Shown here: positions 1 through 59,295 of the stretch, piece by piece
Position numbering within the stretch: position 1 is the first letter of the stretch
Layout: every line of letters starts with the position of its first letter
IMG/VR virus record: IMGVR_UViG_3300031963_000162
Location: 1 to 59,295 of that record
Source: a virus
DNA length: 59,295 bases
Direction: 5' to 3' (one strand)
Program-made: the position numbers and the translations under genes
The notes under the pieces: model-generated
What the model was told of the DNA's origin: nothing
What the model saw: the letters and a program-made list of their open reading frames with translations, nothing else
The model's database searches: none

Positions 1-119
1 GTACCGGAAAAGAGCTTTACCGAGAGGATGGGGAGTTTCTTGTTAGGCTCGCCAGAGAAGCAGACGAACTCCGTAGCGCCCTCAAACAGTGCTACCGCCA
101 ATACGAAGCAGTAAGGTGA
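1..119 (+). CDS. 3' end of a possible spanin (Rz/Rz1-like) gene, truncated by the window edge
   Basis: Reading frame 3 is open from the left edge to a TGA at 117-119. It encodes a charged, probably helical tail ending in ELRSALKQCYRQYEAVR. A short helical C-terminus with one Cys and a QY near the end recalls phage spanins, which fuse inner and outer membranes at lysis. This is family resemblance from a fragment only. Frame 1 is also open to position 114, which would fit the overlapping two-gene layout of spanins but could be chance. The stop lies 3 bases before the next start codon. The rest of the gene, and presumably the endolysin, lie outside the window. Confidence 0.4.
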   Translation, partial: TGKELYREDGEFLVRLAREADELRSALKQCYRQYEAVR

Positions 120-122
120 GAG

Positions 123-1985
123 ATGGCTTATTTCAGATTAGCGTTAAAGCCGGGTATCGATAAACAGAATACCGAATACGGCGCAGAGGGCGGATGGATC
201 GATGGTGATTACATCCGCTTTCGTTATGGATTGCCGGAAAAGATCGGCGGCTGGACGCCGTTTGCCGAGAACAATGCTTACCTTGTTGGCATGTCTAGTG
301 ACATCCATACGTGGAATGACCTCTCTGGCGCACCTCACGTCTTGGTGGGCACTAACAAGAAGTTGTACGGTTTTTACGGTGGCACGTGGACGGATATCAC
401 GCCTTTACGTGCAACAACTGCACCGGGTGGCGTCACTTTTGCCGCAACATCGGGAAGCAACATCGTCACCGTCACTGATCCTGCGCACGGCGCGATTCGA
501 GGTGACTTTGTCACTTACAGCGGTGCGAGTGGCTTAGGTGGCGCGGTCACAGCGGCTTATCTGAACGCTGAATTTGAAATTCAAGAGATTCTTGGCGTAA
601 ACACGTACACCATTCGAGTAGGCGTTACAGCCACAGGCGCTGATTCTGGGAACGGTGGAGCGTCAGTAATAGGGGCCTATCAAATCAACACAGGCTCTGA
701 TATCAGCTACTTTGACTATGGTTGGGGCACGGGTACGTGGAGTTTGTCCACATGGGGTACGCCACGTCCAGCTTCTGCGGGCTTGTCGTTGAGCTCGCGT
801 GTCTGGCAGTTTGATAGCTATGGCGAAGATGTTGTTTGCCAGATTGCTGATGGCGGTATCTATCTATTCGATACCAGCGCGCCGAATGATCGGGTGCTTC
901 CTATTTCTGGCGCGCCAACCAAGAGCAAATACGCTTTGGTATCTACTCCAGATAGGCATTTAGTCTGCTTTGGCACGGAAAGCGTTATCGGTTCCTCGCC
1001 CACGCAGGACCCGATGTTTGTGCGATTCTCTAATCAAGAGGACATAAACACTTTTGCTGAGAGTGTCACAAATACCGCCGGGGGCCAACGACTAACGGAC
1101 GGTAGTGAGATCATCACCGCTGTTCGTTCACGTGGTCAGATTCTAATCTTCACAGACACTTCTTTACACGGCATGCAGTATGTTGGGCCTCCGTACACCT
1201 TTGGCTTTCAACAGCTAGGAGCCAACTGTGGATGCCTCGCGCCTCACGCAGCAGCGGATGTCAACGGCGTGGCGTTTTGGATGGGCACTGAGGCGTTTTA
1301 CGTGTTTGATGGTACGGTCAAAAAGATGCCTTGCACGGTGCAGGATTATGTCTTTAAAGACATTAATCTGACGCAAAAAGAGAAGTTTCACGTTGGCGTG
1401 AACTCGCAGTTCAACGAGGTTACGTGGTGGTATTGCTCTGCAAATTCGAACTATATCGACCGCTTCGTGACGTTCAACTATCTCGAAAGCGTGTGGTCAG
1501 TGGGCACCTTGTCACGAACTGCGTGGACGGACATCGGTACGTTTGTGCGTCCGCTTGCAACAAACTTCCTGCAAAACAGCAATGCGGCGACGATCTCAAC
1601 GATCTATGGTCTCACGGCAGGACGTGCGCGTGTGTACAACCAAGAAGACGGGGTCAATGCCGACGGCTCACCGATCATGTCGTTTATCAAGTCGGGCTAC
1701 TTTGACATCGGCGATGGCGACAACATGCTGTACATGCGTCGCTTCATCCCTGACTTTAAGAATCAAGTAGGTGATCTAACGGTGCGGTTGCTGCTTCGTC
1801 CTTACCCTCAGGCTCCGGCCAGCCCGAGTTCGCTTGACCCCTATGTCATTGCACCGGGCACAGAGAAGGTGGACACACGTGCGCGTGGGCGGCAGATTAG
1901 TTTGCAGATCGAGAGCGACGAAGTAGACAATAACTGGCGGTTTGGTACGTTGCGTGTTGATGTGCAGCCGGACGGCTTGAGATGA
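123..1985 (+). CDS. P22 gp10-like tail hub / DNA-stabilising protein
   Basis: A 620-aa protein with an N-terminal segment (LKPGIDKQNTEYGAEGGW, then DYIRFRYGLPEKIGGW) typical of the podoviral family related to P22 gp10. That protein sits below the portal and plugs the head after packaging. The body is beta-rich with repeated aromatic-Gly patches, consistent with a propeller-like fold. The ATG follows a GGTGAGAG Shine-Dalgarno stretch. The stop overlaps the start of the next gene (ATGA), so the two are probably translationally coupled. The family call rests on recognition of the N-terminus and on length; an uncharacterised tail protein is the alternative. Confidence 0.7.
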   Translation: MAYFRLALKPGIDKQNTEYGAEGGWIDGDYIRFRYGLPEKIGGWTPFAENNAYLVGMSSDIHTWNDLSGAPHVLVGTNKKLYGFYGGTWTDITPLRATTAPGGVTFAATSGSNIVTVTDPAHGAIRGDFVTYSGASGLGGAVTAAYLNAEFEIQEILGVNTYTIRVGVTATGADSGNGGASVIGAYQINTGSDISYFDYGWGTGTWSLSTWGTPRPASAGLSLSSRVWQFDSYGEDVVCQIADGGIYLFDTSAPNDRVLPISGAPTKSKYALVSTPDRHLVCFGTESVIGSSPTQDPMFVRFSNQEDINTFAESVTNTAGGQRLTDGSEIITAVRSRGQILIFTDTSLHGMQYVGPPYTFGFQQLGANCGCLAPHAAADVNGVAFWMGTEAFYVFDGTVKKMPCTVQDYVFKDINLTQKEKFHVGVNSQFNEVTWWYCSANSNYIDRFVTFNYLESVWSVGTLSRTAWTDIGTFVRPLATNFLQNSNAATISTIYGLTAGRARVYNQEDGVNADGSPIMSFIKSGYFDIGDGDNMLYMRRFIPDFKNQVGDLTVRLLLRPYPQAPASPSSLDPYVIAPGTEKVDTRARGRQISLQIESDEVDNNWRFGTLRVDVQPDGLR

Positions 1986-3394
1986 GTAAGATCACCAACG
2001 TCCGTCTGCCTAACGCGGCGACGCAGCAGTACAGTCCAGAGCAGTTTAACCAGCTGGTTCGTTCACTAGAACAGGTCATTCTGCAGTTAAATAACACGTA
2101 CTCGCCTATCGTCACGGAGGACAAAGATGCTGCCCTTACATGGTATGAATCTGGCGGCGGACTTATGGATGACACTGGTATGACTATTCCTGTATCGATT
2201 GGTGGCACGAATACCGACGCTTTTGGGCGACTGCGAGTAAGTGAACCCTACACGTTGTTTGACAGTCAGAATCGCTACGCTGCTGACAATCAATTCGACA
2301 CGAGCCTAAGTGGCACAGGATCAAGTACCTATAACGCTAATCAAGCCAGTATGAGTCTGGCGGTGACAGGCGGCGGCGTTGGTTCTGTAGTACGTCAAAC
2401 ATATCGTGTTTTCCCCTACCAGCCCGGTAAAGGGTTGTTGGTGTTAGCTACGTTTGTCATGGACAACGGAACATCTGCCAACCTTAATCAAAGTGTTGGG
2501 TATTTTAATACTCAAAACGGAGTGTTCTTTCGTCGAACGGGTGGTGTGAATGCATTTGTAATGCGCTCCAATACTTCTGGAACACCCAGCGATGCGCGGT
2601 TTGCCAATCAAGCGGATTGGAACGGTGACAAACTGGATGGTACGGGCGCGTCTGGGTATACGCTAGACCTTGAACACCCACAGATTTTGTGGATGGACTT
2701 TGAGTGGCTTGGTGTTGGCTCAGTTCGATGTGGCTTTATTATTGATGGGCAGTATGTTGTTTGCCATACGTTTGATACTGCTAACGTGTATGGCACTACG
2801 GTTTATATGACCACGGCTATCTTGCCTGTGCGCTATGAAATTACTACAACAACGGCTGCGGTAGCTGCAACCCTCACACAAATCTGCTGCTCGGTGGTGT
2901 CAGAAGGCGGCTTTGAGCAAACGTCGATTGACCATGTGGCGCGACGCACCACGATTTTAAATACGATAGGAACAACCTTTTTGCCTTTGGTTTCCATTCG
3001 TTTGGCTCCGGGCCGAACCGGTGCGGTGGTGTTGCCAAACCGAATTCAAGCTCTTCCGACAACCAGCCAAAACTACGAAGTGGTTTTGGTTAAAAACCCT
3101 ACGCTAACTGGAGCGACATGGGCCTCTACAGTGCCTTCGGACTCCAACGTGGAATTTGATGTAGCGGCAACGGCTATGACAGGCGGCACGATTGTGCAGT
3201 CAAATTATCTTGCGTCTAACACTGCCGGGGGTACGGGGGGTACTAGTTTTGATAACGCCTACAACTTTGATTTGCAGTTAGGCGCGACTATTGCCGGGGT
3301 GAGCGACGTTTACACGGTGGGCATTCGAACGGTCTCAGGAGCCACAACCGGTGATGCCTTGGGCTCGTTATCCTTTTATGATTTGACTCAATAA
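1982..3394 (+). CDS. Tail fibre / virion surface protein
   Basis: A 470-aa protein coupled to the gp10-like gene by a 4-base overlap. Its first 40 residues (VRLPNAATQQYSPEQFNQL, then a short coiled coil) look like an attachment module. Residues 85-105 carry RVSEPYTLFDSQNRY, a module seen in many uncharacterised phage fibre-like proteins. The remainder is Ser/Thr/Gly-rich and beta-predicted, with no enzymatic motif. Position next to the tail hub suggests an appendage fixed to the tail. No specific ligand can be assigned. The stop codon shares its last base with the next start. Confidence 0.6.
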   Translation: MSKITNVRLPNAATQQYSPEQFNQLVRSLEQVILQLNNTYSPIVTEDKDAALTWYESGGGLMDDTGMTIPVSIGGTNTDAFGRLRVSEPYTLFDSQNRYAADNQFDTSLSGTGSSTYNANQASMSLAVTGGGVGSVVRQTYRVFPYQPGKGLLVLATFVMDNGTSANLNQSVGYFNTQNGVFFRRTGGVNAFVMRSNTSGTPSDARFANQADWNGDKLDGTGASGYTLDLEHPQILWMDFEWLGVGSVRCGFIIDGQYVVCHTFDTANVYGTTVYMTTAILPVRYEITTTTAAVAATLTQICCSVVSEGGFEQTSIDHVARRTTILNTIGTTFLPLVSIRLAPGRTGAVVLPNRIQALPTTSQNYEVVLVKNPTLTGATWASTVPSDSNVEFDVAATAMTGGTIVQSNYLASNTAGGTGGTSFDNAYNFDLQLGATIAGVSDVYTVGIRTVSGATTGDALGSLSFYDLTQ

Positions 3395-3720
3395 TGGCTA
3401 ATAAGTACTTACGCAAATACCTGATCCCGGCTGCTGCCACGGAGACAACGATCTACACCGTGCCGGACGCGAACACGGGGATCATGCGTTCGTTGCGAGT
3501 GACTAATGCAGGTGCGTCGAGCGCGCTAATCACAGTGACGCAGTATGTATCGGGTACTCCGCACTTTTTGCAAAAGGTGAGGGCACTACCGGTCAACGAC
3601 ACCTTTGATGTCTTCAACGGGATTCCTTGCATTATGGAAGCCGGGGACATTCTCAAAGTGACATCGTCTATTGCGACTGTGCACTTCTATTTAAGTTATC
3701 TTGAAGTGGACAGAAACTGA
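3394..3720 (+). CDS. Small beta-rich virion decoration protein
   Basis: A 108-aa protein whose ATG shares its A with the preceding TAA. Composition is all-beta (IPAAATETTIYTVPDAN at the N-terminus, alternating hydrophobic residues afterwards), and no signal peptide or membrane helix is visible. It resembles the small protein at 46495-46800 in size and style, suggesting both are add-on capsid or fibre decoration domains. It closes the first block of genes; the next 90 bases are noncoding apart from a Shine-Dalgarno site. The function is not known from sequence. Confidence 0.55.
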   Translation: MANKYLRKYLIPAAATETTIYTVPDANTGIMRSLRVTNAGASSALITVTQYVSGTPHFLQKVRALPVNDTFDVFNGIPCIMEAGDILKVTSSIATVHFYLSYLEVDRN

Positions 3721-3810
3721 TGAATTACCACATAATTACCGGCAATTCCGCGTCCTTTCCCGGCGCGCGACCCCGCACGAGGGTCTATTGCCACTTTGGA
3801 AAGGATTATC

Positions 3811-6060
3811 ATGGCTGAAGCGATGCAGGGCGTCATGTCTCTAGCCCCCGAAATGGGTGGTATGGGCGGCGCTCCCAAGAGTTATTTGACCCCTGAAGAC
3901 GAAGCGACGTTAACGCAGCTTCAAAACTCAGTCTCTCCTCAAGATTTCAACAAAGAGATGTTCAACGCTGCGGAGCAAGCTGACCCGCAAGCGGTGGCAC
4001 AGTTGCGTTCTATGCTGCAAGGCTTACGCTTGCCGCAGGAACTCATCGATTTGATGAAGGAGATGGTGGATGCGCTTCTGCAGGAACCTGCCAAGTACGC
4101 AGAAAACCGTGCGGAATTAGTTAAAGAAGGAGTGCCAGAGGACCTCTTGCCGCCAGAGTTTGATCCAACCTATTTGATGGCTTTGGACATGGCCTTGGAT
4201 CAGGTCTCACAACCTGTGGTTCAAGGCTTTGCCGCTGGTGGATTGGTCAGAAATCCGATTTCTGCAGGTATCGCCAGCCTTGGCCGTGGCGGCGACAGAA
4301 TATTGGCGCACATCACCCCGCGTGAGGCACGTATGCTCATGCGCGCGGGCGGCGCAGGAACGATTAACCCTATCACGGGTCTGCCTGAGTTCTTTCTCAA
4401 GAAGTTAGCAAAGGCCGTGGGCGGGGTCTTTGTAGGCGCAGGCAAAGCTATTAAAGGGGCCTTCCGAGGCATTGGTAAGGCTATTAAAAAGTTTGCCAGT
4501 AGTACGATAGGACGCATTGTCACGTCAGTGGCGCTGGGCTTCCTCTTAGGCCCAGCGGCGGCAAGTCTGTTAGGGGTGACATCAAGCGTGGGCGTAGCAG
4601 CCATTGGCGGCTTTATCGGTTCTGCTGGGTCAACCTTGTTGGCAGGCGGCAGCGTCGGTGACGCACTGAAGGCCGGTGCCATGGGTGGTATTACCGCAGG
4701 CGCATTCTCTGGCGTAACCGGTGGCATGGGGGCCTTTAAAGCAGGTTCTTACGCAGGTCCTACGACGGTGTCGGGTTCGTGGCAGCAGTTTACTGAGAGC
4801 CTTGGTGGTAAATCTGCAGTAGATGCAACTAAAGGTATTGGTGCGGTGGACGACGCCGCTGCCGCAGGTAAAGCGGCGGGTGTTGTGGATGAAGCAGCGG
4901 CGGCAAGTAAGGCAGCGGGTGCTGTAGATGAAGCAGCGGCTGCAGGTAAGGCCGCGACTGCGGATGAAATAGCTACTTCGTCAAGTTATACAGGACCTGC
5001 GAGAAGCCCCTCAACCATTCCTTCTGGACAGGGCACTAACCCCTACGATCTTTACGATTACGATCCAATAGCTACTGAAATACAAAAAGGTTATCTAGCG
5101 GGTGGTAAACCTGTAGGCACTGTTCCAAGCGTTGCCTCGCCTGTGACAAACCTCTCAAGCTACACAGGTCCCACAACACCGCAGCCTGCTCAACTCTTAG
5201 GCACAGGGCCCGCAGTTCCTGCGCCTACCGTTGCGCCTACTGGGGGTCCCAACTACCTGACAGATTCCTTGGATAATTTCGCAGGTGGAACAAATGCTCC
5301 TATCCCTGCTCCTCCGAAAAACTACTTACTAGAGTCCCCTTCGACGATGGGTGGTCCCAACATGACCCCTGTCGCTGCACCTGCTGGCGGTGCGGCCCCT
5401 TCACAAGGGGTCATGGATTTAGTCAAGGAAGGTAAATTCATAGAGGCAGGCAAGACGGCTGGATCAAAGGTTGGTGACCTGTATGACGAATACCTCTCGC
5501 CAAGCGGAATACAACAACGCGGCTCAGCCGAAGCTTTAAATAAAACAAAAGAAGCTTTTCCCGGCTTGTCTACAGAACAGATCATCAATGCCCCAGCAGG
5601 TTCGGTTATTGCCAAGACTTACGAAGCAAATTTACCGGGCATGCTGGCAACTTACGGCCCACTCGTCGGAACAATTGGCGGCGCGGCCTATCTGGGCGGC
5701 GCATTTGACGTAGAAGAGCCACCAAAACCAGACATCCCTGTCTCCGGGGCAGAGCTCTATCGTCGAGACCCTTACCTCATTACGCCGGATGTCCGCACCG
5801 TATCGGCCTCTACTGGCACCCCTTATCGTTATGCAACGGGCGGTGTCGCTAGTCTGGCGCGGGGAACTTCGAGTTACCCACGCAAGACAGGTCCGATTAA
5901 CGGCCCCGGCACAGGTACTTCGGATTCGATTCCTGCAATGCTCTCAGACGGCGAATTTGTGTTCACCGCAGCAGCAGTTCGTGCCATGGGCGGTGGCTCA
6001 CGGCGCAAGGGCGCAAAGCGTATGTACGCCTTAATGAAGGCCTTGGAGAAGAGGGCATAA
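3811..6060 (+). CDS. Large internal virion (ejection-type) protein with hydrophobic core segment
   Basis: A 749-aa protein. The ATG at 3811 was chosen because GGAAAGGAT lies 7-13 bases upstream; a TTG at 3796 is in frame but lacks such a site. Residues about 1-130 are acidic and helical. Residues about 190-310 are rich in Ala/Gly/Ile with repeated AIKGAFRGIGKAIKK-like amphipathic stretches and hydrophobic runs able to insert in membranes. Next comes a run of Ala-rich near-repeats (VDEAAAAGKAAG), then Pro/Thr linkers. Two GGxx tags occur (FAAGGLV, YATGGVA). The C-terminus has GTGTSDSIPAMLSDGEFV, a motif recurring at the ends of phage tape-measure and internal proteins. An ejection role is inferred from size, composition and neighbours. 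Confidence 0.6.
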   Translation: MAEAMQGVMSLAPEMGGMGGAPKSYLTPEDEATLTQLQNSVSPQDFNKEMFNAAEQADPQAVAQLRSMLQGLRLPQELIDLMKEMVDALLQEPAKYAENRAELVKEGVPEDLLPPEFDPTYLMALDMALDQVSQPVVQGFAAGGLVRNPISAGIASLGRGGDRILAHITPREARMLMRAGGAGTINPITGLPEFFLKKLAKAVGGVFVGAGKAIKGAFRGIGKAIKKFASSTIGRIVTSVALGFLLGPAAASLLGVTSSVGVAAIGGFIGSAGSTLLAGGSVGDALKAGAMGGITAGAFSGVTGGMGAFKAGSYAGPTTVSGSWQQFTESLGGKSAVDATKGIGAVDDAAAAGKAAGVVDEAAAASKAAGAVDEAAAAGKAATADEIATSSSYTGPARSPSTIPSGQGTNPYDLYDYDPIATEIQKGYLAGGKPVGTVPSVASPVTNLSSYTGPTTPQPAQLLGTGPAVPAPTVAPTGGPNYLTDSLDNFAGGTNAPIPAPPKNYLLESPSTMGGPNMTPVAAPAGGAAPSQGVMDLVKEGKFIEAGKTAGSKVGDLYDEYLSPSGIQQRGSAEALNKTKEAFPGLSTEQIINAPAGSVIAKTYEANLPGMLATYGPLVGTIGGAAYLGGAFDVEEPPKPDIPVSGAELYRRDPYLITPDVRTVSASTGTPYRYATGGVASLARGTSSYPRKTGPINGPGTGTSDSIPAMLSDGEFVFTAAAVRAMGGGSRRKGAKRMYALMKALEKRA

Positions 6061-6063
6061 GCC

Positions 6064-7299
6064 ATGGCAACTGAATATCAAGTACAAACCATTCAGGAAG
6101 CGCCTGAGATTGAGAAGGCGCGACTTGCCCTACTTAAGACAGCAGAGCGAGAAGTATCTAAACCACTCGCCCTCCCCGGCTATGAGATTGCGGGGCTTGG
6201 CGAAGGACAACTTCAAGCTAAATCGCTGGCTCAACAAGGCGTGGGGTCCTATCAGCCTTTCTTAACAGAAGCCGAAAAGGGCATGGCTGCAGGACAGCAG
6301 CTGACACAACAAGCAGCGCAGGGCATCGCAGGATTGAATGTTTCACAGCCTCTGCAGGCAGCATACGGCGCACTTCAAGCAGGCGCAGGTGCAGCAGGTA
6401 ACTTGGGGACATTAGCGGCTACAGCAGGGCAAGGTCTGCCTACGGCAGCGTATGGGGCATCTATGCTGCCCGGTGCGGCAAGTGGCTACGATCCTTCGCA
6501 AGCTGCTGCGTACATGAACCCTTACCAACAGCAAGTCACTGCCAACGCGCTGCAAGAGATGCAGCGTCAGGCCGACATTGCAAGACAGGGACAGGCGGCG
6601 CAAGCGGTGCGCACTGGCGCGTTTGGTGGCACACGTGAAGGTGTGCAACGTGCAGAGACGGAACGTGGCTTGATGGATGTCATGGGCCAGCGTATCCTGC
6701 AGGATTACTCACAGAACTATCTCCAAGCACAACAGGCCGCGCAACAGGGCTTTGAGTCGCAACAACAGCGCCAGCTGGCAGCAGGACAGGCATTAGGTCA
6801 AATGAGTCTTTTGCCTTCGCAGATTGCGGGTCAGCAGGCAAACATCTTGGGTAACCAAGCCAATATCTACGGCCAACTCGGTCAGGGCATCGGCAGTCTA
6901 GGTCTGCAACAGGGTCAGTTTGGCCTGCAACAGGGCAGCACACTGGGTGGTTTGGGTGCACAACTTGCTACGCAGGCGGGTCAGCGCGCCAACTTGGGCG
7001 CGATGCAGCAGCAGTTGGGTCAGGCAGACGTTGCAATGATGGGTCAGATTGGCGCACAAGAACAAGCACTGCAACAGGCTCGCTTGGATGCAATGCGCGC
7101 AACGCAGATGCAGCAGACCTTCATGCCGTTCCAGCTGCTCTCCTTCCAGTCGGACATCTTGTCGAAGACACCGGGTAGCCAGACAGCCATTACTTCAACT
7201 ACTGCACCATCGCCTAGTCCTTTGACGCAGGCAGTTTCTACGGGTATTGCCGGACTGAGCACCTATGCAGGCGGCAAGGCAGCAGGCTTGTTTAAGTAG
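6064..7299 (+). CDS. Gln/Ala-rich internal virion protein
   Basis: A 411-aa protein starting 3 bases after the previous stop. It is strongly enriched in Gln, Ala and Gly, with no charged enzyme-like motifs. Recognisable blocks are AAYMNPYQQQVTANAL around residue 155, RTGAFGGTREGVQRAE around residue 187, and a long Gln-rich helical region with heptad-like spacing (residues 205-350). The AYMNPY and GAFGG-R blocks recur in proteins next to other podoviral internal virion proteins. It could be a core-stack or needle-like component that leaves the capsid with the DNA. That role is inferred; the sequence proves only a structural, low-complexity protein. Confidence 0.6.
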   Translation: MATEYQVQTIQEAPEIEKARLALLKTAEREVSKPLALPGYEIAGLGEGQLQAKSLAQQGVGSYQPFLTEAEKGMAAGQQLTQQAAQGIAGLNVSQPLQAAYGALQAGAGAAGNLGTLAATAGQGLPTAAYGASMLPGAASGYDPSQAAAYMNPYQQQVTANALQEMQRQADIARQGQAAQAVRTGAFGGTREGVQRAETERGLMDVMGQRILQDYSQNYLQAQQAAQQGFESQQQRQLAAGQALGQMSLLPSQIAGQQANILGNQANIYGQLGQGIGSLGLQQGQFGLQQGSTLGGLGAQLATQAGQRANLGAMQQQLGQADVAMMGQIGAQEQALQQARLDAMRATQMQQTFMPFQLLSFQSDILSKTPGSQTAITSTTAPSPSPLTQAVSTGIAGLSTYAGGKAAGLFK

Positions 7300-7311
7300 A
7301 TTTTAGGAGAA

Positions 7312-9351
7312 ATGATGAAATCGAAAGTAATTGACAGGCCTATGTTCAAGAAGAAAGGGCCTCCCGTTCCGCCTGAGGACGTGAACAACGTCGGCATCAT
7401 GCAAGGCTTCATGGACCAAGTGTCCATGATGGACGAGATGGAAGGCGAGGAAGAAGACGACGATGAGATGGAGATGGGCAAGATGATGGACCGTCGTCCA
7501 GATTCGCCTGAAATCCTCATGAATAATCTTCGCGGCGACATGCGCTCGGTGGATGCGCGTGTGGAAGAACTCGCAGACTTGGTCGGCTATCGTGCAGCAG
7601 CGGAAACGCCCACAGAAGTCTTGGCACTCTTGCAGCCAGTCTTGGCTCAGCAGGGCGCGATGATGCAACCTCCGCCACAAATGGCAGGTCCTACACCACC
7701 CGGCCCGATGGGAGCATCGGCTGGCGCGGCTGCTGACTTAGCGGCCATGGCTCAAGGCCCACAGACCATGCCTCCTCCCGCTCCGGCACCTGAGATGCCT
7801 GCAGGCGGTATTGCATCGTTGCCTGCGGCTGCTGAACAACAAGCCCCGATTGCCATGAAGAACGGGGGGATTGTGCAGCGTTTTCAAGCGGGGTCCGATG
7901 AAGGCGGCGTGACCCCTGTGGAAGATCAGCCTTCATACGTCAATTACCCTAAATCCATGATTGATCAGGCACGTCAGTACCTGATGAACACAAAAATTGG
8001 AGAAACACTGCCTGTTCGTTCACTGGGCGAAGAAGCTGCCGCACGTGCAAAGGAATATCAAGCGCTATTAGGCGGAGAAGACGCTCGTCAGATGACAAAA
8101 GCGCAGATGTTATTTGACATTGCCCAAGGCGCATTAAACGTGGCTTCAGGCGTGGATGCCGAAGGTAAGCCCATTCGCGGTCGCATTTCACCCGTAGGTC
8201 GTTTTGCTGCAGGGATGCGTAACGTGCCTGCCCTAATTGGCGCGCGCGCGGGCGAATTACAAAAGCAAGACCGTGCTGTTAAGTTGGCTGCAATTGACTC
8301 CGCTGAAAAGCGCATTGCTAGTGTTCTTGATTACAACGCGAAGGTTATCGAAAGTAACCGTAAGCGCTTTGAAGGTGTGTTAAAGAACTCTGGGATGAGT
8401 TCCTTGTTTGGTAAAGGCGATTGGGAGTGGCGCATCATTAACACCCCTAACCTGCTTTCAGACTGGGCTGCGGGTAAAACAGACCCTGAACAAAGTCAGC
8501 TGGTTGAATCTGCTATAACCAAAATAAAGCAGCCAAAAATCGAAACTAGGGTAGACCCTGTTAGTAAGCAGCCTTATACAGTCAATGTTCCTCCTGTAAT
8601 TCCTAAGTTTGTGCAGCAGGCAATTGATGCCTATGGCAAATTTTCTAAGGACAGGGCAGGCGTTACTACAACGCCGGTTGTAACAGGTGAGAGAGGCACG
8701 AGAACGCCAAGCGCTGTTGAAACGGGGGAAGCACCTTCTTCACAGCAGGGTGCAGGCGCTGCTTATGAAGGCGCTACTTTTTTTGCAAAGCAAGGGAAGA
8801 AAAAGGTCCCGTATTTCTATCGAACACCAACGCCGGGAGACCCCACTTACTACAATCTGGCTGGTAAAGGAACCGGAGTCGTCAATGTCGCGAGTGCGTT
8901 TGTCAAAAAAATCCCCGGCATTGGAGACGTGTTTGACTTCGATGAAGAGCTGTATGCAACAGACTTTATAACCAAGACATCGAACAGGATTGTAAACAGC
9001 CTTCAGTCGAACAAAAACTTTGCAGAAGGGGAAGCCCAGCGCATTGCAGCAGATTTAGATATTAAGCCAAACATTATCGACAACGAAGGGGCGTTTAAGA
9101 TTAGATTACGTGCGCTTGATGATACGCTGCTTAACTACGCTACTAAAGCGTATGAACTTGGATACACCAAGCCTAACCTAGACCCTGATGAAATTGGCAA
9201 AAACCGAGCAAAATTCATAGAACTTCAAAACATTAGAAAAGTTTTGGGTGTACCTCCTCGAGAGGCAAAGGTCTTGCAAAGTAAGGATCAGTGGGATAAG
9301 TCACCAAAAGGTTCTGTTTGGATTGTTGAAGGCGAACTACTAGTTAAGTAG
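7312..9351 (+). CDS. Internal virion protein with acidic patch and GGIV tag
   Basis: A 679-aa protein with a good Shine-Dalgarno site (TTAGGAGAA) 5 bases before ATG 7312. The N-terminus holds a dense acidic/Met patch (residues 42-62), then a Pro/Met-rich linker (residues 110-170). A GGIVQRFQAG tag follows near residue 185, of the kind shared by several virion proteins here. The middle third is helical (residues 210-360), and the last 150 residues look globular, ending in KDQWDKSPKGSVWIVEGE. No enzyme signature is visible. It lies in the four-gene block of very large proteins presumed to be stored in the head and ejected with the genome. Confidence 0.55.
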   Translation: MMKSKVIDRPMFKKKGPPVPPEDVNNVGIMQGFMDQVSMMDEMEGEEEDDDEMEMGKMMDRRPDSPEILMNNLRGDMRSVDARVEELADLVGYRAAAETPTEVLALLQPVLAQQGAMMQPPPQMAGPTPPGPMGASAGAAADLAAMAQGPQTMPPPAPAPEMPAGGIASLPAAAEQQAPIAMKNGGIVQRFQAGSDEGGVTPVEDQPSYVNYPKSMIDQARQYLMNTKIGETLPVRSLGEEAAARAKEYQALLGGEDARQMTKAQMLFDIAQGALNVASGVDAEGKPIRGRISPVGRFAAGMRNVPALIGARAGELQKQDRAVKLAAIDSAEKRIASVLDYNAKVIESNRKRFEGVLKNSGMSSLFGKGDWEWRIINTPNLLSDWAAGKTDPEQSQLVESAITKIKQPKIETRVDPVSKQPYTVNVPPVIPKFVQQAIDAYGKFSKDRAGVTTTPVVTGERGTRTPSAVETGEAPSSQQGAGAAYEGATFFAKQGKKKVPYFYRTPTPGDPTYYNLAGKGTGVVNVASAFVKKIPGIGDVFDFDEELYATDFITKTSNRIVNSLQSNKNFAEGEAQRIAADLDIKPNIIDNEGAFKIRLRALDDTLLNYATKAYELGYTKPNLDPDEIGKNRAKFIELQNIRKVLGVPPREAKVLQSKDQWDKSPKGSVWIVEGELLVK

Positions 9352-9361
9352 AGGAATAACG

Positions 9362-12300
9362 ATGGCCCTTAGTGCGCAAGATATTGCAGCAATCAAACAA
9401 GAGGCGCGTCCTGCTAGTTCAACAGTAGATACGCGTCCTGCTAGTCCAGCGGCAGATACGCGTAAAGCCGCGCCTGCGAAACCGGCAGAATCTGCGGAGC
9501 CTGTGGCACCTTCTGCTCCTTCTGGATTAACAACAGAAGAGCTCACCGATATCCGATTAAATGCTTCTTCTCGGTCTGGCGCTCCGGCCTCAACGGCTAG
9601 TGTTACTGAAACCGGCGCAGGCCCTACGCCTGCGGATATACAACGTGAGCTTAAAACTGGGTTTGTTCAGGGGTTGACGCGTGGCTCAATCCAATCAGCA
9701 AGCGCTTTTACTGGCCTTCGTGCAGGCGCAATGGGAGCACCTTTTGCCGGTCCTGTAGGCCCTTACCTGCCCGGAATCGGTTTCGTCGGGGGCTTAACCC
9801 TAGGCAACATGCTGGCGGACGATGTAGACAAAAAGTTCCCCGGCGTTCCCATGCAATCCCTAATCCCTTACCGCGAGGGTGCAAAGATAGCGGGGGAATC
9901 GATCATGTATGCCCCCGGTATTTTTATGCTGCCTCAGTTGCAGGGAGGACGCGTAGCTCAATTTGTGACTGATCTAGGCACTTCCGCCAGAAAAAACCCG
10001 GCTACCTTTTTGTTAGGAGAAGGTATTTCCGCTGTTGGGGCAGGCACTGGCGGGGGTTTGGCAGAGCAGTTCTTTCCGGGAAACAGTTTCGCTCGACTCA
10101 CGGGTGAGGTAGGCGGCAGTGTGTTCATGCCCGGAAAATTTTTCGTCACGGCTTTAAATGTGGCTGGTGACCTTGCCGTTAGGATGAAAAATGCAGTTCT
10201 GCCCGGTAAAGGAAAAGAAGCTGCCATTTTAAATGCTAGGGAACTAGAGGCGGCAAACAAACTACGCGAAATACTTGAAACGAACAAAGAGGACGTAGGA
10301 CAACTTATCAAGGCTCTCGAAGCACAGTTGCCCGGCGGGGTTTCACCAACTGCCGCTCAGAAGACAGGTTCAGCATCCTTGATGATGTTTGAGAACACCA
10401 TGGCGCGGGGTAATCCGGTTCTTGCGGCAACGGTCAAGGCTAAAGGAACAGACACGCTAAAAGCTTATGCACTTTTAGTTGAAAACCTACGTCAGATAGG
10501 TTCACGTGATGCCTTGAAAAAGGCTGCAGAAATAGAATCGAGCGTATTCACCGATATGTTGAACGAGCGCATCATGGCGGCGGAACTTGTCGCAGCAGAT
10601 CGTATCAACAAGATTAAGGTGGATCGCCCGGAAACTCGCAAGATGGTGGGCAGTATTGTCAAAGAAAGTGTTGTAAAAGCTTTAGACGATTCGCGGAATT
10701 ATGAGCAGTTGTTATGGAATGAGGCAATAAAGGATTCTGTAAAGATTCGTAAAGTTAAGGGGGAGACTATTGTTACTCCACGCGCCGCACCCGTAACGAA
10801 TCTAGGTGAGTCCTTTTTGGAAGTTGCCACTTCTATGACGCCAGAGCGTTTTAATGCAAAGGTGCCTGCGGAGATACGTGCAATCATGTCCCGACTGGGC
10901 ATCGATTCGGATGCCATAGCGAACTACGCCAAAGGAAAAAACACACCAGAGTATTTGAACACGGGGCGCGTACCTTCTGAGTATCTGACTAAACCCGCAG
11001 GCCCACGAACGGATCGTCGAGTATCCATCTTTGAGGGTACAACCGTGCAAGACCTCATAAACATTCGTGGGGACTTACTATCTTATGCACGGGACAGTGC
11101 TGTTTCAAACCCGTCCTTCGCTAACTTTTACGGGCGCTTGTCTGAGGCCGCACTAAGAGACTTAGACGCACTTCCGGGAACAGCGTACGACAGGGCACGT
11201 TCTTTCTCTCGTGCTTTGAATGACGTGTTTAGCCGTACGTTGGCATCGGATGTAACACAGGGGACAGCGATTGTCGGTGGCAAGGTTGTTCCGACTACGG
11301 TAGGGGAAAAACTTCCTGCTGAAATACTTGTTCAAAGAGCTTATGGAAGTGCTAATGACCTCACTTCGCTCCGCATGGACCAGATTGAGAATGCGGTAGG
11401 CTTCTTAAAAAAACAGTATGACGACGCTGTCAGGGACTTCGGTCCGAAAAGTTCACAAGCACGGGCCTTACAAACATATGCGGATGTTTCTGAAAAAGCT
11501 GCCGTATCGGTGAGGGATGCTCACGGTAAAGTTCTTCTTGCTGCAGCCAATAAGACTATCAAGCCTGTCCTTGACCCTTCCACTGGTATTACGCGGGATA
11601 GGGTAGACCCCCGCGCATTACAGCAGTTTGTTGCGGAAAATAAACCCATGCTGGACCGTATGGGGCTGACAAAAGATTTGTCTAGTGCTGTAACTGCAGA
11701 AAACGCGTTCCGTCTAGTTTTGGATAAGAACAGCGCGTTTAACAAGTCGATTCAGTCACAGAAGGCTTTCGCGGATGCGGTTGCAACAGGTGTTGAAAGC
11801 CCTACACGTTTGATAACTCAGGTTTTGAACGGTGATAAACCCATAGAAGGCTTTTCAAAGCTCGTTAATATCGCTGCCAAGAGCAAAAGCTTAGATGCCA
11901 TGGCAGGCTTAAAAGCGAGCGTGATGGATTATGCCTTCACTAAAGCTGGGGGAGTAGACGGCTTTAGTCCTCAGGCTTTTCAAAGTGCGCTTTTTGAACC
12001 TCTTGGGGGAATCAAAGGCCAACCTTCGCTGTACGGCCTGATGCGCAACAAAAACATCATTACCTTAAACGAAGGCAAGCAGCTAAAGCAGGTGCTTAAT
12101 CGCATGTCTTCGGTTGAAGAAGCAATCGGAAACGGAAGACTGCTTGAAGAACTCGTAGCGGCTGGAGGCCCGATTGAAGAGCTGGCGTTAAGGATCATGG
12201 GTTCTAAATTAGGGCAAGCCTTTGACAAGGGCTCCTTGATTGCGGCTTCTGCGGGTTCAAAATACTTGCGCGATATGTTTGACAAGACGCCCATGATGGC

Positions 12301-12718
12301 CGTCAAAAACATGCTGGAACGTGCTGTTGTCGATCCCCAGTTTGCAGCAGAACTTCTAAAGAAGACCGGTACTCTGCCACGGGAGAAGATGTATCTTGCC
12401 GCACGTATGTTTAACTCCTCATTGGTTAATGCAGGGGTGAACTACGCAACGTCGGATGAGAGGCCAACTATCGATCCCACTTTACCGCCGTATGCAGCGC
12501 CTTTACCCCCGTTGCGTCAACGACGATTACAACCTCAAACGGCTCCGACAAGAGGCGTACCGGGTTTAAGCGCGCCTGCGATGCCTAGCAACGTGCCTGC
12601 GATGCCTGATATCACATCCTCCCCTTTGCCTGCTCCAGCGAAAGCCCCGTCACAGGGTCAAGGCACTGGTCGAGAGATGTTGCGTCGTTTGTTCCCGTTT
12701 GATACCACCCTTCAGTAG
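9362..12718 (+). CDS. Giant internal virion protein, 1118 aa
   Basis: The start follows GAGGAATAACG. Residues 1-100 are low-complexity Ala/Pro/Ser with tandem STVDTRPAS-like units. Residues 110-220 contain Gly-rich hydrophobic stretches (GSIQSASAFTGLRAGAMGAP, then FVGGLTLGNML) that could contact membranes. Residues 280-1000 are long, charged and mostly helical, like the largest T7/P22-type ejection proteins. The last 90 residues are Pro-rich and end in GREMLRRLFPFD. No lysozyme-like or protease motif was recognised, so an enzymatic domain cannot be claimed. The ejection-protein call rests on size, helical composition and gene order. Confidence 0.6.
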   Translation: MALSAQDIAAIKQEARPASSTVDTRPASPAADTRKAAPAKPAESAEPVAPSAPSGLTTEELTDIRLNASSRSGAPASTASVTETGAGPTPADIQRELKTGFVQGLTRGSIQSASAFTGLRAGAMGAPFAGPVGPYLPGIGFVGGLTLGNMLADDVDKKFPGVPMQSLIPYREGAKIAGESIMYAPGIFMLPQLQGGRVAQFVTDLGTSARKNPATFLLGEGISAVGAGTGGGLAEQFFPGNSFARLTGEVGGSVFMPGKFFVTALNVAGDLAVRMKNAVLPGKGKEAAILNARELEAANKLREILETNKEDVGQLIKALEAQLPGGVSPTAAQKTGSASLMMFENTMARGNPVLAATVKAKGTDTLKAYALLVENLRQIGSRDALKKAAEIESSVFTDMLNERIMAAELVAADRINKIKVDRPETRKMVGSIVKESVVKALDDSRNYEQLLWNEAIKDSVKIRKVKGETIVTPRAAPVTNLGESFLEVATSMTPERFNAKVPAEIRAIMSRLGIDSDAIANYAKGKNTPEYLNTGRVPSEYLTKPAGPRTDRRVSIFEGTTVQDLINIRGDLLSYARDSAVSNPSFANFYGRLSEAALRDLDALPGTAYDRARSFSRALNDVFSRTLASDVTQGTAIVGGKVVPTTVGEKLPAEILVQRAYGSANDLTSLRMDQIENAVGFLKKQYDDAVRDFGPKSSQARALQTYADVSEKAAVSVRDAHGKVLLAAANKTIKPVLDPSTGITRDRVDPRALQQFVAENKPMLDRMGLTKDLSSAVTAENAFRLVLDKNSAFNKSIQSQKAFADAVATGVESPTRLITQVLNGDKPIEGFSKLVNIAAKSKSLDAMAGLKASVMDYAFTKAGGVDGFSPQAFQSALFEPLGGIKGQPSLYGLMRNKNIITLNEGKQLKQVLNRMSSVEEAIGNGRLLEELVAAGGPIEELALRIMGSKLGQAFDKGSLIAASAGSKYLRDMFDKTPMMAVKNMLERAVVDPQFAAELLKKTGTLPREKMYLAARMFNSSLVNAGVNYATSDERPTIDPTLPPYAAPLPPLRQRRLQPQTAPTRGVPGLSAPAMPSNVPAMPDITSSPLPAPAKAPSQGQGTGREMLRRLFPFDTTLQ

Positions 12719-12726
12719 GAGGCGGC

Positions 12727-13530
12727 ATGGCAACCAAACCAGTAAAAGCAAAGGCCAAGGTGTCAGTTAAAGCCCCTGCTAGAAAAATTCGCAAATTTAG
12801 AGAAGGTGGGTCTGTAATGGATTCCCCTTCTTACGATATGCGCGATCCTGCCTATCGAAAGCAACTAGAAAAGAAACAAGCCTTAGAAACATCAACTGAG
12901 GACCTTGAGCTTCTATTAGGGGTGGGAGCGGCAAAAAAGGGTGCGGGACTTTTACTTAAAGACCTCAAGAACTTTACACAACGAGCACCTAGTCGTTCTA
13001 TCACAAGGAACATAGAGATAGGCTCTAAAACACCTGAGGTTATATACAAAAGGGAATACGACAGACTGCGCCGAATGGCTGACGATGCCTTGGCACAGGG
13101 ACGTAAGGTGCCTGAAAAAGAACTCAAAGAGAAGGCAGAATATTGGACGCAGTATGAATTGAAAAAGATTAAAGACAATAAGCTGCCTTCAAGGAAAGAC
13201 TTAGTAAAACAAGAGGTAAAGGATAAAGCTTTAAAAACTGCGGAACGTGCGTTCTATGCTACTTCGTTGGAAACGGCTCCTAAAGCATTAAGATCGTTTC
13301 AAGATAAAGAAGAGAAGCCCGCTGGCATGAAAAAAGGAGGAGCGGTGAAAAAAACCACGAAGTCCAAGGTCAACCAGTCCGCCAACTACACGAAGCCGAC
13401 GATGCGCAAGCGCTTGTTTGAGCAGATCAAAGGCTCTGCCACGCAGGGGACCGCTGCAGGTCAATGGTCGGCCCGCAAGGCCCAGCTGCTGGCGAAGAAA
13501 TACAAAGCCAGCGGCGGGGGCTACAAGTGA
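12727..13530 (+). CDS. Basic virion-associated protein with two GGxV tags
   Basis: A 267-aa lysine-rich protein with a near-ideal Shine-Dalgarno site (AGGAGG) before ATG 12727. It has two copies of the genome-wide tag: FREGGSVMD near residue 25 and MKKGGAVKK near residue 202. The C-terminal 60 residues contain NYTKPTMRKRLFEQIK and GQWSARKAQLLAKKYK, a compact basic module recurring in many environmental phage proteins; I recall it as DUF5872-like, not verified. The basic charge suggests contact with packaged DNA. The last codons overlap the GTG start of the next gene. Confidence 0.6.
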   Translation: MATKPVKAKAKVSVKAPARKIRKFREGGSVMDSPSYDMRDPAYRKQLEKKQALETSTEDLELLLGVGAAKKGAGLLLKDLKNFTQRAPSRSITRNIEIGSKTPEVIYKREYDRLRRMADDALAQGRKVPEKELKEKAEYWTQYELKKIKDNKLPSRKDLVKQEVKDKALKTAERAFYATSLETAPKALRSFQDKEEKPAGMKKGGAVKKTTKSKVNQSANYTKPTMRKRLFEQIKGSATQGTAAGQWSARKAQLLAKKYKASGGGYK

Positions 13531-13766
13531 AGAAGCCACAGTTAAGCCTGAAAGCATGGGGCAAACAGAAATGGACCACGAAAAGTGGCAAGCCCTCGTC
13601 CGTCACCGGAGAGAGATACCTGCCCGAGAAGGCCATCAAGTCCCTGAGCCCGGAAGACTATCTCGCTACGACACGGGCAAAGCGGGCAGGGAAGAAAGCT
13701 GGCAAGCAGTTCGTCAAGCAGCCAAAACGCATTGCCGTGAAGACCGCTAGGTTTCGGAAGATTTAG
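13527..13766 (+). CDS. Small basic conserved phage protein
   Basis: A 79-aa protein beginning at GTG 13527, which overlaps the previous stop (GTGA); an earlier in-frame ATG would sit inside the upstream gene and is unlikely. Conserved-looking blocks are WTTKSGKPSSVTGERYLPEK and TTRAKRAGKKAGKQFVKQP, strongly basic and familiar from many environmental phages, always as a small companion of the preceding module. The function is unknown; a nucleic-acid or capsid-interior role is plausible. Its last 20 bases overlap, tail to tail, the end of the minus-strand nuclease gene, with no terminator between them. Confidence 0.65.
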   Translation: MKKPQLSLKAWGKQKWTTKSGKPSSVTGERYLPEKAIKSLSPEDYLATTRAKRAGKKAGKQFVKQPKRIAVKTARFRKI

Positions 13767-14439
13767 CCAAGAACTTCTCCACCCGCTCCAGCCATTCCTT
13801 CTTCTGACGCTCGAAGTCCCGGCCCGTGGTCGTGAACTCTTGGGTCGTGCCGTCTTGTACAGCAATCAGTACAACACCGAAGTTGATCTCCGTGCCGTAG
13901 ACGATGTCGTGCGCCAAGGCGTAGGCCGAGAGCTGGTGGAAGTAGTCTGTGATCCATTCATAGCGCTTCGGCTTCAGGCTTTGTTTGAAGTCCACAATGG
14001 CCGGTCGCCCACGGAACACGCCTACCAAGTCAGTCGTCCCCGCGTACTTGCCGGGATAGTACAAAGGGACCTCTGAACCCCAGACTTCATCCAGCGAACT
14101 GAAGTGCTCGTTGATCAATCGGTGGCCCATTTCATAGCCCCGCATCTGCAGCCAATCCTCTGCTGGAGGTAATGCTGTTCCCTCCAAGAATCTTTCAATG
14201 ACGAAATGCATGGCCGTACCCACATGCGCGGCTTCGTTCTTAATTCTTTCTGCCTCAGCGGCACCAACCCGTGCAGCCCACGCTTCGAGCGAAGTTTTGT
14301 CTTTCGTCTTGTCAAGAATGTTGGTAACGCTGTAAACAGGCGTGTCGTCGCCCCGGCGGTAGGTGCGGCCCCTAGGCGTTTCAATGCGTTCCAGCCGTTC
14401 GTAGGTGTAGAGATTCTTGACGGGGATCAAATTAGCCAT
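13747..14439 (-). CDS. RecB-like PD-(D/E)XK nuclease
   Basis: A 230-aa protein with the ordered RecB-family nuclease signature: GTAMH (His78), acidic E123, TTD with Asp137, IVDFK with Asp150 and Lys152 (the D-x-K core), then QLSAYA (Gln169, Tyr173). Such enzymes are Mg-dependent DNA exo- or endonucleases and in phages process replication or recombination ends. The start overlaps the 3' end of the SNF2 helicase gene by 13 bases, with GAGAGGAAC just upstream as ribosome site, so the pair is a coupled helicase-nuclease operon. It is one of only two minus-strand genes in the window. Substrate specificity cannot be read from sequence. Confidence 0.85.
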   Translation of the reverse strand: MANLIPVKNLYTYERLERIETPRGRTYRRGDDTPVYSVTNILDKTKDKTSLEAWAARVGAAEAERIKNEAAHVGTAMHFVIERFLEGTALPPAEDWLQMRGYEMGHRLINEHFSSLDEVWGSEVPLYYPGKYAGTTDLVGVFRGRPAIVDFKQSLKPKRYEWITDYFHQLSAYALAHDIVYGTEINFGVVLIAVQDGTTQEFTTTGRDFERQKKEWLERVEKFLAKSSET

Positions 14440-15878
14440 GATTTCAGTTCCTCTCCCATCACCTGTGTGGCGATGTTAATTTTGTCACGTAGGGATTTGA
14501 CGATCTTCTCATCCACCGTGCCGGGGCTGATCAGGTCGATATAGGTCACATTCTTGGTCTGGCCGATCCGGTGCGCCCGATCTTCTGACTGCAGGCGCTT
14601 CTCCAGATCGAAGGAGTTGCTGTAGTACACCACCAGATTCGCCGCCGTCAGCGTCAAACCATACCCCCCGGTGGTAGGGTTGCCGATGAAAAACCGTAGG
14701 GGATTGTTCGGGTCTTGGAAGTCGTTGACGATCTCCTGCCGCTTATTCGTCTCCGTGTCCCCGTAGTACGCCGCCGCCGAGTTCATGCCGTAGACCGAGG
14801 ACAGGGCCAGCTTGATGGCCTCGATATCGTGCCGGTAGTTGGCCCAGATGATCATCTTGCCGTCCGACTCCTCGACAATGTTCATGAGCTCCTTGATCCG
14901 GTTATTCGGTAACTCCAACACCGTCCCGTTATCCAGCTTCACATGCCCACAGACGATCTGATGTAGCCGCATGATCTGGGTCAGGGCGTTCACCGTAGAG
15001 ACCTCGCCCTCCTTGAACAAGGCCAGCGCCATCAGCCGCATCTCCTTGTACGCCTTGGCCTGCTCCTCGGTTAGGTCCACCTCCCGCTTGGCATATAGCT
15101 TATCCGGCAAGTCCAGACACTCGTCCTTCGTCACACGGAAACTGAACCGATCCAGCTTCTCCCGCAACTCCTCCAAATGCCGAAAGCCCAGAATCTGCTT
15201 GAAGCTATGCGTCGCCAACTGCCGCTCTTGCAGCACTGCGTACCGAGCCTGAAACGTGTAGAAACTCTCATGCCCCAAGCATCGCGGATCAAGGAACATG
15301 CACTGCTGAAACAGGTCCAAGGGATTCTTCGTCACAGGCGAGCCCGTCATAATCCGCTTGTACTTGGCCTGCTTGCCAATCTTCACCGAATTCTTTGCCC
15401 GTGCCGCTGTATGCGTTTTGATGGTGGTCGATTCATCAATCGCCATAAACGCGTCATGCGCAAGTAAGTACCTACTAGCGAACTTAACGCCTTTATCTGT
15501 GGACAATGCCTCGATGTTCATGATGAGAATCTTTAAATCCTCACTGATCTCGAACAACTTATCTAACGCTTCTCTTTCTGCTTTCTTCGGGCTGGGACTC
15601 CAGAGCGCCATGCGATAAACAATATGTTCTGGCATATGCTTGGGTATTTCTGTATCCATCCAGTTACGATACACACCCTTGGGCGCGATGATCAGCGCAG
15701 CATTCACATGCCCTTGGTCATACAACATTGCCAAGTTATTGATCAACATGAAGCTCTTGCCCGTGCCCATCTCTGAAAAGAGAGCGGCCACTTGCTTCTC
15801 CCAAAACCTAGTCAAATAGGCCTCTTGATGCAGGAAAGGCTTGTTCTTATACGGGTAGCGTTGCAAAAATTCGTCCAT
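14427..15878 (-). CDS. SNF2-family DEAD-like helicase/translocase
   Basis: A 483-aa superfamily 2 ATPase. Visible motifs are Walker A MGTGKS (residues 37-42), motif II DEST (148-151), MTGSPVTKNP (motif III), and the SNF2 hallmark RAHRIGQ with YIDL (motif VI) near the C-terminus. Length covers both RecA-like lobes with little extra. ATG 15878 was chosen because AAAGGAG lies 8 bases upstream on this strand; an earlier ATG 45 bases upstream has no such site. It leads a two-gene operon with the PD-(D/E)XK nuclease, suggesting joint DNA remodelling and cutting, possibly in recombination or replication. It is divergent from the replication operon and shares the intergenic AGTATATACT palindrome. Confidence 0.9.
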   Translation of the reverse strand: MDEFLQRYPYKNKPFLHQEAYLTRFWEKQVAALFSEMGTGKSFMLINNLAMLYDQGHVNAALIIAPKGVYRNWMDTEIPKHMPEHIVYRMALWSPSPKKAEREALDKLFEISEDLKILIMNIEALSTDKGVKFASRYLLAHDAFMAIDESTTIKTHTAARAKNSVKIGKQAKYKRIMTGSPVTKNPLDLFQQCMFLDPRCLGHESFYTFQARYAVLQERQLATHSFKQILGFRHLEELREKLDRFSFRVTKDECLDLPDKLYAKREVDLTEEQAKAYKEMRLMALALFKEGEVSTVNALTQIMRLHQIVCGHVKLDNGTVLELPNNRIKELMNIVEESDGKMIIWANYRHDIEAIKLALSSVYGMNSAAAYYGDTETNKRQEIVNDFQDPNNPLRFFIGNPTTGGYGLTLTAANLVVYYSNSFDLEKRLQSEDRAHRIGQTKNVTYIDLISPGTVDEKIVKSLRDKINIATQVMGEELKSWLI

Positions 15879-15902
15879 AGCAATTCTCCTTTCTGGTAGG
15901 GG

Positions 15903-15957
15903 TTGCAAAATCCCTGAAAGCAAGTATATACTAATCGCTCGTACCTAGAAAGGAGAA
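15903..15957 (+). promoter_or_regulatory. Promoter region of the replication operon; possible bidirectional element
   Basis: The divergent gap holds TTGCAA (15903-15908) and either TATATA after 16 bases or TATACT (15927-15932) after 18 bases, a sigma70-like pair reading rightward. The -10 lies in a perfect 10-bp palindrome AGTATATACT (15923-15932), so it reads as TATACT on both strands and could also serve the leftward SNF2 operon or bind a dimeric regulator. It ends in CTAGAAAGGAGAAA, the leader/ribosome site recurring before the genes at 16294, 22970 and 24462. Confidence 0.55.
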
Positions 15958-15962
15958 ATGAA

Positions 15963-16316
15963 GTGCCTACAGTCTATTGCGTTTCCGAAACAGGGCAGCA
16001 CAACATATCGTCTGCTTTGGACTTTGGAGACATCGTTACCATCTTGCCGCCAAATGCACAGGTTGCTTTTTCTGTTGCACCGACAGTGCGTCGAGCGTAT
16101 CGGGTACTTGAAAACTTCTCTGACGAGGATTATCTTTTATTCATTGGCGATCCCACCGCCATGAGTATCGTCGCCGTCGTTGCAGCACAACGTAACAACG
16201 GACGATTCAAGTGTTTGAAGTGGGACAAGCGGGAGCGACGATATATCCCGATCCAGATCGACTTTAACAATGCATTCAAGAAAGGAGAAAGTTATGAGTT
16301 TGACGAATATGTTTGA
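15963..16316 (+). CDS. Uncharacterised first gene of replication operon
   Basis: A 117-aa protein. GTG 15963 is taken as start because AAGGAG ends 7 bases upstream; an ATG at 15958 is in another frame and gives only a 68-aa shadow. The protein is acidic to neutral and compact, with no recognised motif (LPPNAQVAFSVAPTVRRAYR, later FKCLKWDKRERRYIPIQI). It leads the operon of primase, helicase and polymerase, so an early regulatory or replication-accessory role is possible but unsupported by sequence. It overlaps the following gene by 23 bases. Confidence 0.6.
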   Translation: MPTVYCVSETGQHNISSALDFGDIVTILPPNAQVAFSVAPTVRRAYRVLENFSDEDYLLFIGDPTAMSIVAVVAAQRNNGRFKCLKWDKRERRYIPIQIDFNNAFKKGESYEFDEYV

Positions 16317-16848
16317 ACAAGATGCCAATGCCCTGCAGATCGCAGATAACGATCTACAAGGCGTGGCACAGATGGCGCGTCGTGCAAAGTCTCTTGAGAA
16401 AGAGATCGAAGACTTCGAGACAGAGCTCAAGCAGCGGAAAGAGCAGTACCGCAAGCTGACAGAAGAAGTCATTCCCGAAGCACTGACTAGTCTCGGCATG
16501 AAGAGCTTCAAGATGGACGATGGTTCATCGATTGAGATCAAGGCGTTCTACAGCGCGTCGATCACAGAAGCGAAGCGTTCTGAGGCGTTCCAGTGGCTGC
16601 GTGAACACGGCTACGACGACATCATCAAGAACACAATCTCTGTTCGCTTTGGTCGCGGTGAAGAAGCACTCTGTGCTATGGCAGTTGCGACACTACGGGA
16701 CGCAGGTTATCCCGTTGAGCAAGCAGAAAAGGTTGAGCCTATGACCTTGAAGGCATGGGTGAAAGAGCAGGTGGAGAAGGGTCGCGAATTCCCATCTGAT
16801 TTGTTCGGCGCTTACATCGGCCAAAAAGCGACAATTAAATCCGTTTAA
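16294..16848 (+). CDS. Coiled-coil replication-region protein (DUF7173-like)
   Basis: A 184-aa protein starting at ATG 16294, 7 bases after AAAGGAG; an upstream in-frame ATG lies before this site. Residues 25-60 form a strong heptad coiled coil (KSLEKEIEDFETELKQRK), followed by VIPEALTSLGMKSFKMDDG and a globular C-terminus ending in a short basic tail. This coil-then-LGM-S-DDG pattern recurs next to phage ssDNA-binding proteins; I recall the name DUF7173 but cannot verify it. It likely acts in the replication complex together with the next gene. No catalytic residues are visible. Confidence 0.6.
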   Translation: MSLTNMFEQDANALQIADNDLQGVAQMARRAKSLEKEIEDFETELKQRKEQYRKLTEEVIPEALTSLGMKSFKMDDGSSIEIKAFYSASITEAKRSEAFQWLREHGYDDIIKNTISVRFGRGEEALCAMAVATLRDAGYPVEQAEKVEPMTLKAWVKEQVEKGREFPSDLFGAYIGQKATIKSV

Positions 16849-16868
16849 CGACACAAGGAGCATTAATC

Positions 16869-17645
16869 ATGGGTAAAGCAGACGTTGCAGAAGTCAAGAC
16901 AAACGCTAATGCGATTGCAGTATTAACGAACCGTTTTGAAGAGGATGCGCAGTCCGGTTTCGCTGGCATGAATCAGGATGACTTTGCTCTTCCGTTTCTC
17001 CGCTTGTTAACCAACACCTCGCCAGAAGTTGGTTCACTAGACGGTGCAATGCCGGGTATGATCTATAACAGCGTTACAGGGGAACTCTTCGATGGCAAGA
17101 AGGGTATTCTGGTTGTCCCCTGTGCCTATGTACGTCAGTACATTGAGTGGGCACCGCGTGGCAGCGGCTCTGGCGCACCTATAGCGTATTACCCCAGTAC
17201 TAGCGACATCCTCTCCAAAACGCATCGGGTTGCCGGAGAGAACAAAGACTATCTCGATAACGGCAATTACATCGAGAACACCGCGAACCATTACGTCATG
17301 GTGTTGGATGCCACAGGTATCCCTAGCCCTGCACTGATCGTCATGAAGTCCACGCAGCTTAAGAAGTCACGCAAGTGGAACAGCATGATGCAAAGCGCGA
17401 AGTTGATGGGCAAGAACGGTCTGTACACGCCTCCGATGTATTCTCAAACTTATCGCCTGAGCACTGTCAAGGAAAGCAATGACAAGGGTCAGTGGTTTGG
17501 TTGGGAAGTAGAGCACATTGGTAGCGTGGAAAGCGAAGATGTCTACGTTGCAGCGAAGTCATTTGCTGACTCGATCAACGCAGGTGATGTGAAAGTGAGC
17601 CATAGCGACGAGCAAGCTGCACCAGCAGGCGCAACTCCTTTCTGA
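16869..17645 (+). CDS. Putative single-stranded DNA-binding protein
   Basis: A 258-aa protein preceded by ACAAGGAGCATTAATC. After a flexible start it has FALPFLRLLTNTSPEVG and a beta-rich middle (GILVVPCAYVRQYIEWAPRG). Its C-terminal tail is low in structure and ends in PAGATPF. A short disordered tail with terminal Phe is typical of bacterial and phage SSBs, although here it lacks the usual dense acid run. The position between a coiled-coil accessory protein and the primase supports an SSB role. No OB-fold was proven, so the call is inference from position, size and tail. Confidence 0.5.
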   Translation: MGKADVAEVKTNANAIAVLTNRFEEDAQSGFAGMNQDDFALPFLRLLTNTSPEVGSLDGAMPGMIYNSVTGELFDGKKGILVVPCAYVRQYIEWAPRGSGSGAPIAYYPSTSDILSKTHRVAGENKDYLDNGNYIENTANHYVMVLDATGIPSPALIVMKSTQLKKSRKWNSMMQSAKLMGKNGLYTPPMYSQTYRLSTVKESNDKGQWFGWEVEHIGSVESEDVYVAAKSFADSINAGDVKVSHSDEQAAPAGATPF

Positions 17646-17650
17646 TTCAC

Positions 17651-17686
17651 GGGCCCGAACCCATTAGGTAGTAGGGCCCTTTTCTT
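17651..17686 (+). terminator. Possible intrinsic terminator after SSB-like gene
   Basis: GGGCCC (17651-17656) pairs with GGGCCC (17674-17679), an inner ACC/GGT helps, and the sequence TTTTCTTCT follows. The T-run is interrupted, so termination may be partial, lowering expression of the primase, helicase and polymerase relative to the SSB-like protein. Confidence 0.5.
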
Positions 17687-17703
17687 CTCTACAGAAAGCA
17701 GAA

Positions 17704-19233
17704 ATGACTGATATCGCCAAATTCAAGGCTATCTTCGAGGGGTCGAACATTGCCTATGGAACCTATAAAATCGAACGCGAGACAGGTAGCGGCAAGCAAG
17801 CAGGCAAGGCGGTTGTCGTTCGGAAACCACCCACGGATGACCTTTGGGCTGCTCACCTTCAGGGCGTTGAGCCTTCTCTTGGCATCATTCCTATTCGTCC
17901 TGACAACAGCTGCATATGGGGCTGCATTGATATTGACCAGTATCCGCTTGACCATAAGGGACTGGTGGAAAAGATTCGTCGGCTAAAACTGCCGCTGGTT
18001 GTGTGCCGCAGTAAGTCAGGCGGCGCTCATGTATTCCTGTTTACTAAAGAACCTATCGCTGCTGCAGAGATGCAGCGTTACTTAAATACGTGTGCAAGCA
18101 TACTGGGAGAAAGTGGTCGTGAAATCTTTCCGAAGCAAACTGAAGTCCTTGTTGAGCGCGGTGACACGGGTAACTTCCTTAACCTTCCGTATTTCGGGGG
18201 CGATGAAACCCTGCGTTACGCGATCAATGATGATGGCACGGCTGCCACAATTGATCAGTTCTGCGGGATTTACGAACAATACGTTCAAGATGTGCCGCTC
18301 GTTCATCCGGAAGAGGAAAAGAAAGATGCGGACGCGCCCATCAAAGACGGTCCTCCGTGTCTACAATCGCTATGCAATCAGGGATTTCCGGAAGGCACTC
18401 GCAACAACGGCCTATTTAACATCGCGGTCTACCTCAAGAAAGCGACACCCAGCAATTGGGAAGATAAGCTGATGGAATACAACCTGAAGTACATGGGGCC
18501 ACCACTGCCCATGAACGAACTTCAGGTGATCACGAAACAGCTTCACAAAAAAGATTACAAGTACAAGTGCAAGGACGCACCACTTAACTCCTTCTGCAAC
18601 GCAGGCCTGTGCCGCACACGTAAACACGGCATCGGTGCAGAGGGTCCTGACGCACCCAAAATATCGAGTCTGACCAAGTACAACTCCGAGCCGCCTCTGT
18701 GGTTCTTGGATGTCAACAACCGTCGCATCGAACTCGACACCGATCAACTGTTCAACCAACCCGCTTTCCAAAAGGCTTGCGTCGAACGTCTGAACGTACT
18801 ACCGCCCACCTTACGTCGGCAAGACTGGGAAGGATTCTTAAACGGCCTCTTGCGTGAGATGGTGGAGCTCGAGCAGATACAAGATGCACCGGAAGACACC
18901 AGCTACAGCGGGCGCTTCCAAGACCTGTTGGAAGAGTTCACCACACATTTGCAGCAAGCGATGGACCGCGAAGAGATTCTCATGGGCCGTCCTTGGACAG
19001 ACGAAGACGAAGCACGTGTGTACTTCCGAATGAAAGACCTCGAAGCACATCTAAAGCGTAGTGGCTTTAACAGCATGAGCGCACCTCGCATGGCACAGAA
19101 GATTCGTGACATGGGCGGTGAGCCGATCAGTTTGTTCTTGAAAGGCCGGGCAATACGCGCGTGGCGAGTACCACGGTTCACGCGTCAAGAGACACCCTTC
19201 GAAACACCACAACAGAAAGGAGCGCCGTTCTAA
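17704..19233 (+). CDS. Archaeo-eukaryotic primase (AEP/TOTE-type) domain protein
   Basis: A 509-aa protein whose N-terminal half carries AEP primase motifs: CIDIDQY with catalytic Asp76 and Asp78, SKSGGAHVF with His109, and a GNFLNLPYFGG strand typical of the TOTE/primase-polymerase branch. Downstream there is a helical PriCT-like region and a Cys cluster (CKDAPLNSFCNAGLC), probably metal-binding. The last 150 residues are acidic and helical. It would make primers, or fill gaps, for the family A polymerase encoded two genes later. No DnaB-like helicase domain is fused. Its stop (TAA) overlaps the next ATG by one base. Confidence 0.8.
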   Translation: MTDIAKFKAIFEGSNIAYGTYKIERETGSGKQAGKAVVVRKPPTDDLWAAHLQGVEPSLGIIPIRPDNSCIWGCIDIDQYPLDHKGLVEKIRRLKLPLVVCRSKSGGAHVFLFTKEPIAAAEMQRYLNTCASILGESGREIFPKQTEVLVERGDTGNFLNLPYFGGDETLRYAINDDGTAATIDQFCGIYEQYVQDVPLVHPEEEKKDADAPIKDGPPCLQSLCNQGFPEGTRNNGLFNIAVYLKKATPSNWEDKLMEYNLKYMGPPLPMNELQVITKQLHKKDYKYKCKDAPLNSFCNAGLCRTRKHGIGAEGPDAPKISSLTKYNSEPPLWFLDVNNRRIELDTDQLFNQPAFQKACVERLNVLPPTLRRQDWEGFLNGLLREMVELEQIQDAPEDTSYSGRFQDLLEEFTTHLQQAMDREEILMGRPWTDEDEARVYFRMKDLEAHLKRSGFNSMSAPRMAQKIRDMGGEPISLFLKGRAIRAWRVPRFTRQETPFETPQQKGAPF

Positions 19234-19478
19234 TGGAAATCCTCGAACTACAAAAATTCAAAGACGCCGAACTCGGTATCTGCACCACATGGCATGGCGA
19301 ACAGTTGGTCGAGCGTTTGGTATACGACGCCCTCGTAATGGTTCGCATCCTGATCGAAGAAGACAGTATGGGTGAGCACGAAGCCGCAGAGTTCATCGAG
19401 CGTGAGTTTGTCTTCAAGTATGCAGGCGATACTCAGCCGATCATCTTGTGGAGAAACTCCAACGATGAAGATTCATAA
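19233..19478 (+). CDS. Small acidic protein between primase and helicase
   Basis: An 81-aa acidic, mostly helical protein. ATG 19233 shares its A with the primase stop, so translation is probably coupled. It contains LVERLVYDALVMVRILIEED and an EHEAAEFIEREFVFKY helix, with no metal, membrane or DNA-binding motif. It overlaps the helicase start by 14 bases. The tight packing suggests a helper of the replication proteins; the function is unknown. Confidence 0.65.
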   Translation: MEILELQKFKDAELGICTTWHGEQLVERLVYDALVMVRILIEEDSMGEHEAAEFIEREFVFKYAGDTQPIILWRNSNDEDS

Positions 19479-20967
19479 AGTCTTCGGCCCTCCGGGGTCG
19501 GGCAAGACGACTTACCTCCTGAACCTCGTAGAACAGGAGTTAGAAAACGCTGTGCCCTCTCGTTCCATTGGCTACTTTGCGTTCACGCGCAAAGCGGCTA
19601 ATGAAGCGAAGGATCGTGCGATTGCCAAGTTCAACGAACTCAACGCCGAAACAGACTTCCCGTGGTTTCGCACACTGCACAGCCTTGCCTACCGTTGTCT
19701 GCAAGTATCGAACAACGAAATCATGAAGCCCGAGCACTACAGAGAGTTTGCACGTAGCGCAGGTTTGGATATGACGGTTAGTGCAGGCGATGACGAGTTC
19801 GTCGTACACACAGACAACCCTATCCTAAATGAGATCAACCTCGCTCGCATTCGTGGCATTGACTTAAAGACGCATTACAACCACTCACAGATCAACATCG
19901 AATGGTTTCACTTCGAGTATGTCGAGCGCGCGTATCGTCACTACAAGTACGAAAACAATCTGATGGACTTCACAGACCTCTTGGAACAGATCGTTCAAGA
20001 GCCTGAGTATCTCCCCCGCCTTGAAGTACTCATCGTCGATGAAGCACAGGACCTTTCACGTTTACAGTGGGAGATGGTGATCCACTTGGCACAGCGCGCT
20101 AACCGCACGTTCATCGCAGGTGACGACGATCAAGCCGTGTACACATGGGCAGGTGCAGATGTCAAAACCTTCCTATCATTAGAAGGCGACATCAAGGTAC
20201 TCGAACAATCCTACCGCGTCCCTGCCAAGATTCACGATCTCGCCAACCGCGTAGTGCGCCGCATTCGCTCACGCCAACCTAAAGAGTGGCACCCTCGAGA
20301 AGAGGTGGGCCTCATCCAGTATTACGAAGCGTTCGATCATGTTGATGTGTCCACCGGTGAGTGGCTGATCTTAGCCTCCACCAACTACATGTTGAATGAC
20401 CTGCATGAGTGGTTAAGGTCACAAGGACTGATGTTCGAGCGTCACGGACAACGGAGCATCTCCGAGAACATCTTGACTGCTGTACTCGGCTGGGAGGCGC
20501 TGCGTAAGGGCAAAGCGATGCCCATGCCTGTCGTCAAAACAGTCTACAAGCACCTCGGCACTGAGTTTGTCCAGCGTGGGTTCAAGACACTGCGCGACAT
20601 CGATCCGAACAATGAGTACACATTAGAAGAGCTAAAAGCTTCCTACGGCTTGTTGACAGACGATATCTGGCACAAAGTGTTGACGAAGATTTCGGATACC
20701 CAGCGCCAGTACATCATCTCGATCCTACGTCGTGGGTCAAAGTTGATGGGCAAAGTGCCGATCAAGCTCTCCACGATCCACGGAGCAAAAGGTGGCGAAG
20801 CAGATAACGTAATGCTCCTAACGGACCTCTCGCCGAAGTTTGCCAAGGAATACGCCTACAACGCAGACGACGTGAATCGCTTGCTCTACGTTGGACTGAC
20901 AAGGGCTAAAGAATCACTGCACATCATCAAGCCAAAAAATATTGAGAGGGGATTTCGAATTGAATAG
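19465..20967 (+). CDS. UvrD/Dda-like superfamily 1 DNA helicase
   Basis: A 500-aa SF1 helicase. Seen motifs: Walker A GPPGSGKT (8-15), FAFTRKAANEAKDRA (motif Ia region), FRTLHSLAYR, Walker B VDEAQD (191-196), GDDDQAVYTWAGA (motif III), STIHGAKGGEADNV (motif V) and YVGLTRAKESLHI (motif VI). ATG 19465 follows GTGGAGAAA. It would unwind DNA 3'-5' ahead of, or for restart by, the polymerase that follows; its 3' end overlaps the polymerase start. Absence of a DnaB-type helicase in the window makes this a candidate main replicative helicase (inference). Confidence 0.9.
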   Translation: MKIHKVFGPPGSGKTTYLLNLVEQELENAVPSRSIGYFAFTRKAANEAKDRAIAKFNELNAETDFPWFRTLHSLAYRCLQVSNNEIMKPEHYREFARSAGLDMTVSAGDDEFVVHTDNPILNEINLARIRGIDLKTHYNHSQINIEWFHFEYVERAYRHYKYENNLMDFTDLLEQIVQEPEYLPRLEVLIVDEAQDLSRLQWEMVIHLAQRANRTFIAGDDDQAVYTWAGADVKTFLSLEGDIKVLEQSYRVPAKIHDLANRVVRRIRSRQPKEWHPREEVGLIQYYEAFDHVDVSTGEWLILASTNYMLNDLHEWLRSQGLMFERHGQRSISENILTAVLGWEALRKGKAMPMPVVKTVYKHLGTEFVQRGFKTLRDIDPNNEYTLEELKASYGLLTDDIWHKVLTKISDTQRQYIISILRRGSKLMGKVPIKLSTIHGAKGGEADNVMLLTDLSPKFAKEYAYNADDVNRLLYVGLTRAKESLHIIKPKNIERGFRIE

Positions 20968-22828
20968 GACGATGCCGTTGTTTCCGGTGAAGACCGAATG
21001 GGTGCCCCCGGCCCACTTCCCTGATCTATCTGATGCAAAGGAGATTGCAATTGACTTGGAAACCTGTGATCCACACATGGAAGGTATGGGTCCCGGTTGG
21101 CCTCGTGCTGACGGGTATATCGTGGGCTATGCTGTCGCCGTGGACGGTTGGAGCGGCTACTTCCCTGTTGCTCATGGCGGTGGTGGCAACCTTGATCGCA
21201 GCATTGTTGAACGCTGGATTAGAAAGGTTCTTGCAACCCCCGCAGACAAAGTCATGCACAACGCCGCTTATGATGCCGGGTGGTTACTATCCTCTGGATT
21301 CACCATCAATGGTCGCATCATCGATACGATGCTCGCCGCGCCGCTTCTCGACGAAAATCGTTTCTCCTACAGCCTCAATGCGCTTGGCTTCGATTACCTT
21401 AAAGAGGTCAAGAGCGAAGCGGGTCTTAAAGAAGCAGCTGGGGACTTCGGCGTACATGCTAAGAAAGAACTCTGGAAGCTCCCCGCTATGTACGTGGGCG
21501 AGTACGCCGAGCAAGACGCTGCGCTTACTCTAAAGCTCTGGCAAGCCTTCAAGCCTTTGCTCGTGCGTGAAGAAGTCCAGCACATCTTCGACGTCGAGAC
21601 AGAGCTCCTGCCCATCTTGGTTAACCTGACGCTGCGCGGCATTCGGTTTGACCGAGACAAAGCAGAGCAGGTGATCAGTGAGTATCGAGATCGCGAAGCC
21701 AAACTGATCAAGAACATCCGCGAGACCTGTGGGAGCTCCGTGGATATCTGGGCAGCAGCCTCGATTGCCACGGGCTTTGACAAGCTGAAGGTGCCGTATC
21801 CAAAGACGGCCAATGGCCTGCCGAGCTTTACTCGATCCTTCCTCGAATCCTGTGACCACCCAGTGGCAAAACAGATCGTGGAGGCCAGAGAATTAAACAA
21901 GACCCACGGGACCTTCTTACAACCGTACCTTGAGTTCTCCAAGAAGGACGGGCGCATCCATCCGCACGTCAACCAGCTACGCAGTGACGAGGGCGGAACA
22001 GTAACCGGGCGTCTGTCGATGGCAAACCCGAACCTTCAGCAGGTCCCAGCACGGCATGAGGTCATCGGCCCGCTTGTGCGCTCCCTCTTTCTGCCCGAAG
22101 AAGGCGATTTATGGGCAAGTTGTGACTTCTCTTCCCAAGAACCCCGACTTCTTGTGCATTACGCATCGCTCTTGGACCTGCCGGGGGCCGAGAAGATGGT
22201 TGAGGCGTACCACAAAGACCCGAACACCGACTTCCACCAGATGGTTGCGGACATGGCCGGGATCAAACGTAAGCAGGCTAAGACCATTGGTCTGGGGCTG
22301 ATGTACGGCATGGGTAAGGGCAAGCTCGCCGCCTCCTTGGACATGGAGATGGACGATGCGTCTGAGCTCTTAGAGGTGTTCCACAAGAAGGTGCCGTACC
22401 TAAAGGGCACTGTGAACGCCGTCATGCAGCGCATTGACCATCCAGCGTCCGGTGGCGCGATCCGTACCCTTTTAGGCCGTAAATGCCGCTTCCCGCTCTG
22501 GGAGCCCAAGCAATGGGGCGTGAACAAGGCGTTGCCGTATGAGCAGGCCGTGGTGGAATACGGGCGGCAGGTGAAGCGAGCGTTCACTTACAAAGGATTA
22601 AATCGCTTGATCCAAGGGTCCGCTGCAGATCAGACCAAAGCGGCCATGATCGCGCTCCATAAGGCAGGCTTTAACCTCCTGCTACAGGTCCACGACGAGG
22701 TTGCCATGTCCGTCAAGTCAAAGGATGAGGCCCGCGAAGCCGCTGCCATCATGGAAAAGGCCGTCTCCATCGAGGTCCCCAGCCGGGTAGACGTAGAAAT
22801 TGGACGCTCATGGGGAGAAGCAGTATGA
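20960..22828 (+). CDS. Family A DNA polymerase with 3'-5' exonuclease
   Basis: About 622 aa from TTG 20960, chosen because AGGGGA lies 8 bases upstream; TTG 20942 and ATG 20972 are in-frame alternatives. Exonuclease motifs: IDLET (Asp32, Glu34), NAAYD (Asp105), YAEQD (Asp186). Polymerase motifs: A, CDFSSQEPR (Asp388); B, KTIGLGLMYG (Lys440, Tyr448); C, QVHDE (Asp578). The residue matching E. coli Pol I Phe762 is Leu444. There is no 5'-3' exonuclease domain, so it is the compact phage replicative type. It closes the replication operon and is followed by a strong terminator. Confidence 0.95.
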   Translation: MNRTMPLFPVKTEWVPPAHFPDLSDAKEIAIDLETCDPHMEGMGPGWPRADGYIVGYAVAVDGWSGYFPVAHGGGGNLDRSIVERWIRKVLATPADKVMHNAAYDAGWLLSSGFTINGRIIDTMLAAPLLDENRFSYSLNALGFDYLKEVKSEAGLKEAAGDFGVHAKKELWKLPAMYVGEYAEQDAALTLKLWQAFKPLLVREEVQHIFDVETELLPILVNLTLRGIRFDRDKAEQVISEYRDREAKLIKNIRETCGSSVDIWAAASIATGFDKLKVPYPKTANGLPSFTRSFLESCDHPVAKQIVEARELNKTHGTFLQPYLEFSKKDGRIHPHVNQLRSDEGGTVTGRLSMANPNLQQVPARHEVIGPLVRSLFLPEEGDLWASCDFSSQEPRLLVHYASLLDLPGAEKMVEAYHKDPNTDFHQMVADMAGIKRKQAKTIGLGLMYGMGKGKLAASLDMEMDDASELLEVFHKKVPYLKGTVNAVMQRIDHPASGGAIRTLLGRKCRFPLWEPKQWGVNKALPYEQAVVEYGRQVKRAFTYKGLNRLIQGSAADQTKAAMIALHKAGFNLLLQVHDEVAMSVKSKDEAREAAAIMEKAVSIEVPSRVDVEIGRSWGEAV

Positions 22829-22875
22829 TGAAGGCGAGGCAGTCTCCCCTGTCTCGCTTTCTCTTAGTTTGGTTT

Positions 22876-22904
22876 GGGGCCTACGTCATGTGGGCCCCTT
22901 TTTT
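22876..22904 (+). terminator. Strong intrinsic terminator after DNA polymerase
   Basis: GGGGCC (22876-22881) pairs with GGCCCC (22893-22898), the stem extends inward through TAC/GTG, and six T follow (22899-22904). It separates the replication operon from the small-gene cluster, whose own promoter starts about 16 bases later. Confidence 0.85.
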
Positions 22905-22919
22905 ATGATAAATTCCGTC

Positions 22920-22966
22920 TTGCATGTTTCACCGCTGTCGTATACTATGCAGGCTAGAAAGGAGAA
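22920..22966 (+). promoter_or_regulatory. Promoter of the small-gene cluster
   Basis: TTGCAT (22920-22925) is followed by TATACT (22941-22946) after 15 bases, or by TACTAT (22943-22948) after 17. It lies directly behind the polymerase terminator and leads into CTAGAAAGGAGAAAG, the same leader used at 15963. It is the only clear promoter before the roughly 5 kb run of overlapping small genes. Confidence 0.55.
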
Positions 22967-22969
22967 AGC

Positions 22970-23323
22970 GTGGAGGAATACAAACCAAAGCGGGTAGGAC
23001 GGCCCGTCAAACGCAAGGGCAGGCGCACAAAACGCCGCAAGAAGAAGTATCCCGGCCCCGGCTCTGCGTTACGGAAAACCCAGTACAAAGTCTTGAATCT
23101 GCGCCCACTGACCTACCAAATGGTCAAAGAACTGGCGATGTATTACAAGACTTCCATGCTGGATATCGTCCACCGAATGATTGAAGCCGCATTCAACAAA
23201 ACACTGATCGAAGTCGAACGCAAGGACAAAGAAGAACGCTGGGCTGAAGAACAGTACAGAGCAGCCGTCGCAGCACGTAGAAAGGAGAGAGAAAATGCAG
23301 CATCAAACCAACCTAAACCTTGA
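22970..23323 (+). CDS. Basic DNA-binding-like protein, possible ribbon-helix-helix
   Basis: A 117-aa protein starting at GTG 22970, 5 bases after AAAGGAG. The first 40 residues are extremely basic (RPVKRKGRRTKRRKKK). Residues 45-85 (YKVLNLRPLTYQMVKELAMY then MLDIVHRMIEAAF) have the strand-helix-helix pattern of ribbon-helix-helix repressors. The C-terminus is a charged helix. As first gene after a dedicated promoter it could autoregulate the cluster (inference). A histone-like binder is the alternative. Confidence 0.55.
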   Translation: MEEYKPKRVGRPVKRKGRRTKRRKKKYPGPGSALRKTQYKVLNLRPLTYQMVKELAMYYKTSMLDIVHRMIEAAFNKTLIEVERKDKEERWAEEQYRAAVAARRKERENAASNQPKP

Positions 23324-23558
23324 TGTTGAAATTGAATTCGACATCATCCCCCCGTTAGACGGCCCCGATATACCTTTGCAAGCTGACATCACTGGCGTGT
23401 ATATCCGTGTGCCCTCTTCCCAAAACAAATCGCGTCGCGTTAATATCCTAACGGCATTATCTGAGTCCGAAGTCTTAGCCATTGAAGACGAAATACTCAC
23501 ACCAGAGTTTGTTCAGGATTACTTCCGATATGAAGCATGGAGGACTAAGCGTGGATAA
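23295..23558 (+). CDS. Small acidic accessory protein
   Basis: An 87-aa acidic protein overlapping the previous gene by 29 bases; GGAGAGAGAAA precedes its ATG. It starts with beta-like DVEIEFDIIPPLDGPDIPL, then a helix (SESEVLAIEDEIL) and an aromatic C-terminus (YFRYEAWRTK). No known domain was recognised. Acidic, strand-rich small proteins in early phage clusters sometimes mimic DNA to block host enzymes, but nothing here proves that. Confidence 0.55.
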   Translation: MQHQTNLNLDVEIEFDIIPPLDGPDIPLQADITGVYIRVPSSQNKSRRVNILTALSESEVLAIEDEILTPEFVQDYFRYEAWRTKRG

Positions 23559-23775
23559 CAATGTTCATACCATTGAATACTGGCAACGTCTCTCTGAGCG
23601 CTATCGTCGTCAACGTGATATGGCCGTTCGGGAAATCCAACTGCTGCAAAAACAACTGTACATCGCCACCGGCTGCGCTAACGATGGTCAAGACTATCTA
23701 CGCCAGATTCGCGCAACACGGACCACGGCCACTGTCTCTCAACGTATTAAAAATCTTTTAAAGGTGCTGGCATGA
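23551..23775 (+). CDS. Small basic helical accessory protein
   Basis: A 74-aa protein. GTG 23551 is preferred because GGAGG ends 8 bases upstream inside the previous gene; ATG 23530 is an in-frame alternative. It is helical with a coil (WQRLSERYRRQRDMAVREI) and a basic C-terminus. It overlaps the previous gene by 8 bases and the next by 4 (ATGA), so it is translationally coupled on both sides. The function is unknown. Confidence 0.5.
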   Translation: MDNNVHTIEYWQRLSERYRRQRDMAVREIQLLQKQLYIATGCANDGQDYLRQIRATRTTATVSQRIKNLLKVLA

Positions 23776-23984
23776 GGTTCGTTGAACTCCTACGTGATGT
23801 TGCTAAAAACTTAGATAACCATAACATCGATACTATCTCTAGCCTTTTCTTAACGGCAGCAGACCATATCGAAAGCCAAAACCTCTACAAAGTTAAGTGG
23901 GCTGAAATGGCAGACCGTTGCGCGGCATTGGAGAAAGAAAATGAAACCCTACTGGCTCAGATCAACACCCTCAGGAATCAATAA
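23772..23984 (+). CDS. Small helical accessory protein
   Basis: A 70-aa all-helical protein coupled by ATGA to its predecessor. The second half is a coiled coil (ADRCAALEKENETLLAQINT). No cofactor or membrane motif is visible. The N-terminal pattern (FVELLRDVAKNLDNH) recurs in small phage proteins without assigned function. Confidence 0.5.
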   Translation: MRFVELLRDVAKNLDNHNIDTISSLFLTAADHIESQNLYKVKWAEMADRCAALEKENETLLAQINTLRNQ

Positions 23985-23985
23985 A

Positions 23986-24192
23986 ATGAACTTCGAATCC
24001 TTCTTCGACACCAAGCAACTCGTACCATGGGCCAAGCGCATCTGGTCCCTCGCCTTCTGGCCGCTCATCGCACTCTTCATCGGCCTTTACATAGGTGCCA
24101 GTAATAGCGAATCACGGATCATCAGCGACTGCAAGTACGCCATGACCTTCCGCGTCGATCACCAAGCCTTCGCTTGCCAAAGAAAAATCTAG
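23986..24192 (+). CDS. Small single-pass membrane protein
   Basis: A 68-aa protein from ATG 23986, with AGGAA upstream. Residues 21-41 (LAFWPLIALFIGLYIGA) form one membrane helix after a basic segment (WAKRIW), so the N-terminus is probably cytoplasmic. The outer tail has two Cys and ends in QRKI. Phage proteins of this shape can be superinfection-exclusion or inner-membrane disrupting factors; the role is not proven. Confidence 0.55.
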   Translation: MNFESFFDTKQLVPWAKRIWSLAFWPLIALFIGLYIGASNSESRIISDCKYAMTFRVDHQAFACQRKI

Positions 24193-24200
24193 GAGAACGC

Positions 24201-24437
24201 ATGCCCCGATCACACATCGACAAACACAAACTCATCGACGCCGTCAAAGAATTCTTTGAAGTCACCGCTGATCATGAACTCGCGACCATCTTGCGTCTCC
24301 AACCTTCGGCGATTAGCAAAATTCGTCGTGGCACAAACAAGATCAGCCCACTGATCATCCTGCGCATTCACCTGCTCACCGAAGTCCCCGTCAAGGAACT
24401 CTTGAGCTACTGCCGAAAAGACGAAATCGATATTTAA
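24201..24437 (+). CDS. Small XRE-like helix-turn-helix regulator (copy 1)
   Basis: A 78-aa protein from ATG 24201, directly after GGAGAACGC. Residues 20-60 (DHELATILRLQPSAISKIRR then NKISPLIILRIHLLTEVP) match a Cro/CI-type HTH with the usual recognition helix (PSAISKIR). It closely parallels the protein at 27419-27688 (DNSLADKLAISTGSVSRIR), pointing to a local paralogous pair. It probably binds operators in this cluster; candidate targets are the promoter at 22920 and the SNF2/replication divergent region. Targets are inference. Confidence 0.7.
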   Translation: MPRSHIDKHKLIDAVKEFFEVTADHELATILRLQPSAISKIRRGTNKISPLIILRIHLLTEVPVKELLSYCRKDEIDI

Positions 24438-24461
24438 TCGACCATTAGAAAGGAGAAAGTT

Positions 24462-24638
24462 ATGGAAAACAATGTCGGAACCTTCGCTGCTGATCTGTTC
24501 TTCATCGAACAGCAGATCGAAGTCATGAACAGCTACCTACAAAAACTCGCCGAGCGCGAACGCCGCATGAAAGCCCTGCAAGCAGAAATCACTCGCCTGC
24601 AAGAAGTCATCGACGACCTACGGAGACACGGATCATGA
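24462..24638 (+). CDS. Tiny coiled-coil protein
   Basis: A 58-aa protein beginning at ATG 24462, 6 bases after AAAGGAG in the common TTAGAAAGGAGAAAG leader. It is almost entirely a coiled coil (IEQQIEVMNSYLQKLAERE, then LQAEITRLQEVIDDL). The last codons overlap the next start by 4 bases (ATGA). Its strong ribosome site and coupling argue that it is translated. It could be a dimeric adaptor; the function is unknown. Confidence 0.6.
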   Translation: MENNVGTFAADLFFIEQQIEVMNSYLQKLAERERRMKALQAEITRLQEVIDDLRRHGS

Positions 24639-24892
24639 CGCTTACTGAAGAACAAAAGAATGAACAACTTATGAACCTATTAAAGGATCTTAACGATCAT
24701 GAGGACGAACAGTTTGAAAAATACCCTGATCTTGATCCAGCGACGTTTGTCTTCGCTCTGTTAATGCAAGCCACCGTGCTTCATCGTTGCGAATTTGAAG
24801 ACGCTGATTTCAAGACGTTGGTAGACCGCTTATCCGCCTCATGGGCTCTGTTCGACGCCTTTGAAAAAGATCAAGAAGAGGAGAACGCATGA
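24635..24892 (+). CDS. Small acidic accessory protein
   Basis: An 85-aa very acidic helical protein (NDHEDEQFEKYPDLD near residue 20, acidic tail EKDQEEENA), coupled by ATGA overlaps to both neighbours. The middle (TFVFALLMQATVLHRC) is hydrophobic but too short and broken for a confident membrane helix. Acidic composition would fit a DNA mimic or a partner for a basic protein; no family was recognised. Confidence 0.55.
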   Translation: MTLTEEQKNEQLMNLLKDLNDHEDEQFEKYPDLDPATFVFALLMQATVLHRCEFEDADFKTLVDRLSASWALFDAFEKDQEEENA

Positions 24893-25116
24893 ACGACAAC
24901 TTCCTTCGCATGGCGAAAGACTCAGGGATCACGGCCCATGAACCGATCACCCCGGAAGCCTTAGCCAGCTTCGCGGACCGCGTGTCAGGTCACGCCTTCA
25001 CACGCTGCTGTGACGTGCTGCTCGAGATGCACGAACGGGACAAGGAGCGACACAACTATTACCTACATGCCGTGGCCGTCTTGAAGATGGTCTGGAGAGA
25101 GAAGAATGAGCCCTGA
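24889..25116 (+). CDS. Small accessory protein, RMAxxxG family
   Basis: A 75-aa protein coupled to its neighbours. The N-terminus (NDNFLRMAKDSGI) matches that of the protein at 25744 (NRDDIIRMAQEAGF), and both continue with a helix containing F-A-(D/N) before an acidic region, so they are likely paralogs of a small family common in tailed phages of proteobacteria. No function is known for it. Confidence 0.55.
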   Translation: MNDNFLRMAKDSGITAHEPITPEALASFADRVSGHAFTRCCDVLLEMHERDKERHNYYLHAVAVLKMVWREKNEP

Positions 25117-25381
25117 ACACTACTTCGAACTCGCTGAATCAGTGGGCGCGTTTCGCGAACCACGGCCCCTGATCGAAAGAGAGTACTGGGTCTTCCCGTG
25201 TGACGACGATCTACTCGCCTTCGTTCAACTCGTGATCGAAGATACAACGAAAGAACTCCCGCGCCCTTGGAAGCCGCTTAGTACTGCCGAGGTCAAAGTG
25301 CTATGGAACGTGACCAAGACGCCCACGGCCTTTGCTGAAGTGATCGGCAATAAGTTGAAGGAGAAGAATCAAGATGAATAG
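25106..25381 (+). CDS. Small uncharacterised accessory protein
   Basis: A 91-aa mixed protein overlapping its predecessor by 11 bases; GAGAGAAGA precedes the ATG. It contains a beta-like YWVFPCDDDLLAFVQLVIED and ends in a basic helix. No motif of known function was found. Like its neighbours it lies in the run of overlapping early-type genes, so production is probably linked to the same transcript. Confidence 0.5.
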   Translation: MSPEHYFELAESVGAFREPRPLIEREYWVFPCDDDLLAFVQLVIEDTTKELPRPWKPLSTAEVKVLWNVTKTPTAFAEVIGNKLKEKNQDE

Positions 25382-25559
25382 CGAGGACACAAAGTTTTGT
25401 ACCAGTTGTCAAGCGACACGGACCATAGAAGGCGGTGAGCGCAGGATCACGCGTGGCGTCCCGCGTTGGGTCTGCCGCGCCTGCATCGACCGCAAGTCAG
25501 AGAGCATATACAAGAGCCAGAAGGCTGATGCTGTTAGAACAAAGGAGGGAGCACCATGA
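25374..25559 (+). CDS. Small zinc-ribbon protein
   Basis: A 61-aa protein with two Cys pairs: FCTSCQ near residue 9 and VCRACID near residue 33, a spacing suited to one structural zinc. The loop between them is basic. Such mini zinc ribbons in phages bind nucleic acid or host RNA polymerase, but the target is unknown. It is followed by AAAGGAGGGAGC, which serves the next gene. Confidence 0.6.
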   Translation: MNSEDTKFCTSCQATRTIEGGERRITRGVPRWVCRACIDRKSESIYKSQKADAVRTKEGAP

Positions 25560-25747
25560 AAACACCGAAGGACATTGACGTACTGAAGAAGGCCGAATGG
25601 TTCGACGACACGCCAGACATCGTGGCCCGGTTAAAAGCTGACGGCGAGGATGAGGTGGCACGTCACCTACATCGTATGCACACCTACCACAAGTCGTTGA
25701 TTGCTGAGATCAGGAAGCTGCGTAAGCAGTTGAAGGGAAAAGAATGA
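25556..25747 (+). CDS. Tiny helical accessory protein
   Basis: A 63-aa, mostly helical protein with a basic end (IRKLRKQLKGKE). Its ATG overlaps the zinc-ribbon stop (ATGA) and is preceded by a very strong ribosome site (AAAGGAGGGAG). Aspartate-rich first half, His-rich middle (HLHRMHTYH). No family assignment. Confidence 0.5.
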   Translation: MKTPKDIDVLKKAEWFDDTPDIVARLKADGEDEVARHLHRMHTYHKSLIAEIRKLRKQLKGKE

Positions 25748-26028
25748 ACAGAGATGACATTATCCGCATGGCGCAGGAGGCTGGGTTTGAACATATTGCT
25801 GAGGCAGATTACTGGCATCCCCTTTTTGAACGCTTTGCCAACCTAGTCGCAGCAGAGGAGCGCGAGGCTTGCGCGAAGGTAGCTGAAGAGATGGGCAACA
25901 TAAGCGGAAACATGAACAAAACATGGCGCAACGGATGTTTTGACGCTGCTTTTGCTATCCGCGAGAGAGGTGCGCCAGCACTAGAGAGGCTAAACAAAGC
26001 TGCTGAGGCTAACGGGGAGCCGCTATGA
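25744..26028 (+). CDS. Small phage protein, RMAxxxG family
   Basis: A 94-aa protein with the pattern NRDDIIRMAQEAG, then FERFANLVAAEEREACAKVAEE and a C-terminal helix. This arrangement is common among small hypothetical proteins of tailed phages of proteobacteria, always of unknown role. It is paralogous in its first 20 residues to 24889-25116. It is coupled by 4-base overlaps to both neighbours. Confidence 0.6.
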   Translation: MNRDDIIRMAQEAGFEHIAEADYWHPLFERFANLVAAEEREACAKVAEEMGNISGNMNKTWRNGCFDAAFAIRERGAPALERLNKAAEANGEPL

Positions 26029-26189
26029 CAACGTACACGATTGAAGTAACCCACGACAAAGAAGGCGTAACCGTAGTAGTTAAAGACCTTGATCCCGACA
26101 CGATGGAAGAAGATCGTGCAGCGATTGAATATGCGCTGGAAGAAGCATTGAGGATAGCTAAAGAACATAGCCCGATGAGGTTCCAATGA
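26025..26189 (+). CDS. Tiny acidic protein
   Basis: A 54-aa protein: ATG 26025 overlaps the previous stop (ATGA) and its own TGA overlaps the next ATG. It has a short beta pair (TYTIEVTHDKEGVTVVVKDL) followed by an acidic helix. Coupling on both sides and preserved frame support real translation despite its size. The function is unknown. Confidence 0.5.
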   Translation: MTTYTIEVTHDKEGVTVVVKDLDPDTMEEDRAAIEYALEEALRIAKEHSPMRFQ

Positions 26190-26443
26190 CTGCACTAACA
26201 TTTAAAGAAAACGAGCTGCATAACCGGCTGATCGTTGCAGAGTTTAACTTGGAGCAAGTAGAAGAAGAACTATGCCGACTGCGTGAAGAAAACGAAACAC
26301 TCCGCGCCCGACTGGCGCAGCCTGAACGCGAATGGGTAAACCTGACAGACGATGAAATCCGCATCGCTTGGGGGCCGTACTTCTCTCGAGGTGTTGAGGT
26401 TGCCCGCGTTATCGAAGCCCTGTTGAAAAAGAGAAACACGTGA
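26186..26443 (+). CDS. Small phage protein with coiled coil and LTDDEI motif
   Basis: An 85-aa protein: a coiled coil (NLEQVEEELCRLREENETL, residues 19-40) is followed by a compact module beginning WVNLTDDEIRIAW and ending in ARVIEALLKKRN. The W-x-x-LTDEE module is widespread in small phage proteins, usually with the same C-terminal helix. Its role is unknown. It ends the tightly coupled first part of the cluster; 53 noncoding bases follow. Confidence 0.6.
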   Translation: MTALTFKENELHNRLIVAEFNLEQVEEELCRLREENETLRARLAQPEREWVNLTDDEIRIAWGPYFSRGVEVARVIEALLKKRNT

Positions 26444-26496
26444 AGGCAGAGTGGTTCTCCAACTTTTGATTGTCATAGAAAACTACAGGAGGGGTT

Positions 26497-26856
26497 ATGG
26501 TAAGTGACCGAATGAAAAACGCACTTGAGTTAGCAGATAAATGCTGGAAGAAAGCAAATGACACTTCGCCAGAATTCGTAGAAAACTATTTAGCCCAAGC
26601 AGAACGGCTGCTGCTATCGAAACCCTACGTGCGAGGGGATGAATTTAGATCGTTCTGCCACCAAAACGGCATAGCTAGGCCAATGAACTTACACCCGAAC
26701 GTATGGGTTTCTGGGGTCAGAGCTTTAAACATAATGGGTTGGGTACAACCAATGCAAAAAGTAGAACCAAAACAATCGCACAACCACATGCCTAGCGTCA
26801 CTCTTTGGCGTAGTAGCTTGTATGAGGGCGTAGTATCGGAGCAAAAGAACACATGA
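26497..26856 (+). CDS. Uncharacterised 119-aa accessory protein
   Basis: This gene has a strong ribosome site (ACAGGAGGGGTT) before ATG 26497. Residues 45-90 (GDEFRSFCHQNGIARPMNL then VWVSGVRALNIMGWVQPM) resemble small winged-helix-like phage proteins that begin with a helix and end with G-W-hydrophobic turns, so DNA binding is possible but unproven. The C-terminal 25 residues are polar. It overlaps the next gene by 4 bases. Confidence 0.5.
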   Translation: MVSDRMKNALELADKCWKKANDTSPEFVENYLAQAERLLLSKPYVRGDEFRSFCHQNGIARPMNLHPNVWVSGVRALNIMGWVQPMQKVEPKQSHNHMPSVTLWRSSLYEGVVSEQKNT

Positions 26857-27092
26857 TCTACGACGACTACTTCTGGACCGAACTCACGTATGAACGACAC
26901 TCCTACGTCGCACCCTCGGGTGAAGTCTTGGTCCACATCAACTACGACACCGCTAACCACACCTACCGGCTCGAGGACAAAGAATTCATTAGCCTCATGG
27001 CCGCGAAAAGCTTTGCCATCGCCTACCTAAAACGCACCGGCAAAATCCCGGACGACGACGGACCCCCAGACCTGACCGAGGAGGACACATGA
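26853..27092 (+). CDS. Small accessory protein
   Basis: A 79-aa acidic protein, ATGA-coupled to both neighbours. It has aromatic N-terminal strands (YDDYFWTELTYERHSYV), a helix (FISLMAAKSFAIAYLKRTG) and an acidic end (PPDLTEEDT). No family was recognised. Confidence 0.5.
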   Translation: MIYDDYFWTELTYERHSYVAPSGEVLVHINYDTANHTYRLEDKEFISLMAAKSFAIAYLKRTGKIPDDDGPPDLTEEDT

Positions 27093-27271
27093 CCGACCCC
27101 GAAGAACTGGAACGACAAGCCAAAGCCGCTGGGGAAAGGATGCAGGACCCCGATCCATGGACCAAGGAACAGCAAGACCAACACCGCTTCGATAATTTTA
27201 TGGAGGACACCATGTCTTTACTTCTCGCCGCCGCCGTCTCCGGCCTTCTAATCGCTATCCTGCTCACCTAA
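27089..27271 (+). CDS. Small C-tail-anchored membrane protein
   Basis: A 60-aa protein with a polar, charged first 40 residues and a terminal hydrophobic helix (MSLLLAAAVSGLLIAILLT) that runs to the last residue. This gives a C-tail-anchored shape with the soluble part in the cytoplasm. It is coupled to the previous gene. Phage membrane proteins like this may sense or block host membrane processes; this is inference. Two bases separate it from another tiny membrane gene. Confidence 0.55.
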   Translation: MTDPEELERQAKAAGERMQDPDPWTKEQQDQHRFDNFMEDTMSLLLAAAVSGLLIAILLT

Positions 27272-27273
27272 TC

Positions 27274-27405
27274 ATGGATACCTACAGCCTCCTATTGGTC
27301 ATCAGCGGCATCCTGATCGGCGCAGGTAGCATCACCGCGCTCTTCACCCTCGTCTTCCTTTTCTGGGCAGGATTCGGCGATGATGAGACGATTAACAAAA
27401 AGTAA
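27274..27405 (+). CDS. Tiny membrane protein
   Basis: A 43-aa reading frame from ATG 27274 to TAA 27403-27405. It is dominated by hydrophobic residues (LLLVISGILIGAGSITALF, then TLVFLFWAGFG), enough for one long or two short membrane helices, with an acidic C-terminus (DDETINKK). It follows the tail-anchored gene by two bases, so the two may act together. Small size limits certainty. Confidence 0.5.
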   Translation: MDTYSLLLVISGILIGAGSITALFTLVFLFWAGFGDDETINKK

Positions 27406-27418
27406 AAAGGGCCAGACC

Positions 27419-27688
27419 ATGCAACGACAACCCCACGCCCTGTTGGATACCTTGATGATGATCTACGGTATCCAAACAGATAACTCGTTGGCCGATAAAC
27501 TCGCCATCTCCACCGGCAGCGTCTCCCGGATTCGAAACGGCACACAAACCATCTCCGCCGCCCTAATCCTCGCCATCTACGAACGCTCAGGCATGTCGAT
27601 TGACAACATCAAAGACCTGATCAAAGAAGACACTGAGCGCCGCCTACGCCGCGAAAAAGAACGCCAAGAGGCCTCCCATGCCCAGTAA
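27419..27688 (+). CDS. Small XRE-like helix-turn-helix regulator (copy 2)
   Basis: An 89-aa protein from ATG 27419, after an AAAGGG site; in-frame ATGs upstream lie in the previous gene. Residues 22-60 (DNSLADKLAISTGSVSRIRN then GTQTISAALILAIYERSG) form an HTH parallel to the protein at 24201-24437 residue by residue in the recognition region. The C-terminus is a longer basic helix (ERRLRREKERQE). Two related small HTH proteins in one early cluster suggest a gene duplication and possibly a two-step switch; this is inference. Confidence 0.7.
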   Translation: MQRQPHALLDTLMMIYGIQTDNSLADKLAISTGSVSRIRNGTQTISAALILAIYERSGMSIDNIKDLIKEDTERRLRREKERQEASHAQ

Positions 27689-27923
27689 AGCCACTACCCT
27701 CTTCTGCCTCATCTACGTGGCCTTCACGGGCTTTCTCGTGGGCTACATGATGGACAAAGGACCCAGCGACGACACCACCGAGCTCATCACACAAGCCTAT
27801 GCCAGAGGCCGACAAGCAGGCTATAGTCAAGCGCAAAAGAACGGCGCCTGCGTTCAATGGTGGGTAGGCACGTCAGCGGACGATATGCGGGCCGCTAAGC
27901 GGTTTTTTTGCAAAGGACGATGA
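27678..27923 (+). CDS. Small membrane-anchored protein
   Basis: An 81-aa protein with an N-terminal membrane helix (LFCLIYVAFTGFLVGYMM, residues 8-25) and a soluble outer part ending in FFCKGR. It overlaps the HTH gene by 11 bases. The last codons (GCC GCT AAG CGG TTT TTT TGC) also form a terminator-like hairpin with a T-run, so RNA structure and protein end share the same bases. It could be a signal anchor or exported protein; the role is unknown. Confidence 0.55.
   Translation: MPSKATTLFCLIYVAFTGFLVGYMMDKGPSDDTTELITQAYARGRQAGYSQAQKNGACVQWWVGTSADDMRAAKRFFCKGR
27892..27909 (+). terminator. Terminator-like hairpin inside the end of a coding sequence
   Basis: CCGC (27892-27895), loop TAA, GCGG (27899-27902) and seven T (27903-27909) form a short intrinsic terminator signal wholly within the last codons of the membrane-protein gene. 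The 4-bp stem and 3-base loop are small, so efficiency may be partial; translating ribosomes would be expected to disrupt it. Confidence 0.4.
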
Positions 27924-28180
27924 GAACCATGGATGAGGACAAAGAAAGCCCTACGGCGCTCTCTGACGCCTTACAGCAGCTCCTGTTCCGTGGATCAGGG
28001 GCCAAGGTCCAAGTGATGTACGTGACCCTGCAAGACGGACGACAACTCATTTTCCTCGGCTCACCACTGGCCGACGACGATTACGAACAGATCGTCGATT
28101 TCGTATTGGGCGAAACCATCGACCCCATCACCTTTTCACACCTCTCCGCGCTCTTGATGAGCAACCTCACCGCGCACTAA
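27920..28180 (+). CDS. Last gene of the small-gene cluster
   Basis: An 86-aa acidic protein from ATG 27920 (overlapping the previous TGA), with AAAGGA 3 bases upstream of it. It has a strand-rich middle (VQVMYVTLQDGRQLIFLG) and a helix with an acidic DDDYEQIVDFVLGE. It ends the run of overlapping genes; noncoding sequence follows for more than 500 bases. No known family. Confidence 0.5.
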   Translation: MRTMDEDKESPTALSDALQQLLFRGSGAKVQVMYVTLQDGRQLIFLGSPLADDDYEQIVDFVLGETIDPITFSHLSALLMSNLTAH

Positions 28181-28368
28181 ATTTCCCTTACGGTTGTTAG
28201 TCAAAAGATAAGAAAGCCCGCGTTTCGGCGCAGGGTTTATGTGGGTATCTTTGGGGTGGGGGATTCGAGGAGAAAGGACCACGGATCACGGCCCATGGAC
28301 CGGGGTTTTGTTGTAAGAAAAGAAAGAAGAAAGGATGTTGTCAGGAAGGTAATGGGTACGTTTTTTCC

Positions 28369-28557
28369 ATTACGTTTCTATTTTGATATGCACGATTATT
28401 ACGGCAAACCGTGCGTACTATATAGGTATGTTGACCGTGAAATTTTTATTTTTTTTTTTTTGTATGAACGTACCGTAATAAACGTAATGACGTAATAAGC
28501 GAGTGTTTATGCGGGTCTATTATTACTTTTGTGTAATTGATAAGTGTAAGACGTAAT
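28369..28557. repeat. Iteron-like CGTAAT repeats
   Basis: Six CGTAAT/ATTACG hexamers occur at 28369, 28398, 28474, 28483, 28491 and 28552. The middle three sit 8-9 bases apart. Chance expectation for this hexamer pair is roughly one per 2 kb in balanced sequence, so this is a clear cluster. The T-runs beside it would help melting. This fits iterons of an origin, or operator sites for one of the small HTH proteins. Confidence 0.45.
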
Positions 28558-28666
28558 TACAGTAGTGAAATTTACGGGGTGCGCGCGCGGGAACTTTTTT
28601 TGAATTTTTTTTTTTTTTGTGGTCAACATACCTGTATAGGAAAACGCGCATTGAGCGGAAAACGGG

Positions 28667-28694
28667 TTGTATTTACTTGGGTATGTTTTATACT
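28667..28694 (+). promoter_or_regulatory. Promoter before terminase region
   Basis: TTGTAT (28667-28672), a 16-base spacer and TATACT (28689-28694). The spacer length and TTGnA(A/T) form match the promoters at 30046, 31207 and 31812. It would drive the small gene at 28723, the small terminase and the nuclease. Confidence 0.6.
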
Positions 28695-28722
28695 GGGCGA
28701 AAGTCGGGGAAAAGAGGAAGGC

Positions 28723-28983
28723 ATGTTGAAGGACGAAGAACGGCCCTTGTACAAGGACATCAAACCTCGGCAACACGCGGTTAGCTTTACGGCGTCCGGG
28801 CGCTATCGATACCCTTTTAAGCGGATGATTGTGAACGATTACTTTTTGGCAAGGAGCATGACGGAGGCAGAAATGGCTCGAAACGCGGTAAAGGGTTTTT
28901 GTAAACGCCACGCGGGAAAGCAATTTACTGTTCGTCAAATGCGCGATGTAGACGGTTTGTGGGTTATTAGGAGAGTGGCATGA
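28723..28983 (+). CDS. Small basic protein preceding the small terminase
   Basis: An 86-aa protein from ATG 28723, after AAGAGGAAGGC. Basic and aromatic, with KPRQHAVSFTASGRYRYPFK, then a helical segment (RSMTEAEMARNAVKGFCKRH) and FTVRQMRDVDGLWVIRRV. The layout hints at a small nucleic-acid-binding fold, but no family is certain. It is coupled to the small terminase gene by ATGA, so it may be a packaging or transcription accessory. Confidence 0.55.
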   Translation: MLKDEERPLYKDIKPRQHAVSFTASGRYRYPFKRMIVNDYFLARSMTEAEMARNAVKGFCKRHAGKQFTVRQMRDVDGLWVIRRVA

Positions 28984-29810
28984 CCCGACGTAAGGATGAG
29001 ACACGCACGAAGGTGGCGATGCCCAGTTTGCCTCCGGAAGTCTTGGAGCGCGTAGCAAAGGCCCCGAAGCCCGGCAGGAACGGCAAGCAGGTGATTCTGA
29101 GCCCGAAGGAATGGGCCTTTGTTCAGGAGTATGTGACCCGAGACGGGACTATGACCCGGACGGAGGCGGCTATACGGGCCGGATACACCCCAAACGCGGC
29201 CAGAGAGGCCGTAACGCGGCTTTTGGACCCTGCACGTAGTCCGCATGTCGTAGCCGCTGTAAACGAGCTCAGAAACGAACTGGCGGAGAAGTTCGGGACG
29301 ACCTTCGAGCGGCACATGCGTGACCTGCAGATGATCCGTGATAAGGCTATAGAGGCCGGGGCGTGGTCTGCTGCTGTACAGGCGGAATATCGCCGTGGGC
29401 AGGCGCTGGGCACGATTTACGTAGATCGCAAGGAAGTGCGGATTGGCACTATTGACTCGATGTCAAAAGAGGAAGTGATCCGCAAGCTGCAGGAGATCAA
29501 GCAGATTTATGGCGGACCGCCCCCGACAACCGTTTTAGAGATGGAAATAAAAGAAATTGAGGAAGAGCCCGTACCAGTGGAGCCCGAAGTAAAATTTGAG
29601 CCGGGTGATTTTTTGGACGATTTGTCGTTAGGCGAGGAGGAGCCAGCACTTGTCACGAAAAAGCGAGCAGCGGCTTTTCGACAGATTAAAGCGGAATTGG
29701 ACGACAGTTCACATGACGCGGATCGAGACGCGGGTGAACTTGGGGATTCCCGACCTGATGGTGGCCCTGCCGAACTCGCATTTCGTTCTAATCGAATTGA
29801 AGGTAGTTAG
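28980..29810 (+). CDS. terS: Terminase small subunit
   Basis: A 276-aa protein with the HTH-containing N-terminal domain of Terminase_2-type small subunits: AFVQEYVTRDGTMTRTEAAI, then AGYTPNAAREAVTRLLDP (residues 42-85). A central helical oligomerisation region and a Pro/Glu-rich linker follow. TerS rings recognise the packaging site and stimulate the large subunit, encoded about 4 kb downstream at 33958. The last 53 codons overlap the next gene in another frame, and this tail (DADRDAGELGDSRPDG) looks unlike a folded domain, so the true end, or a frameshift, is uncertain. Confidence 0.75.
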   Translation: MTRRKDETRTKVAMPSLPPEVLERVAKAPKPGRNGKQVILSPKEWAFVQEYVTRDGTMTRTEAAIRAGYTPNAAREAVTRLLDPARSPHVVAAVNELRNELAEKFGTTFERHMRDLQMIRDKAIEAGAWSAAVQAEYRRGQALGTIYVDRKEVRIGTIDSMSKEEVIRKLQEIKQIYGGPPPTTVLEMEIKEIEEEPVPVEPEVKFEPGDFLDDLSLGEEEPALVTKKRAAAFRQIKAELDDSSHDADRDAGELGDSRPDGGPAELAFRSNRIEGS

Positions 29811-30072
29811 CGCGGGCCTGAAGATTAACCTGAGTCCTCACCAGTACGCCTTTCATATGAAACATGCGGCGCTGGGATGCCCGACCTTTGTCGTGGTGGA
29901 AGTGAACACGAAGGTTCGCGCGCCGGAGTTACTTTTGTTCACGGGCGCGCAAGTGCTCGACATATCGAAGCGGGGAATTATGGCGGACTGTGTCGCGCGC
30001 TGGCCCCTCGCAAAAATAGACTGGGAAGAATTTCACAAAAAGGTCTTGCAATTGCCGAACGAGCGCGCATAA
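29650..30072 (+). CDS. VRR-NUC-type PD-(D/E)XK nuclease
   Basis: A 140-aa protein from TTG 29650. Motifs: SEQRLFDRL (Glu6), LGIPDLMVA (Asp35), VLIELKV (Glu49, Lys51) and LSPHQYAFH (Gln65), the order found in VRR-NUC/Holliday-junction-resolvase-like nucleases. Such phage enzymes cut branched DNA before packaging or help recombination. It overlaps the small terminase by 161 bases in the +1 frame, including its own first catalytic Glu. The start lacks a strong ribosome site, so coupling or a frameshift from the terminase frame is possible. Its stop overlaps the -10 box of the next promoter. Confidence 0.75.
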   Translation: MSRKSEQRLFDRLKRNWTTVHMTRIETRVNLGIPDLMVALPNSHFVLIELKVVSAGLKINLSPHQYAFHMKHAALGCPTFVVVEVNTKVRAPELLLFTGAQVLDISKRGIMADCVARWPLAKIDWEEFHKKVLQLPNERA

Positions 30073-30114
30073 TTTCCGGACGGGCACATGCTCGGATTAC
30101 ATACAGGGAGAAAA
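30046..30114 (+). promoter_or_regulatory. Promoter-leader element A
   Basis: TTGCAA (30046-30051), 16 bases, CATAAT (30068-30073), then TTTCCGGACGGGCA (30073-30086), a hairpin (CGGGC 30081-30085 with GCTCG 30090-30094, one G-U pair) and ATACAGGGAGAAAA (30101-30114). The same plan recurs before the genes at 31278 and 31887. Confidence 0.65.
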
Positions 30115-30116
30115 AC

Positions 30117-30308
30117 ATGCCTATTACACGTACAGACGCCGCCATTGAATTAATTACTTTCGCGGATAAAAAGCTTGATCTTGACGACCGAGAATCGGCG
30201 GCGGCGCTTGTTTTGGCCGCTTGTTTTTTGGCGGGCAGCACTGAGAATATTTTATCGCTGATCAAATTAATGATGGACTCGCACGAAATCATGAGCGAAA
30301 AATGTTAG
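30117..30308 (+). CDS. Small helical protein of the promoter-leader cassette
   Basis: A 63-aa helical protein from ATG 30117, 7 bases after GGGAG of the shared leader. Sequence: TRTDAAIELITFADKKLDL, then Ala-rich helix (SAAALVLAACFLAGS) and a helical end. The Ala-rich stretch is amphipathic rather than a clear membrane helix. It is the first of four genes in this cassette that each have a private promoter. The function is unknown. Confidence 0.6.
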   Translation: MPITRTDAAIELITFADKKLDLDDRESAAALVLAACFLAGSTENILSLIKLMMDSHEIMSEKC

Positions 30309-30466
30309 AACTTGAGGGATTAAAAAGGTCTCGCCAGTATAAAAACTGGCACAAAAAGCGGTTTCGCCATGTTATTGAGCCCCCACCTTCGAAGCCCGTC
30401 TCGTGGTTTTCCCATGTTTCAAGGCTGTTCGGCATGTGGGTTGTGCACCTGATACTAGGTAACTAA
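30302..30466 (+). CDS. Tiny basic protein overlapping the previous gene
   Basis: A 54-aa reading frame from ATG 30302, overlapping the preceding stop by 7 bases. It begins with basic LKRSRQYKNWHKKRFRHV, has a PPPSKP turn and ends in a short hydrophobic segment (LFGMWVVHLILGN), giving a possible membrane-peripheral peptide. There is no separate ribosome site, so translation would depend on coupling. It could be non-functional; it is kept because the overlap pattern matches the rest of the phage. Confidence 0.35.
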   Translation: MLELEGLKRSRQYKNWHKKRFRHVIEPPPSKPVSWFSHVSRLFGMWVVHLILGN

Positions 30467-30473
30467 TAAATAC

Positions 30474-30541
30474 TTGACCGGCGGATAGAATCGAGCTATA
30501 AAGTTACTGCGCGCAAGCGGCGCGCTTATACAGGGAGAAAA
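30474..30541 (+). promoter_or_regulatory. Promoter-leader element B (near-consensus sigma70)
   Basis: TTGACC (30474-30479), a 17-base spacer and TATAAA (30497-30502), the best sigma70-like promoter in the window. The leader forms a GCGCGC (30509-30514) / GCGCGC (30520-30525) hairpin with a 5-base loop and ends in ATACAGGGAGAAAA (30528-30541). Confidence 0.75.
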
Positions 30542-30543
30542 TT

Positions 30544-31233
30544 TTGAAAACCGTTCACTTGACAATCAAGAGCTCAAACAAGAAAACCGGCCCGATACCG
30601 GTATCTACTACCAGCGCGAAATCGTGCCCTGATTCGTGCCCGCTTAAGAAAAACGGATGTTATGCGGACGGCGGGCCGCTCGCGTTGCACTGGCGCGCTG
30701 TTACTGAGGGCCAGCGTGGCATGCATTGGGCTGAGTTTTGCGAATCAATTGAAGCTTTACCGGCGGGCCAGCTCTGGCGGCATAATCAGGCAGGCGATTT
30801 GCCGGGCCTGAATGAATCAATTAATCCGGACGCGTTGCGCATGCTAGTCAAGGCGAACACGGGAAAACGCGGCTTCACGTATACGCACAAACCGGCCAGC
30901 GCTGAAAATCTAGCGTTAATCCGTGAAGCGAACGCGGGCGGCTTCACTATCAATTTATCGGCGAATAGTCTCGCACACGCGGATGAGCTGGCGGCATTGG
31001 ACGCTGGGCCCGTGGTGACGCTACTTCCGCCCGGCGCGCCCTCACTTACGAAAACCCCGGCGGGCCGTCCCGTGGTGACGTGCCCGGCCCAGCTCCGGGA
31101 CGATATCAGCTGCGCGGATTGTCAGTTGTGCTCACGTGCTGAGCGGCCCTCGATTGTCGGTTTTATCGCCCACGGGGCGGGCTCAAAACGGGCCGAGAAA
31201 ATAAGCTTGCATTTCCAAAGTAAGGCCCTATAA
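30544..31233 (+). CDS. Cys-rich DUF7227-like protein
   Basis: A 229-aa protein starting at TTG 30544, 7 bases after GGGAG. The N-terminus reads KTVHLTIKSSNKKTGPIPVS, followed by SCPDSCPLKKNGCYADGG (Cys28, 32, 39). The C-terminal part has CPAQLRDDISCADCQLCSRA. The two Cys clusters suggest bound Fe-S or zinc. I recall this family as DUF7227, common on phages and plasmids beside DUF932 genes; this is unverified. It has the strongest promoter in the cassette, so it may be made in quantity. No enzymatic function is established. Confidence 0.65.
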   Translation: MKTVHLTIKSSNKKTGPIPVSTTSAKSCPDSCPLKKNGCYADGGPLALHWRAVTEGQRGMHWAEFCESIEALPAGQLWRHNQAGDLPGLNESINPDALRMLVKANTGKRGFTYTHKPASAENLALIREANAGGFTINLSANSLAHADELAALDAGPVVTLLPPGAPSLTKTPAGRPVVTCPAQLRDDISCADCQLCSRAERPSIVGFIAHGAGSKRAEKISLHFQSKAL

Positions 31234-31275
31234 TTTCCGGGCGGGCACTTGGTCCCGCTTTATACAGGGAGAAAA
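31207..31275 (+). promoter_or_regulatory. Promoter-leader element C
   Basis: TTGCAT (31207-31212), 16 bases, TATAAT (31229-31234, perfect -10, overlapping the upstream stop codon), TTTCCGGGCGGGCA (31234-31247), hairpin GCGGG (31241-31245) / CCCGC (31254-31258), then ATACAGGGAGAAAA (31262-31275). Confidence 0.7.
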
Positions 31276-31277
31276 AA

Positions 31278-31544
31278 ATGCAAATGAAACAAATTGCACT
31301 GGCGGTTTTTAACGATCCCGCTACGCAGGAAAAGCAAAAGCAGGCTTTTTTATATTGGCTGAATGAGGGCCACGAGACGGGCGCCCTTCTTCAGCTCTTA
31401 TCGATTATTTTTGCGGAGCTGAAAAAACCAATTTATGAGGGTGTTTCATTCGACGATAGTCCATGGTCTGCAGCTGCAGAATTATTAGAATTCCACATTC
31501 AAAGCGAGCTCGAAAAGCGGGAAGGGGTGAAAAATGAAGCTTGA
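31278..31544 (+). CDS. Small acidic helical protein of the cassette
   Basis: An 88-aa helical protein from ATG 31278, after the shared leader; ATG 31284 is an alternative. Pattern: NDPATQEKQKQAFLYWLNEG, then LLQLLSIIFAELKKP and a Glu-rich end. No motif of known activity. It overlaps the next gene by 11 bases, making a two-gene unit under promoter C. Confidence 0.6.
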   Translation: MQMKQIALAVFNDPATQEKQKQAFLYWLNEGHETGALLQLLSIIFAELKKPIYEGVSFDDSPWSAAAELLEFHIQSELEKREGVKNEA

Positions 31545-31827
31545 CATTATTTCGGACCCGGGCCATGCGTGGGCGAAAGTTTCGATTCGCTTACTTGACC
31601 GCTTGAATTTGCTCGATTCGATTAGCTATTACAGTTACATGCGGGACGGTTTCGCTTATCTTGAAGAAGATTGTGATCTGGGCGTGTTAATGCATGCGGC
31701 CCAGCTGGCCGGTATCCCGTTGACCTTCCGCGAACGCGTAGCACGTGAGCGATATTCTCGCGTCCGGAATTACAGTCGATATACCCCGGAGCGGGCCCGG
31801 AATAAATTGGTTTGTAATTCTGATTAA
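31534..31827 (+). CDS. Small conserved phage/plasmid protein (GHAW..SYSY type)
   Basis: A 97-aa protein with SDPGHAWAKVSIRLLDRLNL, then ISYYSYMRDGFAYLEEDCDL. This string pattern (GH-W at the start, SYSY, YLEEDCD) recurs in small hypothetical proteins of phages and plasmids, often near DUF932 genes. The function is unknown. Its C-terminal codons include CAGCTGG, the same heptamer repeated in the noncoding array at 33.0-33.4 kb. Its stop lies inside promoter D. Confidence 0.6.
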   Translation: MKLDIISDPGHAWAKVSIRLLDRLNLLDSISYYSYMRDGFAYLEEDCDLGVLMHAAQLAGIPLTFRERVARERYSRVRNYSRYTPERARNKLVCNSD

Positions 31828-31884
31828 TTCGCTTATACTTTCCGGGCGGGCAAACCGCCCGCTTTTTTCAATACAGGGAGAAAA
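31812..31884 (+). promoter_or_regulatory. Promoter-leader element D with terminator-like hairpin
   Basis: TTGTAA (31812-31817), 16 bases, TATACT (31834-31839), TTTCCGGGCGGGCA (31839-31852). The hairpin CGGGCGG (31843-31849) / CCGCCCG (31855-31861) is followed by CTTTTTT, a near-perfect intrinsic terminator inside the leader, then ATACAGGGAGAAAA (31871-31884). It could act as an attenuator, or terminate upstream transcripts. Confidence 0.65.
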
Positions 31885-31886
31885 TC

Positions 31887-32972
31887 ATGTCAACACTTAT
31901 GCAAGCTTCGCGTCAATGGTCTACACGTCCCGCCGAAGAGCGGTTTATTTCGCTCACGGAAATGCATGCTCAGCAAGCGGCCCAGCGCGCTATTTCGCGC
32001 GCCGCCGTGGTGAGCTCGCGTCAGCTCCGCGCAGTGCCCACGGATGACAATTCCGGCATTTTGATTGAGGGCCCGAACGGGCACGGGTTTGCCCCTTCGC
32101 ATTGGGCGTTCGGCCAAGCGGCGGGCCTGATCGGCGCGCCCGCTGGGTATCTGCGTACACTCCCGGCCCCAGTGGCGGCGGACTGTATCAATTGGGGCAT
32201 GCAACACGAACGGGACGCGCAGGATGTGGGCGTACTGTTAACGCGCAACGGCGAATCAGTAATTCGCGCTATGACCGGCCCGCGCTACGGGCGTGTGTGG
32301 AATGATGATGTTATTGCGGCGCTGATTGACCGCTTTGGTGACGGCGTGACGGGCGATTTCCGCGTCCCGGGCGTATGGGGCCGGGCCGTTGAAGTGGACC
32401 GCGAAAACACCACGCTGTACGCGGGAGACCGCGACATGTTCGTTTTTCTCGCCGATGAGAAAAACCGCATCGAGCTACCGGGCCGCCGGGACGGCGAGAC
32501 CGGGACGCTGGCCCGGGGGTTTTTTGTCACTAATTCCGAAGTGGGCGGCGGGGCCTTGCGCGTGAAAACCTTTTTGTTCGATTTTGTTTGCGCGAATCGT
32601 ATTGTATGGGGCGCTCATGAGCTCGAAGAAATATCGCTTCGGCATACGGCCAGCGCGCCGGACCGCTTCATTGAAGAAGTAGCGCCCGCGTTGCTCGCTT
32701 ATTCGCAGGCCAGCGAATCGAACACGCTGAACGTGTTGCAAGCGGCCCAGCGCGAGCGGATCCCGGACGTGAGCAAGTTTCTCGCGAATCGTTTCGGGCC
32801 GCGTGTTGCCCAGCGCGTTGAACATGCGCACGTGATTGATGAGGGGCGCCCCATTGAAACGATCTGGGACGCTGTAACGGGCGCTACGGCGTACGCCCGC
32901 TCGATTCAATGGACCGCTGATCGCGTCGAATTCGAGACGCAAGCGGGCGAGCTACTGGACCTCGTAGCGTGA
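31887..32972 (+). CDS. DUF932-family phage/plasmid protein
   Basis: A 361-aa protein with the DUF932 pattern: an N-terminal segment with HGFAPSHWAFGQAAGLIGAP, then GVLLTRNGESVIRAMTGPRYG, NDDVIAALIDRFGD, and a core with FFVTNSEVGGGALRVKTFLF and CANRIVWG. DUF932 proteins are common on phages and plasmids; their biochemical role is unsettled. It is expressed from promoter D, behind a terminator-like leader hairpin. A GC-rich coding style (many GGCCCAG, CGGGCC) matches the rest of the cassette rather than the capsid genes. A strong terminator follows. Confidence 0.8.
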   Translation: MSTLMQASRQWSTRPAEERFISLTEMHAQQAAQRAISRAAVVSSRQLRAVPTDDNSGILIEGPNGHGFAPSHWAFGQAAGLIGAPAGYLRTLPAPVAADCINWGMQHERDAQDVGVLLTRNGESVIRAMTGPRYGRVWNDDVIAALIDRFGDGVTGDFRVPGVWGRAVEVDRENTTLYAGDRDMFVFLADEKNRIELPGRRDGETGTLARGFFVTNSEVGGGALRVKTFLFDFVCANRIVWGAHELEEISLRHTASAPDRFIEEVAPALLAYSQASESNTLNVLQAAQRERIPDVSKFLANRFGPRVAQRVEHAHVIDEGRPIETIWDAVTGATAYARSIQWTADRVEFETQAGELLDLVA

Positions 32973-33010
32973 TTCGTTTTCCCTGAGCTCGGCCCAGCTG
33001 GGCCGCGCGG

Positions 33011-33035
33011 ACCGCCCTTCGGGGCGGTTTTTTTT
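33011..33035 (+). terminator. Strong intrinsic terminator after DUF932 gene
   Basis: ACCGCCC (33011-33017), TTCG tetraloop, GGGCGGT (33022-33028) and eight T (33028-33035). It closes the promoter-leader cassette. Confidence 0.9.
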
Positions 33036-33293
33036 CGCCCCTATAAACCGGGCCCGGCCAGCGCCGTACATTATCCCGCCGCTATGAAAAGCTTCGGCCA
33101 GCTGGCCCCGGACGCCCGGCGCGCCCCTGAGCGGATCCGGGCCCCGTGGGCCTTGGTCCCTGATCCCTGAACGTACGGCCCCAGCGCGCGCCCCGTGGGC
33201 CCAGCTGGCCGCTTCGTGGGCCGTGGGCCGTGCCCAGCTGGCCGGGATTGATTCGCCCAGCTGCAGCGCCCAGCTGGCCGCGTGTTTGTGTTT

Positions 33294-33332
33294 GTGTTTG
33301 TGATCCGGTTTGTGATGAGGGATCACAAACAC
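33294..33332 (+). other. Competing hairpins in the repeat array
   Basis: GTGTTTGTGATCC (33294-33306) pairs perfectly over 13 bp with GGATCACAAACAC (33320-33332). The loop contains a second copy, GTTTGTGAT (33308-33316), which can instead pair 9 bp with ATCACAAAC (33322-33330). The two folds exclude each other, and three tandem TGTTTG units precede them. Confidence 0.7.
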
Positions 33333-33582
33333 CCAGCTGGCCGTGGGCCGTGGGCCGTGATGCGTGATGCATGCCCAGCTGGCCGCGCATGCCGGGCCGT
33401 GGGCCGCGCGCCCCGGACCGTGGGCCGTGGACCGGGGGCCGAGTCCCGGCGTCCATTCGTGCGGTATCTGGCGTAAGTGAGCACCCACCCCGGATTTTGG
33501 CCCCCCTGTCTGGCTGGCGAACGCCTAGGCCCGATTTCACACAAACAGTTACGTATTGAACTGTTTCTGTTTTTGTGGAACA

Positions 33583-33933
33583 ATGTTGATCGTGAAACAA
33601 TGTTCTAAATGTGGAAACCCGCGTGACCGTGAGCCGCAGCGTTATTGCAAGGCTTGCCATGCTTCGTACATGCGGCAATACCGCCCTAAACACTCAGACC
33701 TGCCCCCAGACGCGCGGATGCGGGCAAATACTCGTGCCTATGCCAATACCTACCTCAGGCGTGGCATGATTGAGCGTCAACCTTGCTTTTCCTGTGGAAG
33801 TGAGCACTCACAGATGCATCACCCGGATTACTCAAAACCCTTGGAAGTTGTCTGGCTGTGCCGAGAGTGTCATCTCGACTTGCACCATGACAGGGAAAAG
33901 GCCCCCGTCGAGCCAGAAAACGCTTTGCCATAA
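33583..33933 (+). CDS. HNH-type endonuclease / zinc-binding protein
   Basis: About 116 aa from ATG 33583; TTG 33556 and GTG 33592 are in-frame alternatives and none has a clear ribosome site. First metal site: CSKCG then CKACH. Second: PCFSCGSEHSQMHHPDYSKP followed by WLCRECHLDLHH, matching HNH nucleases in which the two CxxC pairs hold zinc and the HH...H residues form the active site. HNH proteins next to terminases often assist cos cleavage or packaging. A homing nuclease is the alternative. It ends 24 bases before the terminase start. Confidence 0.75.
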   Translation: MLIVKQCSKCGNPRDREPQRYCKACHASYMRQYRPKHSDLPPDARMRANTRAYANTYLRRGMIERQPCFSCGSEHSQMHHPDYSKPLEVVWLCRECHLDLHHDREKAPVEPENALP

Positions 33934-33957
33934 AAATTTTTGCAAAATTCAAAACCT

Positions 33958-35424
33958 ATGGACTTAGCAAATCAACAAGATGTCGAATCGGAACGTATCA
34001 AGCTAGAACTTCGACTCTTGCAGCTTGAAGCGCAGGAACGTGCAACGTCCTCCTTCTTGGATTTCTGTCGCTACGTGTGGCCCGAGATGATTGTCGGTGA
34101 GCACCATCGCCGTATCGCTGCGGCCTTGGACCGTGTGGTCGCGGGCAAATGCAAGCGTCTGATGATCGCGATGCCTCCTCGGCACGGTAAGTCGCAGATG
34201 GGCAGTTATCTGTTCCCTGCGTACCTGATGGGCAAGAAGCCTGATTCGAAACTCATTGTCGGTTCGCACACGGCGGAGTTAGCGCAGCGTTTTGGCCGGA
34301 TGATTCGAAACCTTGTGGCGGACGAGAAGTACCGGGAGTTGTTCCCTGAGTTCATGCTCTCGGCTGACAGCAAGGCGGCGGGCCGGTGGGACACGAACGC
34401 TGGTGGGGAGGCGTTCTTCATTGGTAAAGGCGGCGCGATGACGGGCCGTGGCGGTAACGTGGTTATCTTGGACGACATCTTGGACGAACAGGATGCTTTG
34501 TCGGACACCGCGATGGAGGGCACGTGGGAGTGGTATACGTCGGGTCCTCGTCAGCGTTTGCAGCCGGATGGCGCGATTATCATCATCAACACCCGTTGGC
34601 GGACCGATGATCTGTCGGGGAGGTTATTGAAGCAGCAGGGCCAGTTGAAGTCGGACCAGTGGGAGATATTGGAGTTCCCGGCGATTCTGCCGAACAATGC
34701 GCCGTTGTGGCCGGAGTACTGGAAGCTTGAGGAGTTAGAGAAGGTCAAGATGTCGATTGGCCTTCGCAAGTGGCAGGCGCAGTGGCAGCAGCAGCCGACG
34801 GCGGAAGAGGGTGCGATATTAAAGCGCGAGTGGTGGCAGCGTTGGGAGCACAACTCGCCGCCCAAGTGTGAGTACTTAATTCAGAGTTATGACACGGCGT
34901 ACAGCAAGAAAGAGACGGCGGACTTCTCTGTGATTACGACGTGGGGCGTGTTTGTGCCGAACGCGGACTCGGGGCCGAACATTATTTTGTTGGACGTGGT
35001 GAAGGGCCGGTGGGACTTCCCGGAGTTAAAGCGTATTGCCAAGGAGCAGTACAGCTATTGGAATCCTGACAACGTCTTGATCGAGGCCAAGGCCACGGGC
35101 GTGACATTGCAGCAGGAACTGCGGCGCGTGGGCATACCGGTGACGATGTACAACCCCGGTGGACGGCGCGCGGGTCAGGACAAGATAAGCAGGGCGCATG
35201 CGGTGGCTCCGTTGTTCGAGAGCCGGATGGTCTGGGCACCTGAGACGGAGTGGGCGGAGGAGCTGATTGAGGAGTGTGCGGCATTCCCGAATGGCGATAA
35301 CGACGACATGGTCGATTCGACAACACAGGCCATGATGCGCTTTAGGCAGGGCAACTTTGTGACCTTGGAGACGGACGATGTCGAGGAGGAGGGAAGCGAT
35401 GCGCTTGTGTATGAGTATTATTAG
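33958..35424 (+). CDS. terL: Terminase large subunit
   Basis: A 488-aa packaging motor from ATG 33958 (TTG 33940 is an alternative; neither has a strong ribosome site). ATPase: Walker A PPRHGKS (73-79) and Walker B VVILDDILDE (168-177), followed by the coupling region TRW near residue 209. Nuclease domain: IQSYDTAYSKKETADFSV (metal-binding Asp) and a C-terminal NGDNDDMVDST acidic site of RNase-H-like terminase nucleases. With the small subunit it translocates and cuts DNA into the prohead through the portal encoded two genes later. Confidence 0.92.
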   Translation: MDLANQQDVESERIKLELRLLQLEAQERATSSFLDFCRYVWPEMIVGEHHRRIAAALDRVVAGKCKRLMIAMPPRHGKSQMGSYLFPAYLMGKKPDSKLIVGSHTAELAQRFGRMIRNLVADEKYRELFPEFMLSADSKAAGRWDTNAGGEAFFIGKGGAMTGRGGNVVILDDILDEQDALSDTAMEGTWEWYTSGPRQRLQPDGAIIIINTRWRTDDLSGRLLKQQGQLKSDQWEILEFPAILPNNAPLWPEYWKLEELEKVKMSIGLRKWQAQWQQQPTAEEGAILKREWWQRWEHNSPPKCEYLIQSYDTAYSKKETADFSVITTWGVFVPNADSGPNIILLDVVKGRWDFPELKRIAKEQYSYWNPDNVLIEAKATGVTLQQELRRVGIPVTMYNPGGRRAGQDKISRAHAVAPLFESRMVWAPETEWAEELIEECAAFPNGDNDDMVDSTTQAMMRFRQGNFVTLETDDVEEEGSDALVYEYY

Positions 35425-35464
35425 CTCTAGAATCCCTCAAGTTTAACCTTGCTAAAGGTACGCC

Positions 35465-38400
35465 ATGGACTTTAACGCCTTAAATAGCTTTATCGATGAG
35501 GACAATGCCTCCGAGGGCTATGATGATCTTGTGGGATTTTCCGAAGGCGGTCCCGTGGGCGAGGACATGGAGGACGATGAGCAGCCGAGCCTTCAGTATT
35601 TTGCTCAGGGTGGTGAGGTAGAGGAAGCGCAGGCAATTTTGACGCGCATGCCTAAGCCGGGTAGAGCAGCGCAGATGCTGCAGAGTTTTGCTGAGGGCGG
35701 TGAAGTACAGAAGACGCCGTTCCCTGAGCTGTTGGACATTAGCAAGCAGGTGAATGCGGCGGGTGCGCCGGTCGAGAAGCTTGCGACACCGACCACGGCT
35801 CCTGCGTCAGCGTCCGTTCCATCGCAGATCAACATCCCGACATTCCAGCCTGTTGCTGCGCCGCCCACGGGCCCGAGCATAATGACGCCGACGCCTGCTC
35901 CGCTTACGGGGTTGGGTGCGCAGCCTACTTTGTCTCAGCCGTCGACGGCCCCGACATCGACGGCGCGGTCGTTGTTTGAGCAGATCAATCCAGCGGCATT
36001 GGCAGCGACACCGACGTACACAACGCCGACGTTTACACCGACTGTACAGACGTTTACCAAGCCGACACTGTTGACGAAAGAGGAGTTGCAGAAGGCGCAG
36101 CCTCCTCTTGTGCGGTACGAGCCGAGTGCAACGTATGGTGGACTGGAGACGTACAAGGGGCCCTTGCAGACGAGTCCTTACGTAGATATACCCGGCGCTC
36201 CGGGGTCCGATGGCGCTCCTGCCCCAGCACCTGCAGCACCTGCGAACATGACGCCGGGGGGTTACAAGTACACGACGTATACCTCGTTGACCCCGGATCA
36301 GTTGGTGGGCTTGGGCAATAAGGCGCAGTTAGGGCAAACCTTTACAGGGATCGTGAAGCGTCAGCAGGATGATGCAACGGCTATTCGCACTGAGTTTAAC
36401 AATGCGATAGCCAGTGGCGACATTGAAACAGCGACAGCGTTGAGGCCGCTTCTTGTACAGAAGGAGGCGGATTTACGCCAAGCCATTACGGACCAAGGGC
36501 TCGTAAATAAATATTTCACAGGCGTAGGTGGAGCGTTTGAGACACCGGAGCAGTATCGTCAACGAGTGCAGACGGCTCGGTTAACGGGAAGTAGATTGGG
36601 GCCTGAGCTTACTTCCGTGTCATTAGAGGGGCTGCAATACAAGCTTCCAGAAACGTCTGCCAAGGGTGCCGTTCCCACACCTTTTGCAGCCCAAATCAAT
36701 ACGCAAAAAGCTGAGTATGACGCGGCGGTGGCCGTGTATGAGAACTTGGCGAGTGCGTATGGCAGGGAGAATCCGTTCGTCAAAAACTATCTTGCAGAGG
36801 TAGTGACGCCGCAGAAGGCGGACTACGACATGCTGATAGCCAAGCCGGTAAGCACTGCAGCGACTGCAGCAGACCGGCTATTGTCCAGTCCGACTTTGGC
36901 GAAAGCGTATACCCCACCGAAGTTATCGCCGACGTTCAAGGTGTCGAATACGATGGCGGCGTTCAAAGGGATCGTAGGCGGTTTGGAGACCTCGGTGAGG
37001 CAGTTGACCAATACAAGAGATGCTGCGGCAGCGGCGGGGTTGACTGGCTATGTTTCGCAGTTGGACGAGGCACTTGAAGCGGAACAGGGCAAGTTGAGCA
37101 AGGCCTTGGAAGATCGTCAAGCGGCAGTGGACAATTCTTTGCCTGACCCTGTAAAACGAGCGATGGGCTCTCCGCCCGAGGGCGAGATGTTGGAGAGTCA
37201 GTCGAGGGCCTTACTAAAAAAGTTATCGGGGGGCAGTGAGGCCAACACTGTCCCCCTGCAGAAGTTCAACAAGGGTGGGGCGGTAAACAAGGCTCAAGGA
37301 TCACCGATCTACGGCGAGATTCCGGACAGCGGGCCTATCACAGCGGACACCAGAGCGGCGTTCAAGGCCAAGGGCCCGAGTGCGTCGAGTGTTGTATCGG
37401 ACGCGGCGAGGTTGTTGAGGAACATCACGGGCGAGGGCTTGTCGAATCTTGAATCGAGAATACGGGGCTCTGTAGCCACGATCCCCGGAACCTTTGGCGA
37501 TATCGAGTCGATCTTTAGAGAGAGCGACAAGACGCGCAAACTGGCGACGACGGAAGAGGTCTTGCGGGATTACATGCCGGGTCGTTTGACCAAGCCCACG
37601 AAGGAAGCCAAGGGCTTTGAAGAGTTGGGTACGTATCTTCCTTTGGCGATTCCTGCGGGAACCGTGAGTAAAGCAGCGACGATGACGGGCAAGGGTGTTG
37701 AAAAAGGTGCTGCGAAGATGTTAGAGCGCCTTGGTCCACGGACCGGGCGTAGTTGGGAGCCGTTGCTTGCACAGGCGGGTGCCGCTCCGATGTACGCGGT
37801 CAAGACCAAGGGTGGAGCGTTTTATCCTGAGGGTATGGGATCGGGCGTAGATACGTATTTAGACCGCGTCGTTAAAGGGTTGACTGGGGCGGAGAATCTG
37901 GCAGGCCGGGACGCTAAGGCGGTGGCGGACTTTATTCGTACCAAGGGACGTAAGTATCTGACTTCGGTGTATGGCACGGCAGAGGATCCATTACGTCTGG
38001 CAGTGATTGAAGGTCGGATGCCGTTGTACGGCTCGGATCAAGAGCGGTTCAGGGATTACCTGTTGGACGCAGCGCGCGCGGGCAATCCGAATGCGATTAA
38101 GGACCTTGAGCGCTTTTACGATGAAGCAACACATCTAAGCACACAGGGCTATGTCCCAGCAGGGGCGACGGACCCTTCCTATGTAATAGGTAACCGTATG
38201 CAGACAGCGCAACGTGAGCGACTGCTTGCTGAAGGGGTGCCAGAGGATTTAATTAATCCAGTTTATCCTGCAACGAATACTGCGCAGCAAATGGCAGAGA
38301 CTACCTATTCAGAGCCCCGCAAGAAGTTAGGCGAACTGTTGCAGGGGATGGAAGCGTTGCCCCCGGACATGCGAGAGTCGTATGTACGCGGAGTGGGCGA

Positions 38401-39136
38401 TACGGATAAGGGAATACAGTCCCTTTTGTATTCGGCGACCAAAGAGCAGCCGATCTACGACCTTGCAACTACCCCAAGCATGGACTTCCTGAAGCCTAAC
38501 AATCTGGCCGAGGGCATTGCATCGATACCCCTTAGAGACCTTGAGCGCATGACGTTCCCTGAAGCGGTGGTCAAGGGGGCGCAGAACATGCGTCTAAAGC
38601 GTGATCGCGGGTTAATGTTGGAGAAGGCGCGAGACGGTAAGGCGGTTCCTAAAGAGATTTATTTTGACGGAACCCAGCCTGTCTACGAGATTGACAAGAA
38701 TCAGAAGTGGGTGCGTATTATGTCGCCTGATGCAGTGGAGCTAGAAGGGGCAGCGATGCGGCATTCGATTGGTGGCTATAAGACCAAAGACGATTACAAC
38801 CTAGGTGGCAAAAAAGCCTTTAACTCGGGACTCGCGCGCATCTTCTCTTTGCGTAATGAGAAGGGCGTACCACAGGTGACGGTTGAGACGAAGTTCACGG
38901 ACGAAGACGGCTTGATGATTAAAGAAGTCAGATCGAAGTTCAACAGTGAGCCTACAGCAGCGGAGAAGCGCGCAGTGTTTCAGTTATTTGAGACACTAGG
39001 TCCAAGAGAAATCAGATCCACCAAGTACAGAAACAGTCGCACAGGAGAGACTTTGAAAGAAGAGGATCGCGTAGAGGTCAACTGGGGCGACGAGTTCAAA
39101 AACTACATGCAGTACAAAAACAAGGGTGAGGAATAA
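35465..39136 (+). CDS. Giant 1223-aa virion/polyvalent protein with PcfJ-like C-terminus
   Basis: N-terminus: acidic, then three GGxV tags (FSEGGPV, FAQGGEV, FAEGGEV) within 85 residues and a Pro/Thr linker to about residue 280. The middle is helical, with a fourth tag (FNKGGAV, residue 600) starting a second region that includes Gly-rich hydrophobic patches. The last 150 residues contain MRHSIGGYK ... IFSLRNEKGVPQVTVETK, closely resembling the MRHCVGGY...SLR...P..TIE pattern of PcfJ-like domains. Such domains occur in large polyvalent proteins carried by phages and conjugative elements. It sits between terminase and portal. Head location and ejection with DNA are inference. Confidence 0.65.
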   Translation: MDFNALNSFIDEDNASEGYDDLVGFSEGGPVGEDMEDDEQPSLQYFAQGGEVEEAQAILTRMPKPGRAAQMLQSFAEGGEVQKTPFPELLDISKQVNAAGAPVEKLATPTTAPASASVPSQINIPTFQPVAAPPTGPSIMTPTPAPLTGLGAQPTLSQPSTAPTSTARSLFEQINPAALAATPTYTTPTFTPTVQTFTKPTLLTKEELQKAQPPLVRYEPSATYGGLETYKGPLQTSPYVDIPGAPGSDGAPAPAPAAPANMTPGGYKYTTYTSLTPDQLVGLGNKAQLGQTFTGIVKRQQDDATAIRTEFNNAIASGDIETATALRPLLVQKEADLRQAITDQGLVNKYFTGVGGAFETPEQYRQRVQTARLTGSRLGPELTSVSLEGLQYKLPETSAKGAVPTPFAAQINTQKAEYDAAVAVYENLASAYGRENPFVKNYLAEVVTPQKADYDMLIAKPVSTAATAADRLLSSPTLAKAYTPPKLSPTFKVSNTMAAFKGIVGGLETSVRQLTNTRDAAAAAGLTGYVSQLDEALEAEQGKLSKALEDRQAAVDNSLPDPVKRAMGSPPEGEMLESQSRALLKKLSGGSEANTVPLQKFNKGGAVNKAQGSPIYGEIPDSGPITADTRAAFKAKGPSASSVVSDAARLLRNITGEGLSNLESRIRGSVATIPGTFGDIESIFRESDKTRKLATTEEVLRDYMPGRLTKPTKEAKGFEELGTYLPLAIPAGTVSKAATMTGKGVEKGAAKMLERLGPRTGRSWEPLLAQAGAAPMYAVKTKGGAFYPEGMGSGVDTYLDRVVKGLTGAENLAGRDAKAVADFIRTKGRKYLTSVYGTAEDPLRLAVIEGRMPLYGSDQERFRDYLLDAARAGNPNAIKDLERFYDEATHLSTQGYVPAGATDPSYVIGNRMQTAQRERLLAEGVPEDLINPVYPATNTAQQMAETTYSEPRKKLGELLQGMEALPPDMRESYVRGVGDTDKGIQSLLYSATKEQPIYDLATTPSMDFLKPNNLAEGIASIPLRDLERMTFPEAVVKGAQNMRLKRDRGLMLEKARDGKAVPKEIYFDGTQPVYEIDKNQKWVRIMSPDAVELEGAAMRHSIGGYKTKDDYNLGGKKAFNSGLARIFSLRNEKGVPQVTVETKFTDEDGLMIKEVRSKFNSEPTAAEKRAVFQLFETLGPREIRSTKYRNSRTGETLKEEDRVEVNWGDEFKNYMQYKNKGEE

Positions 39137-39138
39137 CC

Positions 39139-41505
39139 ATGCCAGTAGATAAGCTCGGGGAAAACGAAAAGCCCTTGTCCGTGGAGATTGAAGCGGCAGG
39201 CATGCCTGAAATCGAAATCGTCTTGGAAGAGGATGGTGGGGCGACAGTTGAGATGGGCGAGGACGAAGCTGCGGAAGTGGACTTCTATGACAACTTAGCC
39301 GAGGTGATTAGCGCGGACGATCTGTCGGAAATGTCGCAGACATTGTTGGCGTTGTACGAGGCGGACAAGTCATCGCGGTCGGACTGGGAGACGATGTACT
39401 CCAAGGGCCTTGATCTGTTGGGCTTGAAGCTTGAAGAGCGGACCAAGCCTTTCCGTGGTGCGGCGGGGGCAGTGCATCCGATGTTAACTGAGGCGATTGT
39501 GCAGTTCCAAGCACAGGCGATGAAGGAGTTGATGCCGTCCAGTGGTCCGGTTAGGACGCAGATTGTGGGTAAGGAGACCTTGGACAAGGCGCAGCAGGCC
39601 TCGCGTGTGCAAGATTTCATGAATTACCAGCTAACGACGGTGATGGAGGAGTACACACCGGAGTTTGATCAGGCGCTTTTCTACCTTGGTTATGGTGGAT
39701 CGGTGTTCAAGAAGGTGTATTACGACCGTTATTTGGGTCGGATGGTGTCCAAATTGGTCTTGGCGGACGATTTGTACATCCCGTATTACGGCTCAAGTGT
39801 CATGAGCCAATGCTCACGGGTCACGCATCGTGTGGCGATGTCCACGAACGAGTTTAAGAAGCGTGTTTTGGCGGGTGAGTACCTTGATTTGGACTTGCAA
39901 GCAGAGGCTTTTGACCCGACAGCGAGCGATATTTCGCAGGCGATAGACAAACAGACGGGTTTAACGCCATCTGACGAAGCCGAAGAGATGTTTTTGCTTG
40001 AGATGCACGTTGATTATGACGTGCCGGGCTTTGAAGATGTCGATGAGGATGGTGAGCCGACGGGAATTAAGCTGCCGTTCTTGATTACGATTGAAGAAGT
40101 CAGCGGTCGCGTGGTCGGTGTGCGTCGAAATTGGGAAGAGGACGACGATTTAAAGCTTCGCATCCCTGCGTTTGTGCATTACGTGCTGGTTGAGGGTCTG
40201 GGCGCGTATGGTTTGGGCTTTGTGCATCTGATTGGTGGCTTGTCGAAGACGGCTACGATGGCGATGCGGCAGTTGTTGGATGCGGGAACGCTCTCGAATC
40301 TGCCTGCGGGCTTCAAAGCGAAGGGTGCGCGTATCGCAGATAGCGATAATCCGATTCAGCCGGGCGAATGGCGTGACATTGATGCGGGTGGTGCGGAGTT
40401 GACGGCGTCGTTGTTGCCGTTGCCGTACAAAGAACCGAGCCAGACGCTGTTCTCGTTGCTTGGTTTTGTGGTGGATGCGGGCAAACGCTTGGCATCGATT
40501 GCTGACATGCAGGTGGGTGAAGGCAATCAGATGGCGGCGGTGGGTACGACCATTGCGTTGATGGAAAAAGGCTCGATGGTGATGTCGGCCATCCACAAGC
40601 GCCTGCATTATTCGCAGAAGATGGAGTTCCAACTGCTTGCCAAGGGCTTTGGTAAGTATCTGCCGGACGAATATCCGTATGAGGTGCCGGGTGCGTCGAG
40701 AAAAATCAAGAAGCATGACTTCAATCAGCTGGTGGCGGTACTTCCTGTGGCTGATCCGAACATCTTCTCGGTGGCCCAGCGCATCACTTTGGCGCAAACG
40801 CAGTTGCAATTGGCGCAGACAGCGCCGATGATGCACAACATGTACGAGGCGTACTACCGTGTGTATGCGGCGATGAACGTCAGAGACATTGATGGCATCT
40901 TGAGGCCGCAGAATACGCAGATGCCGAAGGACCCCGCGCAGGAAAACGCGGATGTATTGGATCAGATGGAGTTGAAGGCGTTCTCTGGTCAGCAGCATGA
41001 CGCGCATATCTTGTCGCATTTGATCATGGGCATGTCGCCGATGTTGCAGGCGAACCCGCAGGCGGCGATGACGCTGCAGAAGCACATTTTGGATCACGTG
41101 CGCAAGAAGGCGGAGGAGATTGTCGAGGCGCAGTTGTTCTCGGAGTATGGTGCGGACCCTGATCGTATGGTGTCGCCGATCCAGAAGGAGGGCATGATCG
41201 CGTTGGAAGTGGCTAAGGCCATGATGGAGCTGCGTGGCATTCAAGCGCAGCTGTCTGGTGAGGGTCCTGACCCTGTGGTGCAGCTGAAGCAGGCAGAAAT
41301 CCAGCAACGTGCACAGGCGGACAGCCAGCGTATCCAGATTGAGGGTGCGAAGTTAGAAGTAGAGAAGCAAAAGGCAGCGGAGGTGCAGCGCGCTAACATG
41401 GCACGTGTGCAGTCGCAGGAAAATATTGCGATGTTACGAGCGGATGTGGCGCGAGAGCGTCTTAACCAAGTCAGTCAACAGCAAGGAGCACAAAATGCCT
41501 CTTAA
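39139..41505 (+). CDS. Portal protein (P22-like)
   Basis: A 788-aa protein, the length of large podoviral portals. After an acidic N-terminus it has [20 protein letters not shown], then [20 protein letters not shown] and [12 protein letters not shown], typical of P22-type portals, and a long C-terminal helical/Gln-rich barrel region (residues 700-788). It forms the dodecameric ring for DNA entry and exit and nucleates prohead assembly. It starts 2 bases after the previous stop, following GAGGAATAACC. Its end overlaps the small DUF6496-like gene by 11 bases. Confidence 0.85.
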
Positions 41506-41755
41506 AAAGGGTTCTAGCCAGAAGACGATCTCGGGCAATATCAGCGAGATGATGGGTGCATTTAAGAAAAGTGGCTCGATAGGCACGAGTAAGCCCAAGA
41601 GCAAGAAGGCAGCGAACAAACAGGCGGTTGCGATTGCTTTGTCTACTGCTGGCAAGTCGAATAAAAAGGCTAAGGGCGGTGCGATGAAGGGTGTGCAGGG
41701 CCCTGCGATGATTGTGAAGAAAAGAGACGGGAATAACCCGGTTAAGATTTATTGA
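41495..41755 (+). CDS. Small basic DUF6496-like protein
   Basis: An 86-aa protein from ATG 41495, after CAAGGAGCACAAA inside the portal end. It begins [16 protein letters not shown] and has [14 protein letters not shown], a motif pair recurring in tiny basic phage proteins next to portals (recalled as DUF6496, not verified). It also holds AKGGAMKG, a variant of the GGxV tag. Abundant Lys suggests contact with DNA or capsid interior. A hairpin without T-run follows. Confidence 0.65.
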
Positions 41756-41768
41756 TTTTCAAGCTTTC

Positions 41769-41792
41769 CAGACGGTAGCTTAGAACCGTCTG
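41769..41792 (+). other. Intergenic RNA hairpin between portal-side genes
   Basis: CAGACGGT (41769-41776) pairs perfectly with ACCGTCTG (41785-41792) around an 8-base loop. No T-run follows, so it is more likely a processing or stability element than a terminator. Confidence 0.55.
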
Positions 41793-41810
41793 CTCTCATG
41801 GAGATTTACC

Positions 41811-41999
41811 ATGCTGGAATTTGCGGAAGCAGTTCTAAAGGACCTGCGAACACTGAGGTCTGACACTGAAGCTATGGTGTTGAATGGCTCGGTGACTTCT
41901 ATGGAGCGGTATCGTTTCCTGATGGGCCGTCTGGAAGGCTTGAACTTGGTTGAGGACGTTATGAAAGAACGCCTCAAGAAGTTTAGTGAGATGGACTAA
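41811..41999 (+). CDS. Small helical protein between portal and chaperonin genes
   Basis: A 62-aa protein from ATG 41811, after ATGGAGATTTACC. It is entirely helical (EAVLKDLRTLRSDTEAMVL, then MERYRFLMGRLEGLNLVE and a basic end). Small proteins at this place in related gene orders are conserved but unassigned; a capsid-assembly helper is possible. Confidence 0.6.
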   Translation: MLEFAEAVLKDLRTLRSDTEAMVLNGSVTSMERYRFLMGRLEGLNLVEDVMKERLKKFSEMD

Positions 42000-42016
42000 C
42001 CCCTAAGGAGGACTGC

Positions 42017-42496
42017 ATGGAAGCCGTAGAAGAGAAGCAAGACAACTTGACTGCTTTGGAGCGCAAGTGGTTGGAGCAGCAACAGAATAGGGCCCCAACC
42101 ATCGACGATGTCTTCAACGATGAAGGCCAGTTGGACGAGGTGAAGTTGAACGAGAGCGTTCGCGACCATCTCCCGCGTCCGACGGGCTGGCGTATTTCTC
42201 TTTTGCCTTATCGCGGGGCCCGAGTGACGAAGGGCGGCATTGCGATTGCAGAGGAGACGCAGAAAAAGACGCAACTGGCGACTACCTGTGCCTATGTGCT
42301 TGAGGTAGGTCCGTTGGCGTACTGCGACGAGAGCAAGTTTCCAGACGGCCCGTGGTGCAAGCCGGGGGATTGGATTGTTTTCGGTCGCTATGCGGGTTCG
42401 CGCATTCCGATTGAGGGCGGCGAGATACGCCTTATCAACGATGACGAGGTTTTGGCGACGATTGCCAATCCCGAAGACATTGTCCACATGCTCTAA
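42017..42496 (+). CDS. GroES-like co-chaperonin
   Basis: A 159-aa protein with AAGGAGG 5 bases upstream. Residues 50-155 follow the GroES fold order: RPTGWRISLLPYRG, the mobile-loop analogue VTKGGIAIAEETQKK, AYVLEVGPLAY, then KPGDWIVFGRYAGSRIPIEG and RLINDDEVLATI, matching GroES GDKVLFGKYAGTEVK and the closing strand. GroES is about 97 aa; the extra length is an N-terminal helical extension of about 50 residues. It lies between portal and scaffold, as expected for a phage partner of host GroEL in capsid protein folding, comparable to T4 gp31. Confidence 0.8.
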   Translation: MEAVEEKQDNLTALERKWLEQQQNRAPTIDDVFNDEGQLDEVKLNESVRDHLPRPTGWRISLLPYRGARVTKGGIAIAEETQKKTQLATTCAYVLEVGPLAYCDESKFPDGPWCKPGDWIVFGRYAGSRIPIEGGEIRLINDDEVLATIANPEDIVHML

Positions 42497-42507
42497 AGGA
42501 GAAACAC

Positions 42508-43464
42508 ATGTCAAATGAACAACTAGAGTTCAGTATTGGCGACGACGAGAGTCCAGCCACGATTGAAATGAACGAAGATGGCTCTGATGCTGTCTTGGCG
42601 GACGCTCCGCAGGCCCCAGAGGTAGAACTTGAGCCGCCGCAGCAGTCGCAGGAGCAGAAGCAACACGCCAAGGACTTGGATGAGTACAGTTCCGGTGTTC
42701 GTAAGCGCATTGAGAAGCTGACAGCGCGTTTACGAGAGACGGAGCGTCGCGAACAGGCAGCGATTGAGTACGCCAAGAACGTCCAGCAACGGGCAACGCA
42801 GTTGGAGCAGCAATTCCGTCACACGGATGCGGAACGACTGAACGAAGCCAAGGGTCGGATGGATACTCAGATCGCTGCGTTAAAGCAGGTGATCCGTCAG
42901 GCCCGTGAAGAAGGCGATTTTGACACGGAGACTGAGGCGCAAGAGCGTTTGACAGCGATCATGATGGATCAGCGGCAGGTGCAACAGGCTGCAGCCCAGC
43001 GTGAACAGCAGGAACAGCTTGCGGCGTATCAGGCCCAGCAGCGACAGGCTTTGCAACAGCAGCAACCCGCCCAGCAACAGGCGTCTGAGCCTGATCCTCG
43101 TGCTGAGGAGTGGGCGGAGCAGAACCCGTGGTTCGGTGCTGATGTGCCGATGACACATGCCGTGTTTGGTATCCATGCTCAGTTGGTCAATAAGGAACGA
43201 TTTGACCCCCAGAGCGAGGAGTATTATGATGAACTGGACAGGCGTATCCGCGAAGCGTTCCCTCACAAGTTCCAAGAAGGAAACGCGTCGTCTGCGCCCC
43301 AAAAACAACAGAGAGTACGGTCCGCGCATTCCGTTGCTCCTGCAACCCGCTCGTCGGGAGTTAATACAGCGCGCCGCAGCGTGAAACTGACCCCAAGTCA
43401 GGTAGCGATTGCCAAAAAACTTGGTGTTCCGTTAGAGGAATACGCCAAATACGTTAAGGAGTAA
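42508..43464 (+). CDS. Capsid scaffolding protein
   Basis: A 318-aa protein, acidic at the N-terminus, with a long Gln/Arg/Glu-rich coiled coil (residues 65-205) and a short basic C-terminal helix (TPSQVAIAKKLGVPLEEYAK) of the kind that binds coat protein. The ATG follows AAAGGAGAAACAC. It is placed two genes before the coat protein, as in most podoviruses. No protease motif is seen, so it is probably released intact rather than self-cleaved (inference). Confidence 0.75.
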   Translation: MSNEQLEFSIGDDESPATIEMNEDGSDAVLADAPQAPEVELEPPQQSQEQKQHAKDLDEYSSGVRKRIEKLTARLRETERREQAAIEYAKNVQQRATQLEQQFRHTDAERLNEAKGRMDTQIAALKQVIRQAREEGDFDTETEAQERLTAIMMDQRQVQQAAAQREQQEQLAAYQAQQRQALQQQQPAQQQASEPDPRAEEWAEQNPWFGADVPMTHAVFGIHAQLVNKERFDPQSEEYYDELDRRIREAFPHKFQEGNASSAPQKQQRVRSAHSVAPATRSSGVNTARRSVKLTPSQVAIAKKLGVPLEEYAKYVKE

Positions 43465-43468
43465 GACC

Positions 43469-43951
43469 ATGGATAAGATTGACGTGCCTTCATTAAATCG
43501 TAAGTCGCGGGAAGCCGAAAGCCGTACCGCAACTGCGCGCCGCAAACCGTGGGCTCCTCCTTCGAAGCTGGATGCGCCTCCTGCTCCTCCGGGCTATAAG
43601 CATCGTTGGATCAGAGCGGAAGCAAACGGATACGATGACCGTATTAACGTGGCTTCTCGCCTGCGTGAGGGATATGAGTTGGTACGTGCCGACGAGTACC
43701 CTGACTTTCTTGGCACTCCGATGGATAGCAACCGACACGCCGGGGTTCTCGGTGTGGGAAGTTTGCTTTTAGCACGAATTCCTGAGGAGACGGTAGCAGA
43801 GCGCAATGCGTATTACAGCTCACGGTCCCGAGACCAAATGCAAGCTGTTGACAACGACTTGATGAAATCAAATGCGCATGACAGCATGCGTATCACCAAG
43901 CCGTCCCGTCAGTCCCGAACAGTCTTCGGAAGTCCGAAGGCTGACGAGTAA
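43469..43951 (+). CDS. Conserved head-associated structural protein
   Basis: A 160-aa basic protein with the block PAPPGYKHRWIRAEANGYDD, then VASRLREGYELVRADEYPDF and LLLARIPEETVAERNAYYSS. This Pro-Gly...RWIR...reGYE...IPEE...RNxYY order is repeatedly seen between scaffold and coat genes of environmental podoviruses and always unassigned. A minor head or scaffold-companion role is inferred from position. Confidence 0.65.
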   Translation: MDKIDVPSLNRKSREAESRTATARRKPWAPPSKLDAPPAPPGYKHRWIRAEANGYDDRINVASRLREGYELVRADEYPDFLGTPMDSNRHAGVLGVGSLLLARIPEETVAERNAYYSSRSRDQMQAVDNDLMKSNAHDSMRITKPSRQSRTVFGSPKADE

Positions 43952-43972
43952 ACTTTTTTAAGGAATAGACAA

Positions 43973-44554
43973 ATGGCAAACGTCGATAAAGCCTTTGGTC
44001 TTCGTCCTCTTGGCAATCTATCTGCTACTGGTGCCCAGAAGCAGTACAGCTATGTCATTGCGGACAACCAAGCAGGCGCTATCTATCAGGGTGACCTAGT
44101 CACTCTTGTTGGTGGCTATCTTGTTAAGTACGTTAGTGGCACTCACGCCACTGCAGTTGGCGTATTTAACGGTTGCAACTACATTGATCCAACCACCGGT
44201 AAGCCAACTTGGAAGCAGTACTATCCGGGTTCGGTGAACATCACTTCGGGCCAGATTCTGGCTGAAGTGCTTGACGATCCTAATCAACTGTTCCTAGTTC
44301 AGGCTGATGAAGACATCGTCCAAGCAGATATTGGTCAGAACGCTGCTGTTACTGCTACGGCAGGCAGCAACATCACTGGTCTGTCTGCGATGGAACTGGA
44401 TTCGTCCACTATCCTGACTACTAACACACTGGTCCTAAAGATTGTTGGTCTGTACAACGCACCCAACAACTCCTTAGGTGAAAACTTCACCCAAGTCGTC
44501 GTAAAGATCAATGCGCATCAGTACGGCAGCATTGGTGTTGCTGGCCTGACCTAA
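43973..44554 (+). CDS. Capsid-associated beta-rich protein
   Basis: A 193-aa protein with AAGGAATAGACAA before ATG 43973. It starts VDKAFGLRPLGNLSATGAQ and is beta-rich throughout, with no enzyme motif. Found directly before the coat gene, it probably decorates or stabilises the capsid. It could also be a minor coat protein. Confidence 0.6.
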   Translation: MANVDKAFGLRPLGNLSATGAQKQYSYVIADNQAGAIYQGDLVTLVGGYLVKYVSGTHATAVGVFNGCNYIDPTTGKPTWKQYYPGSVNITSGQILAEVLDDPNQLFLVQADEDIVQADIGQNAAVTATAGSNITGLSAMELDSSTILTTNTLVLKIVGLYNAPNNSLGENFTQVVVKINAHQYGSIGVAGLT

Positions 44555-44567
44555 TAGGAGCTAAATC

Positions 44568-45476
44568 ATGGCTATTTCACGCGCACAACTAGTTAAAGAG
44601 TTGGAGCCCGGCCTGAACGCCCTGTTCGGCCTTGAGTACAAAAACTATGAGCAAGAGCATCTGCAGATTTACGACGTTGAGTCGTCAGATCGTGCATTTG
44701 AAGAGGAAGTCATGCTGTCTGGCTTCGGTGAGGCTCCGGTCAAAACCGAAGGTGCTGGCTTGGCATACGACACCGCTCAGGAAGTCTTTACCGCTCGCTA
44801 CACCCACGAGACGATTGCTCTGGCATTCTCTCTGACGGAAGAAGCGGTGGAAGATAACCTGTACGACCGTTTGGCTCGTCGTTACACCCTCGCTCTGGCC
44901 CGTTCGATGGCAACTACCAAGCAGATCAAGGCCGCTTCGGTCTTGAACGGCGCTTTCACCACCTCGATTGGTGGCGACGGCGTTGCTCTGTGCTCGACGG
45001 ATCACCCTATCATTGGTGGCCCAGACCAGAAAAACGAACTGGCAACCGCTGCTGACCTTTCCGAGACTTCTTTGGAACAGGCCATCATCGACATCCAGTC
45101 GTTGGTTGACGAGCGCAACCTGAAGATCGCAATCCAAGGCCTGAAGCTGATCATCCCGAAAGAGCTTCAGTTCACTGCGGATCGCATCATGAAGTCCACT
45201 CTGCGTGTTGGCACTGCCGACAACGACATCAACGCCCTGAAGAACATGGGCATGATTCCGCAGGGCTACACTGTCAACCACTACCTGACCGATCCGGACG
45301 CATGGTTCGTTAAGACCGACGCTCCGAACGGCATGAAGATGTTTGAACGTGTAAACATGAAGACCGCCTTTGAAGGTGATTTCGAAACTGGCAACATGCG
45401 CTACAAGGCGCGTGAGCGTTACAGCTTCGGCTTCTCCGATTGGCGCGGTATCTTCGGCTCGCCCGGCGCGGCCTAA
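44568..45476 (+). CDS. Major capsid protein (Mu gpT/HK97-fold-like)
   Basis: A 302-aa protein with AGGAGC upstream of ATG 44568. Features resemble Mu gpT-type coats: an N-terminal helix ELEPGLNALFGLEYKNY, the segment FTARYTHETIALAFSLTEEA, GDGVALCSTDHPIIGG, and C-terminal RYSFGFSDWRGIFGS. The size fits an HK97-fold shell protein. It follows scaffold and decoration genes and is followed by a perfect terminator, consistent with being the most abundant transcript. Confidence 0.85.
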   Translation: MAISRAQLVKELEPGLNALFGLEYKNYEQEHLQIYDVESSDRAFEEEVMLSGFGEAPVKTEGAGLAYDTAQEVFTARYTHETIALAFSLTEEAVEDNLYDRLARRYTLALARSMATTKQIKAASVLNGAFTTSIGGDGVALCSTDHPIIGGPDQKNELATAADLSETSLEQAIIDIQSLVDERNLKIAIQGLKLIIPKELQFTADRIMKSTLRVGTADNDINALKNMGMIPQGYTVNHYLTDPDAWFVKTDAPNGMKMFERVNMKTAFEGDFETGNMRYKARERYSFGFSDWRGIFGSPGAA

Positions 45477-45484
45477 GAGAAAAA

Positions 45485-45510
45485 GGGGAGCTTCGGCTCC
45501 CCTTTTTTTT
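45485..45510 (+). terminator. Perfect terminator after the major capsid gene
   Basis: GGGGAGC (45485-45491), TTCG tetraloop, GCTCCCC (45496-45502) and eight T (45503-45510). The flanking AAAA/TTTT extends the stem. Confidence 0.95.
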
Positions 45511-45550
45511 AGTCGTAAAATGGCAAGAACTAGATGAAAAGGAGTTGTTT

Positions 45551-46141
45551 ATGCCATACAAGCATGATGTATGCGGCATTTACAAGATAGTTAACGCTGC
45601 GACAGGGCAGTGCTATGTCGGCCAGTCGCAACGGGTTAAAAAACGATTAAGGGAACACTTCAGGCTGTTACGAAATAACAAACACCCCAACTCTCACTTG
45701 CAAAACGCGTTTAACAAATACGGTCTCTCTAGTTTTTATGGGTCTATTGAAATAGAGTGTAAGGACTTGAGCGAGTTGGACCAGTTGGAAGAAGCCTTCT
45801 TAAAAAATGATGCGTGGTTTGAAGAAAAGACGGTCTACAATGTTGCAGACTTTGCCAAGGCTCCGATGCGTGGTAAAACGCATAGTGAAGAGGTAAGGGA
45901 AAAAATACGGCTGGGCAGGCGGGCTTCGACCTTTGATTACAAAAGCCCGGAATACCGAAAAACGCTGTCAGAAGCACAAATGGCAAGGCTTCAGCAAGAC
46001 CCGAAATTCGTTGCAAAGCTGGGTTTTATTCTAAATAATCCAGAAATGTCTTACGCAGAACGTGCAAGACAACTTGGCGCAGACATCAGTTCTGTTCGAA
46101 AGCTTGCTATTAAGTATCAACATTTAAGAGGAACCATATAA
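45551..46141 (+). CDS. GIY-YIG homing endonuclease (copy 1)
   Basis: A 196-aa protein from ATG 45551, after AAAAGGAG. GIY-YIG core: GIYKIVNAATGQCYVGQS (residues 9-26), the catalytic Arg in KKRLREH, and Glu in DQLEEAF. The C-terminal half has NUMOD-like DNA-binding units (MRGKTHSEEVREKIRLG and KTLSEAQMARLQ) plus a helical end (SYAERARQLGADISSVRKLA). It is inserted behind the coat-gene terminator and abuts the next gene (TAATG), so it is a free-standing mobile nuclease. Confidence 0.9.
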   Translation: MPYKHDVCGIYKIVNAATGQCYVGQSQRVKKRLREHFRLLRNNKHPNSHLQNAFNKYGLSSFYGSIEIECKDLSELDQLEEAFLKNDAWFEEKTVYNVADFAKAPMRGKTHSEEVREKIRLGRRASTFDYKSPEYRKTLSEAQMARLQQDPKFVAKLGFILNNPEMSYAERARQLGADISSVRKLAIKYQHLRGTI

Positions 46142-46482
46142 TGGCTCAGACACGCTTCTCAGGCCCAGTCGCATCTGACAACGGCTTCATCGGGGGCATC
46201 GGTGGAACATTTACCGCCGTACTCAAAACCTCGGCAACCATCGATTTCACCTCCCTTTCGGCTAACACCACAGCGGATTCCGCAAACATTACCGTGACCG
46301 GTGCTGCTGTAGGCGACCCTGTGATTGTTGGTGTTCCCGCAACGATTGCAGCTGGTCTTGTAATCACTGGTTACGTTTCTGCCACCGATACCGTCAAGGT
46401 TCGTGCGGCTAACGTCACTGCATCGCCTATTGATCCGGCTTCCGGTACGTATACGGTCACAGTGATCAAAGCAACCGCCTAA
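46141..46482 (+). CDS. Small beta-rich capsid/fibre decoration protein
   Basis: A 113-aa Thr/Ala/Val-rich protein whose ATG overlaps the homing-nuclease stop. Alternating strands (FTAVLKTSATIDFTSLSA, DPVIVGVPATIAAGLVITGY) resemble an immunoglobulin-like or fibre-knob decoration. No signal peptide. It probably followed the coat gene directly before the homing nuclease inserted. Confidence 0.6.
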   Translation: MAQTRFSGPVASDNGFIGGIGGTFTAVLKTSATIDFTSLSANTTADSANITVTGAAVGDPVIVGVPATIAAGLVITGYVSATDTVKVRAANVTASPIDPASGTYTVTVIKATA

Positions 46483-46494
46483 TAGGGGGGTCTC

Positions 46495-46800
46495 ATGAGC
46501 TTTGCAAGTGATATCTCGGCGGTAACGAAGACAACTTCGGATGACGCCATTAGCGGCAGGACACGTGTTCAAGGGGTGTACTACACCTGCAGTAACACTG
46601 CGTCGTCGTTTTCGCTAAAGAACGGAAGCACAAGTGGCGGTACGGCGTTGATCACGATTAACACTCCTGCTGCGGCAGGTGCAGTTGATTTGATCTTCCC
46701 AGACGACGGTATTCTTTTTTCAAGCGGCGTCTTTATTGACCTCGCAGATGCCGAAGTAAAAAGCGTCACGTTGTTGTTTGTGGGCGGCGCAGCTGTCTAA
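46495..46800 (+). CDS. Small beta-rich decoration protein
   Basis: A 101-aa protein after TAGGGGGGTCTC. Strand-rich with Thr/Ser/Gly (RVQGVYYTCSNTASSFSLKN, then GAVDLIFPDDGILFSSG). It resembles the protein at 3394-3720 in length and layout, suggesting one decoration family used at two places in the virion. The function is otherwise unknown. Confidence 0.55.
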   Translation: MSFASDISAVTKTTSDDAISGRTRVQGVYYTCSNTASSFSLKNGSTSGGTALITINTPAAAGAVDLIFPDDGILFSSGVFIDLADAEVKSVTLLFVGGAAV

Positions 46801-46802
46801 CG

Positions 46803-47096
46803 ATGGCGACGAAAAAGTCCAAAGGAATGGGCATTGCTACTTCGGTGAAGTCGGGGAATTTTCGATCCACCAAGTCTGGAGCGGGCATGACGAAGCAAGG
46901 TGTTGCTGCTTATCGTCGTGCTAATCCGGGCAGCAAGCTCCAAACCGCTGTGACTGAAAGTAATCCATCGGGGGCGCGCGCGAAGCGTCGTAAGTCGTTT
47001 TGCGCACGTTCTGAGGGGCAGATGAAGATGTACCCAGAGGCAGCAAAGGACCCAAACAGCCGTATCCGCCAAGCGCGGCGTCGGTGGAAATGTTGA
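46803..47096 (+). CDS. Small basic conserved protein (DUF6321-like)
   Basis: A 97-aa basic protein with ATKKSKGMGIATSVKSGNF, YRRANPGSKLQTAVTES, RRKSFCARSEGQMK and DPNSRIRQARRRWKC. The PGS-L...RRKSFCAR...DPNSRI...WKC pattern is recurrent in small proteins of environmental phages (recalled as DUF6321, not verified). Strong positive charge fits a DNA-facing capsid interior component. The role is unknown. Confidence 0.65.
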   Translation: MATKKSKGMGIATSVKSGNFRSTKSGAGMTKQGVAAYRRANPGSKLQTAVTESNPSGARAKRRKSFCARSEGQMKMYPEAAKDPNSRIRQARRRWKC

Positions 47097-47106
47097 GGAG
47101 TATGCG

Positions 47107-47343
47107 GTGCAGCTAGTAGAGATTTGGAGTGCAGCATTAACGCTTCTTGTGGGTGTACTGGGTTACATCATGCATGAGAAGTTTAGTGAGCTTGCGCGCA
47201 TCACAATTTTGCTTAATCGCACTCGCGAGGAGATTGCTCGCGATACTGTGACAAAGGCAGAAGTAGATAAGATTACTGAGCATATCGACCAGCGATTCAA
47301 TCGTCTGGAAGAGAAGATTGATCGTTTAATAGAACGTCGATAG
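47107..47343 (+). CDS. Membrane-helix plus coiled-coil protein, holin-like candidate
   Basis: A 78-aa protein from GTG 47107, after GAGGAGTATGCG. One N-terminal membrane helix (WSAALTLLVGVLGYIMH) is followed by a long coiled coil (FSELARITILLNRTREEI, EVDKITEHIDQRFNRLEEK). A single-helix holin or an inner-membrane DNA-ejection factor are both possible; the setting among head genes and the lack of a neighbouring endolysin keep this open. Confidence 0.55.
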   Translation: MQLVEIWSAALTLLVGVLGYIMHEKFSELARITILLNRTREEIARDTVTKAEVDKITEHIDQRFNRLEEKIDRLIERR

Positions 47344-47352
47344 GAGGTCAAA

Positions 47353-47589
47353 ATGTTGTCGAAAAAGATTGCGCAAGCAGTATCTAACGCTGTAAAGGGT
47401 AGACAAGGGGCAGACGCTCGCCCACGTCGTGGCATGAGCCTGATTGCCGATTTAGTGGCATCAAAGATTGCTAAGGGCAATGCTATGAAAAAAGGCGGCG
47501 CAGTAAAGAAGTCTTCTGACGCTATGGGTCGTGCTGTTAAGCGTAAAACTGCGGACGTAAAAGGCCGCGCTATGAAGAAAGGAAAGTAA
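47353..47589 (+). CDS. Small Lys-rich protein with GGAV tag
   Basis: A 78-aa basic protein (AGGAGGTCAAA before ATG 47353) with repeats of KG(R/N)AMKKGG: NAMKKGGAVKKSS near residue 44 and GRAMKKGK at the end. The composition is histone-like. It shares the GGAV tag with the next gene and with large virion proteins. It could be a packaged DNA-condensing or head-internal protein. Confidence 0.6.
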   Translation: MLSKKIAQAVSNAVKGRQGADARPRRGMSLIADLVASKIAKGNAMKKGGAVKKSSDAMGRAVKRKTADVKGRAMKKGK

Positions 47590-47591
47590 TC

Positions 47592-48062
47592 ATGGCTGGA
47601 CGTGGAATGGGTGCCGCTACCAAAGGCGGCGGTGCAGTAGAAAAAGGTCCTCGCAACAAGATGCTGTCGAAGACTAGCCAGACCTCGGGTCCAATCATGA
47701 TGGCTGAAGGTGGCGCAGTAGGTCGCATGGCAAGAGGGATCGCAGGAGAATATGCAGGTGGCGTTAAAAAGGTCATGGAAGACGTAAACCGCATTGTAGG
47801 AACTGAAAGCGGTAAAAGAAAAGACCGAGAAGTAGAAGCAAAAGCACGAGAAGGAATTAATCTCGAAAAAGAATTTGATAAAAAGCGCCAAAGAGAAGAA
47901 GCTTCTCGCTATGCCAAAGGTGGTGCTGTGAATCAGCACAAGCGCATGGCAATGGGCGAAGCTCCTGTCAAGATGATGGGCGGCGGCATGATGAAGAAGG
48001 GCTATGCTGCTGGTGGCGCAGTCAAGAAGAAGATGATGGCGAGTGGCGGCAAAGGCCGTTAA
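47592..48062 (+). CDS. Basic protein with three GGAV tags
   Basis: A 156-aa protein with AAAGGAAAGTAATC upstream. It holds the densest tag set in the window: MAEGGAVGRM (residue 37), YAKGGAVNQH (residue 108) and YAAGGAVKKK (residue 136), separated by a charged helix. Met/Gly/Lys-rich C-terminus. Proteins of this shape recur in environmental podoviruses and have no assigned role. Its end overlaps the next ATG (TAATG). Confidence 0.6.
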   Translation: MAGRGMGAATKGGGAVEKGPRNKMLSKTSQTSGPIMMAEGGAVGRMARGIAGEYAGGVKKVMEDVNRIVGTESGKRKDREVEAKAREGINLEKEFDKKRQREEASRYAKGGAVNQHKRMAMGEAPVKMMGGGMMKKGYAAGGAVKKKMMASGGKGR

Positions 48063-48730
48063 TGGCGTATCTGATCAGTAATATCCCGTACTTCAAGTGC
48101 TGGGTGAGACGTGAATTTACTCACATGCATCAGAAGTACCATGGTGAATACTTGCATGCGATGGCGATTGCGGTAAACACCATGCCTGACCGCTGTTTGA
48201 GCTTCCAACTAGTTTTTACAGGTTGTGAGAGCGATGCAGATGGATCAGAAAATGTGCATGGCGGTGCCATGTGGGCGAGGATGCCGATCACGGCGTTAGT
48301 TGGGGACATTCGGTTGGATGAGTGGCCCGAACGGATGCCAACGCATCTTGCGCAACCATGGGACTGCCCTTCGCATCATCACACAGTAGTCAAGTTTGCC
48401 CGCACAGGCCCGAGTCCGTGGTTGTGCAAGATAGCAGGTGAGTTTTACACGGGGCGCTACTTGTTTACGGTGGATTATGCGGAGAGCGAGATCGCTGATT
48501 GTCCGGCGCAACACAAACAAAGCCATGTGTTGGTGCTGACCGATGCGGGCAAGTGGACCGGGAACATTGTGGCTTTGCCAAATAACCGTGTTCGTGTGAC
48601 AAGTCCTGCTTATTGGGAGACTGGAAACGGCGCTCCTGATTTTAGACCGAGCCAGTGGATTCACTGTGCTGAGCAGGATGATAGTTACATGGACCCCGAT
48701 GTGACGTTTGATAACTTGTACAAAGAGTAA
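48062..48730 (+). CDS. Structural protein of unknown role
   Basis: A 222-aa protein with globular, aromatic- and His-rich sequence: ISNIPYFKCWVRREFTHMHQ, AMWARMPITALVGDIRLDEW, QPWDCPSHHHTVVKFARTGP. Motifs do not match a known enzyme. Position directly before the head-tail adaptor gene (TAATG overlap) suggests a virion or assembly function. His/Cys abundance could indicate metal binding. Confidence 0.6.
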   Translation: MAYLISNIPYFKCWVRREFTHMHQKYHGEYLHAMAIAVNTMPDRCLSFQLVFTGCESDADGSENVHGGAMWARMPITALVGDIRLDEWPERMPTHLAQPWDCPSHHHTVVKFARTGPSPWLCKIAGEFYTGRYLFTVDYAESEIADCPAQHKQSHVLVLTDAGKWTGNIVALPNNRVRVTSPAYWETGNGAPDFRPSQWIHCAEQDDSYMDPDVTFDNLYKE

Positions 48731-49395
48731 TGGCTACTTCCGGTACAACAGTTTTTGACCTACAAATCGACGACTTGGTCGAGGAGGCGTTTGAGCGTTT
48801 GGGCATGCAAATGACCAACGGCAAACAGCTTTCGACCGCTCGTCGATCCTTGAACTTGATGTTCTTGGAATGGGCTAACCGTGGGCTGAACCTGTGGACC
48901 ATTGAACTAGCGACATACAACCTTGTACAAGGGGATACAGAAATATCTTTGCCGACTGATACGGTTAACGTGTTGTCAGCAGTGATCCGTCTGACTGGAC
49001 AGACGCCTGCAACCGACATCATCATTGAGCGCATCAGCCGTGCGGAGTATTTGAACGTGCCGGATAAGACTACGCAGGCGCAACCTGCGCAGTATTACGT
49101 CCAGCGCACCAATGTACCGAAGGTGTTTTTGTATCCTACGCCGGACCAGAATTACCAGTTGCGGTATTACCGCATTCGTCGTATGCAGGATGCAGGGGAT
49201 TACACCAACACGGCAGACGTGAACTTCAGGTTCTTGCCATGCTTGGCAGCAGGTTTATCGTATTACTTATCGTTGAAGTACGCGCCTGAGCGCACGGTCA
49301 TGATGAAGCAGCTGTACGAAGAAGAGTTTGCACGTGCGGCGGCAGAGGATCGAGATACTGCTAGTGCGTATTTTGTTCCTGAGGTAGGGGCGTAG
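48730..49395 (+). CDS. Head-tail adaptor (P22 gp4/gp1-like)
   Basis: A 221-aa protein: FDLQIDDLVEEAFERLGMQM, then STARRSLNLMFLEWANRGLN and WTIELATYNLVQGD, followed by a beta region and a C-terminal helix. This N-terminal helical bundle with LNLMFLEWAN occurs in podoviral adaptor/stopper proteins assembling below the portal. The stop is shortly followed by the next GTG. The assignment is by recognised pattern and gene order. Confidence 0.7.
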   Translation: MATSGTTVFDLQIDDLVEEAFERLGMQMTNGKQLSTARRSLNLMFLEWANRGLNLWTIELATYNLVQGDTEISLPTDTVNVLSAVIRLTGQTPATDIIIERISRAEYLNVPDKTTQAQPAQYYVQRTNVPKVFLYPTPDQNYQLRYYRIRRMQDAGDYTNTADVNFRFLPCLAAGLSYYLSLKYAPERTVMMKQLYEEEFARAAAEDRDTASAYFVPEVGA

Positions 49396-49396
49396 T

Positions 49397-49756
49397 GTGG
49401 CATTTGCTACAGGCAAATTTTCGTTCGGGTTGTGTGACTACTGTGGTCAGCGCTACCCGTACAATGTATTAAAGAAGAACTGGCGTGGGTTTAAGGTTTG
49501 TCCTGACGATTACGAGCCGAAGGAACCGCAGTTGGAGCCGCTTCGTTATAAAGGCGATGCGATTGCGATACAGGAGCCAAGGCCAGATCGTCTTGAACCT
49601 ACGACAGTGTTTGTCGGAATGCCTGCGGATTCGGCGTTTCAAAGTAGGGGCAGTATTTATGCTGCGCAGAACATTACGGACATGCGTCCTTATCCGCTTC
49701 AGGCTCCGCCAGTGGGGTATGGAGCGGTAGGGGCGGTAACAATAGCGATAACTTAG
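49397..49756 (+). CDS. Zinc-binding virion-associated protein
   Basis: A 119-aa protein from GTG 49397, one base after the adaptor stop. It begins TGKFSFGLCDYCGQRYPYNV and continues WRGFKVCPDDYEPKEPQ: a CxxC pair plus a later single Cys before a Pro-rich tail. The FxxGLCDxCG...W.G.KVC.D..EP.HPQ layout recurs next to adaptor genes in environmental phages. A small structural connector stabilised by zinc is inferred. Confidence 0.65.
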   Translation: MAFATGKFSFGLCDYCGQRYPYNVLKKNWRGFKVCPDDYEPKEPQLEPLRYKGDAIAIQEPRPDRLEPTTVFVGMPADSAFQSRGSIYAAQNITDMRPYPLQAPPVGYGAVGAVTIAIT

Positions 49757-49758
49757 CC

Positions 49759-50418
49759 ATGACTTACGACGAACTGGTTACCAACATCAGGAACTACACC
49801 GAGGTCGGGAGCAATGTCTTCACGAACGCGGTGATCAATACGTTCATTACGATGGCGGAGAACCGGATTCTTCGTGACATCGATTTGGATGTCTTCAAGA
49901 AGGAAGTCAGTGGCACGATGACTTCGGGCAATAAGTTCTTGTCCACGCCTACAGACATCTTGACGCACCGTTATCTGATGTTGACGGATGCGAGCAACAA
50001 CCAGCTTTTCCTTGATTTCCGCGATACGTCCTTCATGAAGGAGTACTGGCCGGATGGTTCCGATACAGGGACACCGAAGTACTACTCGGTTTGGGATCAA
50101 AACACTTTTTATGTTGCTCCGACACCGGGCTCAGCCTTTGCGGTTGAGCTTGGCTATATCTATCGTCCAGCGCAGTTGTCTTCCACAAACCCGAATACGT
50201 GGGTGAGTGACAACGCACCAGAGGCTCTTTTGTATGCTTGCTTGGTGCAGGCTTACAGCTATACAAAAGGTCCTACGGATATGCTGGGTTACTTTGAGAA
50301 TAGCTACAAACAGGCGCTGCAGGGTCTGGGTATCGAGCAGCAGGGTCGCCGTCGTCGTGATGAATACAGAGACGGCATGATACGTTTGAAAGTTAAATCG
50401 GAGTCACCCGGACCATGA
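49759..50418 (+). CDS. Second head-tail adaptor / tail completion protein
   Basis: A 219-aa protein beginning TYDELVTNIRNYTEVGSN, then ITMAENRILRDIDLDVFKKE, a beta middle (YYSVWDQNTFYVAPTPGSAF) and a helical end (YACLVQAYSYTKGPTDMLGY). Paralogous in overall plan to the preceding adaptor; both types often occur as pairs below the portal. It is coupled by ATGA to the next gene. Confidence 0.7.
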   Translation: MTYDELVTNIRNYTEVGSNVFTNAVINTFITMAENRILRDIDLDVFKKEVSGTMTSGNKFLSTPTDILTHRYLMLTDASNNQLFLDFRDTSFMKEYWPDGSDTGTPKYYSVWDQNTFYVAPTPGSAFAVELGYIYRPAQLSSTNPNTWVSDNAPEALLYACLVQAYSYTKGPTDMLGYFENSYKQALQGLGIEQQGRRRRDEYRDGMIRLKVKSESPGP

Positions 50419-50696
50419 TAGGCGGCGGCGTACTACTAGGCGACATCAAGGCGGTTATGGTTTCTGGACGTGGATTCACGCCAGAAGAAGTAGCCGAGAT
50501 GGCGTTGGAAAAGATTGTTTATATTGGGGAAGGTTCCCACCCTGTCATTCGTGAACAGGCGGAAGCTTTTAAAACCCAAATACGTGCGGTATTGGTGAGA
50601 TACATGCGGCAAGCCGTTGCATCTCACAACACCACGCTTGCAAACCGCCTTCGCGAAGCGGGGCACCCTGAGCTTATAAAACTTTTGGAGGATTGA
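50415..50696 (+). CDS. Small conserved tail-region protein
   Basis: A 93-aa helical protein: SGRGFTPEEVAEMALEKIVY, GSHPVIREQAEAFKTQIRAV, then LREAGHPELIKLLED. The GRGFTPEE...IG..SHP..R.QA..F pattern is common in environmental podoviruses at this position and unassigned. A packaging or tail-assembly accessory is possible. It ends one base before the next ATG. Confidence 0.65.
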   Translation: MIGGGVLLGDIKAVMVSGRGFTPEEVAEMALEKIVYIGEGSHPVIREQAEAFKTQIRAVLVRYMRQAVASHNTTLANRLREAGHPELIKLLED

Positions 50697-50697
50697 T

Positions 50698-51162
50698 ATG
50701 CCTATCTCTGTAACCACTGCCATGCCTACCTCGTTCAAGGTAGAGATTCTGCGGGCAGTTCACAACTTTACCGCTTCCACGGGCAATACCTTCAAGATTG
50801 CTTTGATGAAAGCAACTGCAGTAGGTTCGGGCACCTATGGTGCGGCAACGACCAGCTACACCGATTTGACTGGTAACTCGGATGAGTTGCCTAACGGTAG
50901 TGGCTATACCACGGGTGGTAACACGTTGGTTTCTGTCACGCCTGTAGCGGATGGCACCACAGCGGTCTGCGACTTTGACAACACCACGTGGTCCACTGCG
51001 ACGTTTACAACATGCGGCGCGATTATCTATAACGACACTGCAGCGGGTGATCCAGCTTGCGCGGTATTGAGCTTTGGTGGTGACCAGCAGGTGAGTTCGG
51101 GTGACTTCCAGATTCAGTTCCCAGCACCAGCTGCTGCTACTGCCATTATTCGCATTGCCTGA
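50698..51162 (+). CDS. Beta-rich tail/fibre protein
   Basis: A 154-aa Thr/Ala/Gly-rich protein (TSFKVEILRAVHNFTASTGN, then FKIALMKATAVGSGTY). The start FK.EIL...HNF...TGNTFKIALY is common in small tail/fibre-associated phage proteins. All-beta with a single exposed Cys pair; no enzyme motif. It probably anchors fibres encoded downstream. Confidence 0.6.
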   Translation: MPISVTTAMPTSFKVEILRAVHNFTASTGNTFKIALMKATAVGSGTYGAATTSYTDLTGNSDELPNGSGYTTGGNTLVSVTPVADGTTAVCDFDNTTWSTATFTTCGAIIYNDTAAGDPACAVLSFGGDQQVSSGDFQIQFPAPAAATAIIRIA

Positions 51163-51175
51163 GTAAGGAAAAAAT

Positions 51176-52447
51176 GTGTCCGTACCTGCAGCGGCTTGGG
51201 GCGATGATGGCTGGGGCGACTCCTCGTGGAGCGGCTTGCCTATCTCTGCAAACGGCTGGGGTGCGGATGCGTGGGGCGACAACGGCTGGGGCGGATTCGT
51301 CTCTGGCACTGTTGTCAGCGTCACTGGCGTTGAGGGCACAGGGCAGGTAGGAACAGTTACCCCGGTTGTCCTCTATGCCGTAAGTGGCGTAGCGGCGACG
51401 GGGGCGGTAGGATCGGTAGGACTGGTTGTTGGTGACACGGTCATCCCGGTTGGGGTGGTGGGCACCGGAGCGATAGGCACAGTTGCTGTAGCGGTTGTAG
51501 AGACGGTAACTGGGGTATCGGGTAGTGGTAGTGCAGGAACGGTAGTACCAAGCGTCATTGAGCGCGTTACCGGGGTTGTCGGCACGGGGGCGGTAGGAAC
51601 GGTCGCTAAGGCGATTTCTTACACGGTCACGGGGGTCGCGGGCACGGGCGCGGTGGGGACGAGTGTTCCGGTAGTACGTCCAACGGTGGTAGGTGTTAGT
51701 GCCGCCGGGGCGGTTGGAACGGTCTCGATTTCGGTGACGGATGCGGTTATCCCCACGGGGGTATCTGGCACGGGCGCGGTGGGCAATGTTGTTCCGCTGG
51801 TTCGTTATGGGGTTACTGGGGTATCGGCTACGGGGGCGGTTGGCACTGTAGCGGTTACTTCGAAAGTGGTCCCAACAGGGGTTGTTGGCACTGGTAATGT
51901 AGGCACCGTAAGTATTATCATCGGTGTAGTTTTCAATGTTACGGGTGTTGAAGGAACGGGTGCAGTTTCTGCTCCTACGCCGAAGATAAGCTATGTACCA
52001 AGTGGGGTACAGGGGCTGGGTGACGCGGGGCAGGTAGCGTTCCAAATTAGCAGTAATGTGACGCCGGTTGGGGTTGAGGGCGTTGGTGAAGTTGGTCAGG
52101 TTACTCCGTCGTATGACATCGATGTACCGGTTGTCGGCGTTGAAGGAACGGGCCAAGTAAACGATGTAAACGCTTTTGTCGTTAAGAAGGTATTCCCGGT
52201 AGGCGTAGAGGGAACCGGCTTGATGGGAACGGCGACAGTCCGTGTGGATAACACGGAGGTAGTCACCGGGGTAGGGGCGACAGGTGCGGTTGGTACGATT
52301 GCGTTCTTGAAGTGGTCGTTGATTGATGATTCGCAGACAGCCGACTGGAACGCAGTGAACGATGGGCAGGTAACGACGTGGACGGTAGTCAGCGATTCCC
52401 AGTCGCCAAACTGGGTAACGGTGGATGACACGCAACAAGCGGCATAA
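51176..52447 (+). CDS. Fibre protein made of sixteen 20-22-residue repeats
   Basis: A 423-aa protein from GTG 51176; an ATG two bases earlier is out of frame. The first 45 residues are Trp/Gly-rich (WGDDGWGDSSWSG, WGADAWGDNGWGG). Then about sixteen units of the form (V/P)TGVxGTGAVGTVxxxVxxx run to residue about 378, the shape of a beta-solenoid or beta-helix. The last 45 residues repeat DDSQ/NDGQ/SDSQ/DDTQ with W in between. Its minus strand is also open, which is a side effect of the repeat. It is probably a rigid fibre shaft. Confidence 0.7.
   Translation: MSVPAAAWGDDGWGDSSWSGLPISANGWGADAWGDNGWGGFVSGTVVSVTGVEGTGQVGTVTPVVLYAVSGVAATGAVGSVGLVVGDTVIPVGVVGTGAIGTVAVAVVETVTGVSGSGSAGTVVPSVIERVTGVVGTGAVGTVAKAISYTVTGVAGTGAVGTSVPVVRPTVVGVSAAGAVGTVSISVTDAVIPTGVSGTGAVGNVVPLVRYGVTGVSATGAVGTVAVTSKVVPTGVVGTGNVGTVSIIIGVVFNVTGVEGTGAVSAPTPKISYVPSGVQGLGDAGQVAFQISSNVTPVGVEGVGEVGQVTPSYDIDVPVVGVEGTGQVNDVNAFVVKKVFPVGVEGTGLMGTATVRVDNTEVVTGVGATGAVGTIAFLKWSLIDDSQTADWNAVNDGQVTTWTVVSDSQSPNWVTVDDTQQAA
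51313..52311 (+). repeat. Sixteen-unit in-frame tandem repeat (60-66 bp units)
   Basis: Units encode TGVxGTGAVGTV-type blocks. Bases differ between units while residues at fixed positions are kept, so the array is old or selected at protein level rather than a fresh expansion. Confidence 0.75.
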
Positions 52448-52456
52448 GGAAAGATC

Positions 52457-53809
52457 ATGGCAAGTACATTTAGTACCTTAAAGATTGAGCTTATTGGTGA
52501 TGGTGAACAGTCCGGCACATGGGGCAACACCACCAACAATAACTGGGGTAGCTCGAGTGCGGGATCGCGAGGCCTCGAACAGGCCGTTGTGGGCATGGCG
52601 ACGCTGGAGACAGCGGACTTCTCGGCCAATGCGTACACCATGCCGTATGCAGACTCCAACGCTGCTCAGGACTTCCGTGCGTTCGTGCTGAACATCACCG
52701 CGACGTTGTCGGGCGCGGGCACGGTCACAGTGCCTGCGATTGAGAAGCCTTATTTGGTCTTCAATAACTCGGTAGGTGGTTTTGATGTCACGGTAAAAGT
52801 GGCGGGCCAGACTGGCGTTACGGTGCCAAATGGTAGACGAGTTCTTGTCTATAACAACGGCACGGATGTCGGCGAGACGATCAACTTCTTGTCCTCGTTG
52901 CAGTTGGGTGGAAACCTGAAGATGCCAAGTGCGTCTTCGGTGATTGACGCGAACAACAACGAGTTGATTAAGTTTCCTTCGACGGTGGCGTCGGCAGTTA
53001 ACGAGGTAACGATCACCAACGCTGCGACGGGTTCGGGTCCTGCGATTCAGGCCACTGGTAACGACACCAACATCGATTTGAACTTTACGCCCAAGGGCAC
53101 GGGCAACATCATCTTTACCGCGAACAATGTGCGGGTTGCGAGTGCGGCGTCGATTCTGGACTCGAACAACAACGAGTTGATCAAGTTCCCTTCGGCGGTG
53201 GGCTCTGCGATCAACGAAGTCACGATCACGAATGCGGCGACAGGCGCGGGTCCGGCGATTCAAGCGTCGGGCGGTGACACAAACATTGACTTGAACTTCA
53301 CGCCAAAGGGCAGCGGCAGCGTGGTTGTGTCCACGGGCAGTCTTGCGCTGACGACGGGTAACTTGCGGTTGTCGTCGGGTGCGTCGGTGGTGGACGCTAA
53401 TAGCAACGAGTTGATCAAATTCCCTGCAACGGTTGCGTCAGCGGTGAACGAAGTCACTATCAGTAACGCAGCGACAGGGTCGAATCCTAGCATTGCGGCC
53501 ACAGGTGGCGACACGAACATCAGCTTGTCGTTTGCTGCCAAGGGCACGGGCGCGTACAACTTCGCGGGCACGGCGGATACGGCAGCAGAGATTCGGTGGT
53601 TTGAGGATTCAGACAACGGCAGTAACTACGTGTCGTTCAAAGCGCCTGCGACGATTGCCACTAACGTGGCATGGACACTGCCTGCTGCGGATGGTACAAC
53701 GGGTCAAGTGCTTTCGACTGACGGCTCGGGAACGCTGTCGTGGTCTACGAGTAGCGGTGGTATCTCAACTGGTAAGGCCATTGCGATGGCTATGATCTTC
53801 GGATTCTAA
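52457..53809 (+). CDS. Tail fibre with three tandem beta-domains
   Basis: A 450-aa protein. The N-terminus (STFSTLKIELIGDGEQSGTW, then GNTTNNNWG) is a fibre attachment module shared by many aquatic phages. Residues 160-370 hold three repeats of about 65-75 residues starting (S/A)xxxDxNxNELIKFPxxV and containing EVTI(T/S)NAATG and DTNIxLxF. The end has a head-like segment (GTTGQVLSTDGSGTLSW) and finishes GKAIAMAMIFGF, a known fibre terminus. Trimeric receptor-binding fibre (inference from pattern). Confidence 0.75.
   Translation: MASTFSTLKIELIGDGEQSGTWGNTTNNNWGSSSAGSRGLEQAVVGMATLETADFSANAYTMPYADSNAAQDFRAFVLNITATLSGAGTVTVPAIEKPYLVFNNSVGGFDVTVKVAGQTGVTVPNGRRVLVYNNGTDVGETINFLSSLQLGGNLKMPSASSVIDANNNELIKFPSTVASAVNEVTITNAATGSGPAIQATGNDTNIDLNFTPKGTGNIIFTANNVRVASAASILDSNNNELIKFPSAVGSAINEVTITNAATGAGPAIQASGGDTNIDLNFTPKGSGSVVVSTGSLALTTGNLRLSSGASVVDANSNELIKFPATVASAVNEVTISNAATGSNPSIAATGGDTNISLSFAAKGTGAYNFAGTADTAAEIRWFEDSDNGSNYVSFKAPATIATNVAWTLPAADGTTGQVLSTDGSGTLSWSTSSGGISTGKAIAMAMIFGF
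52931..53563 (+). repeat. Three-unit in-frame repeat in tail fibre gene
   Basis: Three units begin near 52931, 53145 and 53379, each encoding NELIKFP, NEVTI and DTNI blocks at the same spacing. The bases are similar but not identical. Confidence 0.7.
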
Positions 53810-53821
53810 GGAGTTTCTAAA

Positions 53822-54229
53822 ATGGCAAACCCGAACATTGTCAACGTAGTAAGTATTTTTGGGAATACTGCTTACGTTATCCCTTCCTCGGCGGCGACTG
53901 CGACGACCTCGTGGACGTTCAATGGTACGACTTCACTAACGGGTCTGACGCCCGCAGCGAACACGGTCAACCGTGTCACGTCCATCACTGCGTCGAATAC
54001 AACATCATCTGCTGCAACCGCTACGATTGCAGTCGGTAACAACGCGACGTTTGGCTCGGCGACGGTGATTGCTTATCCGGCGTTCCAGATCAGCGTTCCC
54101 CCGAATGCGACCTTGGTGATTGTGGACAAGACGAACTCTCTGTATATCACTGAGAATCAGTCGGTAGCTGCATTCAGCGGTACAGCAAGCGCCCTGACGT
54201 TCACGGCTACCTTCGAAGCGATTACCTAA
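53822..54229 (+). CDS. Small beta-rich fibre-associated protein
   Basis: A 135-aa Thr/Ala/Ser-rich protein after AAGGAGTTTCTAAA. It starts NPNIVNVVSIFGNTAYVIPS and continues as beta strands, a pattern of small fibre caps or decoration proteins following aquatic-phage fibres. No signal or enzyme motif. Confidence 0.6.
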   Translation: MANPNIVNVVSIFGNTAYVIPSSAATATTSWTFNGTTSLTGLTPAANTVNRVTSITASNTTSSAATATIAVGNNATFGSATVIAYPAFQISVPPNATLVIVDKTNSLYITENQSVAAFSGTASALTFTATFEAIT

Positions 54230-54239
54230 TAGGTGAGTT

Positions 54240-55130
54240 ATGGGGGGATTTCGTTATCCCGGCGGTTTCATCAGCGCCTCGTACAACCCGGCTGCGGCGA
54301 ACGTCATACAAGGTACGATTTTGGTGAATTACCTTGTGGTTGCTGGCGGCGGTGGCGGCGGTAGTTCAGGTGCTGGTGGCGGTGGTGGATTTAGAACTGG
54401 ATCAGACGCAGCCTTAACTACTGGTACTGAACTCGTAATTACTGTCGGCGCAGGGGGTAGCGGCCTCAATGGCGCTAGAACCAATGGCGTCAACTCCTCT
54501 ATCGTCGGCGGTGCTGTATCTCCGTTTGTATCGCCCGGACTTGTATCGGCGGGCGGTGGCGTTGGTGGCGCAGGGAATAACACCGCAGGCGGTGATGGTG
54601 GATCAGGCGGCGGTGGTAGTTATGGCGCAGGTGCCGGAAGGCTTGGTGGTCCCGGGGGCGCTGGTAACACTCCTAGTGTATCGCCTTCTCAGGGTAATGC
54701 AGGCGGTGCAGGTGCCGAGGCTACTTACGCTTACCGAGGCGGCGGGGGTGGTGGTGCAGGCGCTGTTGGTGGGGCGTCTTCCGCAGGCGGGAATGGCGGT
54801 GCGGGTGCAGCGTCTTCAATAAGCGGTGCTTCAGTAACTTATGCTGGCGGCGGCGGTGCGGGGGGAGGTTCTGTTGCAGGTACTGGCGGTGCTGGCGGCG
54901 GCGGTAATGGCGCAACAAGTGGAGCAGGTGCATCGGGAACGGCTAATACAGGTGGTGGCGCGGGCGGTGCAGATGCTGGTGGCAGTACAACCAGTGGTAA
55001 CGGGGGTTCTGGCATTGTCATCATTAGCGCGACTTCTACCGCTCAATATGTTAAGGGTTCCCCAACGATTACCACTTCTGGTGGCAGAATCATTTACACA
55101 TTCACCGCGTCTGGCGCGATTATGTTCTGA
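54240..55130 (+). CDS. Glycine-rich tail tip adhesin
   Basis: A 296-aa protein. Residues 30-260 are dominated by Gly runs (VVAGGGGGGSSGAGGGGG, GGSGGGGSYGAGAG, GGGGAGGGSVAGTGG) with short variable inserts; the ends are beta (ILVNYLVVAG and GGRIIYTFTASGAIM). This VVAGGGGGG...GNGGSGIVII plan is the known glycine-rich (polyglycine-sandwich) adhesin type that caps fibres and sets host specificity through its variable loops. Gly-codon repeats make the gene prone to recombination. Confidence 0.75.
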   Translation: MGGFRYPGGFISASYNPAAANVIQGTILVNYLVVAGGGGGGSSGAGGGGGFRTGSDAALTTGTELVITVGAGGSGLNGARTNGVNSSIVGGAVSPFVSPGLVSAGGGVGGAGNNTAGGDGGSGGGGSYGAGAGRLGGPGGAGNTPSVSPSQGNAGGAGAEATYAYRGGGGGGAGAVGGASSAGGNGGAGAASSISGASVTYAGGGGAGGGSVAGTGGAGGGGNGATSGAGASGTANTGGGAGGADAGGSTTSGNGGSGIVIISATSTAQYVKGSPTITTSGGRIIYTFTASGAIMF

Positions 55131-55138
55131 GGTTAACG

Positions 55139-55669
55139 ATGGCACACTTTGCTCAATTAGATGAAAACAATGTTGTAACGCAGGTGATCGTTGTGCATAA
55201 CAGCGAGCTTGTGGAGAGCAAGCAGACGACCGTTAATGAGGACGGCAGCGTATCTGTGGCTGTGGTTGAGTCAGAGCAGCGCGGAATTGATTTCTGTAAG
55301 TCCTTGTTTGGTGATGACACGCGCTGGGTGCAGACAAGCTACAACAACAGCTTCCGTGGCAAGTACGCAGGTGTGGGCGATACGTTTGAGGATGGGGTGT
55401 TTGTGGCTCCTCCGCCACCCGTTATTGAAGTGATCGAGGTTCCGCAGCAGACCGAGTCGGTCGCCGCTCTGGAATCCGCTTCAGTTCAGGCTTTGACCTC
55501 TGACGACATTCAAGCGTTGACTTCCACTGACGTGCAGGCATTAGCCAGTCTGGAGGTACAGGCGCTGACATCCATTGATGTGCAGGCTTTGACTAGTTCC
55601 GACGTACAGGCACTGACCTCTGCCGACATCTCCGCGCTCACAACCAGCGACATTTCTTCTTTGGGGTAA
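55139..55669 (+). CDS. Tail protein with VQALTS octapeptide repeats
   Basis: A 176-aa protein. The N-terminal 90 residues (HFAQLDENNVVTQVIVVHNS ... WVQTSYNNSFRGKYAGVGDT) form a module common in cyanophage-like tail proteins. After a Pro hinge come about eight near-perfect octapeptides (VQALTSxD) from residue 115 to the end. Such repeats in phage fibres build short beta-roll or coiled segments. The ATG follows GAGGTTAACG. Confidence 0.7.
   Translation: MAHFAQLDENNVVTQVIVVHNSELVESKQTTVNEDGSVSVAVVESEQRGIDFCKSLFGDDTRWVQTSYNNSFRGKYAGVGDTFEDGVFVAPPPPVIEVIEVPQQTESVAALESASVQALTSDDIQALTSTDVQALASLEVQALTSIDVQALTSSDVQALTSADISALTTSDISSLG
55475..55660 (+). repeat. Octapeptide-coding tandem repeat
   Basis: About eight 24-bp units encode VQALTS(S/T/A/D)D(I/V). 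Third codon positions vary, so the units are not recent exact copies. Confidence 0.65.
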
Positions 55670-55672
55670 GTC

Positions 55673-57823
55673 ATGACTGTACAGTACCAAGGCGTATGGT
55701 CGTTACAGAGTGCTGCACAGCTACAGTCCACGCAGCGGTGGGTGACTGACCCTCTATACAAGAACACGACGCTGCTGCTCCAAGCCGACGACGCGGCTAA
55801 CGGTGCGCAGAACAACACGTTCCTAGACTCCAGCAGCAACAGCTTTGCCATCACCCGTAACGGGAATACCACGCAGGGTAGCTTCACGCCGTTTAGCTTA
55901 CAGCCGGGGGCGTGGAGTAACTACTTTAATGGTAGCTCTGATTATTTAAGAATCGCTGACAATGCTGCTTTTGACTTTGGTACAGGTGCGTTCTGTATTG
56001 AGATGTGGTTCATGCTCACCGCAGATGCTGCGCAGAACGGAGAGACCAACAGAGAGGCTACGTTACTTGGGGCATTCCCAGACAGCGGCACTTTGGCAAA
56101 TACTTATGCTATAGGGATTGGCGGGAATAGCGCGACCACAGGAACAGCTATCGCATTTAGCATAAGACAAGGTGACACAATTGCCTATAACCAAGTATAC
56201 ACAGCGCCAATTACCAAAAACGAATGGCATCATGTAGTTGTGTGCCGTTCGGGCAATAACTTTGCGATGTTCTACGATGGCTTGAGAGTATCGTCAAATG
56301 CTTCTTACACCTACTCGGTAGATACGGCCCACAGCGTAAAAATCGGAGCATTGATATACCCAACATACAATCATTACTTTCCGGGGTATATCTCTAACGT
56401 CAGGATAGTCAAAGGTGCGTCTGTATACACGCCGACGAACACTAGTATTGTTGTTCCGAACATTCCGCTGGGTGCAACTAGTGGTGGTCAGACCCCACCG
56501 ACGGGCACCCAAACTTCGCTGCTTACTTGTCAGTCAAATCGTTTTGTAGATAACGGTGGACTGGTTACGCCTAACACCATCACCATCGGCGGCGGCACTC
56601 CCTCCGTCCAAGCCTTCTCGCCTTTCGCGCCACAGTTCCAGTGGACGCCGAGTGTCATTGGCGGGTCGGGATACTTTGATGGGAGTGGGGATTGGCTTTC
56701 ATTTTCCAGCAACGCTGCTTTTACCGTTGGCACAGGTAGCTTGACTATTGAAGCGTGGATATATGTAACGTCGCTTTCTCAAACATTTCAAGGAATTATT
56801 TCAGGCAGAGCAGATGCAAGCCCAAACTTCCCCGGACTCGGATTGGTTATCGACAACAGCCAACTGTTTTTTACAATATTAAACATTGGAACTGGCTTAA
56901 GAGACTCTGCCAACGTCCCTTTGAATCAGTGGGTTCATGTCGTGGGTGTTCGCTCTGGGACAAATGCAGCGTTGTTTGTTAACGGCGCACGAAAAGCATT
57001 TTCTGCCAGCAACTCCGATAACGGCACATCAAGTGACATGGTAATTGGTAGGTATTACCCAGCAACAAACAACTATTACTTTAGTGGATATATTGCGGGT
57101 GCAAGATTGCTAAAGGGAACCGCTGCATACGACCCAACACAGACAACCATTACTATACCGACTGCACCTGCAACGCCTGTTGCTAACACTTCATTTTTGA
57201 CCAACTTCACCAACGCCGGTATTTACGACGGCACGATGAAGAACAACTTGGAGACCGTGGGCAACGCACAGGTCAGCACGGCTGTTGTGAAGTACGGCAG
57301 TGGGTCGATGTACTTCGATGGTACGGGGGATTATCTATCCTTACCCGTGCAACGGACGATTGAGCTAGGGAGTGCGGATTGGACGTTTGAGACTTGGGTT
57401 TACATGAACACCGTTTCTTCTCAACAATCCATCATTTACTTAAATGGGAATACCTCTGGGTATGCAGCATTAAACCTACAGGTACAGAGTGGCGCATTGA
57501 ATTTGTGGCTGTCTGCTAACGGCAGTTCTTGGTCTTTGCAGCAAAACACGATTGGCACGATTGCCGCCAATGCTTGGAACCACATCGCGGTGGTAAAGGT
57601 TGGCACAAATATTAAAGTGTATATAAACGGCACAAACGTATCTGGGAATGGTTACACAGTAGCAGCGTCGCTTATGACAACGTATACGGTAAATCAGATA
57701 GGTGTTTACAACGCATCGTCATATAACCTGAACGGGTACTTGGATGACATGCGCTTGACGTTAGGCATCGCCCGTTACACACAGAACTTCATCCCGCCCA
57801 GCGTGGCATTGCCAAGACAGTAA
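55673..57823 (+). CDS. Receptor-binding protein with three LamG/concanavalin-like domains
   Basis: A 716-aa protein. A linker module (RWVTDPLYKNTTLLLQADD, NNTFLDSSSNSFAI) precedes each lectin-like domain. LamG signatures: YFNGSSDYLRI...AFCIEMWF (near residue 82), YFDGSGDWLSF...LTIEAWIYV (near 331) and YFDGTGDYLSL...WTFETWVYM (near 548), each ending in a G-Y-(I/L)-x-(N/G/D)-x-R-x strand. Such domains bind carbohydrate, so the protein probably recognises host surface sugars. A second gene with the same module plan begins at 58479. Confidence 0.85.
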   Translation: MTVQYQGVWSLQSAAQLQSTQRWVTDPLYKNTTLLLQADDAANGAQNNTFLDSSSNSFAITRNGNTTQGSFTPFSLQPGAWSNYFNGSSDYLRIADNAAFDFGTGAFCIEMWFMLTADAAQNGETNREATLLGAFPDSGTLANTYAIGIGGNSATTGTAIAFSIRQGDTIAYNQVYTAPITKNEWHHVVVCRSGNNFAMFYDGLRVSSNASYTYSVDTAHSVKIGALIYPTYNHYFPGYISNVRIVKGASVYTPTNTSIVVPNIPLGATSGGQTPPTGTQTSLLTCQSNRFVDNGGLVTPNTITIGGGTPSVQAFSPFAPQFQWTPSVIGGSGYFDGSGDWLSFSSNAAFTVGTGSLTIEAWIYVTSLSQTFQGIISGRADASPNFPGLGLVIDNSQLFFTILNIGTGLRDSANVPLNQWVHVVGVRSGTNAALFVNGARKAFSASNSDNGTSSDMVIGRYYPATNNYYFSGYIAGARLLKGTAAYDPTQTTITIPTAPATPVANTSFLTNFTNAGIYDGTMKNNLETVGNAQVSTAVVKYGSGSMYFDGTGDYLSLPVQRTIELGSADWTFETWVYMNTVSSQQSIIYLNGNTSGYAALNLQVQSGALNLWLSANGSSWSLQQNTIGTIAANAWNHIAVVKVGTNIKVYINGTNVSGNGYTVAASLMTTYTVNQIGVYNASSYNLNGYLDDMRLTLGIARYTQNFIPPSVALPRQ

Positions 57824-57832
57824 GGACAGGAC

Positions 57833-58486
57833 ATGAGTAGGGGCGACGACAATTGTTATTTATATTTGATAACAAACACCGTGAACGAAAAAGCATACAT
57901 AGGCATTTCGTCTAACCCGTCCCAGCGGTTTAGTTGTCATGGCGGCTTGCATCAAGCAAGAAAAATGGCAATAGCTCGTGCTATGCGTAAACACGGTAAG
58001 TCAAGTTTCCAACTACAGGTATTGGCAAACGGTAGCCGTTCCTATTGCGAGGCCTTGGAAAAAAGAGCCATAGTGTCTTTCAATACAGCCATTCCAAGTG
58101 GATACAACATTGCAAAAGGCGGTCAGGGATGCCCACTGGTTCCATCAAGCGTGATGGATTTAAGGAATAAAAAAATAAGCGATGCCTTAAAGGGCAGGTC
58201 TTTGAGTGATGCTCACAAAAGCAAGATCGCAGCGACTTTGCGTGGCAGGCCTTTAGCAGAGGCTACAAAGCAAAAACTCAGTGCGGTGTTGAAGGGCAGA
58301 GTTCATAGCAAGGATCATAAGGAAAAGATAGGCCTTGCGTTGGCTAATAAGCCAAAAGTCAAAACCGAGGGTAGGATAGCGGGTGAAATTAAGCATAGCG
58401 AAACGCTTCGCAAGAGATGGCAAGACCCAGAATTTAGGGAAATGATGATGGCTGCACGACGCAAAAAGGTACAAAATCATGAGTAA
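57833..58486 (+). CDS. GIY-YIG homing endonuclease (copy 2)
   Basis: A 217-aa protein, with AAGGACAGGAC before ATG 57833. GIY-YIG core: LYLITNTVNEKAYIGISS, then RFSCHGGLHQAR and YCEALEKRAI (Arg and Glu). Two or more NUMOD3-like units follow (KKISDALKGRSLSDAHKSKI, LKGRVHSKDHKEKIGLAL) and a basic end. It lies between two LamG-type genes and overlaps the next start by 8 bases. Sequence differs enough from copy 1 to indicate independent acquisition. Confidence 0.9.
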   Translation: MSRGDDNCYLYLITNTVNEKAYIGISSNPSQRFSCHGGLHQARKMAIARAMRKHGKSSFQLQVLANGSRSYCEALEKRAIVSFNTAIPSGYNIAKGGQGCPLVPSSVMDLRNKKISDALKGRSLSDAHKSKIAATLRGRPLAEATKQKLSAVLKGRVHSKDHKEKIGLALANKPKVKTEGRIAGEIKHSETLRKRWQDPEFREMMMAARRKKVQNHE

Positions 58487-59295
58487 ATTTCCGGGGCGCG
58501 TGATCACTGACCTTGCACCGGCGGGGTACTCGGTCTTTTTTGATGGGACGGGGGATTGGCTACAAACGCCTAGCAATGCCGCATTTGGTTTTGGTACTGG
58601 GGATGCAACTGTTGAGGCATGGATTTATCCCACTACTGTGGCTGGAACGCAGGTATTTATAGATACTCGTGTTAGTGCTGCTGCTGGTATTGGTTTTTAT
58701 CTGTCAGGATCAACACTTACTGTTGCCAAAGATTTTGCAACAAACTTACTACAAGGCGGAACTGTTACGGTAAATGCTTGGAATCATGTAGCATGGACTC
58801 GATCTGGTAGTACAAATCGTTTATTTTTAAATGGTGTGCAAACTACCAGCACAACAGATTCAACTAATTACCCCACGGCAAAATGTGTTATAGGAGCCAA
58901 CGATACGGGGGGCCAAAACTTAACTGGTTACATATCGAACGTCCGTATTATCAAAGGCACCGCTCTTTACACCGCAGCGTTCACGCCGCCTACCCAGCTA
59001 TTTAACATCACCAACACTCAACTACTGACCTGTAACTCGCCAGCAATCATCGATCAGAGCAGCAACAACTTCGCCATCACGGTCAATGGCAACTCAGCAG
59101 TCTCCACCTTCACCCCGTTCACGGCATACGTTCCGTACAACCCAGCCTTGGGCGCATCAACACCGGGAGTATGGACAGTTGATGAGGCGATGCAAGCCGC
59201 TGCTACTCGGCAGTGGAACATGTACGACCCGTACTTCAACCTGACAACTCTACTACTGCATGGCAACGGCACGAACGGCGCACAGAACAATACCT
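58479..59295 (+). CDS. LamG-domain receptor-binding protein, 3'-truncated by window edge
   Basis: At least 272 aa from ATG 58479 (overlapping the homing-nuclease stop), open to the right edge. After 17 residues a LamG domain starts (YSVFFDGTGDWLQTPSNAAF ... DATVEAWIYPTT) and ends with GYISNVRIIKG. Then SNNFAITVNGNSAVSTFTPF, RQWNMYDPYFNLTTLLLHGN and GAQNNT repeat the linker module of 55673-57823. It is therefore a paralogous or duplicated receptor-binding gene. The real C-terminus, and probably the lysis genes, lie beyond the window. Confidence 0.85.
   Translation, partial: MSKFPGRVITDLAPAGYSVFFDGTGDWLQTPSNAAFGFGTGDATVEAWIYPTTVAGTQVFIDTRVSAAAGIGFYLSGSTLTVAKDFATNLLQGGTVTVNAWNHVAWTRSGSTNRLFLNGVQTTSTTDSTNYPTAKCVIGANDTGGQNLTGYISNVRIIKGTALYTAAFTPPTQLFNITNTQLLTCNSPAIIDQSSNNFAITVNGNSAVSTFTPFTAYVPYNPALGASTPGVWTVDEAMQAAATRQWNMYDPYFNLTTLLLHGNGTNGAQNNT

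Follow-up and report, generated by a model that had tools for sequence, protein, structure and literature searches.

Here, we report that the interval between the genes for the small and large terminase subunits (terS and terL) is a variable island of small genes across a group of uncultured, mostly lake-derived phages, and that many transcription units of this island have a predicted promoter of their own, followed by a GC-rich hairpin starting about 6–7 nt after the -10 box and by a purine-rich ribosome site whose sequence is lineage specific. Comparison of these leaders indicates that the island hairpin itself is under selection. We propose, at a probability of roughly 0.6, that the arrangement constitutes a standardised and exchangeable expression leader, in which a 5'-terminal hairpin would protect and insulate the mRNA and which would serve as a joint for gene exchange.

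The window, by which we mean the whole stretch of 59,295 nucleotides that was analysed and that makes up one virus record, derives from a phage of the DSL-LC04/'Dishuiviridae' kind. By its large terminase the nearest named phage is DSL-LC04 (67.8% identity), a metagenome-assembled phage from Dishui Lake for which its authors propose the family 'Dishuiviridae'; next come phage 023Pt_psg01 and the Pelagibacter phages HTVC027P and HTVC023P. In the window a cassette of six ORFs sits between terS and terL, and the interval is composed as follows.

28980–29810, + strand: terminase small subunit, left border of the island (phrog_51, 8e-12)
29650–30072, + strand: unnamed ORF upstream of leader 1 (phrog_2165, annotated as DNA helicase; a weaker endonuclease-like match)
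30117–30308, + strand: 63-aa ORF with no assigned function; other genes take its place in L122 and L126
30302–30466, + strand: 54-aa ORF overlapping the stop of the 63-aa ORF, without leader (read from the sequence)
30544–31233, + strand: Cys-rich DUF7227 protein of 229 aa with a TTG start (PF23872, 6e-91)
31278–31544, + strand: 88-aa ORF with no assigned function
31534–31827, + strand: 97-aa ORF overlapping the 88-aa ORF, without leader
31887–32972, + strand: DUF932 protein of 361 aa (PF06067, 5e-6; phrog_1362, 7e-43)
33009–33034, + strand: intrinsic-terminator-like site after the DUF932 gene
33940–35424, + strand: terminase large subunit, right border of the island (phrog_38, 2e-111)

A first-pass annotation of the window had counted four genes with private promoters here; the leaders head four transcription units, which hold six ORFs in total, and the 54-aa and 97-aa ORFs have no leader. 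Both of these overlap the stop of the preceding ORF, as expected for translational coupling. The DUF7227 and DUF932 identities that it had named were confirmed by Pfam, with 304 bits (gathering cut-off 27) and 26.8 bits (gathering cut-off 23), respectively. The terminator-like site is likely the common 3' end of the island transcripts. The four leaders are built as follows.

30046–30114, + strand: leader 1, with -35 TTGCAA at 30046–30051, -10 CATAAT at 30068–30073, hairpin at 30081–30094 and motif at 30101–30114
30474–30541, + strand: leader 2, with -35 TTGACC at 30474–30479, -10 TATAAA at 30497–30502, hairpin at 30509–30525 and motif at 30528–30541
31207–31275, + strand: leader 3, with -35 TTGCAT at 31207–31212, -10 TATAAT at 31229–31234, hairpin at 31241–31258 and motif at 31262–31275
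31812–31884, + strand: leader 4, with -35 TTGTAA at 31812–31817, -10 TATACT at 31834–31839, hairpin at 31843–31861 and motif at 31871–31884

The window holds the exact motif ATACAGGGAGAAAA only at 30101, 30528, 31262 and 31871, which bears out the four identical copies that had been noted 5' of the genes at 30117, 30544, 31278 and 31887. Allowing up to two mismatches adds a single match, at 18100 inside coding sequence; 0.32 such matches are expected, and five were never reached in 100 shuffles. The element TTTCCGG(A/G)CGGGCA does precede ATACAGGGAGAAAA in three of the four leaders, as had been stated, and a window scan placed TTTCCGGRCGGGCA exactly at 30073, 31234 and 31839; the linker between TTTCCGGRCGGGCA and ATACAGGGAGAAAA ranges from about 4 to 30 nt while both blocks stay conserved. 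The three promoters previously described were recovered as TTGCAA-N16-CATAAT (30046–30073), TTGCAT-N16-TATAAT (31207–31234) and TTGTAA-N16-TATACT (31812–31839), and leader 2 has a spacer of 17 nt (TTGACC-N17-TATAAA). Their -10 boxes lie at or next to the upstream stop, overlapping it in leader 1 (30070–30072, the TAA of the ORF at 29650–30072) and leader 3 (31231–31233) and following it by 7 nt in leader 4 (31825–31827).

All four leaders fold into the hairpin that had been drawn between the -10 box and the ribosome site, with single-hairpin energies of -6.9, -11.9, -10.1 and -17.4 kcal/mol for leaders 1 to 4 and z-scores against shuffles of -3.1, -1.4, -0.8 and -3.5; two of the four are no more stable than shuffles. 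Promoter matches in the window alone are not above chance (2 found, 3.2 expected), and a strict scan for promoter, hairpin and Shine-Dalgarno (SD) element recovers leader 4 only, so that the window by itself does not suffice to establish the pattern. Rfam gave no curated-family match at the leaders, and a sub-threshold match only at the terminator (32974–33035).

Of 50 independent island leaders, 62% had a hairpin at p<0.05; the figure was 12.7% for 55 control leaders, taken from other same-strand genes of these contigs with an upstream gap (odds ratio 11, p = 1.2e-7). Among DUF932 leaders, judged against dinucleotide shuffles, 17 of 26 independent ones had such a hairpin, compared with 23% of 82 control leaders; in both comparisons independence means dereplication by shared 7-mers, the leaders not being fully independent in descent, and genes were called by the same simple script in island and control sets. 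The position of the hairpin is also constrained. A -10-like hexamer stands 2–9 nt before the stem in 12 cases where 2.8 are expected (maximum 8 in 500 shuffles), with the distance peaking at 6–7 nt, which places the stem at about +1 of the predicted transcript.

Compensatory changes were clearest away from the window. In the DUF932 lineage L226–L240, four stem pairs have changed on both sides with pairing kept, and the covariation score of 0.267 was matched in none of 500 shuffles (0.127), with slid controls at 0.074 or below; a second DUF932 lineage gave a weaker signal. The leaders of the window and its closest relatives covary little: their 5' arm is almost invariant, with one double change (the first leader of L126) plus G-U changes, and the alignment of leader 2 gave no covariation. 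The covarying stems reported in the first-pass annotation are thus weak in the window and its closest relatives and absent from leader 2, strong covariation being restricted to more distant relatives such as L226–L240; its broader suggestion that structure is selected holds, given the hairpin excess in island and DUF932 leaders, the preferred position and the compensatory changes in relatives. The hairpin is weak or not clear in some lineages (L243, L251, L262 and L276), and is at most weak in the leaders of the named phages S-ESS1 and ZS04, which have DUF932.

These same data bear on the possibility that the shared leaders are a trace of recent duplication or gene conversion combined with a favourable ribosome site, the hairpins being GC-rich by-products. 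The paralogous leaders of the window lineage are indeed highly identical with little covariation, and the SD-like motif is strong. However, hairpins exceed dinucleotide shuffles in unrelated leaders, are far commoner in island than in control leaders, show a preferred position after the -10 box and carry compensatory changes in relatives, so that this explanation is already disfavoured and appears quite improbable.

It is also very doubtful that the hairpins are terminators or attenuators of upstream genes, as in strict promoter-terminator composites. The hairpin of leader 4 is GC-rich, is followed by TTTTTT and scores as a terminator, but its close relatives have no T-run, a T-run follows just one of 31 significant island hairpins, and the hairpins lie downstream of the -10 box rather than before the promoter. 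Processing by RNase III was ruled out, since the stems of island leaders are only about 5–11 bp.

Close relatives have the same leaders as the window, with up to five copies per phage. More distant relatives keep the design with other leader sequences, which are lineage specific and common to several genes per phage: in L305 the units stand in runs and end in AGAAAGGATAGAG, while units end in AGAAAGGAGA in L340 and in ATACRGGAGAAAG or similar in L358, in each case after a hairpin unlike that of the other lineages. The complete DSL-LC04 genome has its own leader motif four times, all between terS and terL. A scan of viral contigs for the exact motif gave 119 matches, most of them single and, as single matches, consistent with chance; several copies per contig occurred only in loci related to the window. 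By eye, a palindrome lies between -35 and -10 at each island promoter of some relatives (L358:5310–5908, L305:5690–7193, L300:6303–7223 and L364; for example TTGACGTCCGGACG and GGGCGACCGGTCGCCC) and differs between genes.

Leaders that are shared among the genes of one phage and different between lineages could point to a phage-encoded regulator, lineage specific like its target, that switches the island genes as a set by binding to the leaders, either in RNA form or in the DNA of the promoter and initial transcribed region. The conservation of both TTTCCGGRCGGGCA and ATACAGGGAGAAAA across a variable linker would fit such a factor, as would the palindromes seen in L300, L305, L358 and L364, and the fact that TTTCCGGRCGGGCA hardly varies among several leaders of a single phage points to some sequence-specific constraint beyond a generic hairpin. 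Against this, a dimeric DNA-binding protein requires half-sites at a constant spacing and an RNA-binding protein constant bases, whereas loop length (4–8 nt) and the sequences of stem and loop differ between genes of one phage, the stem of leader 2 is unrelated to the other window stems, and compensatory changes preserve pairing and not sequence. No candidate regulator gene was identified, and we consider such control unlikely. Between lineages, stem and loop sequence change freely while pairing, position and ribosome-site motif persist, and a generic 5'-terminal hairpin accounts better for this than a specific binding site would. A conserved structure with no fixed sequence, loops of variable length within one phage and the rarity of T-runs together argue against both a specific protein site and terminators, and a dedicated RNA-binding regulator is not needed. 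Of the co-regulated cassette previously postulated, then, the cassette with shared leaders stands, while the common RNA-binding protein is not supported as it was stated, given that stems and loops vary freely. A more speculative variant, to which we give little credence, is that a lineage-specific phage factor recognises hairpin and ribosome site as one module and switches the island on as a regulon, hence a leader 'dialect'. Were it true, the dialect would determine whether a newly acquired gene can be expressed, and the terS-terL island would be an addressable slot for host-takeover or counter-defence genes.

The expression-leader reading also accommodates the way in which homology breaks off in the island. 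The window and L122 are 96.5% identical up to 30119, at the end of leader 1, and no homology is detectable from there to 30481. Identity is about 95% between 30482 (promoter 2) and 31274, where leader 3 ends, and homology resumes at 31278. Against L124, L125 and L126, the left homology block stops at 30113, likewise the end of leader 1. Since breakpoints coincide with leader edges and different genes lie behind the same leader in L122 and L126, gene replacement respects the leader edges; this could reflect recombination at the leader or a leader that is simply retained.

The mechanism that we favour is the following. In each unit a host sigma-70-type promoter would drive transcription, an activity we infer from the promoter motifs, and the GC-rich hairpin would begin at or a few bases from the predicted 5' end of the transcript, with the purine-rich ribosome site left unpaired 20–30 nt further on. 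The hairpin would act through its structure, the paired 5' end blocking 5'-end-dependent decay of the RppH/RNase E type and keeping the leader from folding with the variable sequence around it, so that any gene behind the leader could obtain strong and independent expression. As its ends are conserved and short, the leader may double as a joint for gene exchange between related phages. A 5' hairpin with an open ribosome site is a textbook means of shielding mRNA from 5'-end-dependent decay, because RppH and RNase E require single-stranded 5' ends and 5' hairpins stabilise mRNA (PMC3997798). RppH dependence is limited to about 10% of mRNAs in E. coli (PMC3997798), which means that the gain from a 5' hairpin varies with the host. 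If the proposal is right, it describes how widespread uncultured phages make accessory genes exchangeable, one short leader giving an incoming gene promoter, mRNA protection, ribosome site and swapping joint.

The claim of an undescribed system was too strong, since start-associated motifs (PMC3203893) and promoter/stem-loop cassettes (PMC4503421) are already known in other phages. In cluster K mycobacteriophages, many non-structural genes of one phage are preceded by the SAS, a conserved short motif at the ribosome site, with an inverted repeat just upstream of it in about half of the cases (ESAS); the variants differ between subclusters and their function is unproven (PMC3203893). The island leaders are alike in that a ribosome-site motif is repeated upstream of several genes with an inverted repeat or hairpin before it. 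They differ in the motif, ATACAGGGAGAAAA here and the 13-bp GGGATAGGAGCCC in SAS, and in distribution, being confined to one terS-terL island where SAS are spread over the right half of the genome. Moreover, the 17-bp imperfect inverted repeats of ESAS are conserved in arm sequence and the departures from it do not keep RNA pairing, so that DNA binding was favoured (PMC3203893), whereas the shorter stems here change in arm sequence with pairing kept. Should the proposal hold, simple leader reporters would make the old question of what start-associated repeats do in phages testable.

Another precedent is the promoter early stem-loops (PeSLs) of T4-type phages, promoter and stem-loop cassettes between genes that are proposed as mediators of gene shuffling (PMC4503421) and, by the title of their report, are 'composite conserved promoter-terminator motifs'. 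So far as that description goes, the leaders resemble PeSLs in that their edges appear as homology breakpoints with different genes behind the same leader, and differ in that the hairpin follows the -10 box, rarely with a T-run, and that the unit includes a shared ribosome-site motif. Stabilising stem-loops at the extreme 5' end of mRNAs are represented by the ompA and papA type, as cited in PMC3997798. The island leaders would share with these a stem-loop at the 5' end, here predicted, followed by an unpaired ribosome site; the ompA/papA type is described for single genes, and the module here recurs at several genes in a single locus and persists throughout a phage group. Moron genes of lambdoid phages are extra genes with own promoters between conserved phage genes, an arrangement also predicted for the island, whose units differ in having no individual terminators and which is itself fixed in the group, with only its content varying.

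As a sequence handle, the leader could be used to find accessory genes of unassigned function in metagenomes, and the analysis ties DUF932 to DUF7227/GP88 proteins as a conserved pair. Of 79 loci, 69 have a DUF7227-type gene alongside DUF932, and another has a GP88 gene (PF17338) there. In that relative (L247:7468–8169) the GP88 protein (5e-41) takes the DUF7227 position behind a related leader, CTATACAGGAAGAAAG, which suggests that DUF932 can have either GP88 or DUF7227 as its partner. An AF2 model of the DUF7227 protein (pLDDT 91.7, pTM 0.90) predicts a TIM-barrel-like fold, with weak TIM-barrel structural matches and none close, and its cysteines are invariant. The DUF932 model (pLDDT 73) had no meaningful PDB match.

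DUF7227 was found in two segment orders, A-B-C in the window and A-C-B in many relatives beside DUF932 (window 30544–31233; L225:5225–5914; 45 other DUF932-linked loci). Segment B corresponds to window residues 38–90, GCYADGGPLALHW...RHNQAGD; in the A-C-B form it stands at the C-terminus (residues 177–225, E 4e-10) with the order of A and C kept, which looks like a barrel permutation behind a fixed N-terminus. An identical DUF932 gene is present in L365 (CAJAHH010000075.1), the one such copy given by a scan of genome contigs. This contig of 40.8 kb is assigned to an uncultured Verrucomicrobia MAG; it is probably a mis-binned phage contig and was not used as host evidence. The non-coding stretch from DUF932 to an HNH gene in the window (33090–33450) holds seven copies of CAGCTGGCC, of which the window has eight with 0.6 expected, plus GTGGGCC repeats, and these repeats are possible recombination or binding sites.
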